DNA from: Chamaea fasciata
Taxonomy: Eukaryota > Chordata > Aves > Passeriformes > Sylviidae
Length of the DNA: 64,000 bases
Reading direction: 5' to 3'
Assembly (NCBI GenBank): GCA_029207755.1
Contig: JARCOQ010000004.1
Span: forward strand, 43,060,305-43,124,304
In this document: piece after piece, positions 1-64,000 of the stretch
How the letters are laid out: each line of letters opens with the position of its first letter
Numbering within the stretch: position 1 is the first letter of the stretch
Notes under the pieces: model-generated
The model's input: the letters and a program-made list of their open reading frames with translations, nothing else
What the model was told of the DNA's origin: nothing
Database searches by the model: none
Position numbers and translations under genes: made by a program

Positions 1-1723
1 TTACTACTTTGCCTTCCCTCTTAGTCACTACTTTGATATTATGAAAAGCTGGAAGGAAGATTACAGGGGAAGATTTAACACTGCAGAACATGGAGAGGAT
101 ATTCGTTAATGCTCTGATTCCACTAATATAGTTTCATTCACAAATCATTTTTTCTCTTGCAACCTGCAAGTAGATTACTAGTTTTGTAGGGCTAGTTTTA
201 GAACCTGCCATACTTATTACATTTCTTAAAGTACAGACATAGAAGACATTAACTATGACATCTGAAATCATGTTCTTTCACTGCTGCAGTGCAGCTTTCA
301 TTGGAAGCAATGAATTTGCTTTATTTAAACCTATGCCACATCAATAGGTAGAGAAATACAGATTTGTTTGTTATGATTTTTTGTACAAACAAGAAAGACT
401 TGTTAGTGATTTACCTCTGATGTTTATAGATTTCTCTTAAGCACAGACAGTATATAGTAAACCATTTTAGGTAACAAACAATAATTGCATTTTAGGACTT
501 GCAGGTGTCAGTACTGTATTATGTTCAAAATCATGACAAATTTCTCTCATCTACCTTTTTTCTGGAGAAAGAAAAATATAAGTCATTTGTTGACTCCCAG
601 TATACCTTTTCTTCTCCTTTTCTCTTTTGCGCCACATTTTTAGTTTAATGACACATTAAAAAATAATGTTTACATTAATTAATCAAGAATTAATACAATT
701 TGTACCCCTCAAAGTCCTGGCAGAACTTTTATCTGGGCCAAATTTACAAACCACCAGAGCTAAAGGCTAATTAGAAGTTAGTTTTATATTTTTTGTAAAA
801 TATTTGTGTATTGCATTTGTGTTACTGTATAAAAAATACATTTAAACAGGCTATGGTAAGCACAAAAAAATTAAAAAGAAACAGCATTATTCTGCAATAA
901 AATGGGTTGGCCTAGTTTAATTTATTATTCTCACATCACTAAAAGAACATCTTACATTCATACTTTATATGCAAGTCACAACAGTTCTGTTCATAACCAC
1001 GCTGTGTCTCTTTTATATACTCAAGCTATTTGCAAAATTTTCATGATCTGCACAACAAAAACCAGACATTAATAATGCTTTAATGGCTTAGATTTCCAAA
1101 CCCCAAAATAATTTAAACTGGTTTTATTATAAAACTAATGGAGATATAAACTGGAAATAAAGTATTTAATCTAGAGATTCTAAGGATCCAAATCATCTGC
1201 ACATAAAATAGATCTCATCCATGACTTCTAGATCTTGAACATCATTAATTTTTCTGTTCAGGTTACTGACACATAAATAATTCTCTGTGCATAATCTGTG
1301 TTAAATATGCACAGTCTGCATTAAGCATAATACAAAGAAGAGTTTCCACCTAAATGCAAACACTGAAAACAGCTATTCAAAACATTAATTGATTTGTTTT
1401 GAATTCATATCTGACAGTAACAAGTATTGAGCAGCTTTTGCTTTGTTACTGTAGGTATTGTTAATGCACTTTCCACATCCATTTAAATGCAAATTCTCGT
1501 GCAAGTAATCATGTGAAGGAGGAAAGAAAGAGTATGTTCAGCTGAAGGCAAAGCTGGAAGGATAATAGGCAAGCATGAACAGAGTGTCAGTGGAGGGCTT
1601 TACAATAAAAAACCCTTTTGGAATGCCAATGAAAACACAACTGAACTGAAAATATCTGAATAGAATATTACACCACAGTAGAAGGTACATGTTATTTCTA
1701 TAAAGTGCAATTTTAAAAATTAA

Positions 1724-1775
<52 letters not shown>

Positions 1776-3130
1776 ATGTATATTTCTATGTTGGATATAT
1801 ATACATTCAAACATACAGTACTCTATTCATGCATTCATGTCAGCATCATAAACAGATAAACACCATCAACAAATTATTGGCTAAAGGCAAATATTTGTTA
1901 TTTGAATCTGGAAGTGGAGAAAAAGAATCATAAACAGACTACTGTATAACCAAATAATGCTTTAGACTGTAATTTGTGCAGAAAACAGGAAATGAACTGG
2001 CACTTAATAAGCATAATTAAACTGGAGAACAGAAATTTTAGACCTATATACTCTAGGGAAGTATGATCTTGGAAGAAATAGTAGTTTAGACATTTTTCAA
2101 GGCCACTTAAGTAGCTAAAGACCACAAACCCCTCTACTGTGCTAGAACACAGAAATAAGCTTCTTGTCCAGTAGTACCTTCTGAATTTTTCCAGCTTACC
2201 CTGCTCTGGGTTGTATAGCCTGCCTGGCATGCAATATGTTATCATGGCTAGGGACAGCACTACAGCTTTAATGCACTGTGAGCTTCCTGATGTACTACTG
2301 ACTCATTTTACAGAAGGATCACGATGATAAAGCCTTGAAATATTTTTCAGCCCGTATGCTGAACGACAGTCATTAGTCTGGAGACAAGCACACCTCAGTA
2401 CAGAGCAGGCACCTTCTTTCTTGGAGATGAGTTCCTGGAAGTCTCTCCCTGAGTTTGTGAATCCAAGAAAGTTAATTGAGTTTTCAGAGCATTTATCTAG
2501 ATTTTGCTGCAAGGTCCTTGTGCTGAAAACTGTGAACACCATCAGGTTAAATTTCTTAGGTCTCTGAAAGTGTTTATATTTGAGTCACTGAGCAGAATGA
2601 CACAACTGTGCTTGGAAAGCCATGTACAACCCCAAGTCAGCAGCTGTGGAGATAGAAGTGGCAGACTGTAGTGAAGTCCCTAGCAGGCAGTGGGAGGGAT
2701 GAAAGGAATCAGGAAAGTAGGTAGTAATTTGTTAGGAGTTAGAATGAGAGGAAATCAGAGAGTTATTGCCTTGAATTGTGGAGCATGGAAAGGAAAATGA
2801 AAAATGTATTTTCTGAGAAAAGGAAGCCAGAATACGTTTAATGTGTCGGGTCTCTTTGAGTGAAGTGCATTGAGTTGTTGTTTTACAGGCAAGAGAAAAA
2901 GGAACTGTAGACAGCAGACCATGTGTGTACATACATCTCTTTCTGTCCATCAGTTCAAGTACAAGTCTGATTCAGACATTCTGTCTATCAATTAGCTCTG
3001 ACATCATTCTTACATCTGTTAAAATTACTAGATTTATAGGTATTTTACAGGTTGCAAAACATTTTGCTCTTTCTTTTCTTTTCTTCTGAGGCAGCTCCAG
3101 ATGAGGTTTAGACTCATTTAGGAAAAAATT
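1..3130. other. Unique AT-rich non-coding DNA
   Basis: I see no gene, CR1 or LTR here. The block is AT-rich and contains one (TA)n microsatellite, listed separately. The open frames on the minus strand around 1.5-3.1 kb have no recognisable domain and no splice or promoter context. Confidence 0.6.
1727..1771. repeat. (TA)n microsatellite
   Basis: About 22 uninterrupted TA units. It produces a false Ile-Tyr repeat open frame on the minus strand. Confidence 0.97.
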
Positions 3131-3292
3131 ATTCACTGAAAGAGTGGTCAGGGATTGACCAGGGGAGTGGTGGAATCCCATGTGGATCCGGCACTTCGGG
3201 ATGTGGCTTAGCAGTGAACATGGCAGTGCTGGGTTAACAGTTTGGCTCAGTGAAATTCAGGGTCTTTTTCAACCCTAACAATTATATAATTT
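3131..3292 (+). repeat. CR1 LINE 3' tail fragment
   Basis: The stretch reads like the last part of an avian CR1 in sense orientation. It has the 'ggatgtggcttagcagtgaa' type segment, then 'ggcagtgctgggttaa', then 'tctttttcaaccctaa' followed by an AT-rich end where CR1 carries its terminal ATTCTATGA repeats. It is strongly 5'-truncated and old, since the terminal repeats are no longer recognisable. Identification is from memory of the CR1 consensus. Confidence 0.75.
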
Positions 3293-6280
3293 GTTTTCCC
3301 GATTCCTGACCAAGAACGGTGGTGGTAGTTGTAGAGGGAATCTTTTGTCTCAGGCTGGAAGCCTGAAAGGAGAGGGAGGAAAGAGACAAAACATTGGTAA
3401 CCAGCTTGATTTTCATGTAAGACAGGGATGAGGGAAAATGGAGCTTCCAACCTAAAGCAAGCCTTGGAAAAGAGGTGTCAGATACGACCCCCTATAGTGA
3501 CGGATGTTTTCCATTGCTAGCCACAGCAAAATCCCTTAGTGACTAGAGTTGGTTGGTGGTCTCCTGCAAAGGGTGTGCAAGAGGAACATTGTGGCCTTCC
3601 AGTGACAAATATTTGTGAATCAAATAAATAGCAGTAATATTGGTTTTTTCCACCTTCCTTCCTATTGCCATGGCTTTTTGCTGTTCTCCCTCTAGATCAG
3701 ATAAGCACTAATCAAAACTATTAGAGTTAAGCAAATAATTTACAATGAATAATTTAGCAGATGAATTTGCCTCCTTTCCTGACTACTGAATATTGCTGAG
3801 CAGATCATCATCTCCATTAACATATTCAATATTCTAATTTATTCTGAAAAAGTACCCCATGAAAGCTTCTGTATACTTGGCACTCAGTATTTCCTCTGTG
3901 TTGCCTGGCTGTGACTGATCAAAAAAAATCATGTAATGTTGACATAGTTGCTTGACTGGGTAAACACTTAAGTACAATCTATCAAAAGGATATATAATCA
4001 TTTATATTTAATTTGCTTACTGCTTAGAAAATAATCTTCTGTTAAAAATCTGCAAAAGAAAAAGCTTGTCTGTCTTATCAACTTTCGATAAACTGAAGAG
4101 ATTTTTGGCTTTGAATGTTGTTTGTGTGTGTGTGTCTCACCAACCCCATACAGGAAATGTAGAACATTCTGCAGTCTGAAGACTCTTCTTTTCATGATAT
4201 TTTCAACTGCAATGATTCCTCATTGTGTGATGCACAAGCTGTATTTGTATTGTGGTTTTGACCAATCTTTACTGGGTCTCCTAACGGAGTAAGATCTCAT
4301 AGCACACACTGATGACATTATTTAAATTGATTTGTACATATTTTCTCTACAGACGTCTCTCACTGCAGAGTATAATAACTGTGGAGTGAACTGATATAAA
4401 CTCTTGATAGACTGTGTAAGAGGTATTCCAGAACACAAAGAAAAATAAATTGATTAATAAATAAAAAAAACCCTGAAATTACATTAAACACCTCTGGTGC
4501 AATCAGTTGAAAAGGTCTGTAACTGGTCACAAAATCACAAAGGGTATCATTGAAAGTCATTGCAATCATATGGTTTGAAACTACCCCTAAAATATGTCCT
4601 AAAACCTACCTGAATGTGATCAGGTACATTAAATATCAATTTTTTAAAAAAGAAAAAGGCAGAACTATGTTTTCAGAATCTGGCATTTTCTATAGGTTTT
4701 TTACAAAGCTTAAAGCACTTAATGGATAAATGGAAAGTGAGGATCCAAACCCTTTCTTAGGGCACATAAATATTCTTAAACCATTTCCTACTGTGTAGAT
4801 CAAAACAGAGAATCCACTGACTTACCCACAACTGTATAAGGATGGAGCTGTTGACTTACCACTGTTGATCACTGAGCAGTGTTGCAGATGAAGCAAAGTC
4901 TTCAACCTCTTTCTGAGATACAGAATTCAGCTTCCTAAAGTTGATCAACTTCCTAAAACAGGTCTGCCAACCCTGCCCGCCAAACCAAACTATTCTGAAC
5001 TGATTTAAAACATACTTAAAATTACAGATAACACAGTATATTGTTTTTCCCAGTCAATATTTTTTCTGTGAAACAATACTCACTCCATGCTAGATTATGC
5101 CTAAAATGCTGATTTTGACATAATTGTGACCTAACACACAGGAAGATCTTGATATTTTCCAGATATTCCGCATGAAATATGCTGTCTCCTGTGATAAAGT
5201 TGTGCCCTGTATCCACTGGCAATCCTGAAATAAGTTCCTTTTTTTTCCAAAATAGGATCCTGGAAACACTTATGCTGCCCAGGGCCAAAAATTTCAGCCA
5301 GACAGGAAGGGTTTCTGCACTCTAGGTTTCTCACCAAAATCTGCCAAAATAGAGAGTTGAGAGCCTTTGGCTGGAGTTTCCAGGGTTATATTCAGATGGG
5401 AAATCTATAGGTTATTTTTAAATATTATGTTTCCTCTTCTGTGGGAATGCCTCAAATGAATCATTTGTGTTTCAGGGTGGGGCAATTACATCCCCTCTCC
5501 TACTCACCTCCCAAATTCAGAATTTTGTAAGTGGGAAGGTCAACTTTTGACCCTGTCATTTACAGACAGCTGACACCTGTGCTTCAATGCCTATGAATGA
5601 GCCAGTTCCTTCGAACACAAACCACTCAAACTATTGTGTGGGTTTAATCCAAGTTGTTAACTCTGATTTCTCTAACAGCCCATCACAGTGATCTCAAGAC
5701 CAACCATGCTGTGCTTTCGAAGACTTCAGACTTGTGTAAGTTTGTAGAAACTTCTTAAATGTTACAGGTCAAAGGGTATATATATCACAAAGAAAGCTCA
5801 TCAGAGTTATTCTCTTTCAAATAAACAAGGGTGTTTATTTGGGGAACTGGATATTCTCATACTTTGTGAAGCAATATTTTGAAGTGTTTGGGATGTCACA
5901 TTCCCTTCCAACACACAGAAGTCAGCCTCATGGGCTGCACCCATCTCACACAGACTGTACAATGGTACAATTTATTCCCTTTACAGTTTACAAAAGCAAG
6001 GTCATCAATCTCCTTATCTCCTACTCCCACACAATTTTCATTACCAAAATGGCTGGGAAATGCAACACTAATTTAGACTATCTCTCTGTTACTCTGTGTC
6101 CTAGTTCATGACAAAATGCTCTGTTCCAACAATGAAACTTAATAATGAGACATTTGGCAAAGATTTTTAATGGCCTAATCAAGAATGTTGTTAAGGAACT
6201 CCAAAAAGGCACATCCCAGCATGCAGTGGACCCTGTGAACCTTTTGTTGGTTTCTGTATGGGTAGCCTGCTCCCCTTGCC

Positions 6281-6325
6281 TAAAATAAAATAAAATAAAA
6301 TAAAATAAAATAAAATAAAATAAAA
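6281..6325. repeat. (TAAAA)n microsatellite
   Basis: Nine perfect tandem TAAAA units. Confidence 0.97.
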
Positions 6326-6959
6326 TTTAAAAAATTTATGAGACCCTTTTGTTATAGATGTGGATCATTCTTAATGTCTCAGTAGAATTTGCATTCCAAT
6401 TCAATTGAGTTTGTAATAAACATGGTGACAGTGTAGGTCTCTTACACGGTACCAACCATGAGAGTAGTCTACTCCAAGTCCTAACACATTGTCAGCTACA
6501 CACTTAGGACATGAAATATGATTTTGCAGCTAACTTCATCCCTGCTTATTGAAAGTAAATTTGCTGTAAAAGTTTATACCTATAGATATGTTGCTGCTGT
6601 GGAAGTAAAGGAGAATGCTATCTAACCTTCAAGAAGAAAGCATGAGAGAAAATACATTCTCATCAGTTTTCAACTGAGCAAAAAAGACAATGTAAATAAT
6701 AGTACTGGGTTTGTCATGGCAGCATAAGTATCCACAGGTCTTAATTAGGTTTTATTTAAATCAAATTTCTTCTGTTGAAGTATAGCAGAAGAACAATATC
6801 ATAAATTATACTTGTTTTCAGGGGCAAACACATTCAATCCATTCATCAGAACTCAGCCAGTGGTGCCAAAAATATTTCACAGTCCTAACTAGGGAGATCA
6901 ATACATTGCTATTCACACTGTGTTACAGTTTCACTTTAATATTCCATCTTTTTTGCTGT

Positions 6960-7028
6960 GTTTTGTTTTGGTTGGGGTTTTTTTGTTGTTTTTTTCTTCT
7001 TTTTTTTTTTTTTTTGCTTGGGTTTTTT
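6960..7028. repeat. T-rich low-complexity tract
   Basis: Runs of T, including one of 16-18 bases, broken by G and C. The Phe-rich open frame over it is an artefact. Confidence 0.9.
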
Positions 7029-8100
7029 TAATGTTTATCCAGGGATAGTGTTAATACACATCAAAAGGGGTTTATTCCATGCTGTATTGAACAGATGGCA
7101 GCTAGAGGACTGTGTGAGTAAAAAAGAATATAGCTGTGGAGAATGTGCTTGCTGATATTAGCTGAACTAACAGTTCTTAGGCTCCATTATGTGTCCATGT
7201 GCTTGAGAATGCTGGTTTATTCTACAGTTCAGCAAACCATTCAGGTGCAAGCTAGATGAAACAAATTTCTCTCTATCAAAGGGATTCTGATATTAAAAAT
7301 GAGCTGTTCTAGTTTAAACATAACTTTACTGTCATTTTGAGTTCACCTGCACTTAAATTGAAGGTCAACACAGGAAAGTCACACATGCAGACAAATATAT
7401 GCAAACAAAGATTTCAAAAAGTCTTTTTTTGCTGTTTTCAGTAAAGCTTTTTGGTTTCCTTTTGGTTTATTCTGATTTTTGTTACCACTAACTCTTCTTC
7501 CACACTCCAGGCACCTCTCTGCTAAGCAGAGGACCAGAAAAACCAGGACTGTATAAGATGCTCTCCCTTATACTACAGTACTTGCTGCAACAACTTTATA
7601 ATCAAAAAACAAAGAAAGTGTTATACTCATCTTTATATACAAATGCACAATAACCTCAATACCTGACATACAAAAAGGACAGAAAAGCACATCATTAGAC
7701 AGGACTATATCAGACTACACAATCTTACCTTGTATCTTGTCCTAATACTATTACAATATAAATTTTTGATCAGGAAGTTAAAAAGGGCTTAGAGAGTATA
7801 GAAATCATCCAATTTAAATCAGCCATCATAAAAAATATGCACTTTTGATATAACTCATGAAGAGTGAAAATTTATTAAAACATGTCCATTGTCTGCAGGG
7901 ATATAAGATAATAGTTCAGGTATCAGGGAATTAGACATTAAGCATCCATTGTCATGTCATTGCCTTGCTTTATTTTATGTTAACACATGGCATCATTTCA
8001 TTCTGCTATTTACATGGAAAAACTTCATAAGTATGTGGCTCTGAACAAGCTTCAAGCCATGATGAAGAGCTTACTTTGTGTTTTACTGATGCAAATAGGA

Positions 8101-8860
8101 TTTCAGAGTCACAGAACCATGGAACGATTTGGGTTGGAAAGGACTATTTATGGTTCAAATCCCCCTGCCATAGGCAGGGACATCTTTCACTAGATCAGCT
8201 TGCTCAAAACCCTGTCCAATCTGGCCCTCCACTCTTGCAGTGCGGGGGCATCCACATCTTCTTCGGACAACCTGTCCCAGTGCCTCACTATCCCCACAGT
8301 AAAGAATTTCTTCTTAATATCTAATCTAAATCTACCTCCTTCAGCTTAAAGCCATTCCCCCTTCTTCTGTTGCTACATGCCCTTGTAAAAAGTCCCTCTC
8401 CAGCCTTCTTGTAGACCCCCATTTAGGTCCTGGAAGGTGCCATGAGTTCTGCCAGGAGCCTTGTCTTCTCCAGGCTGAACATCCCAACTCTCTCATCCTA
8501 TTTTTGTAAGACAGGTGGTCCAGCTCCCTTATCACCCTCATGGCCTCCTCTGGATTCATTTCAGGAGGTCTGTGTCCTACCTGTACTGGCACCCCAGAGC
8601 TGGACACAGCCCTGCAGGTGGGGTCTCACTAGGGCAGAGCAGAGGGGCAGCATTCCCCCCTTCCCCTGCTGCCCATGCTGTTTTGGATGCAGCCCAGGAC
8701 ACGTTTGGCTTTCTGGGCTGTGACACATTGCTTTCTGCAATTGCTGGCCTTTCTGCTCATTGCTGAGACTTATTGAACTTCTCATTGACCAACACCCCCA
8801 AGTCCATCACATTTTTAATTTCATTTCCATTAACTGTCTTCCTACCAATACCTGTTACAC
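8101..8860 (-). repeat. CR1 LINE, 3' part, inverted
   Basis: Read on the plus strand, this is the reverse complement of an avian CR1 3' end. It runs 'tcagagtcacagaaccatgg', 'ggttggaaaggact', 'cccctgccataggcagggac', 'cagtgcctcactatccccac', 'aagaatttcttcttaatatc', 'tacatgcccttgtaaaaag', 'tctccaggctgaac' and 'agctggacacagccctgcag'. The element's sense strand is therefore minus, with its 3' terminus at about 8101. It keeps roughly 750 bp of 3' end and fades after about 8800 into AT-rich DNA. Open frames across it on both strands are shadows of the repeat. Divergence looks moderate. Confidence 0.93.
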
Positions 8861-11800
8861 TGCAAGCTTACAAAATTCATGCAAAGTAGAAGTTAAAAAT
8901 CAGAATAACAACAGTAACAACTTTAGCTTTTGAGTGCACTGCAGGGGGAAATGGGCCACTGAATAACTAAATGAGCATGATTCCAACAGAAGCCATTTAT
9001 TGTTTACACTACATGTCAGATATAGACTCTAGGTCTACTGTCCACGTGGGCACGCATCTCTGGGTTGGCTAAGCTGCTTCTTCATGAGGCCGGCACACAT
9101 CCTTCAGGACATCCAATCGGTCAAGTGTCCATCCTCATGTTGTGCTGTCCCTGTATAGGGTTTACATTTTTTGCAGACATTTTCTCAGGCTCTCTTCTTA
9201 TTTTTGATCCTGTTGTTTTCTCAGTAAGCTTGATGAATTCCTGAGAGCTCTAACAAAACAGGTGCTTTGATAATACTACTCACAACCAGCTTGGCTGGTG
9301 CATCAGAATGGCCTGTTACACAGATACATTGCTACAGTGCACCATTCAGCCAGAACTGTCAGAATTTACATGAGTATGGATCCCTTTAGATAGGGTTAAT
9401 CTTAGGTTGGAACATTCAAAGGCTGGATTGGAACATCTGCAACTTCTGTGTGCATGTATTAAATTTTTGGCAACTTTTTCCATAGAAAATTTGCTTTAAT
9501 CCAAATGCTCAATCATATCATTACACCAAATCACTTGGCTCAGACTCTTTCACCTAGAATTTGCCTCAGCTTGCATGCCATACCTACTGTGCACACACGA
9601 CATACTAGAGACAAAAAGAAAAATCTTTCACTTGTGCCGTTGTATAATATGCCATAATTGAATGCAAACAATTGAAAGTCTGTTCCACACTAGCTTCCTT
9701 ACTATTTCCGTAGCACCTGAACAAACTGTATGGATGCTATCATGCAGCCACTCACATTTCAGGGTAAACAATCTTACAATATCCAGAGGTGAATCTTTCA
9801 CATGATGATCTACCTCTATTGTCAATATTGCACTAGTCCTCACATATCCCTATTTCTGTAATGTTTCTTAAATTCAGTCTTTCTGCAAGCTGCCTAACAC
9901 GTGAGAAATTATTTTAACCAGTCATCTCTGCAGGTTCTTTCAGTTGCCTAGTGGCATGTCTGACAGACCTGGTGGCTTCATTCTTATGGAAATACTTTCC
10001 TCTTCTTTCTTTGGTGACCCTTAGAGAAAATGTTAGTAATTTCTGAAAAATCTTCACGCTTATTATCTATATTTTTCATTGAATAGTTTGTACTTTTCTA
10101 AACCATTTGTGTTCTTGACATATGCATAAAAGACTTCTAACATAGGATAATCAACAACTCTTGATTTCTAACTTCTATTTCTACAGAGTCATTTTATTTT
10201 TCCACAGATCAGCCTATATAAGGAGGGACTTGGAAGGGACATTTTTGTTAATTTTCTTCCATTTTTTGTTGCTGTTGGTGGTGGTTTTTTTGTCTTTATT
10301 TTTCATCCCACTCTCATGTTACTCTTAACTGGCTTGTACAATCTGTTTACAAGGTAGGTCCACAGCCATTTTAAGTCAGCGAGATTTTTTTTAAATGAAG
10401 GGCTGTAAAATTTATAGCATACTCAAGTAGGATGTAATATGATTTCACATACAAACTTACACAGGTATTTGAATTCAGAAAAGTAAAATTTCTCTTGCAG
10501 GTGTAGCTGGGATTAGAAAATGTAACTTTAAAACCTTGATACTGATATCCTTGCTTTTTGACAACCTGTGTATTTAGCTGGTATAGGTGAGCAAACATCA
10601 ACATCTATCTTTTTTGAAGCTATGATGTGTTTCATGACACAATGAATGACCAATATCATTATTGTACTGTTTGATCACTTTTTTCGTTAGAGACTTTAAA
10701 CAGGTTGTATTCAAACAATGATACAAACTATCATTGTATGAGAAACTCTGCAAACAAAACAAAAGATAAGCCCCACCAATCCCTAAGAATTACTTTAGGA
10801 AACTGTCTTCAAGGTCAAATATGTATCTTCCCTAAATTAAATTGAAAGGTTTCTTTGTATTTTCAGTTCACACAAGTCAGGGATCACTCCTTTTCAGCCC
10901 AGTCCTTCTGGATTTGCATGCCTGCACAACTAATGCAAACACATTCTATGGAAAAAGAGAGATGTGGATGGGTTTTTGTTTGTTTTCAATAGCTGCTCTG
11001 GAACAACATATTCCCATATAAGAACTGAAAGGATCTCAGAAGAATGTGAAAGTGTAAAACACGGTGTTCAGAAGGAGAGGCAAAAATAAACTGAAAAGTC
11101 CTGTGATAATGACTTAGTTACTTGTATATTTAGCCAGAAATGTACAACGCTTTCTGGTTCTATTAAAATATTCATATTTGTAGATATTTCTACAGACCTT
11201 AACTTGTTTGTAGAACCAGAATTCCTGCCTTCATTGTCAAAACCTTTTCATACATTGTCTGAGAAATTAATATTTCAGAATCTTTCAAATATAAGAATAC
11301 AATAGTGCCATCAAGCTCTCTTGAGTTCTGTGTTCTGTTACTGATCATGGTCTGTTACATCTGCTATGGGAATCAAAGCTACCATAGCTCTTCCTCTTTG
11401 TATTTGTTGTCAGCTTGCTGATGGATGGACATGGACCACTCTACATAACCCTCCATTCTCTATGGGCATTCTGGTAAATCCCTCTTCCAAGGGGGAATGT
11501 ATCTAATTGTTCCATTTTCATATGGCATACATGAATATTTTTGTCATTTAAGATTACTGGTACTGGTAAGTTCCACTGTTTCTCACACCTTTTTTCAGCT
11601 TTAAGCCTGATAGTTTTGTTTCTGTGGTTGTTAATTCTTACATTGTGCTAAACGTGAATCTTCACTTCATACCTATAAGCTCTGTGTCATTCAGCATTTC
11701 AGAGGCTTCTGTTGTATTTTGCATTCAGTCATTCCTCTTTCGTGATAACAAATTTTGGTTCTCAGTCCACTCAAGATGTATTCATACAGAAGTTCTCATT

Positions 11801-13224
11801 TCTGATTATCTCCTTTATACTTTTTATTGTATCCAGTCATGTAGCTCAATATTTTCACATTCCAGGCAGCTTGAAATGTTTATTTTTACAGCTCTACAAA
11901 CTCACGTAGTTTCTTGTATTTAGCTTACCTGAAAAACAGATTATTCTGAAACATACAGCAGTGGGAAAAAATGTTGGAGAAAAAAAATTTTTTTTTGAGT
12001 CTATCTTGGAGAAATGTCTTGGAAACTAGCAATGGCTTAGCACGTCTAATATTTTCACCCAGCCTAATGTCTATAAAAATAATGAGTTGTAAATTTCTAA
12101 AAAACGACAAATTTGATCAAGAGTCTTCCCAATAGTAGGGAAAGGCCAGTCAGACTAGTCTCAGTGGACACTCAAATATATGAATTGCAACATTTTTCTC
12201 TGCCAAATTGATCTCATTATCTTCAGTTTGTTCACCCACACAGATACACAGCTGATATTCTCAAGGCTCTCCACAGCTGACACTACTGCCTGTAAAACAG
12301 CAATGTGTGTGTTTGATAGTGATTAGTCAGTATCACTTTTTATAAAGCAGACCAATATTTTTATATCTGAAAAATAATCTTATTTTAGATCTATTTATCA
12401 ATAAATACCTTATGAAACTTGGCATAAAGTACTATGGTTAAAAGATGGATCATTTGTAATGATGGTATTGCATATAATTTGTATTTCTTAAATTACAAAG
12501 GTATACTTCAGAATAGGAAAGCTTAATTTTCCTCTCTAATCATATGGTTGCCACATGTACGGCATTGTGTGGTCTCATCACCTCTTCACAAACATTAACA
12601 TAGGCATGCTTACTCTGTCTCTGTCATTTAAAATCATAATTTTCCATATTTTGTAAACAAAAATATTTAGGCATCTAATTATTGAATTTCAAGCCATTAA
12701 GGGTGTCAACATGCAAAAATTAAGATGATCAGTGAGCCCATGCTAAGTGATTTCCCCAGGATCAAGCTACGAGCAGAAAAGCAAGTGCCAGATTTTGCCA
12801 CGCAGAGGAAGACACAGGTCATCTTCCTTTCTGGACATTGTCTTCTACTTGAGACAAAATATATCTTATGCTTTGAACCCCTTCTTGAAAAACTTCAGTC
12901 TTCAACTTATTTCTGACTCTAAATGCATCTGCCCTGATTTTCCAAAAATTGAAATTGAGTTTATCTTTGGAAGAGTCTTGCTTGTTTTGCTGCTTCATGC
13001 ATCAGACAGCCAGCTGGGGGGGAAGAAAACTTTGCCTGTCAAAGGAAACAAAGATCTATCAAAGATTTAAACATGGGCTAAAGTGTAGCCAAAAACAAGC
13101 AAAGAAATGAGTGAAGCTAACTCTAAGTATGGGGGTTTTTGCCACTGACTTAATGGGATTTCAGCAGGCAATTTAAGATGTACTTATTTGGAGTCAGTGA
13201 GATGCAAATCAGTGGGATCCACAT
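8861..13224. other. Unique AT-rich non-coding DNA
   Basis: No gene is recognised. It includes one low-confidence LTR-like segment near 8.94-9.18 kb, listed separately. The rest shows no repeat family I can name. Confidence 0.5.
8940..9180 (-). mobile_element. Possible degraded LTR fragment
   Basis: Read on the minus strand, a moderately GC-rich segment runs from about 9180 down to an AATAAA poly(A)-type signal at 8997-9002. This resembles the R/U5 end of an avian ERV LTR. I see neither LTR terminus nor a target-site duplication. It could be unrelated sequence. Confidence 0.3.
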
Positions 13225-13533
13225 ATATAAATATCTCTATATATAACATGCAGGAGAATGGTAGGCTTGTCCTCCCAAGCCCCCATTACCCATGTTGGGG
13301 CCCTCTTCTCCTGAAGGTGGCAGAACACCTGCCCTGTCATTGGGAGGCAGTGAATTAATTCATTGTTTTGCTTTGTTGGTGTGCATGGCTTTGTTTTCCC
13401 TGTTAAACTTTCTTTATCTCAACCTGTGATTTTTCTGGGTTTTATCATCCCAATTTTCTCCCCGATCCCACTGGTGATGCAGTGAGCAGGCAGCTGCCTG
13501 GGGTTGGCTGCTGGCTGGGGTGAAACCACAACA
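13225..13533 (+). mobile_element. ERVL-type LTR, 3' fragment
   Basis: This segment aligns by eye to the 3' half of the LTR at 26994-27545. Shared pieces include 'ttggggccctcttctcctga', 'ggcagaacacctgcc', 'ttaaactttctttatctcaa', 'ccactggtgatgcagtgagc' and 'ggctgctggctgggg', then a TG-rich end 'gaaaccacaaca'. An ATTAAA/TTAAA-type poly(A) signal lies in the same place. A TATA-like run near 13225-13245 may be the promoter. The 5' U3 part is missing, so this is a truncated solo LTR. Plus orientation. Confidence 0.8.
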
Positions 13534-14435
13534 CACAGGTTCAATCCTAAACAAATTTTGAAGCAAGGAGACATGTCTAAGAATTTTATGCAAATGTAAT
13601 TTGTAAGGATTGCGTTTTATTGATTATTAATTAAAAGGAACCATGCGAATTTCTAATAATTTTACACAAGAGTACAAAATGTGTTCTTTCTGGAGCCTCC
13701 AGCACCATATTCAGAGAGGCATCTTTGGCTATATCTACCACTTTCAACCATAAACATTATTTAATTAAATGAATTGTATAATTGTATAGTCTAATGCATC
13801 TCCTGAAGTAGACTGCACTTATGAGATTAGATTGCTTTAGGAAGCAAGAAAGGCAAAAATCATTTTGAAGCACATAAAATTCCAGCTATTGATGGACATC
13901 TCCTCTGCATTTTTTGCTAACAAAACACTCATTATCCTACACTATGTGTTCTGCAAGAGTATGAATGTACTAAACTGCATAATCCTGCAACTGTGGAATA
14001 ACAATAAGGCATCAACATAATTTCTTAATCTATTTTTCTGCAAAACAAAAATGTGTTGTTTGCCACTGTAAGACAAAAATGTTTTATTGTAAAGACGTAG
14101 TGTGGAAAAGTCCAAAATACTAGCAGCACAGTGACTATAGACTAAGAATAGGTTTATCCACTGAAATTCTTAGAGAAAGAAAACCATTGTGCATTGCATT
14201 TATTTCACTGTAATATTTGACAAGGAAAAAAGTATATCTTCAACTGACTGTTGTTTTACTGTTGGTTAAAAAAAAAATATGAACTTAACCCTGGTAATCT
14301 CTTCCAACAGTCCTTTTTTTTGTCTAAAGCAGGAGTTGTGTGCTGTTTGATGGGATGTAAAGGAGGTGCATCCACCCCCTGGTGCATAGCTGGCATTTGG
14401 GAACAAAAAAGAGATTTCATTTTGCTGTCTAGTCA

Positions 14436-14463
14436 GGGGCGGGGAGTGGGGAGGGGGTAGGGT
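14436..14463 (+). other. G-quadruplex motif
   Basis: Four G-runs of four or five separated by loops of 1-3 bases (GGGG-C-GGGG-AGT-GGGG-A-GGGGG), followed by another GGG. This satisfies the canonical quadruplex pattern on the plus strand and stands out from AT-rich surroundings. No gene or CpG island is attached to it. Confidence 0.85.
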
Positions 14464-17400
14464 GGAGCTCCTTTGTACTAGGTCAGTGCATTTCTTCTCT
14501 GAGAGTCACAGGAGTTAGGGTGTCTCTTGTTTGTGATGGTCATATTCTGCCCTTCGGGTTATCTAAAAATGTGGAGCTTGTACAGAATTTCTTAAGCCTA
14601 CAGTAGATGTTTCTCCCCTTCCAGCACCTTTATTATACCTTTTGGAGACTGAATCCTTTCTGAAAAATCTTTATTATGTGATATTTTTGCTTTAAAGAGA
14701 AAGTTTGTTTGTTGGACAAAAGGGATTTCTCTTTTCTATTTGTTTATGATAGGGCAATTAGACTTCACAGGAAGGTTCTCTAATAATTACACAAAGCAAA
14801 GGGAAAACCTTAATTAAATTTTAACGATGAGTACAACTGTGCTGATTAGGATAACGTGGTCATTATATCCTACCACAAGACTTTTTGTTTATAATGTATG
14901 CCGCTAGTACTTATGAAGTTTATCTCATAGGTTTTTTATCTGAATTTGGTAATCTCTGCTGTTATTAGTGACAAACTCCACTAATACTCTCTATACCTCA
15001 TCACTAATATAACCCGTGTTCCTCAAAAAGGCACAATTATATGAACGACAAAGAACATTTCTGTAAAACACGTAATAATTTTCTCATGCAAGTTTTAGGA
15101 GCTCATTGACCTGAAGTATATTGTACTTCCCATATAAATTAAGTGTCCAAAATGGATGCTGTCTAAAAGGGTTTTTTTGCTTCCTTTTTTTAAACTGACC
15201 AGATACCTTATAAGCTGTGTGGGCTGCAGGACTTGATCTCTTCTTCTGTGACAACCAGAATTGTCACAAAATTGTGATAATTTTGAACCTAGCAAAAATA
15301 ATTTGAGCAGAGGGCCCTGCGTGGAAAGACATTTAGACCCTTAAAGACATGACTCAGCCTGCAGAGATGTGGTGCAACAACATATCTGGAATATTGTGAT
15401 TCCCAGTAATTAGGCAGGCACCTGAGCCATCTGAGTTATCCATGAGGTGGGTAAATTGAGAGATGCTGAAAGTCCAGAGGCAGTACATAGGAAAAGCTAA
15501 ATAAAGGCCTGTTTGCAGAAGACTGTAGTGCTGGTGTGTGCCTTTGGTATCTTCATGTTTCAGATGTACAGAGCCAGATTTTCTGGAACAGCAACAGCAG
15601 CCTCACAAATGAGAAACGTGATGAGTCACACTAGTGAGATACTGGGCTACCTTCCCCTGATAAAGTAATGTTCTTACATAGAAAAAAAAATATGTATAAA
15701 GTCAGCAAGAGCAAAGCAGAAATTCATTCAAAAACTGCCCCTGACAGTGCACACTGGGGAGAAAAGCAGTCTGTAGCCTAGTAGCCATGTGTCTGTGGCA
15801 GCAAAACCTCTCAGATATATAAGCAAATTAAATCCAGGACTTTGATATCTGGTATGAGGGTAACATCAGAGGGTGAAGTCTGACATTAGCTTTAAACATG
15901 CAGTTATGAAGTAACAAAATGTGGAAAATGAATGCACCATCCTATTTTGTTTCAAGGCTTTATCCTGGGTGCTATGAGCCCAAGGACTTTAGAGCTTATA
16001 TCAGGCTGAGGCTTCCATATTTCTTACTCGAGCACCAAAAGCACATGCAGTTAGAACTTGAACATTCAGATATAAGAGATCAATGCACATTTCTTATGTT
16101 CACATCTCTGTGCAAAGAAATGAATCCAGGAGTACATGGTAACTTTACAGCTGGCTGTGGGTAAGAAAGTATAGAAGCATCAGTGCTGTATCAAGGGACA
16201 GGATATCTGAGGGGCAGAGTCTTAACTTACTGTCTGCACCTATCTCTTTTGCATCAATATTGAGAAAGAACACTATCTCCTTCCCCGTTTCACTTTTGGA
16301 GTTTCTATCGGCACCAGCAGGTAGCTTGGGCAATATTTCCTGTGTACCCCAGTGTAAATGATCAGTGGCAAATTTTTACCATTTTAATATTCAAGATGGG
16401 TAATGACACAAGTTATAGCACCATTCAGCATCCACCTTCCTTGTTCTGCCATGTCATTAAAATATCAGTCCTCAGCTGGCTCCACCTTCTCTGCAATTAC
16501 TTTGCAATGGATCTCCTGCAGAGTGCTGCTTGCTGAGGTACATTCAAATTGTGGCCCACCTGGGGAGAAGGCTGTACGAATGCAAGTGTAAATTACAAAA
16601 TGCATGAGAGATTTATTTGGCTGATGAACTTTTTTGTGCTTTAAGGTGACTGAAGGCAAATAGCTTTGCAGTGTCAATGATTTGCTGCAGCTCTCGGTTC
16701 CTCATGTAGGATGTGATCCTTCAAAGGAAAGAAGTATGAGCTAGCAGGGGTGGAAACAAATAGTTTTGGATGAACAAAGGGCTCAGTCTTTGTAATCTAG
16801 TATTTCAGATTTCAGTGACAAAAGTATGGAGGACAACTTGGGGTCTTTATTAAAGGACGTCTAAAGAAATAATGAAGTGTGAAGATGTGATCAATAGATT
16901 AGTTCCATTTTGCATTTGTTAAAATTCTCACCTAATTACTTGCTTGGATTTGCCCATGGCCTTATTTGCATACTGGTATGTCACCTTTGAATTCTGCTCT
17001 GTTAATTTTAATTGTAAACAATAGACTGGCTTTTAAATATTTCCTCCAGTTTTCCTTCTTTTCTGTCACAACTGAACCTATGTCTCCTTGATGTATTTTA
17101 AAAGGAAATGTTTTTTCCCTATTGTGTCTGGAGACTTCCAAGTCAAGTCAGAAGTTCCTAATGGCCTAGCCCTAACGCTGGCCCTAGAAGCATCACCACT
17201 ACTTACAGTAAGCAGGAAAGGTGACTCACCAAGAATGGAACCTGTTTAACACACCTCTGAGCACATGCACACTCTATGTCCAAAATATTTCAAAACACTG
17301 TGACAGATAAAAATTCTCTAAAGAGTACACAGCAAATGCTATAGAATTTGTGGATTAGGATTTTTTAACATTGCCCACAGACCTTACAGAATAATACTGC

Positions 17401-20025
17401 ACCAGTAAGGTCCTTCAGCTTAATATAAGCAAAGAACAGATCTTTCTATCCATTGGGTTACATTTACATTTATTCCCTTGTGTGTCACACAGAGCCATTA
17501 ATCATTCTAGCAGCCTCTCTACCTCATAGGAGATGTAGGACAATGATAATGTTTTATGTGTGTAATTAATTCTGTAGCAGATGTGTAGTTTCCAAGACTA
17601 CTGCCATTACAGTATTGACAGGATTCAGAACAAATATTCGGGCAGCAGCTTAGTAATGATTTTAATATAATATCTTGTTACCCACAAACACAGAATATTC
17701 AGACCTTAAGTTTTACATAAGTGTTAAGTCTTTCAGAGAACTAGTGGATTTTTTTTTATTCCTGATGCTGCTGTTAAACAAACAGCACACAATTAACGTA
17801 TCAGCTGGGTGTGCATAATTCCTCAATTCTCCATCACACAGTGAAAGTCACCATTTGTGAAGTGAGAGAGGTAATTTATAATGAAAATAAAGGTTATCCA
17901 GGGAAAACAAATGATGCCAAACAAGCTGCATATACTTTTAAAGATTTGCTCTCAAAGTTATTCTACCTTTCATTCCTGCTAAAAAGATTTCCTTAGCTGG
18001 ATTCTTGGCAAAGTGACAAATGCAATTACACATCATAGTAAAATTGAGGGAAGTAAAAAATCCTCTAATTTTTTTTTTTTTCACAAGGCAACACCTTTGC
18101 ATTGCATATAGATCTTCAGTTGAGAAAGGACACGGCTACTACTCCTACATTTTTTTATGCTTTTTCCTCATCGACTTTTCATTTTTTGTTGCTGTATTAT
18201 TCCTCATTCTCCACCAGGAGATAAGGGCACATGTGAGCCCCTCAATTTTGAAGGCTACACTTTCCATGGACATGACTTTTCCCACTATTTTTAAAGAAAA
18301 AAGTATATGCTTTCTAAAATGCACAGAAGTGTGAACTGGTGGCAGTTCCTCCTAATTTCAAATCACATAATATATATGTACTAATATGTCTCCTTATAGA
18401 GTGGAGGAATATATTTTGTAATTAGTTTGGACCAATTTGTTTCTACACTTTGATGAGATTAATGAATGTATTAACCAACAGCCCTCACTTTGGCAGACCT
18501 CTGTCAGACCTACGCCTCAGAAATAAATGTGGACCAATACAAAAAAAGGTTTTATCTTCATTTGCTTCACAGTGTGGTTATTAAAAATAATACATAAGTA
18601 CAAATTCTATTCTCTCTACTTCACAGTTGTGGACACTGCAGAGTTGGGGGTGATATAGATTTTCATACTTTGCATTCCAGTTGTCTATGCCAGATGAATA
18701 CGAGAGGTGAAGGGAATCAACAACACCTTGTGTTCAGAATAGGACTTGGGGAAGAGGACTACTCACTGGAGAAAACTCCAAGGAGCTCCTGTGGACTGTG
18801 AACACTGCCTACTAGCCACCTTTACTTGTGCCACTTTACCATTGTGCAGCTTTTTCAAACATGGAACTGAAAACACATAGACATTCTACAGGACTTGGCA
18901 GACCTTCTGGCCATATGCCACGTGGCAAAAGCTGGTGGGAGGGAATTCCAGCCCCACTGTGAGCTATCTCCACACCTGCTTTCTACAGTGCAGCCATCAC
19001 TTCAGAGTGCCTGCTTCTCCGCTCCTTCACTGCCCTGAGAAGCACTGCACACAGTACCCTGTTGCCATTGGGATGTTTTCACCTCCTGATCTGTCTCTCC
19101 ATCACTAACTCACATGCAGAGAGAGGGAAAGGGTGTGTGCCTTTGTGCACAGGGGTAAGACTCAACTGCACACACAGCAAAAACCCCATCAAAAAAATCC
19201 ATGTGACCTGGGTGGCTGAATACTTTAGGTCTGCTTAGGAAACACAACTTTGGTAGGGTTTCTATTAATTTTAACTGTACCATCTCACTGCTCTGTGTGA
19301 GGATATTTTGACCTATTTGCTTGTAATAGTCTCTAAGCTATTTTGCAGGACTAGAAACTAGATTGTCAATGTTATTCACAGACTCTACTCATGATGAAGG
19401 TGGTCTCAGCAGAAGGAGGTGTCTTGCTGGCCTCTCCAAAAGCAGGTTATTCATCCAGGAGACACTGCGAATATATAGCAAGTTTCATCACCTGTGTTAG
19501 ATATTCTTATATATTACCTGATACTTCCCTTCCTTGATCCACAGATTGAAGGAGGATTTTTCCCTTTTACATCTTCTTCTGCAGAAGTAGTAACTACAAT
19601 ATGATTTCCAATATGCTGAACTACTACTACTACTACTAAAGTTCGCATCACCTAAATTTATCTTTCACATAGAATTTAAATTAACAAAACCACTTTGGAG
19701 TGTATTACTTTTTGACGGTCTTTTGTTTATATAAAACAAGAGGCACCCCATATTTCAGGGTTTTTTACACATAGTCTGTAACTATAAGTCCTCTGTGTAT
19801 ATTGAACTGCTGTTAACAGGATAATTAACTGTATGGTTTTTTAGTATTAAAATGGTGAAAGAAAAGATAATAAACATGTAGTCAAAAATGTTTAGAATGC
19901 CTGAATTCTGTGATTAATATCTGTCAATCTGTGAGTAGCTGCTTGCCAATTTGTTCCAATTAAAATGTGAAAAAAGGTTATTCATTATAAATAGCACAAT
20001 TATTACATACACTGTTCTTTCTTTC

Positions 20026-20029
<4 letters not shown>

Positions 20030-20073
<44 letters not shown>
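20030..20073. repeat. Poly(T) homopolymer, 44 bases
   Basis: An uninterrupted run of about 44 T. It could be the poly(A) tail of a minus-strand retrocopy, but I see no AATAAA just upstream on the minus strand and no duplicated target site. Length in a homopolymer this long may be affected by sequencing. Confidence 0.95.
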
Positions 20074-20074
<1 letters not shown>

Positions 20075-20338
20075 TGGTGAGAATGAAGCCATTTTTTTCA
20101 TTAAAGAAGCAATATGCAGCAAGGTTGGAGTTGCCACATTTTATCCTATGCACGTTATTTTGTTTAAAACAAACAAACAAATGAATATATGCAAACCAAA
20201 ATACTAGCTCCATGTTCTGTCTGGACTCATATGAAGAAATAAAAAGTAATGCAACTGGTCAAATCAAGCACCTGTCCAATAACTAGGAGTTAGCATGAGA
20301 TGCTTCAGAGTGGAATACAACATACTTTAGCACAGTGG

Positions 20339-20358
20339 ACCTACACCATGGTGTAGGT
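20339..20358. repeat. Perfect 20-bp palindrome
   Basis: ACCTACACCATGGTGTAGGT is its own reverse complement with no spacer. It extends by one wobble (G.T) and one G.C pair to 24 bases at 20337-20360. It could extrude as a cruciform or bind a dimeric protein. No function is evident. Confidence 0.95.
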
Positions 20359-21336
20359 TCTTGTTTCTGGCAACTCATGGACTAGAGACTCTCATTGGAA
20401 GTTGAATCAAGATCCTCACTTTTAATAGTCACTGAGTAACCTAATTTTGTGATTTTGTTCAAATCTCTCCTGGTATATTCCCTTATGCTCAAGGCCTTTG
20501 CAGTTCTCTGCAGAAATTAATAGGACAATGTTAGTTGTAAGTAGTATAGAGAAAGAAAAGCCATTTTTGTTTCTTTTGAAGTTATTGCCTAGGATTTCCA
20601 TTAGATGCTTCCTATTCCTGGTATTACCAGAAAAGTTGGAAAGCATTTCCTTTTCACATTTTCAGTACTGTTTATTATCTTACTGCTCATCACATTTCTC
20701 CAGACTTGTCTCTTATCCCACAGAACCTTCCAAGTCAATTAAATTTCTGTGTTTAAAAATAGCTCCATGTGACTGAAAATCCCTGGCATCTCTTCCCTTG
20801 AAACCTCCTCAGACAAGGTGTTTAGGAATATATGTTTAGGAATCAAGGTTAGTGTTTTTAACTGTATTCAAGAATTTATACAGTAGTATAATGCAATTCT
20901 TTGTTTTGGTCTCAGTCCTTCATATGCTGCCATTCCTTCTGCCCAGTTGGTGCTTCATCGTGTTCATATCTGATTTGTTTTGGAAGTGTTGAGTTAATGC
21001 TGGCAGCAAGGTTGGAGCAGTAGGAAAAGACTGCATGAGTGAAGTGTACACCTTCCCAACACTTGAGAGATGCCTTAAGGGTGCCTGAGTTCCATCACCT
21101 CCTGGGAGTGCTCCCCAGTCAGCAGCCAGCAAAGTCTTACAGAACAAATCCACACAGGGGCTGTAAGTCTACAATATGTGATGAATAGAGGCAGGTGAAA
21201 GAAGCCAGGAATGAAAATAAGGCACAGAAACCAGGCACCAACCTAGATCCAGGCTGTTTCAAGATGTTTCAACTTAGTAATTTGCTCCTCTTTCCCTCCT
21301 GGATTTGCAAAAAGCAGGTTTCATTATTTAGCCTAA

Positions 21337-21341
21337 GCTGT
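21337..21341 (+). repeat. Target-site duplication (left copy)
   Basis: GCTGT, repeated exactly at 22042-22046 on the other side of the solo LTR. Confidence 0.9.
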
Positions 21342-22041
21342 TGTCTTGGGTTTTAAAATGTTACTCTATTCCATCTATTGAAACCTGGTAGAGCAGTGTT
21401 GCTTATCTCTGCCCAAATGGGTCAGTGTTGCTTATCAGATGGTGCAGTGTTGCTTATCTCTGTTCATTGTTCCACTACCCCCATGGGGATATCTTCTGTT
21501 ACTGGACCATTAAAGCTCACGAATGACATGACACATTACATCGTACCATTGTAAGATACTCTACCCAGGGAGGAAGAGCCAAACCATCTTCACCTAGATA
21601 AAAGGAGCCACAAGTGTCACCAGGTATCCAGTTTTCCACTAGATTCCTGGAGGAAGGCTGGACCCATCTTTCCATTACTGGACCCTTTTTTCTATGGGAC
21701 CATCTCTACTCCAACAGAACCACATCTGCCACTTCAGGAGAGCTTACTCTGGACTGCTTCCAACACCCTGACCAACAGGGTGTCAGGTTGTGTTTCTGAC
21801 TCTGTCAGGGTTCTCTAGGATTTCTTGTTTGTTTGTTTGTTTGCTTGCTTATTCTTCTGTACTACAACATTTGTATTTTTAAATCCCTAGTAAAGAACTG
21901 CTATACCTATTCCCAAAATCTTTGCCTGACAGCATTTGAATTGCAAATTTATCATAATCTGGAAAAGGGGGGGGAGGGGCTTACATTCGAAGGGAGACTC
22001 CAATCTTCCCTGGCAGATACCTGTCTAGATAAACCAAGACA
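21342..22041 (+). mobile_element. Solo LTR, same family as the provirus
   Basis: A 700-bp LTR starts TGTC and ends AAGACA, closely matching the LTRs at 57072 and 62869 along its whole length. It carries CTTATC (GATA-type) sites at 21402, 21431 and 21453, each in a repeat of 'cagtgttgcttatc'. A TATA-like 'tagataaaagg' lies near 21594, and AGTAAA near 21888 is the probable poly(A) signal. A G-rich stretch precedes the 3' end. The exact 5-bp duplication GCTGT on both sides shows insertion followed by LTR-LTR recombination that removed the interior. More diverged from the proviral LTRs than they are from each other. Confidence 0.95.
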
Positions 22042-22046
22042 GCTGT
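22042..22046 (+). repeat. Target-site duplication (right copy)
   Basis: GCTGT, matching 21337-21341. Confidence 0.9.
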
Positions 22047-22470
22047 TCTGCATTATCATGTCATGCAGAATGAACCCAACCAGTAGTCTTTAGGATTTTC
22101 TCTTGAGTGAAAAAAAATGAAAATAATCTAACAACCATAATCTGTTATGGTTGTTATCTTCCTTTTCCACATTCAAACTTGTAGTAGTTCCACAAGCTCC
22201 CTAGACATGTTCTTGGTTCTGATGCACTTAAAAGGAAAGAAAAGACTTTTCTTTTTGCTTCTGATAACTTGCTCTTCAAAACCTTTTCTAGCTTTCCTTT
22301 TTTTGGCTTCAGATTTGTCTTTTCAGGACTAATAATATTTTCTATTTTTTTAATATATATATTGCTTCTATAGTCTTTTTATTAAGGATATCTTTTTAAC
22401 TGCTTCTCTTATAACTACAGCTTTTAATTGTGAAAAAAATTATTTGAAATATAATATAAAAAGTTATCTC

Positions 22471-22630
22471 GTGAGGCACTGGAACAGGTTACCCAGGGAA
22501 GCTGTTGATGTCCCATCCCTAAAAGTGTGCAAGACCAAGTTGGATGAGGCTCTGAGCAACCTGGGCTGCCCATGGCTGGAGTTTGGAACTTGACAAACCT
22601 TACCAACCCAAAACATTCTACGATACTTTG
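22471..22630 (+). repeat. CR1 LINE 3' tail fragment
   Basis: Sense-orientation CR1 end: 'gtgaggcactggaacaggtt', 'acccagggaagctgttgatg', 'gatgaggctctgagcaacct', 'gcccatggctggagtttgga' and 'ccaacccaaaacattctacg'. It ends where the terminal ATTCTATGA-type repeat is expected. An internal gap is present relative to the consensus as I remember it. About 160 bp remain. Confidence 0.9.
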
Positions 22631-22643
22631 AAGAAAGAAGGAT

Positions 22644-22656
22644 GGGGGGGGGGGGG
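22644..22656 (+). repeat. Poly(G) tract
   Basis: Thirteen consecutive G bases just downstream of the CR1 end. Confidence 0.95.
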
Positions 22657-22904
22657 TGTTGTAATTATATTGTTCCTTCAAGCATGGAAATGGGGACACG
22701 GCAAACTTTTTTTTCTCTAGCTTAAAACTCTATTAGTTCTACTGGTTGACGTGGTTTTAGAAGTTTTTAGTCTTGATGTTGCTTGACCTGAAAGCGTACT
22801 GTTAACTAACTACCATACACAGTCTAAAAATCAAGAGAACCCTAGAGTCAGGTGGAAAAAAAATTGAATTTAGTGAGGTCTCTCTGACAAATAGCCAAGA
22901 CATT

Positions 22905-22937
22905 GATAGATAGATAGATAGATGATAGATGATAGAT

Positions 22938-22981
<44 letters not shown>
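22905..22981. repeat. (GATA)n microsatellite
   Basis: Tandem GATA units with three GATGATA-type interruptions in the first half, then a clean run. Confidence 0.97.
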
Positions 22982-22982
<1 letters not shown>

Positions 22983-25900
22983 CTACAAAGATAGACAACT
23001 ACAGGAGATTTTCACTAATTTTTATTCTTCATTTTAGCACAGAAGGAAATGTTACAGATAAAGTACAATTTCTTTCAAAACAAAAGCATGCAAAAAAGAA
23101 TTAGCCGTAATAATATTAATAATAATAATGTGTAATATAATATTCATTAGCCAGTTCAGACTAAGAAATATGTGACATAAGTAGATCTGTAGATCTTTTC
23201 TCCAGCAGATAACGGGACACCTTTTTTTTATGCAGTTTGCCAGCATACACTGACTACTGGGTTATAACTGATTGTGTGACATGGTTTATTTGGAATCCAA
23301 CCTCACATTTTTGCCATGTACACTTGCCAGTTCTATCAATCATATTTCCAACATGAAAGACACATTGTCTAACTCCTGCCCAGCTGCACAGGTTTTCATG
23401 TTACCAATTTGAATTATTTACAGTGTATGAGCTTACCCTAAGAACCATGCAATGCAGTATATTGTTTCCCTCTTGGCAGTGTTTATAGCTGTAAGAGAGG
23501 AGCTACTGCAATTTTTGAAAATTGACATAGTATCTCTTTATGATGTCTTGTTAGCACATGCTGAACCCATCTACACTATCACCTGCTTTTAAACTAGATA
23601 CCATGCGCTGCAGAGAACTGTTTGCTGTTGTAGCATGTGAAGATGTAATTCAGCCTCATGCGTCCTCTCTTCCAGGAGAGTTGGGCCAGAGAGAAACACT
23701 CAAGAAATTCCATGCTGTTAAGGAGATTTCATATTTGCTTTGTGAAAATCCCTGTCATGCAATAAACCATGCATCGAATAAACTGTGAGTAAAAATAGCT
23801 TTGTTATGCTTTCAAGCTTCTGGCATATCTCACCAAAACATGTGGAGCTAAGGCAGAATGGGTCTCCAATTTTAGGGAGATCTACTGCTGACCAAGTAGC
23901 AGTGGCAGAAGTAGTGTTGTCTCACAGACCAAATTTTTATCACTGCATTATCCACTGTTTCTCGGAGCAGATATATCTTGATTTGTGCCAAAATGTACTG
24001 CATTCAAGCCAGTGACATCCATATGAAACAGTTTAATCCACAGTTAATCTACTATACTGTGTGGTCACTGCTTTCTTGTGTTTTCAAGGGTGACATTGTG
24101 TATGAGAATAAAATATTAGTTAATGCTGCTTTAACAGCAACTCTAATTAAACCCCTATCACAATGACAATCCACAACAAAACATCTTACAGAGGGAATGG
24201 GGGAAAAGTACAGGGCTTTTTTTTTAATGGTGAAAGCTGCTATGGGATTAATATCAGTGATACTCATTGTGTTAATATAGGGAGTAGCCATTGCATCAAT
24301 ATTAATGTAAATGGATTTATAGAAACTGACTGTCTCTGGTTAAACTTGGACAAGGCCTAGAGGAAATACCTTTGAGTGGTGTATTTTTCTTCATCACTCA
24401 TTTAGCATTTCAGCAAATACCTGACATCTTTGTGTTCAGAAAATAATTTTGCACAGCAAACAAAAAAAGCAGTGTGCAATACAGTTGCTTAAAATGAGTC
24501 ATTTGGGGGTTGATCTAAAGTCCTTTGAAGTCAATGAGAGGTTCCCATTGACTTCAATACCTTCAGTTGATAACAGAGAAGAAGGTAAAGCCAACAGGTA
24601 GATAAAAGGAGATGAAAGGGAGGGAAAATTGGCACACTCACCCAGTTTCATACCACTAGCAGTAAACCCATAGGGATATTTAACTACCTAAGATGATTAA
24701 GTTTTTCTTTATTATGTCTATTAAGTGATAGGGAGAATACACACACAATATCACAGATTTTCTCAGTGCAGGATACAAAATCATGCTCAAAAACAATGTT
24801 CAAAAAGCACTGCACTTAGCGTGGCTGTCATTGACTTACAAGACAGTACAGGCTGCAGTGAAACACATATGAGACACTCAGCATCTTTCTCCAAATGGGT
24901 CTTTCCTCATAACCTCTCTTCAGCCAAGCATGGCAATGCCAAAGAGCAATAGCATACCACAAGTCAAATGCCTTTTCAAATATTATTCTCTTTTCATGGC
25001 TAGCTCTTTTCCTCTTGAAAGAGCCTTCTTCCAAATATTATCTTTAAGTACATTTTGCTTGTTTTCTGTTAATTCAGGGGTTTTGGTAGAAACTTTTTGT
25101 CTTTCATTTGCACCCTTCTGCAGCATCCATTCTTCAGCACTGTGTTTTAAGTATGTATTTTTCAGAACAAGCTGAAGTTTAAGCAAACATAAACTTATTG
25201 TTCCAGTTGTAGATGTCATTTTTAAATATCAATATGCATTTATGGAGATACATGCTGGTGAAAGGCATCTCATTAATATCAAGACAATCTTCATCAATGT
25301 AGTTTTGAGACACTTTTTTCCGAGCTAGGTGTTTATAACAGCATGCACACTTCCTGTAGCTCTTGCCTGCATTTTCCTGCTATATATACATAGTCCTGCT
25401 GGGAAGAAATATGAGCACCTCCACCTGAAGGCCAAGTCAAATACTAGGTCTTTGAGTGTCTTTGAATTTATAATTAACAATCCCACACAGCACAGTCAAA
25501 TACATGCATATAGCTTTGAACATCTGATTCATTTAAATCCCTTAACTTCCATATTTGCATCAACCTTGAACTTCATATTCAGCTCCTAAAAACACTCTTA
25601 TTTTACTTTCTTAAGCAATATACCTTGAATGCCCTTCTACTGAGCTCATAAATATTTAAACTGTTATGTCTTTTGTTAGATTGTTCTAATAGCTCTTTCA
25701 GAATTCTCAGATTTGAGTATAAGTAACAGAATACAACCAGCTAGTTATAGTATGCTATAATGTGAGTAATGTGAGGTCAGGTTTATTTTGAAAGCTCACA
25801 ATCTTCACAATCTAGACTTTACTTCCATGATTTATTACATCACAGCTGCAAAAAATTGGCATTAAGTAGGACTAGGACTATTTTACAGAGTGCACTGTGA

Positions 25901-26993
25901 ACACATGTACCTGAAATAAATGAAACGACAAACATTTTCCCCGAGCAGTGCTAAATACCAGTGAAGATTTAGAGAGCAGAAGCATTGACCTATTTAGGAC
26001 TGTCTGCTGGGGGACCGGGCAGGCTTCCCATCCCTATGTCCTCAGATGGAAAGAAAGTATTCGACAGTGCCATATTGAAGTATTTAATATTTTTGAAAGG
26101 TTTATAATTTTTATCTAAACTTTATTAAGAAACTCTAAGCAAAGGGAAGGGGTTTCATTCAATCAAGACTTTATTTTTGTGGATCAAATTCCAGACAATC
26201 TGGCCTATGGTAACTAAAATTGTCTGTCAGGGTTAAGTAATGCCTAGTGGTAAATTTGGCACAAGTGTGGGAGCATCACTTCCGTTTGTACATAGCCACA
26301 GAGCCTCCTTGTTTTTAAGGAAGGTTTAATTGATTATTCAAGGGAGCCCACACAAGTAAGGAGGAACATGTATTAATGTAATTAAATATTTATGCAAATG
26401 AAACATGCTGGAAAATTTTACTCTGGTCTAAAGGTGCAAAAACAAGTGGGTCGAATTTTTTCCTTCACTCTGAGTCATATTTTAAAGGAGTTTCAACTTG
26501 TGTGATGAAACTGGTTAAATGGGTAAGACTTCCTTTCCAATTTCTTGCAGTTTGTACCTACATTCAGTTATCAAAGCTAAAATTTACAAAGCACATTTTC
26601 TGAATCCTAAACATTCTGACAGAAATTCATACTGGTAACTATTAAAAACCATATTGACTCATTAAAATGAATAAACTATTTTTCATTCATATATTTCATT
26701 ATTCACAAATAAATATGTGCTTACACACACTTATTCTCTGAAAATATACATTCTCAGTAGCATGTACAGATTATATATCAAGGATGTAGTGAAATGAAGG
26801 AAGAAATAAAATCATGTTTGATCATCTTTTCTCTCTATGACACTGTCTACAAAGGCTTCAACAGATTAAAACGTTATTGTCCCAAAAGACCTCTTAAATC
26901 AACATCATGAACAGGGGAATGTGCATCTCAATAGAAGGGGTCTTTTGAGAGGCATGTTCAGTGAAATTTTTGGAGAATTTCAGCTTTTGTCAA
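22982..26993. other. Unique AT-rich non-coding DNA
   Basis: No gene is recognised. One old inverted repeat lies near 24.5 kb. The stretch 26330-26410 is TAAT-rich and has an octamer-like ATGCAAAT, as conserved enhancers often do, but conservation cannot be judged from one genome. Confidence 0.5.
24510..24560. repeat. Ancient palindromic repeat remnant
   Basis: TTGAAGTCAATG at 24525-24536 is exactly reverse-complementary to CATTGACTTCAA at 24546-24557, with a 9-base spacer. The wider text ('tgatctaaagtcctttgaag') resembles a very old palindromic repeat I remember being dispersed in birds, turtles and crocodilians. The family name is not certain. Confidence 0.6.
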
Positions 26994-27545
26994 CATGCTG
27001 GTTTTGACTAGGGTAGAATTAACTTCCCTCACAGAGGCCTGTATGGGACTGTATTTTGTACTTGTGCTGAACACAGGCTTGATAATTATAGAGATTTTTT
27101 TAACTGCTGAGCTGGGCTTACACAGAGCCAAGGTTTTTGCTGATGTTTGTACTTCCATGCTGGTCGGGTAGTTGGGAGTTCTTGAGAGGCTGGGAGGAGA
27201 CACAGCTGGGACTGGTGATCCCAATTGACCAAAGGGATATTCCAGACCATGTGACATCATGCTCTGTACATAAAGCTGGAGGGAAGAAATGGCATTTTTC
27301 TTCCCAAATAAGGGCTACACATGATGGGGCCCTGCTCCCTTGGAGATGGCTGAACACCTGCCTGCCCATGCGGACCAGTGCATTCATTCCTTATTTTAAT
27401 TTGTTTGTGTACATGTTTTTTTTTTCCCCTATTAAACTGTCTTTATCTCAATCCATGCTTTTTCCAGCTTCTCCAGTCCTACTGGTGGGGGAATGAGTGA
27501 GCAGATGCCTGGGGCTTGGATGCTGGCTGGGGTTAGACCATGACA
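26994..27545 (+). mobile_element. ERVL-type solo LTR
   Basis: A 552-bp LTR of a common avian ERVL-like family. Recognisable parts are 'ctggttttgactagggtag' near the start, 'gacacagctgggactggtga', 'ccaaagggatattccagacc', a TATA-like 'acataaagc' near 27268-27276, ATTAAA at 27431-27436 (poly(A) signal) and the end 'ggggttagaccatgaca'. The 5' terminal TG has mutated to CA and no target-site duplication remains visible, so it is old. The open frames inside are not genes. Confidence 0.85.
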
Positions 27546-30500
27546 TATTATTAGATAATAATGGCTTCTTTAGGTGGGGTTTTTTGCATACATGACTTTG
27601 GTTTTCTGAGATCAATCAAGTACATAATGTAAGCTTACCATGCTGGAGTTGTGCAGTCTGTTGTTTGCTGCTTCTTTTTATGCTGTGCATGACTTTATTT
27701 ATGGCACAGAAATAATTATAGAGTTGTCACTGTATCCCAGTACCTTTCAGAAACTGTAAGAGGTAGACAGAGTAAATCTGGACTTTTCAAAACAGCAATA
27801 GCAGCTGAACAAAAATTATTATAAGGTTCACTCACATGACAGCTATTAGATAAGAAATGGTCTGAGTGCCAGAACTCCCCCTGTGATTGTTTAGCAACTG
27901 CTAAGGAATTAGAGTGATGTTTCTTAAGAGCTTTTCCAGGATATTACATTTGAAACCAAGATATTGTAATGTCAAAATGTGAGGAAAAGACTGCCCTTCA
28001 GATGGTCAGGTTCTGTGCCCCAAGTCACCACAGATTTGACATCTCAGGATAGCCAAGTATTTCCCACAGCAGAGGCCAAGTGGCAGCATGAGCTGGGAGC
28101 CCAGAGGCCATCTAGCTGCTTGAGGAGGGCTCAGCCTTGTCTTTGGATATCTCTGCTCATGGCCTAGAACCTTCTGCTTGTTTTTCTACTGGCCCACATG
28201 ATGGGGAGTGGGCCCAGCCTGAAGGTGCCGTACTTCTTGAATGGGTCTTGTGTGCTTGTATGGCAGGGAAAGGATGTAGGAGGTCAGATGCATTCCTTTT
28301 GGATCAGGATGCTCAGGGCCAAGACCAGTCAGTTTTAACTCAGTTCCCTCCAGCTCTCACAGCATGCTGAATGCTGCAGCCCACTGGCCACCTTGGTGGG
28401 TCCACATCTGTCATACACCAGGGAACCAAAACAAGACACTGCATTCCAGATGTGGGCTCATAAATGAAACCCCACATGTGGAACACTTGCCCAGCAGCTC
28501 CAATCCCACTTTCTCTTTCCACACTGATGGAACTGCTTACAAATGAGGGGATGAGTTCCACTGCCTGCATACAGGTGCTGTTAAAAGATGTCCATTCCCA
28601 GACCTTCATACTGAATGGGTCTGAGACACCCATTAGCTTTTTGCATAGGTGAAGTCAGAGTTTGGGAATCCTGTGGCTTTCTGGAGTGGCAGCTGGAAAA
28701 CGATGTCCTTGACATCCTTGTGAGGACAGCTGAGTCTCTCCATCAGTGCTCAGTCATGCAAAGACACTCTAGGACATACTCAAATCCTGAATATCAGGAG
28801 ATACCGTAACAACTTTCTTTGTCTCTTTCAAGGCAAAGGTGATGGCCACAAAAAAAGTCATCCTGTGGCACATAGCTGGCCACCCCCTTGATTAGGCATG
28901 TGCCTTTATCTCTGCTTTTCATCAGGCACTCCACTCTAAATATCACTCACCTGCACAAACTTCAGTGCTAGTCCATTCTTTATTTGTCCTCCCTGTCATG
29001 AACACCAAAATGTCATGATTTGGAGTCCTGGTTTACAGCTATACCAAATAGCTGTATTTAGCATAGGGTATGTGGGGAAGTGGATATGTTGAGTGTTTCT
29101 TAGTGTATTTCTGAGGCATAAAACTGCCAGGAGGAAACTGAGAAGGGAAATTTGCAGGTAGAGTAATGAAGGAGGAAAAGAGATGCTGTAATTCTGCCAA
29201 TTACATTGAATTTAAAAGCAGAGTAGATATCTGGGATAATAAAGTTCCTAAAACTTGTATGGAAATTGGCAGCTGGGTAGAGGAGGACAGAAATACTCCC
29301 AGTGCTGTGCAAACTGGAAGAGTGGCCATGCTCAGCCACAACAAATGCTGCCTGACAGCAGCTGCTTGCCCAGCAGTGCATGAGCTGCTCTGGAGCAGAC
29401 TTACTCCCCTTGCAACGGGGTCAGAAGGGTAGGGAAGCAGAACTGACTACGTGGATGGCACTGTGCAGGATAAAGCATGTGGCTCTGTAGAAAAAATGGG
29501 TTTTATTCATTCTGCTATTCAGCAAGAACTATTTTTTATAAACAGCAGTAGCAAATCACCAGTGAGCTCAAGGAACTAACAATAATGTGTTACTTGATTA
29601 TTGTGTTTGTCTAAATGCCTTCACCTCTAGCCCTTCCATCTCCTGCCAGTTTAGACTGATGTTTTTAGGGGCAGGGCTTGTATTCACAATTACTTAGAAC
29701 ATTTTCCTCAATAACTGTTCTTAATAATTGTGGAAGTCCCACAGCATGACTCAAAATATATATACTGTTCAGTACTATTGACTGATTTGGAGTCCAAAAT
29801 AGCCCAGATGAGCAGGTGAGCTGATCTGGAGCTGTCAAAACTGGCTCAGCACCACAGATGAGTCAAAAAACAAACTCAATAAACAATGCCAAGAGAAACC
29901 AATAAGGTATTAACACATGGGCTGACAGCAAGTGTTGGACCTCACAATTAGGTACCTACACATAAAATCTATGTAATGCTTGAAACTACAACAGATTAAA
30001 CCAATTTAAAGATCAGTCAAGTGGTTTAGTTTTGGTTTGTGTTTTTTTGTGGCAGAGAGGACAGAGTTCACATCAAGCTCTGGAAAAAAACTGGACACCA
30101 TAGCTCTTTGGTTATGCAGACCTGTACCGAATGCCAAAGCTCATTTTCCAAGTAATCTCTAGACTGTTTTCATCTGGTCCTTCCAAAATTTAAGCATAAC
30201 CTCCTCCTGAGCCCAGTGAGACTTAGGGGAAAGGACATATCTCTTTGTTGCCTGACCTGGCTTCGGAAAAATCTTCCAATGACACACACAATGGAGATAT
30301 CACACCATGCCTGTTTAGCTTTCTGACAACACTGAAACAGACAGTCCTGTTTTCCTGATCAATGGTACTCGCCTCCAAGCAAGCTGCATCATGCTGTGAG
30401 CTGGTCTCTGCCATAAAAATGCACACAGGGTGTACATAGATGCATATACATATATTCATTTATATTCCCAGCACAGCAGATGAAATAATTCTGCACTATG

Positions 30501-33500
30501 TATATTTTTGTGCTGTTAAGGTGCACTGTTGCTTTGCAAGCAAAACAGTAGATCTTTCATTGCCAGTGACATTGCACAAAGTGCTTATAATTCAGTGTTA
30601 GCTTATCAGCCATCCAATCTCCCACTCCAGGGAATGTGTCAACCATCAAAAGGAGTGGAGGAGGTGAGCTGAATCTTAATGGCTTCTATTTCATCAGACT
30701 CACTTTCTTAAGGGCATTTAATCAATGAGGACTAGTAGTAGGCAGATTTTTAAATAAATGTGTCACTTTAGGTTAATCTGCAGTACAGTTGAATGTATTT
30801 GTTTATGCGATTCCCCTGAATATGTTGCTCTGCTGCTCAGCTGAATTGATAATCTGTAAATCAAAACATGTTACAAGTAGTTTTAAACTAGCCCTTGAGC
30901 AATGACTTCATTTGACCTACTGGTATCTAAACCATTCAGAAGTTTCAGATCCAAGGGGGTTTAATGTCAGTTTTGTGTTCAGCACAGTTTCAAGTAAGCT
31001 TTTGGTTCAGTGAATCCAAATTGGCTTTTGGTCATTGCATGCTTATACGTATATTTTTGCATAGGGTTTTTCTTTTCTAATGTGTCAGGATTTTCTATTT
31101 TTCTTTCTTTTTTTTTCTTTTCCTTTTGTGAAGCAATCTTTGGGGAAAAAGAAAATCACAACCATTTGCAATGTTTAAGCATTCCCTCATTATAACTTAT
31201 CAGTCTCATATAGCAGTTAATGCAACAGTACGATAGAATAAAATAGATAACTTTTTTGAAGCATATTTACTTTTAAAGCAGTGAAAACAAAACCAAATGA
31301 AATTGATCAGATGGGTATGTAAATAAATTCATTTGTGCTCATGCAGGTGATAAGCAGCTACCCATGAGTTCTGATTTACAATGTTAACTCCCTGCTAATT
31401 AAAGCACTGAAACCGTTTATCCTTCTTGCTCACATATGAGACAAAGATTAGCAAAAATTCACGGAGGAAAAAAGGATCATGCATTAGCATACATTAATCA
31501 TGTTTAGTCTATTGTAAAATAGATCTAAATTATAATTATACCAATACATATCAGTGTTCAGAGAGAGCTAAACTGGCAAACTAGAGGGAAAAAAAGCTAG
31601 CCCATCTGTACTTCAGACTTTCACTGACGCAAAACATTGGCAAGGCTGCTTTGATTTACACTGATATGAACAAGATTATAATTAAGCTTAACAGCTAGAC
31701 TGTATGCTATTTGTGCTACTCAGGTGTGAGAACATATAAGGCCTCAATGTGTAGCCAAAATCCCTTTGGAGACCAATGCAAACTTCACCTATACAATGAC
31801 CACAGGGCTGTACTGTAATAGTGTAGAATTATTCTCTGCTTTAACAGAAAACTTTTATCTACTGCCATTTATGGAGGCCTTTTGCAGAAAACTCTGTAGA
31901 TCGAAGTGTGTGACATTGCAAAGGACATCTATGATTACGAGAGGCTGCTTGTGTTATGTAATATAAATCATTTGAGCATGGATATCCAACCAGAATATGA
32001 CTTTCCAGTTCTTGTGAGGAGTAACTAGATCTGCGAGAACACATCATGTGCAGAGTGGTGAAATAAAATAAAATGCATCAATGGATCCCACAGAAAACAG
32101 GACATAGGGCTGAGGAGGTGTTACAGGTGCTCTCAGCAATGTTCTTATGATTTCAAGCGTGATTTTCACATGACCTTAACCTGCACAAATTCTTTATTTC
32201 AAAACCATGCAACACTAGCTTATACATATATCTTTATTTTTCTACTGTTTTGAATCCAAATTTCCCTTTTCTCCATTCAAATTAAATTAAACTAATTCCT
32301 GTGCATTCTACTCATAATGCACATTTAGCTTCCTGAGACTGCAATCTATTTTACTATCCTACCATGCAGGAAGGTTTGAAGACCTCAGGTGAAAAAACAC
32401 CACATTGCTAGTGAAGGATCTTTAATATGGATCTAAATGCCATGTAAATCAAACCATTCTGTAAACTGTGCTTCAACCTCTTTAAACACATCTCCATGTT
32501 AGCTTTAACATCATTATGTCCCATTGTGATGAAAATGGACTTTCTGTATCCTGTGATAATGAAAATAGCCACTTTATGCAGTTTCTGTCTGCAATTATCC
32601 AGGCTTTTCTCAGACTCTAGAGGAATCTGAGCTAATTGCTTTGGGACTTTTGCTACATTTCCATAAATTCTTTGTTAATTTTTCATGAGAAACTGTTATT
32701 GCAGTTGGCCTTAAAGTTCCCATTGTATTCAATAATGTAAAGATGTCATTATGAAAACATAACTGATTCACTAGTGCCTCCATCAAAGCTGCACTCTTTT
32801 ATCCACATGTATTCTCAGGTGAAACTGAATTACTCATCCAAACCCTTCCTTGGCACTGCTTTTTTTTTTTTTTTTTTCCCTTTTGGGCTTTTTTTTTTTT
32901 TGGTTGGTTTTTTTGTTTGTTTGTTTGTTTGTTTGTTTTTTGAGACACACTTCTCTTCATTTGAGTTTACTCAAATCAAATTTAAAAGTGGTTCTATGTG
33001 GTGCATGACCTTATTGTTATTATGGGACATGAACTGAGTTTGCTTTATCACAGGACAAGCTTCTCAATGCAAAAAGCAACAAATTTGCATTCGTTTTGGT
33101 GGCATCATGCCAGTTGACACTCCCTACAGCACCAGCCTCAATGAGGTCCATGCTATAACAAAAACAGCAGTGCAGGCCACTGAGATGTCACTTTAAAAGT
33201 CCCTGAATCATGTGAAACTCGCCTGGCCCCCTCAGAACCCTGAAAAACACAAACAGCAATGAAAGCACCTATGCATTTTAAGAGCTTACTGGGTGTTACT
33301 AATTTTCACCTTTTAACTCTTTCTGTTGCTAACAAAAAATACCGCCATCTTGGTAATCAGATACAACACACTGCCAGCTCTGAAGCAGCTAAGGCAATCT
33401 GCAGTGCAAGACACATTTTCACAATGAACTTTCTCTTCAATGCTGCCACAAAAGAATACGTAAACTACTGAGAAACAAAAGAAAAGTACCAGGGCAAAAA

Positions 33501-34419
33501 AAAAATCGCACTGAAAAATTAGGATAGGCCAGTATTTTTCTAGTTAAAGAACCCTGCTTAGAGATACAGTTTATTGAAAGCACAGGTTTTGCTGATATCA
33601 ATAGAAGCTATTATAGATTAGAACTGAATAATTTAATGACCTATCTTTTTCCAAGGTCTTCTAAGGTCTGATTGCTGAAAAAGGCAAGGGATTTTGTAAG
33701 AAAACCTCAGAAATCTCTAAGGTTTGACTCAGAAACATGCTCACAAATCCCATTGCTTATCCTAAGCTTTTGTAAACCTCTTCCGTGTGGTAATGAAGCA
33801 GAAGATCATTGCATGATTGGATCTCTTATTCTCTTTTAGGTAGGTGGTCTAAAAGAAAAGAAAACCAATATGGCTTGTGATATTTATCTTAATATTAAAT
33901 GGAAAAAAATCTTAAATAAGTAAAATGTTGGGGAACTTCTTGCTTTCTTACCAAAAAGATAAAGCTGGCTTCAATCCTGTCCACAGATTAAGTTTTTTCA
34001 CATTTCTTACTGATTTTCCAGTACTGGGGACTACCAATTCAAGACCTGTGCCCTTCCCATACTTCCCAGGAGCTGTGGCACTTTATTCTCCAAGGAAGTG
34101 ACTGTTATGAATAGGAATACTGACAGCATGTGGCACCACTCAGGATGCCTGAGTTGATGGCATGTTGCACTGGAGGGAGATTTACTCTGTTGCAGCTCTC
34201 ATTGTGCATGGTCTCAAGCAAGCACATTCCCAGCCTCTCTCCGATGCCAGTTTTACTACCGCTGCTTTTCCAGGATTTGCTGCCACTGATGCTAATAATG
34301 AGACAAGTGAAAGAAGCTGCTAGGGTGAGATTTTGGCTTATAAAGGTTCTCAACTATTGGATTTTTCATTACTGTAGTAATATCAAAAATAATGAATGGT
34401 ATTGGGACTCTAAGCCTTC
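27546..34419. other. Unique non-coding DNA
   Basis: No gene is recognised. A relatively GC-rich, unclassified stretch at about 27.98-28.99 kb carries several short open frames on both strands with no recognisable content; it could be a decayed retroelement. The rest is AT-rich. A TTTG/T-rich tract at 32.86 kb is listed separately. Confidence 0.45.
32861..32941. repeat. T-rich tract with (TTTG)n
   Basis: Two long T-runs followed by about six TTTG units. Confidence 0.95.
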
Positions 34420-34424
34420 CATGT
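34420..34424 (+). repeat. Target-site duplication (left copy)
   Basis: CATGT, repeated exactly at 35151-35155. Confidence 0.85.
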
Positions 34425-35150
34425 TGTCTTGGTTTGGGAAGACAGGTGTCTGCCAGGTAAATTTACAATCAGAGACTTTTTGGGAAAGATTTGGGAAATA
34501 GGAATAGCAGTTCTTTACTAGTATGTAATACAAAGCAAACAAACATAAAAAAAAACTTTCACCAAACAACTACAGCATTAATAACAAATGAAAACAGTAC
34601 CAAGAACCTTGAGGGCTTTGTTTCACAAAACCCAGGGCAGTTTGGTTTCGGTGTCTCTGCAGGATCTTCAGAGCACCAAGCTGAAACAGTGGAAAAGTTC
34701 CAGGCTGGTAGCTGGGATGGCAGGGTGTCTTGGAAGGCAGTGGCAGGATGTCCTGGCAGTGCAGGGAGTGCAGGGTCACGCTGTAGCAAGAGGAGCAGCA
34801 CCGAAGAAGCCGAAGGCGAGGCAGGGCCTGGCTCAGCTCCCGCGGGTGGCAGAGAAAACTCAGGATTCAGGCCGAACCAGTGATAGTAGATTTCTCAGGA
34901 CTGGATCCCTTTGGCCACAGTGAAACTCTTCCAGTCAGCAACAGCCATTCTCTCCCTCCCCAAACGCCAGAAAAAGAAAAGCCCACAGCTGCCTCAAGCT
35001 TTGTCTTTTACCAGCGTTATCTCTCCCTTCTACCTTTGTCCACCTCTTTGTTTCGGTTAAGTACTCTCACATATCCAACACTTGGTCTCCTTGGTAACTT
35101 ATGGGGAAAAAATTCTTTAGAGAAAGAAGGAACAAACCTAACCCCCAACA
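34425..35150 (-). mobile_element. Solo LTR, inverted, related terminal sequence
   Basis: A 726-bp element starts TGTCTTGGTTTGG and ends CCCCCAACA on the plus strand. Read on the minus strand it begins TGTTGGGGG and ends CCAAACCAAGACA, with the same 3' part as the provirus LTR, including 'ctagtaaagaactgctattc' (AGTAAA poly(A) signal). The U3 part is different and GC-richer than that of the provirus. Exact CATGT duplications on both sides prove the boundaries. Open frames of 60-140 codons inside it are not conserved coding regions that I can recognise. Confidence 0.9.
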
Positions 35151-35155
35151 CATGT
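35151..35155 (+). repeat. Target-site duplication (right copy)
   Basis: CATGT, matching 34420-34424. Confidence 0.85.
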
Positions 35156-36299
35156 ATACAATTTCAAAAGTCCTTGAGCACTTTACTACTTCACCATCTC
35201 AACTTTATCCAGAGCACTGGATATATAATTTTTTTTTCCCCAAGAGGTACATCCACCCTCTCCACACTGGTTTTCTTGCATACGAAATTGGGTTTGCTTT
35301 GAAAGAGAGAAATGGTTGAAAGGCCTGTCATCATCCAAAAGTCTTCACCTGTAGGAAAATTAATGGTCTTAACAGTTGCCTTTCTTTTCACCATCTTCCC
35401 TGCAGCATCTGCTCCATGCAGCAAATTAGACTCCATCCAGAGTGGATCAGGGAGCAAAAATGGATCCATTGGAAGGGACAGTCACCCAATTCATAAGGGA
35501 TGTGCAATCATGTCTTTCCCTGTAGTTGCTGAGTGGACCAGAGGATAGAGGATATTATTTGGTGTGGCTAAACAAGGTGTTACGTGAGAAGGGCAGAATA
35601 AAGATTATAGAAAAGAGGTAGGGTATGAAGTTCTGGAAACTAGGAGATACGTCTTAGAAAGGACATCAACACCTGCTTGAATGAATATGTGTGCACATCT
35701 GTCTACTCACAGGACTGAGGCAGGAGACAAAAGAAGGCAAAGAGAAGTGGAAAAGTGCAAATGCAGGAAGACTTCCAAGATTTTTGCTTAAGAGTACAGC
35801 AATGACCAATGTTTGTTGTACATATGGCTGCAGCAATGCAGGAATATATACTTAGAACTTCTGAGGAATGTTTGGCTGTGCTTCCCTAAGCAAGTCATCC
35901 TGCTTTGTTTGCACACAATAATTGCAGCAGGCTTTACAAAGCGTAGTTTCTTTACTGGCAACAAAAATTTCATTTGGGTAAATTCAGACTAGCAGACCAG
36001 GTTTATTGTATCCTGAATATATTCACAAGTTCATAACAGGTTATGTAATTCCTTCTTTAGTAGCTGGGTTGTGTTGGGGAGTTTTTTGCATGTCAGTTTC
36101 TTTCTAGCTTTATTTTGTTGCTCTTGTAATAGATGTACTGAATAAAGTTCGTGTGTTAAAATTTGTGTGTGTAAAATTATACAGTGGAATGTAAAACCAC
36201 AGATTCCTGGAAGCAGTCTGAGGGCATCTCCAAACATTCCAAAGTCTTTTTTTAGCTTGAAGGTGTTACCTCGACATCTGCAGAAGAGATAACAGGGAA

Positions 36300-36784
36300 A
36301 CAGCCCATTAATCACGGGCTGACCACATCTTCACAGTCACTTAAAGGATCTGTTATCGATATGGGTGGAGATTAACGGAAGTCTTCCAACAGAAGATTCA
36401 GAGACTCTTCCTTCGGACTTCCATTCAATTCCTCAGGAAGCTGTTTCAAACATCCCTCACGGGGTGTAGAACATTTCAATGATTGTATTATTTGCATGAT
36501 GTCATGTTCTTTGGGTGAATCTGTGTTCTTTTTGATAGTCTTCCTTTCACCTCAGGGCAAAAAAATGGTATAAAACACCTACCCTGAGAGCCTGAATTTG
36601 TGGGCAGTACTCCGGAGAAGCACCCTTTGCTGCTCCCGGATTGTCCACCCAGCATTTGATCGATGTTGTCCTGACTTATTGCAGCGTTTTTCGAAATTGA
36701 TTTTTGAAATTGTTAAATAAATCTTTGGATTTTTGAATTGGCTCTGATCATTTATAATACTCTGATATTGCCTGAACCAAGACA
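36300..36784 (+). mobile_element. Probable LTR with TATA and poly(A) signal
   Basis: TATAAAA at 36569-36575 is followed 147 bases later by AATAAA at 36716-36721, and the segment ends 'cctgaaccaagaca', the same terminal CCAAGACA as the other LTRs here. That order fits U3-R-U5 in plus orientation. The 5' boundary is not certain. GCAAA at 36785-36789 also occurs at 35757-35761 just before a TG, which would give a 1,023-bp LTR, but this match could be chance. It could alternatively be an isolated promoter. Confidence 0.6.
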
Positions 36785-38876
36785 GCAAATGAAGTGATTA
36801 CATGAGCTAGTGAATGTGACTTTGATCTTTTCCCTTTTCTTTAGTTCAGTATCTGCTAAATAAGTGAGAGAAAGACAGCTGCCTGAAATTTTTGTGGGGA
36901 AAAAAAAAAAGAAAAACCACCAACAAGAGCAAACACATACATTAAATAGCCTTGATTTTTCAGAAGTCCTTGGCACCTAGTTTCAATATACCAGGGAATA
37001 AAGACTACTTAGGGAAAATATACACAAGGACAACATAAAATTTTCCCTGAATTGTTAGCTAGCTGTAAGACTGATCAGCAAAAGCAACAACAACTACAAA
37101 AAGACTTTTCATTCTTACAACAATCATTCTTTTTCTATTAGTTGAATGCATGGAAAAAATCCCTTGAAATATATATATTTAAATATCGTACCTACTTTCA
37201 GGTAGGTGTGGAACTATCACATTCCAGCTAGCTACAATGTGAAGACAACTGTTCATTGAAAACTATTGGGAAGATAAAGTTCACATGCTTTAAAAAAAAG
37301 TCCCAAAACAAAACAAAAAAACACCCTGAAAACTTCTGACTGTTAAAGTCCATTATGCATTATGTTCTTTCTTACTTCAGTGAAGGACCTCATAGAAATG
37401 CTGTTACAATAACAATGAAAAACACATTGCTTTACATGAAGCTTCATTTGCGAAATCCCTGTGGCTAGTGCATTTCTTTCCCAAACTGAAAGAAATGAAG
37501 TGTCATGTGTATCAGCTTGTTCTTCATTGCTCACATTCCTCTTTATGTTGATGAGAATTTTTCAGTACAAGCACTCAAGAACGGTACTTTACTTAAAGAC
37601 ACCGTGTTATGTTGGGCAGACAGCATTGTCATTATTATGCGGTAGACTGTGGATGCAGTCCTGTTAATTTTATTAAAAAGAGGCTGTCAGGATCTATAAT
37701 TCACACATCATTAACTGCTTCATTAAGACTACAGCAGCTCTGTGAGCCCTAAACTTGTAGCAGTTGCATGACAATACAGGTAAATGTTCACTGGTTGAGA
37801 CCCGAAAGGAACTCTAGTGACTTGTTCAGTAGATAATTAAAAGCCAGTAGTGTTTTTTAGGACCCAATTTTCCAAACTACAAGCATAAATGCATAAAACA
37901 CGTTCCCTTAGAATTGATTTAAGTTAAAAGCATTACTTTGCAATGAGGTGTGCAATCTCACATCGTCAATCAAAAAAAGGGCAATAACATACCAAAATGT
38001 ACAGTCATTTGAGTATTTTCATATGGTTTGGGTTTTCTTTACTAGAATATGAAGCAGCCTGTGTGCTGAAGCATTGTGAAGCAGAACTGTTACAGACACA
38101 AGCAATGTGAATTATATTTATTTAAGAATTTAGAATTAATGGAGCATTAATTATGCAGAGAAAAATTTCATTTTCCTATTATTTTTACTGAGTCCTGCCT
38201 TGGTTTGAGACAAGTTAGGACATTTCCACTCTTGCTTTTCCCCTCTTCTCTTTTAATAGACGTCTCCTTTCCTCTCTCCCTCATTATTTTGTTGAAGCTA
38301 CCAGCTCAGAGATAAAAACACAGCATGGATTTTGAACTGCACTTTGGAGCCTGATAGACTTGAGTAGATTTGGAAACAAGCAAAAAGATTTGCACTTCAC
38401 CTGTTATGTGGCAGCCTTCTCGGTGGGAATGCATGAGCAGTTCTCACATCACCACCGAGAGACCACTGAGAGCACCACCATCACTCTTCCCCTGTCCTCT
38501 CCATGACCTTTTTGCCTTCTTCCATCCATGGTCACCACTATTTGTAGTTTCCTGGGGTGAAGAAGTTGGAACTGGTCCGGCAACTCATGCTGTTGACTTT
38601 GGTTCAGCCACCTCTGATGCCTTGCCCCTCATAAGAGGTCTTTGACAACCAGACACTGCTCATACTCTGCAAACACACGTTTGCTGGTGGGAAAGGTTTC
38701 CTTCTGTTGCTAGCCACCACAGATTTCCAGCCTTCCACACCTTGGGAACTGCAAGCACACCATGCAGGGGGTCCCTGCGAAGATCCTGACCACCAACCCC
38801 AGTGACTGCAACCTCCTCCCACAACTCTTTCACCTGGAGTGATGCTTTAATTTTATATTTCATGTTTTCCAGATTC
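36785..38876. other. Unique non-coding DNA
   Basis: No gene is recognised. The part before about 38.35 kb is AT-rich; 38.38-38.87 kb is less so and may belong to the LTR-like segment that follows. Confidence 0.45.
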
Positions 38877-39320
38877 TGTGCTGCCTAGGGGTGTGGTTCT
38901 GAGCCTCATATTGAGTGTTAGTAAGCTCTCTTCCAGAGTAGGCAGACAAAACAAATCCTTTTCCAGATGGAGACCAGGACAACTTTCTGGCCCAAAAGTG
39001 TAAACAACAGTGGACTAAGGGAGAAAAAAGAAGGATGAGACCTGACAACCTGAAGCTGTAATTGGACAATTAAACCCCAATATGCAAATGAAACAAAACT
39101 TATAAAAGTGTAAGACCTTGTGACTGGTTGTCCACTTTTTGTGTCCATTTTTAGTCCACCTTGGGTGTAGTCCTAGCCAGGCTCTTGTCCTGCCCAAGGT
39201 ATACCCTAAAGGCCTTTCAATAAATAACTGCTTTATTCTCCACCTCTGTCCAGTCTCTGTTTCAGGCCAGCCTTCCCAAGGCATCAGGAGTATCCCGACC
39301 CCTCAGGACACCCCAAGAGC
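38877..39320 (+). mobile_element. Probable LTR, U3-R-U5
   Basis: CAAT-type elements and an octamer ATGCAAAT (39082-39089) precede TATAAAA at 39101-39107. AATAAA follows at 39219-39224, 118 bases downstream. This compact arrangement is typical of class II (ERVK/alpharetro-like) avian LTRs. The start is probably TGTG at 38877 or TGTGG at 38892. The 3' end is not identified and no target-site duplication was found. Confidence 0.55.
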
Positions 39321-40018
39321 TCAGGACCACAGGGTGTTGGGGCAGCCATGGTTGGAGCTGGAGGGCAGATGCTGCAGCTGCCCCTCACCATCACTGATCA
39401 CCAGGCTCCAAGCCTGGGTGTCCCAACAAGCCTGTAGCAGCATTCCTGGGGCCCGGCATCCTACACTGATGCACCTAGCAAGGGCAGCCCGCATCCCTAA
39501 ACCAGTGCTCTGGCTACCTACATGTGCTCCCTGACAATAAGAAAAACGAAATCTGTGTTCTTTTTAAGAAAACCAGCAGAAGTTTTTCCAAAGGCTTGGC
39601 AGCCCTGTGTGTGTCTCAGTGTGATTCTAGTTTAGGGTTATGGTCAAGAGAGATCAGGGCCAAAGCTACTTTGAGTGGATCTGCCAGACAAAACTAAAGG
39701 CTGCCTGGTAGTCACACTTTTCCCATTTTTCATCACGGATCTTTTGGAGGCTGCTAAATAAAATAAATGCCATGATACTGTATTCACTGTTATCAGTCTA
39801 GGAGGAATATGCAAGTCATAATTGACTGAGGTTACTTCAGTAGTTAATTTGAAATTTTCTAACTTGATTCCTAGAAACTTTACTAACAATATAAATACCA
39901 CAGTTGTTGCCATAAATTAAATTTTGCCAGCAAACATATTGGACGTTCCTTAGAGCCAGTATGTGAACATTTATATTGACATTTTTGTAGGGAAATATTC
40001 AAATTCTTACTTTCAGAT

Positions 40019-40053
40019 TGTTTGTTTGTTTGTTTGGTGTTTTGTTTGTTTCT
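40019..40053. repeat. (TTTG)n microsatellite
   Basis: About eight TTTG units with one interruption. Confidence 0.9.
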
Positions 40054-41670
40054 CCTCTGCTTTTACTTAGAAAGATGTGCAGACAGATTTCTACTTGGTC
40101 ACAGAGTATTCTTTCAAGGTTAAATCCCAGGTCTCATGGGGAATGTACTATTCTTTCTGTAAGGTGTTAATGTTTCTAATAATATTCTAATCAAGAAAAA
40201 AAAATTACCAAGAGCACAATGCTGCCAGCTATTTTTGCTGAAGGACAGTGGCTGTATAAGGGTCACCACTCATAACACACTTAGAATTTACAAGGGCCAG
40301 AAAACCTAGACTAGGCTATTTTTCCTATGTTTTCGTACACTAGTGATTACTGAGAAAAAACATGAGCTATAATTTCTAAGCCTTTGTCTTTAGTGCTGCT
40401 CAAAAGTATCAAACACAAAAGAACAAAGCTCCATGTCTTTTTCCTGTCATTATCACCAGTGAATACTTGTGCTCTCAACAGCAAAAGCATTGGTTACACT
40501 GGGAGATGGCAGATTTTGGGCAGAAGGGTAGTCACTGTCTAAACAATTAGAGCACAATACTTTTTCACTGTGACCTTGTACTGACCTTTACCATGAAGTA
40601 TAAACTTCTTTGTTAGAAGTAAAACACGAATTCCTCCTGCCTTTCCAGGACAGATGGCCTAAGACATGGTAGTAAACGCAATACACCCACGACCATTCTC
40701 TAGCCAACCTATAGAGAACAGTACACTTTCTTTCCTCTAAATTATGCTATCATTCAAAACAAGGCAATCAAACCCAAACCTATAACTTGGGTATAGGTCC
40801 ATCTCTGGCCCAGCAGATGGTGTGGGCCAAATCTCAGATGAAGGAGCCCTGGCATTGTCTCAGTATGGATAGGTAAGCCTAGAGCCCAGCAGGGCTCCCA
40901 AATTTCCTAATTTAGCAGTACATAAATAGCAGGAGGTTTATTGTGATGCTTCTGAAACTTTCTGGGGAGTAAATCTACTTCTTCTGTGTTATTTTGTTTG
41001 AAAAACCTGCAGGAAATACAAGGAAGATCAGTAGTCACCACAGCTGCATCTGAGTAATTCAAATCATATTTCACATTTTTTCCAGCTCAACTAGCATATT
41101 CCTTTCACAGCCTTATGTTTTCCCTGCAACTTGTATTCAGTTATCAAGTTGAAAAAAAGAGATAAGAAAAATCCAATCAGTTCAGATATTCCTAGCTGAC
41201 CTGATTGTGTGGAGAGCTGTTTGTGTCCAGATCAAGATGACATAAGGATTGTATCTATGGTAAATCAATGAGCGATGAATGCTACAGAAAGTAAGCAAAG
41301 CTTAATAAATTGGTCCCGCAAGATACCATTGGGCAATTCAACAGTAAAATATTTTTCCTAAGAGATCATCCAACTTCAGAAGAGCTCAAAAACCCAGCAA
41401 TCTGCAATTCTGGGCTGCAAACAAAACACTATGGAACTCAGCATGCATAAATCTTTGTGACAAATGATTGTAATTTTAAGAAAAACCCAAACAAACAAAC
41501 TGGAAAAGAACAGAAATGTTTTTCCAATAGATGGAGAGCAAGAGAAAGGGAAACTGCCCTATCCATCCCAAGCAATTACAGAAACCTGCAAAGATAACAA
41601 AAAGGTTCAATGGAATCAGAAAGTTTATGTCCCACATTGTCATGAATGCTTCTTCTGGTAAGAGAGAATT

Positions 41671-41709
41671 ATCATCATTGTCGTCATCGTCATCATCATC
41701 ATCATCATT
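41671..41709. repeat. (ATC)n microsatellite
   Basis: ATC/GTC units, about 13 in all. It explains the poly-Asp and poly-Ser open frames on the two strands. Confidence 0.95.
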
Positions 41710-43583
41710 TAGAGTAGTGAAGCAACCATGGTGTTTGCATGTGCTTAAGTCCTGCAAAACTAAAAAGCCTTCAGGAATATGAGGATATCATCATGACATT
41801 TTTAATATAGAGATATACATACACTAAAAAATACTTGTATATACATATATATTTCTATCTATATTTAAAGTAGACATACATGCCGGCTGGATCTCAGCAT
41901 GAAATAGCCTTCAGAGCTTACACCTTACACCTTAACAATGCTTCAAGGATCAGCTATATATGATGGCTTATACGACCAGTATTTTGGCTTGACAGAATTT
42001 TTGTAAGACCCCCTCTAAGAAAGTCCTTAACACTCTGCCTTTCTAAAGAGTGATGTAAAACTCCCTTGCTGGAACCTCATGCTTTAACTTCTCAGTCTTT
42101 CTACAACACCCATGATGTAAAGGCGCTTTTCTATTTTGGAGGCTTTTTCCTTTAAGACTTTCACCTCTGATCAGATTTTCTCAAAACTGAAATCCTCCAT
42201 ATCTAGCAATTCTCATTCTCCTTCAGACTCACTCTATTCAGACCACAGCTTGAAGTGTAAATGGCCAAAAGACAGACAGGGCATGGAGCTGACTTCTCCC
42301 CACTGCTCAGTGGAGAGGGATTGTTAGTTAATGTGTTCCATGCTGTTTCATATCCCAGCATGATGTGTTGATGTGTTCACAAGATCATGACATTGTTGAC
42401 ATTGTTCACTTTAATCCATGATAAACCCCTACAGAGCCACTACCTAACCACTACCCATACATGTTTATTTTCCTCACCTATGCACCATGTTTCACAAATC
42501 TCTTGCACTGTACTCTTCCAGTTTGTGAAGATTATTCAGCAGTCCAGTCCTATCCCATTCCACTTTGGGAGGAAATATGTATTTTTTAAGCATACATATT
42601 CTATTTCAATATGTAAGCTGTTGATTAATACATTGAAGAGTGGTCTCAGAGCAGCTGAATGGAAGTCTTCTCAGACCACACACTAGATTGCCCAAGAAGT
42701 GTTGATAGTTATTTTCCAAACATAGTCTACCAGTCACATTTGTTCCTGCTTCACAACAGCTTAACAGCACCACAATTCTCACACTTGTTTTTGGGAGTCT
42801 TGTGTAATACACACCCAAACTATGTATTGACAGAGTTTATCTCTTAACTACAGTCAAGATAGGTAACATCTGGTGTTATTCTCCCAATGCCCTACCAGAG
42901 AAGATGTGGTTATTTTATAATTATTTGTTCTTTTTCTGTTGACAGCTACACTACTCCTTGTGATGCCTAAGAATTTTCACCTGAGTATACATTTTTCACA
43001 TATTTGTACCATTGTAGACTTTTAATATATAGTTGTATGGTTTCTGGCACTTTCGCTGCCCTTTCTCACAATAAGCTAACCCTTGCTAACACATTCTTGA
43101 AATTCTGTTTAGTCTTAGTCTTAAGAAGAGAATTACTGACAAGGACATCTTGTTTTCTGACAGAACTTAAGAGACATAATAAGAAATGGGGTTAAGAAGC
43201 CCCATGGCCAACTCCAAGGGTGGTTTATTGGGGCAACTGAGCTTCTATTGGATGTACCTGCTATATATGCTAATTATTAACCTTACAAAAATTGCAGAAA
43301 TACTTTTTCATGTGTGTGCAGAGCCACATTTGTGCCCTTGAAAGCTTTCAATTGAGAGGTGGGTTTTTTTTAATATTATCACTCTTAATATCATTTGTAA
43401 AGTTTTTATTCCATTCCAAGTAATTACAAAAAGTGTGTTTTACTATTTGTTGTAGCATTATTCTGTGGCATTAAATATGACCTCACCTCCTAGCCTCAGC
43501 TAACAAACTGCACTAACCTGAAATCCCATTTTCTTCACCACGCAAAGGTGGTGGAATTAATTTGGCACCATGACATACAAAAA

Positions 43584-43585
<2 letters not shown>

Positions 43586-43621
<36 letters not shown>

Positions 43622-43675
43622 AAACCCAAAAAAAAACCCCAAAAAAACCCCCAAACAAAAAACCCCCAAAACCAC
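43586..43675. repeat. (AC)n followed by A/C-run tract
   Basis: About 15 AC units, then alternating A-runs and C-runs of 3-5. On the minus strand the second half reads as four G-runs separated by T-runs, a potential G-quadruplex with long loops. Confidence 0.93.
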
Positions 43676-44325
43676 AACTAGTACAGTTTCCTGTTTTACT
43701 TTGGCAAAGAATCCCCCTTTTCACACTTGCACAGGAACCAAATAAAAATTCAGAGATTTTTTAAGCTCCTCATGGCAAGTCGGAGGTTTCAAGCCAAAAT
43801 TTCTGTCATAAGCAGTTTACTCATCTCTACTCTCACAGCATGTTTGGCACATAATTTCAGAACCATCATAACTTTCAAGCACAAGGTTTGGAAAGAAAAC
43901 GAAAATCAGGAACTGGTGATAAAAGAAAGAGATAAAAGCCTATCAGAAACTAAATAGGAGTCTCCTGGCATAAACACTTTCTCCCTTAAGGTCCTTAGCC
44001 TTCTCACATTTCTTCTGATGTCAGGCTGGAAATTCTCACAGGTCCTCAGCAAGAAGTTAAAACACCTGATAAGTTTCAAGGTGGAACTAAACTGTGGCTT
44101 CAATTTCATTACCACTTTAAATATTGTCATGATACTTCAGCAGATGCTGAAGCAAGTTAAACTATTATCAAAGCAGGTATCAAAATCTTTCATCAAAGCC
44201 CCAGAACAACTCTACACATCATAAAATTCAATTGCTTACAGGCTCTTTTTAGCTGTATGGAAACTTGAATACCAAAGTTGTTTTGTTTTCATATTTATCA
44301 CGCATTTCACTTTCATCATATCTTA

Positions 44326-44330
44326 TGTGT
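44326..44330 (+). repeat. Target-site duplication (left copy)
   Basis: TGTGT, repeated at 44871-44875. Confidence 0.8.
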
Positions 44331-44870
44331 TGTAGTGGTTTGAAAGCAAAACAAATGAGAGGCTCCAAGTCAGAGATACAATTTAACACGAAGAAAGGAA
44401 AGAAAGTAAAATAAAGTAGATGCAATAATACAAAAGACTAATGACAGAGTCAGAATACAACCTGAGCAGAGTGATGGAAGGAGTCCAGATGAGGTGGCCT
44501 TCCTGAAACAGTGATCCTGTAGAAAGGTCTGGTAGCTCTGTTCCGCTGGGAATCCAGTGGGCAAGGGCCCCCCGTACTGTCCCAAACCCCAGATTATATC
44601 CAGGTGAGAATGCTTGGTTCCTCCCCCTGGGCGGAGCATCTCACAATGGGATGATGGGTCATGCAGGGGGTCCTTGATGGCCCATTAAACAGAGAGAGCT
44701 CCTGGAGGGAGTTATCTGTGAGTCATGGGCAAGGCATCTGATGGGCCATTAACAGAAGATAATGGCCCAGAGGGAGGGGGTCATGGAAAACACTGCCCCA
44801 CCTGGATTCAACAGTTCATGAAGATGGTGATAGAATACTTTTTGCACATCCTATACTACAACCCAGGACA
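44331..44870 (-). mobile_element. Solo LTR, inverted
   Basis: A 540-bp element begins TGTAGTGGTTTG and ends CCAGGACA on the plus strand, flanked by exact TGTGT. Read on the minus strand it begins TGTCCTGGG and has a TATA-like 'ggatataatc', a 'ctgactctgtcattag' segment also seen in the provirus LTR, and ends AAACCACTACA. U3 contains an 'ttctgttaatggcccatcag' box that resembles the provirus U3. It is therefore a distant relative of the provirus family, in opposite orientation. Confidence 0.88.
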
Positions 44871-44875
44871 TGTGT
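44871..44875 (+). repeat. Target-site duplication (right copy)
   Basis: TGTGT, matching 44326-44330. Confidence 0.8.
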
Positions 44876-47800
44876 TTATCAGGTGCTTCATATTTATATT
44901 AGGTACATACCTTTAATCTTGGTAAAACACTGCTTGAATCTAGATATAGGATAGCTGAAAAAAAGACAGAAGATTTGCATGAACTGCACTATAAATAAAA
45001 GGTGCTTTTAAAAATGTCTGTTCAACATCACTGTGCTAATAGGAGCCTGAATAAGTCATCAACATATCTCCAGTTATTTCTCAAGAAAAGAGCTTTCTCA
45101 TTCTAACAGTATATTCACCATTAATAGCTCCAAAAAAACTGCTGTAATCACACAGACATACAAAGATGGAATTCCTCAGAGGGCTTCTGAAGGTTGGAAT
45201 CAATGTCAATTGCAGTAATGCTGTTTATATATCCCCACTGTCAGGTATCATGCACTACTGGGTTTTATTGGGATCTGGCCCAGAGTTATGACATATTTCT
45301 GGGGACCTACAGTGTATACCAAATTTGTGTGCAAGGCCAGGATATATGTGATACACAGAACACACACACCAATCAAGGCATTTCTCACATGGCACAGTGA
45401 AAACACAAACCCTAACACACACACCAGCCTGATCAGGGCAGTGAACTCCTCGGACAGGCAAATCGCCTTTATCTATCAAGTATTTGTTATTGTTTTACAG
45501 CTTAACATTAACAGAACCAAGCAAAACTTCATTTACAGATAAGCATGTTTTACAGAAATTAAATGGCAGTGGCTTTGGAAGTGCTTTTTCCATCATGGAA
45601 GTAATGTAAAGCCAACTAATGCAAGATGATAATATTAATGGGAGTTGGTAGTGTCTGAGTAGAGAGTTGTATGGATTTGTCAAGTGAAGCATGTATCTTA
45701 AATGTATTAGAAAATGATCATCTCACACTGATTAAGGATGCAACATTTCTCTCCACCGAAATGCGCTTTATGTCTCGGAGGCTGCAATGTGTCTTGCAAA
45801 TGGCTTCAGTATTTCACAGACAAATTATGTATTTCTCACTTCCATGTGTTCTGTCACTAAGTGAACGGAGATGCTAGAAAACTCAGCTCAAAAAGATGTT
45901 CACTGAATTTCTGTCCAAAACAGTCGTTTCATTACAATCCAATCTTTTTTCAACTGCTGTAATCCTTTATGAGATGTTTCTCTTCTATTCCCCTAGCAGG
46001 CTATGACACAGACAGACATGAGAAAATTTCCACCCTGTGAACACTTGCTCAAGAGAGACACGTAATCCCTGGTAGTAGTGCTTATTCCTCAGTCAGGTGT
46101 CAAACACAGTAAAAGCACAAACACACAAGCCAGTTTTGTTTAGAGGAGTGAAAAAACCAGCCAAGTGGCAAATTTGGACATCTGTGCTAGACTGTGGCCG
46201 TCCTGTTTTTTCAGTCTAATCTGTCAATATAACCATTTCCCCATTCTCTTAAACAAACACAAACTTCCTTGTTTAAACACTGCAACAGTTCTACCAGAGC
46301 ACAGGTTTTAATCATTCCCTGCTAAGTACACTAGCAAGAGACTCAGAAATGAAGCAAAACATCTTAAACGTAAGCTGCTGATTTTGCTGTGTGCAAAAGA
46401 GCAGGGCATCTGACCCTCAGATTTCAGATGAACTGTAAATAGTGGGCTTCTAAGAAAAAAAATGTGACTCAAAAGGAAATGAGCTTTTTTTTGGCCCCTC
46501 TATTAAAAGAAGACAAATAAATTCAATTCTACTCTGAAAAAATAATTTGAATAATTAATCTGGGGGGAGGATTACTTTCCTATAGGGTAGCCTTTCCTAT
46601 ATTTTCCCTCTATTACTGAGATTATATTAATGTAACACTACTAAAACCTATTCCATTCCATGAGCATTATAATGACAAAATGTGATAAATGCAGCACATT
46701 ATTCTATAGATGGCTGCTGATTATAATATCTCAGAAGATATGACTCTTACAGAAAGACTGTTAGATATATGGAAGAAAATAAATACAATTAAAATCCATA
46801 ATCTATTTTTTCCCAAATATTGACTCATCTTTTTATTCTCTTCAGTCTTTTCCCTTCCTTTTCTCTTTTATTAGCTATGATTCATTTCATTCACGTCTGT
46901 ATTATTTATCTTAGAATTTTATTGTTCTGCATGTTGTTTTCTTGCCTCTCTTTAATAACTATTTGTTCTTTTTCTCTCTGAAAGGAACGTTTGTTTTCCA
47001 TTCATTCTTTAATGCTTTTATGCCTATCACCCTTTACCGACTCAGGCACTTCCTCCCCTTTTCCAGTGATCTTTCTTATTTTCTTTTGTCAGATACTTTT
47101 CATTGCATTCTACTCCTTTTTTCTTGGGCTTGTTTTTTCCTACCACATTAATTTTTCTTTATCCTTTATCCCCAAAGTCTCTTTTTTCTTGCCATTGAAT
47201 TCCTTCCTTTAACTCTTTCTCATCAGGAGATTTCCATACATCCTAATCTTACATCTTTTCCTACCCAACATATGGCGTCTCCCACCCTCTCATTCCTGAT
47301 GGGGTCCTTCTTCCTGTAGTGCTTCAGAGGATATGTTTACACTGACAGAAATGCTATTATCCCATCTTGTTCTTTCACCTCTTGCTTTATTTACACTACA
47401 GTACAGGCTGAGTCTTACCACATGCTTGGCAGTCAGTCTACCCAGGGTCTGGATCTTGTGATTTCCTCACCAATGATCTTGAATATTTTCTACTCGTGAT
47501 TCACCTCTGTGTAATGTGGGTGCATGTGCTTTGTTGGGAGCCTCCTTCCTCCTTAGGAACAGGGTCTTGGACAAGTCAAGGAAAAAGCCTTCCATCATGA
47601 AGTTTCCTTGGTAGTTCATATAATCTTCCAAGAGCTCCTCTTTTACAGCACTCTTGTCAAATGTGTTTCTCCTTAGAAACCATTGTTAAAGAAAAGAACA
47701 AGGAAGGAATTTTTAAAATACTTTATTCTTGGACAATAAAGGAACCACATCACAAACAAGGATACCTGTGTTTGTCTCTCACACAGAGTTTATCCCTCCC

Positions 47801-50079
47801 ACAGTGACTCTGCAGGCTCAATATCCAATTCAGGCAGCTGTACTCCTTTCTTCTTCTTTGTTACTCTCCTGTTTTCCAAGATCATCTCATCAGTGAAGTA
47901 GGGACAAAGAGCAGGTAAGTCTGGAGAAGATATTTATCTCCTGCTAGACTTTTGCTCACCTGTCAGGTTACTCACCACTTTGTTACCCTGGTCAAAATGT
48001 TCATACCCAATTCTCAGATAAAAGACTGAGACAACTGGCTTCCATTAGGTAGTCTAACTGCTCTTGGCAAAGACAGCAAACAAAACATCTTCTTCTACTT
48101 CTTACATTCAGGCTAAAAATAATTAGGCATCTGGTTTTATAGCACAAGCTGGATAAAACAATCCAGAAGGAAAGTGTCATGGACAGTGAATCTGAAACAC
48201 AGCCTGAAATGAGATACAGACAAAACATCCTGTTTTCTTGCACAGTGATGTATATACATTACTTCTTGAGTGATGTACAGGCACTGGAGATAGCATGTCA
48301 CATGTCTGAAAAATATTTCTCCTACCCAAAAGATGATCTCCTCAGACTAATACTGCAGTTTGAACATAATAGTAACTCTTCAGTGTTCCAGTGAAACAGC
48401 TGCTCTTTTTGGTCATCGCTGAATAGTGCCAACTTCCAAACTACCTTTCAGAAAATAGTAGCAGCTGAGAATCATAGGCAGCTCAGATACGGAAAGAAAT
48501 GGAAGGTGGGAATCAAAGTCCCAGCAGGTGTAAATTCTCAAAACCCCCCTGGATACAAAAGACTGAAAATTCACCTAGAAAGTATTTCCATACAGAGTAT
48601 TAGTCATAGTCACGAGGCAAAATTGAAAAACCAGCCCTGAACTGACTAACTGAGAATGAAGAAAAGAACAAAACAAAAGACGAAAAACCTGACTAGGGCC
48701 TGTCACCCAGGTTCTGATTGTCTCCAGAGGTGAGTTCCTCTCACACCAATCTCATCAAAACCAAACAGCAGTTTGCTATAGTGGTTCTGAAAGAGCCAAA
48801 TGCAGAACAGCTGGTTGTCCATACTCCCCATCTGAAAGAATAGATTTAAAGCTTTGCAAAGATTTCCGGCAGTACTTACACAGAAACCCTTCTGTTGCTG
48901 AAGAGTGTGAGCATACTTAGAAAATCATTAAACTTAGAATTTATTTTAAGACAGATTTTAGGCATTTCTAAAATTGCACTGTAATCCTCTGTGCTTGCAA
49001 AGACATTTCCATCTTTGGACCCTCTTTAGATGCTACTATCTCAATACTGTGAAAAATTTCATGTTCTACAATTTTAAGTCCTGTTTTAGATGATTTCTTC
49101 TGTCTGCTGTGTTGAGGTCATCCATCAAAACCACACATCATTGCTCTGCGGAGTCTCCCACTAAGTGCTGGGAAGTCCTGCTGAAGGCTTTTATGTTTAT
49201 GCAATATCATTATGCCTTCCATTAGTTCTGATAAGACTAATAAATCCATTGAAGGATCACAAACTAGAGACACGAGATTCAGATATCCTTCCATATATTC
49301 CCTGCAATCCTGCCCTACAAGGGGGTCAACCAAACAATTTTGTAATCCATCAAACACTTGAACATTCTGCAGTTATTTGTCACCTGGGGAAATGTACGGC
49401 TTGGGGGAAAGGGCATAGTTCCAACATGAATGCAAATATTAGTGAAGGCTGAGGTTATGAAGTTAAAGGATTTTCTCACAAAGAGAATTTGTCCTGAAGA
49501 TTTAAATATCAGAAGTATATGTGGGAAAATACCATCTCAGTGAAAAAAAATGAGCTTTTCATAGAACTAGATACAAACAGCATGAAGTAAGGAATCCAGA
49601 GGAAGACAGTATAGTCCTGCAAGATTCCAAAATTGAAATACAAACATCAGAAGCATCAGTACAGAACAAGTGATTAAAAAGGAGAAATCTGAGAATAAAG
49701 AAGTGTCCTGTCAGACATAGTATGAGTCTGACTATGCATAGTTCAAACTGTTGCGATAGCAAAAGTAAAATTTGTCCTGATCTGGCCCAGGACTACCTTG
49801 CTCTGCTGCTGAAGCCTGCCCCTAGCTCATGCTCACCTCTGTTGCCCACCAGGAACAAAAAGGCCCCTCCAGACAAATCTTAACCTTGGCTTTTTCTTTG
49901 GATTACTGCACCCCAGGAGCAGGAATTCATATTTCCCTTTGTTGAACCATGCACATCTCTTTACAACCCAATCTCATCTCTCCATAGAGTGGTTATTCCT
50001 TTCTGAGTATGTGCAACCCTTCCTGACATGTCATGCACCAACATGGAGAAGCAAGTGCACTCAGTGCTATCATCTGGGC
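44876..50079. other. Unique AT-rich non-coding DNA
   Basis: No gene or nameable repeat is recognised. Pyrimidine-rich stretches occur at 46.8-47.2 kb. Confidence 0.5.
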
Positions 50080-50470
50080 CAATAATTAGGATGTTGAGCA
50101 CTGCTCCCAGCATTCCCTCTGAGGAGCTCTGTTTATAAGGGGCAGACAATATGAGACATTGAATACCACAAACCAGTCAGACATTTTCCATACTCCTCGT
50201 GGCCATTAACATAATGGGTTGCTGGTCAGGACACAATGGCACAATTGCATCAAGCATCCTGCTAAAATCAAGGTAAGAGAAATCCTCACCACCAAGCAAA
50301 TTGTGCCACCACACATGGTGACAAGAGAGGTCAGGCACCATCTATCATTGGTAAATCTGTATCAGTTTTCCCAGTCACGTTTTTGCCCTCCATGCACCTG
50401 GACAAAATAGCCTGCAAGAGGACCTACCCCATAATTTTCTCAGGGAGAGCAGCAAAGCCTGTAACATCCT
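50080..50470 (-). repeat. Old CR1 LINE fragment, inverted
   Basis: Weak resemblance on the plus strand to the reverse complement of the CR1 ORF2 3' coding region, for example 'catgcacctggacaaaatag' followed by 'ctgcaagaggacctacccca' and 'ataattttctcagggagag'. It is highly diverged, and the boundaries are approximate. Confidence 0.5.
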
Positions 50471-52265
50471 CGATCTGCACCTGCTTTGATCTAATCGTGA
50501 TGTCCTGTAAGTGTTTTTAGTTTAACACCACATGTAGTGGAAGGACACAAAGGAAGGGCTATACACAAAGTCTGTGTATAGCACTTGGAAGGTCATGCAA
50601 AGTCGCATAGCAAAAGTAGATGCTCCTGTAACACCTGGGAAATTCTTTAGATGTTCATTTGGGTCTTACAGCATTCTATAGGTGAGCTTGAGGAACAACT
50701 GGAGAGCTGTAGAAGGAAAAGAAAAAAAAAATCTTGTCTGAACTGTCTTCAGCCCGTGTGTCAGGACAAATACCAGTGATTGTGCCTTTCCCCTTTTCCC
50801 AGCAACTCCATTGTGTTTCCCACTGCAAAGCCCTGCATGCCTATAAAGTCAGCACCTTCACTAGCCTGCCCTCCATGAGAACATACTCATATATCTTGGG
50901 GGATTCAGCTGCCTAGGAGGTTTTATGTATATAGGCCAGGGGGTATTGACTTACCTCTTAAGATATCTCTGTTCAGGAGCTGAATCTTTTGTCTGAGCAC
51001 TTTAAAGATACAGGGGGAGGGCATTTGTTTGATAAATTCAACAGGACAGATACTTGAGTGCATTTTCTATAAGACAAGACAAAAGAGGTCTTACAAACTA
51101 ACAAAGCCATAATTTGAATATAAGCTAAAAGAAGAAAGAGATTTGGTAGAGTAATTTAATAGTAAAGGAATTAAATTGTGACTAATATGTTTCTACTGTG
51201 GTATATTCCTGCCTTTTCTTTTAGGCAAGGTTATTTCACCTTTTACACTGTACACTTTGCTCATAAAGTCACAGCAAGGCTACATTCTTTTCCAGAGAAA
51301 TGTAAATATTAGCTATTCAATAGTGAGACGGATTCAAGGCCTATGTTGGCGCAATTGATACAGTTTATGAATACCTAGTTTATTAGTGTCATATATAATT
51401 AATTAAATCCAGGTGACTCCTTTAAAAAGCAATTTGCTAAGCTGTCCAACAAAACAGAAAAAAATAAACAACAACCAACAACAACAACAAACTTTGCTAA
51501 GAGGCATAATTTTAAAAATATATTAGTTACTAGATTAAAATATGAGAAATACTTTTCTTCTGAACCTGCAGCTCAATTGCAGCATTGTCTTCACAAAAAT
51601 TCACAACTATGTAAGGTGGAAAGACAAACAAAAACCCCGTTATTTTAAATAATAAAGATTTTTAAAATGTAACATACTACAGGAGATATTTCCTATCTAA
51701 TAGAAGTGGTAAACGAATGCATTATTTAGTTCAGAATGATTTAAATATTGCTTAATAATTAATGTGCCACTGTGCTAACGTGGCATTATAGACACAAGGT
51801 AATTCAAAGGCAATTAGTAGTATTAGATGAAATTTTTGCTTTGGGGACTTTTATGATTTAGAAACCATTTTTTACCATCAGTTGAAACTTGTTATCTTGC
51901 AGTTAAGCTTAAGCGGAGCCGCATGAACATGATGAGCCCTTGCAGCTCAGAAAAGCAATGCCAGAACACCTCCCTGAATTCAAGCTGTCCGATGGGTGTG
52001 CAAACATTTTTAACCCTGCCACCCCCTCAGCATTGTAGCTAAGATATAAGGGAAGAATGCAGCTTCCTAGCATTGTCTTGCACTTCAGTACTACGGAGAG
52101 GCAAAGGTTAAGAATGAGGAAAATTAGGCAGCCCTGTGTGGCCCAGAGAAAGGCTATTCTGTGGGGACCAACTCCCTTGACATAGATGGGAGAAAGCTCC
52201 GTGAATGAGATCATTTTGACTTCCTTTGCTTACATGCTAATACGGGCTTTCTTCCTTTTACCGAA
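50471..52265. other. Unique AT-rich non-coding DNA
   Basis: No gene is recognised. A short CAA-rich tract lies at 51468-51492. The stretch 51690-51860 is rich in TAAT/ATTA motifs and could be a regulatory element; this is a guess without conservation data. Confidence 0.45.
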
Positions 52266-52470
52266 GCAGGTCAGCCGTGCGGAAGTCCAGCGCAGCGCTG
52301 AGGCCGCTCCCGAAGGCCCGGCGCCCACACGGCCACCCGCCGCTGGGGCTGCGGCCCGGGCCCGGCCCAGCCTGCGGGCGCCGGGAGGCGGCCCGGGAAC
52401 GCAGCGCTCTGCTCACGGCACCGTGCCTGCAGCCAGGCAGCCTGCACGGGGTCTAGGGGGAGACGGCTGG
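52266..52470. promoter_or_regulatory. Isolated CpG island
   Basis: About 25 CpG dinucleotides fall within roughly 200 bases of very GC-rich DNA, with a string of CCGGG, GGCGCC and GCGC motifs. Everything for kilobases on both sides is AT-rich and CpG-poor. The left edge is abrupt and preceded by a pyrimidine-rich run ending in CAG (52269), which would serve as a 3' splice site. The same junction, cag/gtcagc, could equally be a donor. An open frame on the plus strand (52186-52596, 136 codons) becomes Ala/Pro/Arg-rich across the island, and an 88-codon frame runs opposite; neither has a recognised domain. It may be the promoter or first exon of an unannotated transcript, or an inserted GC-rich fragment. 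Confidence 0.7.
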
Positions 52471-54496
52471 ATTTCAGGCCACCTTTCAGGAGTTTATCAA
52501 AGTCACATTTGTCTACGCCAGTCCTCTTCCACAGCACTCACTTTGGACAAGGAGGCAGCACCCGAACATTTAGGAGTGCTGAGGATCATGTACTAGTCAC
52601 AGTGACCATTTACCAGACAGACACTCTTTCTTCTGCTGTTCCTTTGGTGACTTTTTTTAATCCTTGCATTACTTTCCCGTCAAACTCTTTTATTGTTTGC
52701 TCACTGAATTATGTTCACTCCAGAGAAGTGAATCCAGTTCCTTCTGTTCCCACAGTAATCATCAATTCAAGCTGAAGTGAAAGGGTCAAATTTAAAGGCA
52801 AGAAAAAGGTGGTGTAAATTTCTCATTAGCAAATCAATGCAAGTCTGTGAAATTTGGTGTCATTGGACCGCAGTCAGCCCTACTTTAAGAGAAAAAAATT
52901 CCATTAATTTCTATGGGAAGAGAAAAATTTTTAACACTCCATTTTATCCACTGGGCCAAGTTGCCTCTATACCTTTGACAGTGTTGTGAATTTGAATTTA
53001 TCGGGGAGGTCAGCATCTCTGGCACAGTGAATATAAATCTGTATGATTTACCTGCTGAGAGTGGAGTGAAGCTGGAGTAGCAAAAAGAAAGAGTCTGTAT
53101 AAGAAAATAAACTTTAACATAACATTTTCATCATCCCTTTGAACCTCGCTGGTGGTGGCAGTACCTTCTCAAAATGTGCACTGCATTACCCTATCCAAAC
53201 ACTCAAGGAAATGATGAGCAGCTGCCTGGGAGATAGGACATAAAGTACCCAAAAGGAGGCTGCTGTGCATACAAAGAAAATGCCATTCCTGCTGTCCCGA
53301 AGCCTGCCCTTGACTGGCACTGCCCCCCCTAGACTGAGCGATGCTTCTGGGGGGAGAAAAGCAGGAGGACTTCTCTTGAGTACTGGCTAACCATGCGCTG
53401 AAAAGCACTATGTTATCTTACACATATTAAAGTCCTCTAGAAGAATTAGAAACACTGATGATTGAGGAGAACCCAACACAGCCCCCAAAACCTAAAAAAT
53501 GTCCTCCAACCAAATAAAGACTCACCTCACAGCTGTCCACAAGTATGTGCTGTCTGTTCCCGTCCCACTGTGCCTGGCATGCCAGGGAGGGTGCAGGCAG
53601 AGTGCCACCCTTGCTGCAGTGATGAGAGTGGTGGCATCCACTGCTCCTGTAGCATGAAGGGAAACCTGCCACAGACCTCAGCCAGGGCTGGGATATACTC
53701 TGGGCTAATGGTCAACACCAGCTCACAACTTCTACATCCACATTCTTTCTCTGTTTAATTCAAGAATGACTGGCTTATTTCAAAAACAGCCTTTAAAACT
53801 TCTGCATGTAGGGGGAACTTAGTGAATTATTTCACATATGCCTTTGAAAATATAACATGTATTTAAATGTCTGAAAATCAGTTGTAGTTTTACATATTTA
53901 TGTGCTTGTATAAGTACTTAAATGTCTATACATATGACTTTTTATAAGTAGATTTACATATAATATGTATACTTACATACAATACTCAAAATAAGAAAAA
54001 CAGGGAAAGAAAAACACTCGACTATGAAATTTGGTCTAATTACAAGGTTTTTAATTAGCCTTTTGTCATTCAAAGTTCACATCAGAGTCCATTTTCTCCT
54101 TTTTTTCAAAAGATCTCACCAATACACTGTCATATCACAAACCTTATATTATAAACTTGTAAGAGACTTAAGTTCTTGGGTTCGATGGATGCATCATTCA
54201 GACTGGGTCACATTCAGCAGTAATATTGTCAAGGTCAGCCTTGGCTGCTCTTTTTTTAATATTTGTTTTTCACATTGTCCAGATTTGCCTGATATTGTTT
54301 TGTATTTTTAGCACTGTTATCTCTGAAAACCAAGATGAAGAACCATTATACCAGATTCATCTTATCTTCTCTGAAATAAATATGAAGAAAGAAAAATGTG
54401 AAGTTTAAACAGTTTGGAAGCAGTGCCATATTCAACACTGGAAATATTTAGTGGATCAGATTTTCTAGTTGGTCCCTTTAGGCAGAACTGTTTCTT

Positions 54497-54499
<3 letters not shown>

Positions 54500-54545
<46 letters not shown>
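54500..54545. repeat. (CA)n microsatellite
   Basis: About 23 perfect CA units. Confidence 0.97.
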
Positions 54546-54548
<3 letters not shown>

Positions 54549-55758
54549 GTGCATCTAATACTAATATTCTCTTAAAAGAGATTTTTGTGCCCAGGAGCCT
54601 CACGAAACTTCTATCAAGGCTAAAATGAATTTGAGAAGAAGCCAGAATGATAGCACCTAAAGGTGTCAAGGTCACCAAACTGTGTGCCAAATACATGAGC
54701 ACTTGCCCACTTTTACGGCCATAGTATCAATATGTATTTAGGCAAACCTTCTTGTCTGGAGCAAGCACCAAGTTGCTGTTGTGCATCTGATTGCCAAACA
54801 AACCTGGAACTGGACTTGGTTTGTAATCTGCAGCATTGTTCCACTTTTGACATTCACTGAATGCACTTTTCTAGAAATGGTAAAGATTTGCAATAAATTT
54901 TAGAACTGCAGATGTGAGGACACACAACTGCAATAAAATTATTTTCTGTGAATATTTAAAATTTCAGACCCAGATTCCAATCTAAGCAGACAGTCAAGGT
55001 TGGATTTGCTGTGGTCAATGTCTTGTGAGTTGCCAATTGTATTTTCCATAAAAATAGCAGGAATTTTATGAAAGCAGCTGTTCTGGAGAGGGTTTTTTTT
55101 GCTGTCTTCCAGACTGATTTCAGCTGATTTGCCTTTTCCCCATTACTCTAGGAAAAGTACTTCTGTGTGCTCTGTAGAGCAACTGAGAGATGAATCTGTA
55201 TCACCAGCAGGGTGAAAAGATTCACCTTGCCACTTTACTCCCTGGTAGGGTAATAGATGTGAAATAGTGGAATGGCAGACAACAAAGTGGGATAGTACCT
55301 AACACAGAAACATCTAGCGTAGTAGTGAAGCTCTCTCTGCCTTCCTGCTGCACAGCACCATCTCTTCTGCTGGGAGCCACAGGAACACCAAGACCAACAC
55401 ACACAGCTGCTGGATATTGTAAAAGCCCAAGTATGCAAACTAGCAGTTAAAACCTCATCTGGTCTTTGCAGATCTGCCCTGATGGAAATCACTTTAGTCT
55501 AAACTGGAGCATCCTGCATTGCTTTAATGTCCACTAGCTTTTGATGACCCCCTCTGGGGTGATTATTCTATTAGGATTTAACTTTGTAGTGCACATGTTC
55601 TCTGCCCTGGTATGTACTGTACATATTACTTCATTCAGCCAATATTTCAGGAATTAATTAGTTTCTGACTTCTAGTGAAATTCTTTAGATCTAACTGCCT
55701 GTTTTTGAGGAACCTAATTAAAAAACTTTTTAACAATTTATTCCAAGTCCATGTGGGC

Positions 55759-55803
55759 AACATTTGCATCCTGGTCCTGTCCCGGGATTCGGATGCAAAT
55801 GTT
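55759..55803. repeat. Inverted repeat (hairpin 1)
   Basis: AACATTTGCATCC at 55759-55771 pairs perfectly with GGATGCAAATGTT at 55791-55803 across a 19-base spacer that itself contains TCCCGGGA. One mismatch further out, two more pairs extend the stem. Confidence 0.95.
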
Positions 55804-55810
55804 ACCCCTG

Positions 55811-55854
55811 TAGAGCTGGAAAAAACTCTATGTTTAGAGTTCATTCCAGCTCTA
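55811..55854. repeat. Inverted repeat (hairpin 2)
   Basis: TAGAGCTGGAA at 55811-55821 pairs perfectly with TTCCAGCTCTA at 55844-55854. Inside it, AACTCTA (55824-55830) pairs with TAGAGTT (55835-55841) around the loop TGTT, giving an almost continuous 18-bp stem with a two-base internal bulge on each side. It starts only 7 bases after hairpin 1. Confidence 0.95.
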
Positions 55855-56104
55855 TGTGGAACAAGAACTGAAACATGCTGTTGTTGCTGCTTCAAACCAA
55901 TGCATCAGGTCATAGTGGCTAGAAAGATCTGAGTGTGTTCAGGCCTGAGAAAGAAAGGAGGAGGGGAGATTTGACTGCTGGCTACAGTTGCCTGGTGGAA
56001 GGATGAGCAGAAAGTGGAGCCAGACCCTTCCCAAAGCTGGACAGGGGTCAGTGAAAAGACAAAAGATGCGAGATGGAACATGGGAAATTTCAACTAAGTG
56101 ATTT

Positions 56105-56277
56105 TCACCATGAAGGTGGTGAAATATTGGAACAGAAGCCTAGAGAGGGATTTCCATCCTTTAAGATAAATGTCTTCAGCCCTGACCAACCTCTTCTAAT
56201 CAAAACTTTTTTGAGCTAGATGCTGGACTACACATCTTCACAGGTGTCTTCCAGGAGAAATTATTCTGTGATTTTGA
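56105..56277 (+). repeat. Old CR1 LINE 3' tail fragment
   Basis: A diverged sense-orientation CR1 end: 'ggtggtgaaatattggaaca', 'agcctagagagggatttcca', then 'ttgagctagatgctggacta' and 'aaattattctgtgattttga', corresponding to the terminal repeat region. Confidence 0.75.
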
Positions 56278-57066
56278 GAGCAAAATAAGGAGGTATATTT
56301 AATAAAATATGGCTGAGGGTACACGAACCTCATTTTCCTAAGTTATTTCCTAAAACAGATCCTAAGGATTCTTGTGTGTGTCATCTGCTGTATTCCAAGT
56401 GTGCCTAAAATTCCAAGATAATTCACAGCATAAGATTAAAATGTCAAAGTGCGTCTAGCTCTAACTGGCTGCTTCTCTTTAATGCTGGAAACATTTTATG
56501 CTGGAAACATTTTAAGCTTGGTTCCTGTATACCATTTCTGGCAAGGGAAGTCCTGCCTCACAAACATGTTGACAGTCAGGGGACTTGTGTTTATGATAAA
56601 GGGTGATTCAAGCAGACATCTCCTTTTTGGCTTTCCACAAAACCTTTGACAGGGACCTTCACCATGCCTTTTAAAGAAGTATAAAAACACACATAGGAAA
56701 GATTACCCAGCTAAAATTAGGAAGTTAAAGGCAGGAATAAACGGGCTGTTCTACAGCAGAAAGATAGATATGAATCCATGCATCTACAGAGAATATATTA
56801 TAAATAAAAAAGTTTCAAACAAGAATGGCAAGGATGTTTAATAAGTTCCATTCAGGAAAAACAGAAAAAAAATAGGCTGGGAGTCCTCATTGGAACAGAG
56901 ATGATTTACAGTGGAATATGTTGGACATTATAAAATCATGATAGGTATAGAGGGATGACTAGGAAAGAAATTACTTTGCTATTACTTCTAGTACAAGAAT
57001 CCTTGGTCATCAAAAAAAGGTAAGAAAGACTGTATCTAGGACACAGAAAGGGTCTTTGTGTGATTT

Positions 57067-57071
57067 TCAAT
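57067..57071 (+). repeat. Proviral target-site duplication (left)
   Basis: TCAAT immediately before the 5' LTR, repeated exactly at 63563-63567 after the 3' LTR. It fixes both ends of the provirus. Confidence 0.95.
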
Positions 57072-57128
57072 TGTCATAGGTTTTGTAAAGAGCATATTAT
57101 TCTATTCCATCTGGGTGGGGCAGAATTG

Positions 57129-57185
57129 CTTATCTTTGCTCAAATGGGTCAGTGTCACTTATCAGATAATAGAGTGCTACTTATC
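57129..57185 (+). promoter_or_regulatory. GATA-site cluster in U3
   Basis: CTTATC (reverse complement of GATAAG) occurs at 57129-57134, 57158-57163 and 57180-57185, with AGATAA at 57164-57169. The same three sites recur in the solo LTR at 21342 and in the 3' LTR. GATA-family factors bind this core, so a GATA-driven enhancer is plausible. Confidence 0.5.
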
Positions 57186-57324
57186 TCTCTTCATTGTTTC
57201 ACTACTTCCATGGGAATGTCTTCTGCTAATGGACCATTAAGAGCTCATCAATGACATTACACATTACAGTGCACTATTGTAAACTGCTCCACACAGGGAA
57301 GAAGAGCCAAACCATCTTAACCTA

Positions 57325-57334
57325 GATAAAAAGG
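57325..57334 (+). promoter_or_regulatory. LTR TATA-like box
   Basis: GATAAAAAGG in the middle of the LTR. It is the best TATA candidate and would place the RNA start near 57355. Confidence 0.5.
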
Positions 57335-57615
57335 AGCCACAGTCCCACTAGGCATCCAGTTTTTCCACCAGATCCCTGGAGGAAAACCGGACCCATCTCA
57401 CCATTACTGGACTCTTTTTCTTCAACGAGACCATCTCTACTCCAACAGAACCACATCTGCCACTCCAAGAGGGCTTACGTTGGACTGCTTCCAACACCCT
57501 GACCAACAGAGTGTCAAGTTGTATTTCTGACTCTGTCAAGGTTTTCTAAGATTTCTTGTTTGTTTATTTGTCTGCTTATTCTTCTGTACTACAACATCTG
57601 TATTTTTATATCCCT

Positions 57616-57621
57616 AGTAAA
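57616..57621 (+). terminator. LTR poly(A) signal (AGTAAA)
   Basis: AGTAAA, a known variant of AATAAA. It is the only candidate hexamer in the expected part of the LTR and is conserved in all copies of the family in this window. Confidence 0.5.
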
Positions 57622-57773
57622 GAACTGCTATACCTATTCCCAAAATCTTTGCCTGACAGCCTTTTAATTGCAAATTTATGATAATTTGGAAAAGGAGGGG
57701 GAGGGGCTTACATTTTAAGAGAGACTCCAACCCTCCCTGGCAGATACCTGTCTGTCTAAACCAAGACTAATTT

Positions 57774-57791
57774 TGGCGCCCAACGTGAGGC
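57774..57791 (+). other. Primer binding site, tRNA-Lys
   Basis: TGGCGCCCAACGTGAGGC matches 17 of 18 bases of the complement of the 3' end of tRNA-Lys(1,2), as used by some betaretroviruses and visna virus. The mismatch is A at 57788 in place of G. Five bases separate it from the LTR end. Confidence 0.85.
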
Positions 57792-57951
57792 TAGAGGGCA
57801 TTGAGAGGAAAAAGGAATAGCAGTTCTTTGGTGACCTAAGTTCTTGTGTATAGAAGCCTTGTGGGACAACTTCATGTGGTCCAGTTTTCCCTAGTTTGGG
57901 TGGCACGTGGTTGTGGCTGTATTTCTGCCATTTGCAAGCCCTTATCTAAAT

Positions 57952-59651
57952 ATGGGCCCCATAACTAAAACTACTGTGACTGTCATCCAGTTTATTTTAT
58001 AGCTTAATAAGGTGAAGAACTCATGAATTTTTAATTTCCTCTGGAAAGCAGGCACATGGATTCAGGGCTATCGTACACTAACTGTGTGTTTTTGGAGTTA
58101 CTTTAACAATTGTCCCTACTGTGAAGAAATAACACCGGGAGAGTTTTTTTCCCAACCCTTTACCCACCTCTTTGGGTCTGCCCCACCAGTTTTTGAAGGG
58201 TTTAAATCCTCCCTGAATGCTAATGATATCATACAATGGCTGGTGCTGCTAATAGGCGTATTCTATTTAGCAGTCAGAGATAAGGGAAGATTGACCTGGA
58301 TAACCACCCTGATACCTACCCCACAGAACAGGGATGATACCCCAGAGCCTGACTCTGCCCCACAGCCTGCCTCAGAAAGGACACACCCGGATTGGGTTGA
58401 GGTTCTGGTAAAAGAGATGGGCCAGATGCTGAGGAAGTACATTTCCCCAGCTCATGAAAAACCCTCCCCCTGCCCGAGAAGGCTGAGACTGATGGTGCAG
58501 CAGTGGAACCCACAGATGTTACAACTGTCCAGGTTCCAGCTGAACCACAAGAGCAGCCACAGTCAGCAGCAGTCACCCCTGTGGAAACAAAGAAGTCTAA
58601 AGTGAAATCGTTAGATCCTAGTATTAAAGATAAGAAAGGAGCGCCCTCACAATCCACAAAAGAGCCACAGGTTGAGATCATCACTGAGTTCCTGACGTAT
58701 GAAAGTCTACGTAATCTGCAAAAAGCTATTGTACGACGAGGACGTGAGGCTTATACAGCCTGGATACTTCGAGTCTGGGACCTTATGAGTACAGGCGTAC
58801 AACTGGATAGTGCTGAAGCAAGGAATTTGGGACCCTTGATCCAGGACTCAGGTATAAATCAGGTATTTGTAAAAGAGCAAAGGCCCCTTTCCCTTTAGGA
58901 ACGACTTCTAATGAGTGTGAGAGAGAGATTTGTCCACAAAGACAGAATGCGAGAGCACAACAATAGAATGCGATGGAAGACCCTTGAGGAAAGAATCCAA
59001 CAGTGGAGAGAAGTGGCAGTATTGGAAGTACTTTTTGGGAGGACCGGGCAGCATGATAATGACCCCGACAAGGTTAGATGCACAGGGTGCATGTTGTGGA
59101 ATCTGGCAACTCATGGACCATCTCAATACGCCACATTCATCACAACAATTAATGCCGAGGATAACCGAGAGACAGTGGGTTCTGTTGCCAACAAGCTCAG
59201 AAATTATGAAAGTATGATCAGTGGCCCAATGCAGGCTCATGTCTCTGCGGTGGTGAAAGAACTCAAAGAGGAGATGAGGGAAATGAGAGAGGAGATGAGA
59301 AGGAACAGTTCCCATGTAGCACCAGTGCGAGTCACAGGCCCCAGAATCAGAGCCCAACATCCCCCAGCGAGAGAGAGAGGGTACACCCCTCGAGCTGACC
59401 TGTGGTTTTATCTGCGGGACCATGGGGAGGACATGGGAGTGTGGCATAGGAAACCCACTTCTGTCCTGACAGCACAGGTACATGAGCTCAAGAAGAGAAA
59501 CACTAACAGAGAGAGTTCCACTAGAATGAAGGTAGCCTCAGCCTCCCATGAGCAAGCTGCCAGGTATTACAGAGGTGGGAATGCTGTGTCGGATTCCCTC
59601 GAAAGAACCTCTACCATGTATGTCCAAGAAGGGAATAATAACCAGTGCTAG
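57952..59651 (+). pseudogene. gag: gag remnant of the provirus
   Basis: The gag precursor would form the viral core. The probable start is ATG GGC at 57952 (Met-Gly), 160 bases after the primer site. That frame meets TAG at 58000 and TGA at 58024, then stays open to about 58460. Its product includes a strongly hydrophobic segment of about 17 residues (IIQWLVLLIGVFYLAV) followed by a Pro/Glu-rich stretch. A frameshift near 58455-58490 moves the reading to the frame that continues to 59651, broken by TAG at 58896. The second half holds a capsid-like helical region and a charged, coiled-coil-like stretch near 59255-59310 (Lys/Glu/Met/Arg-rich). I see no CCHC box. The frame ends with TAG at 59649. 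Assignment to gag rests on position and general composition, not on a clear domain. Confidence 0.8.
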
Positions 59652-59959
59652 AGGGACTCTGCCTCTAGCCAGGAAGAGGCACGGGAAAATCGAGTTTTTT
59701 AGACTGTGTAGATTCGATGGCCTGGCACATCAGAGCCACAAAAATATGAAGCTTTAGTAGATACTGGGGCGCAGTGTACTCTAATGCCATCGGGACATGT
59801 GGGGGCAGAACCGATTTCCATTGCCGGGGTGACGGGGGGATCACAGGAATTGACTCTGGTTGAAGCCGAGGTGAGCCTGACTGGGAAGGAGTAGCAGAAA
59901 CTTCCGATTGTGACCGGCCCAGAGGCTCCGTGTATTCTGGGCATATACTTCCTCAAGAA
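59652..59959 (+). pseudogene. pro: Retroviral aspartic protease remnant
   Basis: The protease would cleave the polyprotein. It reads in the same frame as the 3' half of gag, after TAG 59649, so gag and pro are separated only by a stop. The catalytic Asp-Thr-Gly is at 59760-59768, followed by Ala-Gln, the usual flap glycines, and the second conserved Ile-Leu-Gly near 59934-59942. Stops interrupt it at 59700, 59709 (both before the catalytic motif) and 59892 (TAG in each case). The frame then runs straight into reverse transcriptase. Confidence 0.88.
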
Positions 59960-61250
59960 TGGCTATTATAAAGACCCTAAAAGACTCAGATGGGCTTTTG
60001 GAATAGCTGCCGTGGAGACAGAGAACATTAAGCAGTTGAACACCTTGCTGGGACTGTCAGAGAACCCATCTGCAGTAAGACTCCTGAAGGTAGAAGAACA
60101 ACAAGTACCTGTTGCCACCTTGACAGTGCACCGTCGGCAGTATCGGACAAATCGAAATGCTGTGATCCCCATCCACAAGATGATCCATGAGCTAGAGAGC
60201 CAAAGAGTGGTCAGCAAAACCCACTCACCCTTCAACAGCCCCATCTGGCCTGTGCGCAAGTCTGATGGAGAATGGAGACTGACTGTGGACTATCGTGCAT
60301 TGAATGAAGTGACTCCAATGCTGAGCGCTGCTGTGCTGGACAGTACGAGCTAGAGTCCAAAGCAGCAAAGTAATATGCCACTATTGACATTGCCAATGCA
60401 TTTTTCTCCATTTCTCTGGCTGCAGAATGCAGGCCTCAGTTTGCTTTCACCTGGAGGGGCGTGCAGTACACCTGGAACCGACTGCCCCAGAGGTGGAAAC
60501 ACAGCCCCACCATCTGCCATGGGCTGATCCAGGCTGCACTGGAGAAGGGTGAGGCTCCAGAACATCTACAGTACATCGATGACATCATTGTGTGAGGGAA
60601 GACTGCAGCTGAAGTGTTTGATAAAAGAAAAAAAATCATCTAGATTCTGCTGAAAGCCGGTTTTGCCATCAAGAAAAGCAAAGTCAAGGGACCTGCTCAA
60701 GAGATCCAGTTTCTGGGAGTATGGTGGCAGGATGGACGGTGGCAGATTCCCACTAAGGTCATCAACAAAATTACAACGTCTCCACCGACCAAGAAAAAAG
60801 AAACACAAGCTTTCCTAGGTGCCATAGGTTTTTGGAGGATGCACATTCCAGAATCCAGCCATATTGTGAGCCCTCTCTACCTGGTTACCCACAAGAAGAG
60901 CGATTTCCACTGAGACCCTGAACAACAACAAACTTTTGTTCAGATCAAGCAAGAGATTTCTCATGCAGTAGCCCTTGGCCCAGTCAGGACGGGACCAGAA
61001 GTGAAGAATGCGCTTTACTCTGCAGCCGGGAACAACAGTTTGTCCTGGAGCCTTTGGCAGAAGGTGCCTGACAAGACCCAAGGCCAACCACTAAGATTCT
61101 AGAGCAGAAGTTACAGAGAGTCCGAAGCCAACTACACTCCCACAAAAAAAGAAATCTTGGCTGCTGATGAAAAAGTTCAAGCTGCCTCAGAAGTAATTGG
61201 CACAGAAGCACAACTCCTCCTGGCACCCCGACTACCAGTGCTGAGGTGAA
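59960..61250 (+). pseudogene. pol: Reverse transcriptase domain remnant
   Basis: RT would copy the RNA genome to DNA. The N-terminal part is open in frame with pro to 60353, including the 'SPIWPVRK' and 'VDYRALN' type motifs of retroviral RT. A deletion near 60335-60355 shifts the frame. The next frame holds the fingers/palm segment, an L-P-Q motif at 60482-60490 followed by Arg (AGG, 60491) where Gly is normal, and the active-site Tyr-Ile-Asp-Asp at 60572-60583. In-frame stops lie at 60371 TAA, 60593 TGA, 60641 TAG, 60911 TGA, 61100 TAG and 61247 TGA. The YIDD itself is intact, but no active enzyme can be made. Confidence 0.93.
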
Positions 61251-61935
61251 TGTTTAAAGGAAAAGTTCCCTCTACCCACCATGCCACTGACGCCACATTG
61301 AGCAAATAGATTGCCCTTATCACACAGCGCGCCCGCATTGGAAACCCAAATCGCCCTGAGATTTTAGAAGTAATTACCAACTGGCCAGAAAGTGAAAGCT
61401 TTAGTCTCACAGTAAAAGAGCAAGAACAAGTGACAAGAGCTGAAGAAGCTCCTCCATACAACCGACAGCAAAAGAAACACGCTACGCTCTTTTCACTGAC
61501 AATTCCTGTCGCATCATAGAGATGAACCACAAGTAAAAAGCAACCATATAGAACCCCACACGACAAGTCGCACAAGTCACTGAAAGAGAAAGGAGATCAA
61601 GTCAACTTGCTGAACTCAAAGCTGTTCAATTGGCCTTAGACATCACTGAAAAAGAAAAGTGGCCAAAGCTCTACCTCTACACTGATTCGTGGATGGTAGC
61701 CAATGCTCTGTGAGGCTGGCTGGAAAGGTGAAAAAAGGCCAACTGGCAGCGTAAGAGAAAACCAGTCTGGGCTGCTGATGAATGAAAGAACATTGCCACT
61801 TGAGTAAAGAAGCTGCCTGTGAAAGTCCACCATGTAGATGCCCATGTCCCCAAAAGTCAGGCTAATGAAAAGCACCAAAACAATGAGCAAGTAGATCAGA
61901 CTGCAAAGATAGAGGTGTCAAAGATAGATTTAGAT
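61251..61935 (+). pseudogene. pol: RNase H domain remnant with connection
   Basis: RNase H would degrade genomic RNA during reverse transcription. TAG at 61307 precedes a third frameshift near 61470, where the reading moves to another frame. There the catalytic carboxylates are visible: Asp at 61498-61500 (in Thr-Asp-Asn), Glu at 61612-61614 and Asp at 61684-61686 (in Thr-Asp-Ser). Stops in this frame are 61534 TAA, 61549 TAG, 61711 TGA, 61729 TGA, 61783 TGA and 61801 TGA. This is the densest group of stops in the provirus. Confidence 0.88.
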
Positions 61936-62733
61936 TAGCAGCACAAAAGAGAGTTGTTCCTAGCTCGATAGGCCCATGATGCCTCAGGTCATCAGGGCAG
62001 AGATGCCACCTTTAAGTAGGCACAAGACCAAAAGGTAGATTTAACCATGGATAGTGTTTCTCAAGTCATCCATGACTGTGAGACGTGTGCTGCAATCAAG
62101 AAAGCCAAGCAGGTGAAACCCTTATAGTATGGTGAGCAGCAGTCCAAATACAAATATAAGGAAGCCTGGCAGATTGACTGTATCACCCTTCCCCAAACCC
62201 GCCAGGGCAAGCGCTATGTGCTAACCATGGTGGAAGCCACCACTGGATGGTTGGAGACCTACCCTGTGCCTCACGCTACTGCCCGGAACACCATCCTGAG
62301 CCTAGAAAAACAAGTCCTGTGGAGACATGACACCCCTGAGAGAATCGAGTCAGACAATGAGACCCATTTCAAAAACAGCCTTATCGACACCTGGGCTAGA
62401 GGGCATGGCATTGAATGAATATGTCACATTCCTTATCATGCACCAGCGGCTGCCAAAAAGGTTAAACGGTACAATAGACTACTAAAGACTGCCCTGAAAG
62501 CACTTGGTGGAAGAACCTTCAAAAATTGAAAAATGAACTTAACAAAGGCCACATGGATAGTCAACACTCGAAGATCTGTCAGTCGAGCTAGTCCTGCCCA
62601 GTCTGAACCCTTCCACACAGTGGATGGAGATAAAGTCCCTGTAGTACACATGAAAAGTATTTTAGAAAAGACTGTTTGGATTAACCCTACCTCAGGCAAA
62701 AGTGAACCCATTCGTGGGATTGTTTTTGCTTAA
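61936..62733 (+). pseudogene. pol: Integrase domain remnant
   Basis: Integrase would insert the DNA copy. The zinc-binding HHCC is present: His at 61975 and 61990, Cys at 62077 and 62086. The first two catalytic Asp residues are at 62176-62178 and 62353-62355. At the place of the catalytic Glu, just before Arg-Tyr-Asn, the codon is AAA (Lys) at 62464-62466, with 36 codons between it and the second Asp instead of the usual 35. Stops are 61936, 61969, 62017 and 62125 (all TAG), 62416 TGA and 62527 TGA. The probable natural end is TAA at 62731. No separate env frame follows. Confidence 0.93.
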
Positions 62734-62868
62734 AGACCTGGTTACACTTGGTGAGTAATGCAAAATAATGAAGAAACCAGTTGTGTACCACAAAGAAACC
62801 TAATCCTAAGTGGGAATTGAGTGTAAAGGTTCATTGTGTTAAGTATGATGCAGATGGTAATAAAATAA
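62734..62868 (+). other. Spacer between integrase and 3' LTR
   Basis: 135 bases with no env-like frame. The bases just before the LTR ('gatggtaataaaataa') are purine-biased but are not a clean polypurine tract. Confidence 0.7.
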
Positions 62869-63562
62869 TGTCATAGGTTTTGTAAAGAGCATATTATTCT
62901 GTTCCATCTGGGTGGAGCAGAATTGCTTATCTTTGCTCAAATAGGTCATTGTCACTTATCAGATAATAGAGTGCTACTTATCTCTCTTCATTGTTTCACT
63001 ACTTCCATGGGAATGTCTTCTGCTAATGGACCATTAAGAGCTCATCAATGACATTACACATTACAGTGCACTATTGTAAACTGCTCCACACAGGGAAGAA
63101 GAGCCAAACCATCTTAACCTAGATAAAAAGGAGCCACAGTCCCACTAGGTATCCAGTTTTTCCACCGGATCCCTGGAGAAAAACCGGACCCATCTCACCA
63201 TTACTGGACTCTTTTTCTTCAACGAGACCATCTCTACTCCAACAGAACCACATCTGCCACTCCAGGAGGGCTTACTTTGGACTGCTTCCAACACCCTGAC
63301 CAACAGGGTGTCAAGTTGTATTTCTGACTCTGTCAAGGTTTTCTAAGATTTCTTGTTTATTTGTCTGCTTATTCTTCTGTACTACAACATCTGTATTTTT
63401 ATATCCCTAGTAAAGAACTGCTATACCTATTCCCAAAATCTTTGCCTGACAGCCTTTTAATTGCAAATTTATGATAATTTTGAAAAGGGGGGGGGAGGGG
63501 CTTACATTTTAAGAGAGACTCCAACCCTCCCTGGCAGATACCTGTCTATCTAAACCAAGACA
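62869..63562 (+). repeat. Provirus 3' LTR
   Basis: 694 bp, TGTC...AAGACA. It is the partner of the LTR at 57072, about 2 percent different by hand count. Confidence 0.95.
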
Positions 63563-63567
63563 TCAAT
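63563..63567 (+). repeat. Proviral target-site duplication (right)
   Basis: TCAAT, matching 57067-57071. Confidence 0.95.
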
Positions 63568-64000
63568 GCATGTGGGAAAATCCTTGGCAAAGGAGGAACA
63601 TCGTGGATACAAAAAGCTCATACTGAATTCAAGAGGAGGTGGGAAAAGCCCTTTGGTGGTTCAAAAAAGAAAAATTATGTCTTAGTTATTGCATAGAGAA
63701 ACTACACTAGAAACCCCCCGACTGAAAATTGTCAGAAGATAGAGGAGCATTAGCATTTAAACATTCCCTACTCTTGCTCTTTTCCAGGCATTTAATCATG
63801 GCCACTTCTGATGGCTGGGCTAGCTGGAAAGTGGTTGAGTTTATGTTCTCCGACCTTCCTTTGGCCAGGCAAGAGATCCATCCGAGATGCCCATGCCATG
63901 CCTGAGTGCAGCTGAGTCACCCATGGCTTCCCTGTATCCTGATGAGTTCCCCACATAGTGCACTGGACTCCTGGGATGCACATGTGTCCTCCTGAACAAC
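63568..64000. other. Unclassified flanking DNA
   Basis: No gene or nameable repeat is seen. The last 220 bases are somewhat GC-richer. Confidence 0.5.

What the first reader, a model, noticed from the sequence alone, without database searches (positions are those of the whole stretch)
57952..62733. Provirus bears the signature of G-to-A DNA editing
Seen: about 26 in-frame stops (14 TAG, 10 TGA, 2 TAA) in gag-pro-pol, while many CAA, CAG and CGA codons stay intact. The contexts of most stops in RT, RNase H and integrase fit former TGG (Trp) codons, meaning G-to-A on the plus strand. Other conserved sites with G-to-A-compatible changes are the PBS (A at 57788), RT L-P-Q-Gly now Arg (AGG 60491), and the integrase Glu position now Lys (AAA 62464). 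Known: cytidine deaminases acting on minus-strand retroviral DNA give exactly this pattern; birds lack APOBEC3 but have AID and APOBEC1-like genes, and editing of songbird LTR elements has been reported. Inference: this copy was edited during reverse transcription. Assigning stops to former TGG uses my memory of related elements.
Basis: partly seen in the sequence, partly recalled or inferred. Interest (0 to 1): 0.8.

Follow-up and report, generated by a model that had tools for sequence, protein, structure and literature searches.

The report
Bird provirus riddled by G-to-A editing
A retrovirus-like element in what appears to be a bird genome carries the one-directional G-to-A damage left when a host enzyme edits viral DNA while it is being copied, a defence already reported for songbird elements, here with a clear target preference and more damage toward the 3' end.

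Summary
Element 57072-63562 is a full-length ERVL-like provirus (LTRs 97.4% identical). Against 357 relatives (named ones avian), 21 of 24 pro-pol stops fall where relatives have Trp, 3 at Gln or Arg. At 796 conserved codons G>A is seen at 75 of 434 informative G, C>T at 5 of 330, A>G 10 of 414, T>C 1 of 273. Editing prefers GG, 43 of 127, over GA 18 of 120, GC 10 of 119, GT 4 of 68, and rises 3'-ward (rank test P 7.5e-4). LTR divergence predicts about 2 stops by decay, not 26. So a cytidine deaminase edited the minus-strand cDNA, probably in the round that made this copy. The context is unlike AID's, less like APOBEC1's, and like APOBEC3G's. Songbird ERVL editing is already in print: a new member of a known kind. 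Open: the enzyme, one round or several, and DNA-level comparison with sister copies (the genome search did not complete).

The parts
57067..57071 (.). 5' target-site duplication TCAAT
   Evidence: sequence; same five bases at 63563-63567
57072..57767 (+). 5' LTR
   Evidence: direct repeat of 62869-63561, 97.4% by blastn; starts TG
57774..57791 (+). primer binding site, tRNA-Lys-like (assignment recalled)
   Evidence: sequence
57952..59651 (+). gag region: 4 in-frame stops and a presumed frame change near 58458; editing not settled
   Evidence: few close relatives
59652..60340 (+). protease and N-terminal RT; low editing
   Evidence: weak protease hits, below Pfam cut-off; 59650-60399: 9 of 94 informative G edited
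60341..61469 (+). RT and connection; frame change at its 5' edge; editing heavier from about 60900
   Evidence: RVT_1 E 1.6e-11 on piece 60374-60592
61471..62815 (+). RNase H and integrase; heavy editing, with a lighter patch at 62150-62399
   Evidence: RNase_H E 1.3e-4 (below cut-off) and rve E 2.1e-12 on pieces
62869..63562 (+). 3' LTR, ends CA
63563..63567 (.). 3' target-site duplication TCAAT

Best explanation
A host cytidine deaminase that prefers CC (TCC highest here) edited the single-stranded minus-strand cDNA of this ERVL-like element during reverse transcription. Plus-strand synthesis fixed the edits as G-to-A, and the already dead copy integrated. Shown: a G-specific, strand-specific excess; GG context; more editing 3'-ward; far too many stops for the LTR divergence. 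Inferred: that it happened on cDNA, in one round, by an AID/APOBEC-family enzyme.
For: 21 of 24 pro-pol stops at Trp sites. G>A 75 of 434 against C>T 5 of 330, A>G 10 of 414, T>C 1 of 273; the same at agreement thresholds 0.6 to 0.95 (G>A 17-19%, C>T 1.3-2.0%). Pairwise, G>A exceeds each other transition class in 253 of 256 relatives with at least 200 aligned codons; medians G>A 25.5, C>T 4, A>G 8, T>C 3. GG against other contexts P 2e-8; without Trp codons P 9e-8. 8 of 75 G>A lie in CpG. Edited G lie further 3' than kept G (rank test P 7.5e-4; position z 3.8 in a logistic model). The LTR clock predicts 2.0 stops. At non-stop edited sites relatives carry the derived residue in 98 of 3751 comparisons.
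Against: No sister copy at DNA level; only replacement changes are seen; no unedited bird provirus was run through the same pipeline as a control. Relatives are predicted proteins, which omit stop-laden copies. A lighter patch at 62150-62399 (3 of 34) breaks the rise. A>G is also raised late: 9 of 248 after 60900, 1 of 166 before. Gag is not clear: the two least diverged of the 12 listed gag relatives give G>A:C>T 6:6 and 5:1; over all 12, G>A exceeds C>T in 11, but most are about 60% different and A>G is 4-11 in ten of the 12 (one search counts: 0 and 3 in the other two). GG is depleted in 60900-62150 (0.65 of expected) but not in the edited 62400-62730 (1.08). LTR-LTR A/G differences polarise 6 G>A to 5 A>G.
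Confidence: 0.93

Rival explanations
1. The editing is real but was built up over several rounds: RNA of an already edited provirus was copied in trans by proteins of intact relatives.
For: Not excluded by strand bias or context. The lighter patch at 62150-62399 could be a template switch to a less edited genome.
Against: No relative shares more than 17% of the edited residues it covers (146 relatives covering at least 8 sites); but those relatives are not known to come from the same genome, and predicted proteins omit stop-laden copies.
Confidence: 0.15
2. Ordinary neutral decay after insertion, with methyl-CpG deamination.
For: Genomic ERVs decay; three stops at Gln/Arg sites and the frame changes fit this background.
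Against: Decay is strand-symmetric, but G>A is 17% and C>T 1.5%; 8 of 75 G>A are in CpG; LTR divergence predicts 2.0 stops.
Confidence: 0.02
3. An A-rich subfamily or codon bias inherited by the lineage, not editing.
For: Retroviral plus strands are often A-rich (recalled).
Against: A functional lineage cannot have 21 Trp codons as stops; relatives rarely carry the derived residues (98 of 3751).
Confidence: 0.02
4. Targeted mutation of the integrated DNA in the germ line by AID-type activity.
For: Birds have AID (recalled).
Against: It would hit both strands and prefer WRC (plus-strand G followed by C or T, recalled); here GC and GT are the least edited, 10 of 119 and 4 of 68.
Confidence: 0.02

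Closest known systems
Edited zebra finch LTR elements (Knisbacher and Levanon 2016; not held, seen only as cited in passages of PMC12548423 and PMC6497032 and in the Discussion of PMC6523648)
   Same: Avian ERVL-type provirus with plus-strand G>A excess; Table 3 of PMC12548423 lists TguERVl1_I-int with 392 G>A among 475 mismatches, 71.5 per kb (passage).
   Different: Here about 45 per kb in pro-pol, extrapolated from replacement sites. Host species unknown to me; whether that paper gives the same context could not be read.
HIV-1 hypermutated by human APOBEC3G
   Same: TGG as preferred target, giving stops; a proposed rise of editing with distance from the polypurine tracts, which that paper says is not always evident (passages of PMC3310730).
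   Different: Birds are said to lack the APOBEC3 locus (PMC6854741 passage). GGA is the highest trinucleotide here (23 of 51).
Hypermutated endogenous MMTV (Mtv21, Mtv61)
   Same: All 36 unique stops there are former Trp codons; Mtv61 is much less edited in its 5' half (passages of PMC12548423).
   Different: Mouse and APOBEC3; its authors say that the Mtv61 gradient does not resemble the HIV-1 one.
G>A-edited L1 of the green anole (PMC3880073)
   Same: Editing in a genome without APOBEC3; the paper proposes APOBEC1.
   Different: L1 elements were edited, LTR elements of that genome not (passage).

Membership tests
APOBEC-type hypermutated provirus | plus-strand G>A far above C>T | tested here: met
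   75 of 434 against 5 of 330
APOBEC-type hypermutated provirus | dinucleotide context of a known deaminase (GG or GA) | tested here: met
   GG 43 of 127, GA 18 of 120, GC 10 of 119, GT 4 of 68
APOBEC-type hypermutated provirus | stops mainly at Trp codons | tested here: met
   21 of 24
APOBEC-type hypermutated provirus | editing rises 5' to 3' toward the polypurine tract (not always seen even in HIV-1) | tested here: met
   rank test P 7.5e-4; one lighter patch; no polypurine tract recognised
APOBEC-type hypermutated provirus | G>A against intact copies of the same genome at DNA level | not testable with these tools
   The genome search 'own' unanswered nine times
AID editing | WRC context (plus-strand GYW), recalled | tested here: not met
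   GC and GT least edited
Mammalian-type APOBEC1 editing | TpC context (plus-strand GA best) | tested here: inconclusive
   GA 18 of 120 is below GG 43 of 127, but mouse APOBEC1 on nuclear DNA also favoured CpC (PMC6854741 passage)
ERVL (class III) avian element | foamy-virus-related pol | tested here: met
   by sequence only: best solved relatives of the integrase piece are 3dlr, 2x78, 2x6n and PFV integrase entries (that the first three are also PFV is recalled)
ERVL (class III) avian element | 5-bp target duplication (recalled for ERVL) | tested here: met
   TCAAT on both sides
ERVL (class III) avian element | named repeat family by DNA library match | not testable with these tools
   no repeat library or bird genome on hand

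The most novel reading that the evidence does not exclude
A bird deaminase that is not APOBEC3, yet has APOBEC3G-like CC/TCC preference, edits ERVL cDNA in a single round, and part of the difference between the two LTRs is itself editing (11 A/G against 1 C/T; 9 against 1 in the alignment), so that LTR dating overstates the age of such copies.
Probability: 0.3. Interest if true: 0.55.

Novelty: new member of a known kind. Interest (0 to 1): 0.4.

Why it matters
Birds are said to lack APOBEC3, the main retroviral editor of mammals (PMC6854741 passage), yet oscine LTR elements are reported as among the most edited of vertebrates (PMC6497032 passage, PMC6523648 Discussion). A single copy with a measured context (GG, GGA highest) and a 3'-ward rise narrows which enzyme could have done it: AID fits poorly, APOBEC1 only in part. 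It is also a warning for LTR-based dating, because LTR differences of an edited copy may not all be age.

Tried and rejected
Relatives in viral contigs with two pol pieces: none confirmed. tblastn against plasmids: none. The window's own genome: the same genome search was unanswered nine times. tRNA scan of the window: none. Knisbacher and Levanon 2016 not held. Passages of PMC7922186 and PMC9099904 gave nothing on birds' enzymes or context. Polarising LTR differences with the solo LTR gave no clear direction (6 G>A, 5 A>G, 1 T>C, 2 transversions). The longest run of unedited G (32, in 60656-60902) is not beyond chance (permutation 0.12). Gag: close relatives too few for a verdict. Other pol-related fragments in the window (near 8.4, 21.5 and 22.4 kb) were not used as a control, being short and divergent.

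Rows dropped: 2 of 26 stops lie out of the main frame beside the frame change and were dropped; the 4 gag stops were not compared with relatives. HSPs under 50% identity were dropped (not in the gag counts), as were sites with fewer than 10 relatives. Only the best 120 hits of each protein search are listed and used: 357 distinct proteins, out of 429, 866 and 644 reported. The cut at 60900 was chosen after seeing the bins, so its P of 1.2e-5 is post hoc; the rank test is not.
Full report
What it is. Positions 57072-63562 hold a complete provirus: two LTRs (57072-57767 and 62869-63562, 97.4% identical by blastn; 14 substitutions in 692 aligned positions), starting TG and ending CA, flanked by the 5-bp duplication TCAAT, with a primer binding site at 57774-57791. 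Of ten pieces between stops given to Pfam, three bear the main domains: RVT_1 (E 1.6e-11), rve (2.1e-12) and, below its cut-off, RNase_H (1.3e-4); a long relative, P0241, has all three in this order. By sequence the integrase piece is nearest, among solved structures, to foamy virus integrase. With the 5-bp duplication this fits an ERVL-type (class III) element. All named relatives listed in three protein searches are birds (Hirundo, Grus, Turdus, Zosterops, Corvus, Taeniopygia and others), so the host is inferred to be a bird; that it is a passerine is a guess from the closest named hits. The species was not identified.

The observation. In the main reading frame there are 27 stops in 57952-62733: 14 TAG, 10 TGA, 3 TAA. 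The frame changes at about 60330 and 61470 are set by relatives, the one near 58458 by open-frame continuity only. It is not the end: 39 relatives align across it and pol homology runs to about 62815.

Where the stops come from. 21 fall where relatives have Trp (each at least 92%), 3 where they have mostly Gln or Arg. Two further stops listed lie out of the main frame and were dropped. The four gag stops could not be judged. Of 47 conserved Trp sites 21 are stops, 24 kept and 2 other; of 39 conserved Gln sites 2 are stops, 36 kept and 1 other.

Hypermut-style test, protein-guided. At 796 codons where at least 80% of relatives agree, each base whose transition would change the residue was counted as an opportunity. 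G>A 75 of 434 (17.3%), C>T 5 of 330 (1.5%), A>G 10 of 414 (2.4%), T>C 1 of 273 (0.4%); G>A against C>T P 1.6e-14. Thresholds from 0.6 to 0.95 give the same picture. With stops left out, 52 of 86 strict differences are G>A-only, 10 A>G-only and 3 C>T-only. Pairwise, G>A leads in 253 of 256 relatives. C>T at 1.5% is near the 1.0% per copy implied by the LTRs, so the background looks like ordinary decay and the excess is specific to G on the plus strand. No unedited bird provirus was available to run as a control; C>T serves as the internal one.

Context. Next base G: 43 of 127 edited; A: 18 of 120; C: 10 of 119; T: 4 of 68. GG against the rest P 2e-8; without Trp codons GG is still 29 of 89, P 9e-8. 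GGA is highest, 23 of 51. In a logistic model next-base G (odds ratio 9.4), A at +2 (2.5) and position (1.9 per kb) are positive, next-base A weakly so (1.9, z 1.7), and T at -1 negative (0.26). On the edited minus strand this reads CC, with TCC highest. AID's WRC (recalled) fits poorly. The TpC reported for mammalian APOBEC1 fits less well than CC, but mouse APOBEC1 on nuclear DNA favoured both TpC and CpC (PMC6854741, abstract and passages). That paper calls birds devoid of APOBEC1, while PMC3880073 (passage) speaks of a zebra finch homologue; so an avian APOBEC1 stays possible. The TGG preference given for APOBEC3G (PMC3310730 passage) fits well. 8 of 75 events lie in CpG.

Position. Edited G lie further 3' than kept G (rank test P 7.5e-4). 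Cut at 60900, a point chosen after seeing the bins, 12 of 163 are edited before and 63 of 271 after (P 1.2e-5), while C>T is 3 of 133 and 2 of 197. In 60900-62150, 25 of 46 informative GG are edited. More editing 5' of the 3' polypurine tract is what longest exposure of single-stranded minus DNA predicts, a hypothesis described in PMC3310730, which adds that gradients are not always evident. Against a smooth gradient: 62150-62399 has only 3 of 34. A>G also rises late, 1 of 166 before and 9 of 248 after, unexplained. No clear polypurine tract was recognised next to the 3' LTR by eye.

Timing. The LTRs imply about 1% divergence per copy, hence about 2.0 stops by decay in gag-pro-pol; 26 or more has P 3.5e-20. 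So the damage was there at, or very near, integration (inference). At non-stop edited sites relatives carry the derived residue in 98 of 3751 comparisons, and no relative shares a set; this favours one event, but the relatives are not known to be from the same genome.

Gag. Relatives are few. Of the 12 best-covering ones listed, G>A exceeds C>T in 11, but most are about 60% different and A>G is comparable; the two least diverged give G>A:C>T 6:6 and 5:1. Gag is left open.

LTRs. Their differences are lopsided: 11 A/G, 1 C/T, 2 G/T (P 0.006 for A/G against C/T), or 9, 1 and 3 in the alignment (P about 0.02, my arithmetic); 7 of the 11 are followed by G. Against the related solo LTR at 21342-22041, both proviral LTRs have A for solo G at 22 sites and the reverse at 7, while C/T is even (16 and 17). 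Direction within the LTR pair is not resolved (6 G>A, 5 A>G). If part of this is editing, the LTR divergence overstates the age.

Known or new. Songbird LTR elements edited by APOBEC-type enzymes are in print: Knisbacher and Levanon 2016, which I could not read and know from the Discussion and passages of PMC6523648 and passages of PMC6497032 and PMC12548423, whose Table 3 lists a zebra finch ERVL at 71.5 G>A per kb. Here about 141 edits, or 45 per kb, are extrapolated for pro-pol. This is a new member of a known kind. Ten literature searches (some lists capped) showed no paper that I could identify from its listing or the passages seen as giving the enzyme or target context in birds; the key paper was not held, so this is no claim that it is unpublished.

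Noticed in passing
21337-22046: Solo LTR of the same family, about 85% identical to the provirus LTRs, with its own 5-bp duplication GCTGT on both sides.
   Followed up: partly
57072-57767 and 62869-63562: The two LTRs differ by 9 to 11 A/G but only 1 C/T substitutions, with A about equally often in each LTR; editing of one LTR alone does not explain both directions.
   Followed up: partly
60900-62815: A>G replacement changes are also concentrated late in pol, 9 of 10 after 60900; unexplained.
   Followed up: no
62150-62399: Lightly edited patch (3 of 34 informative G) between heavily edited stretches, possibly a template switch.
   Followed up: partly
62816-62868: No recognisable polypurine tract next to the 3' LTR; a long purine run lies inside the LTRs near 57688-57706 (by eye).
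   Followed up: no
8351-8653 minus strand, 22420-22563 plus strand: Short, divergent fragments matching avian proteins of the relatives set.
   Followed up: no
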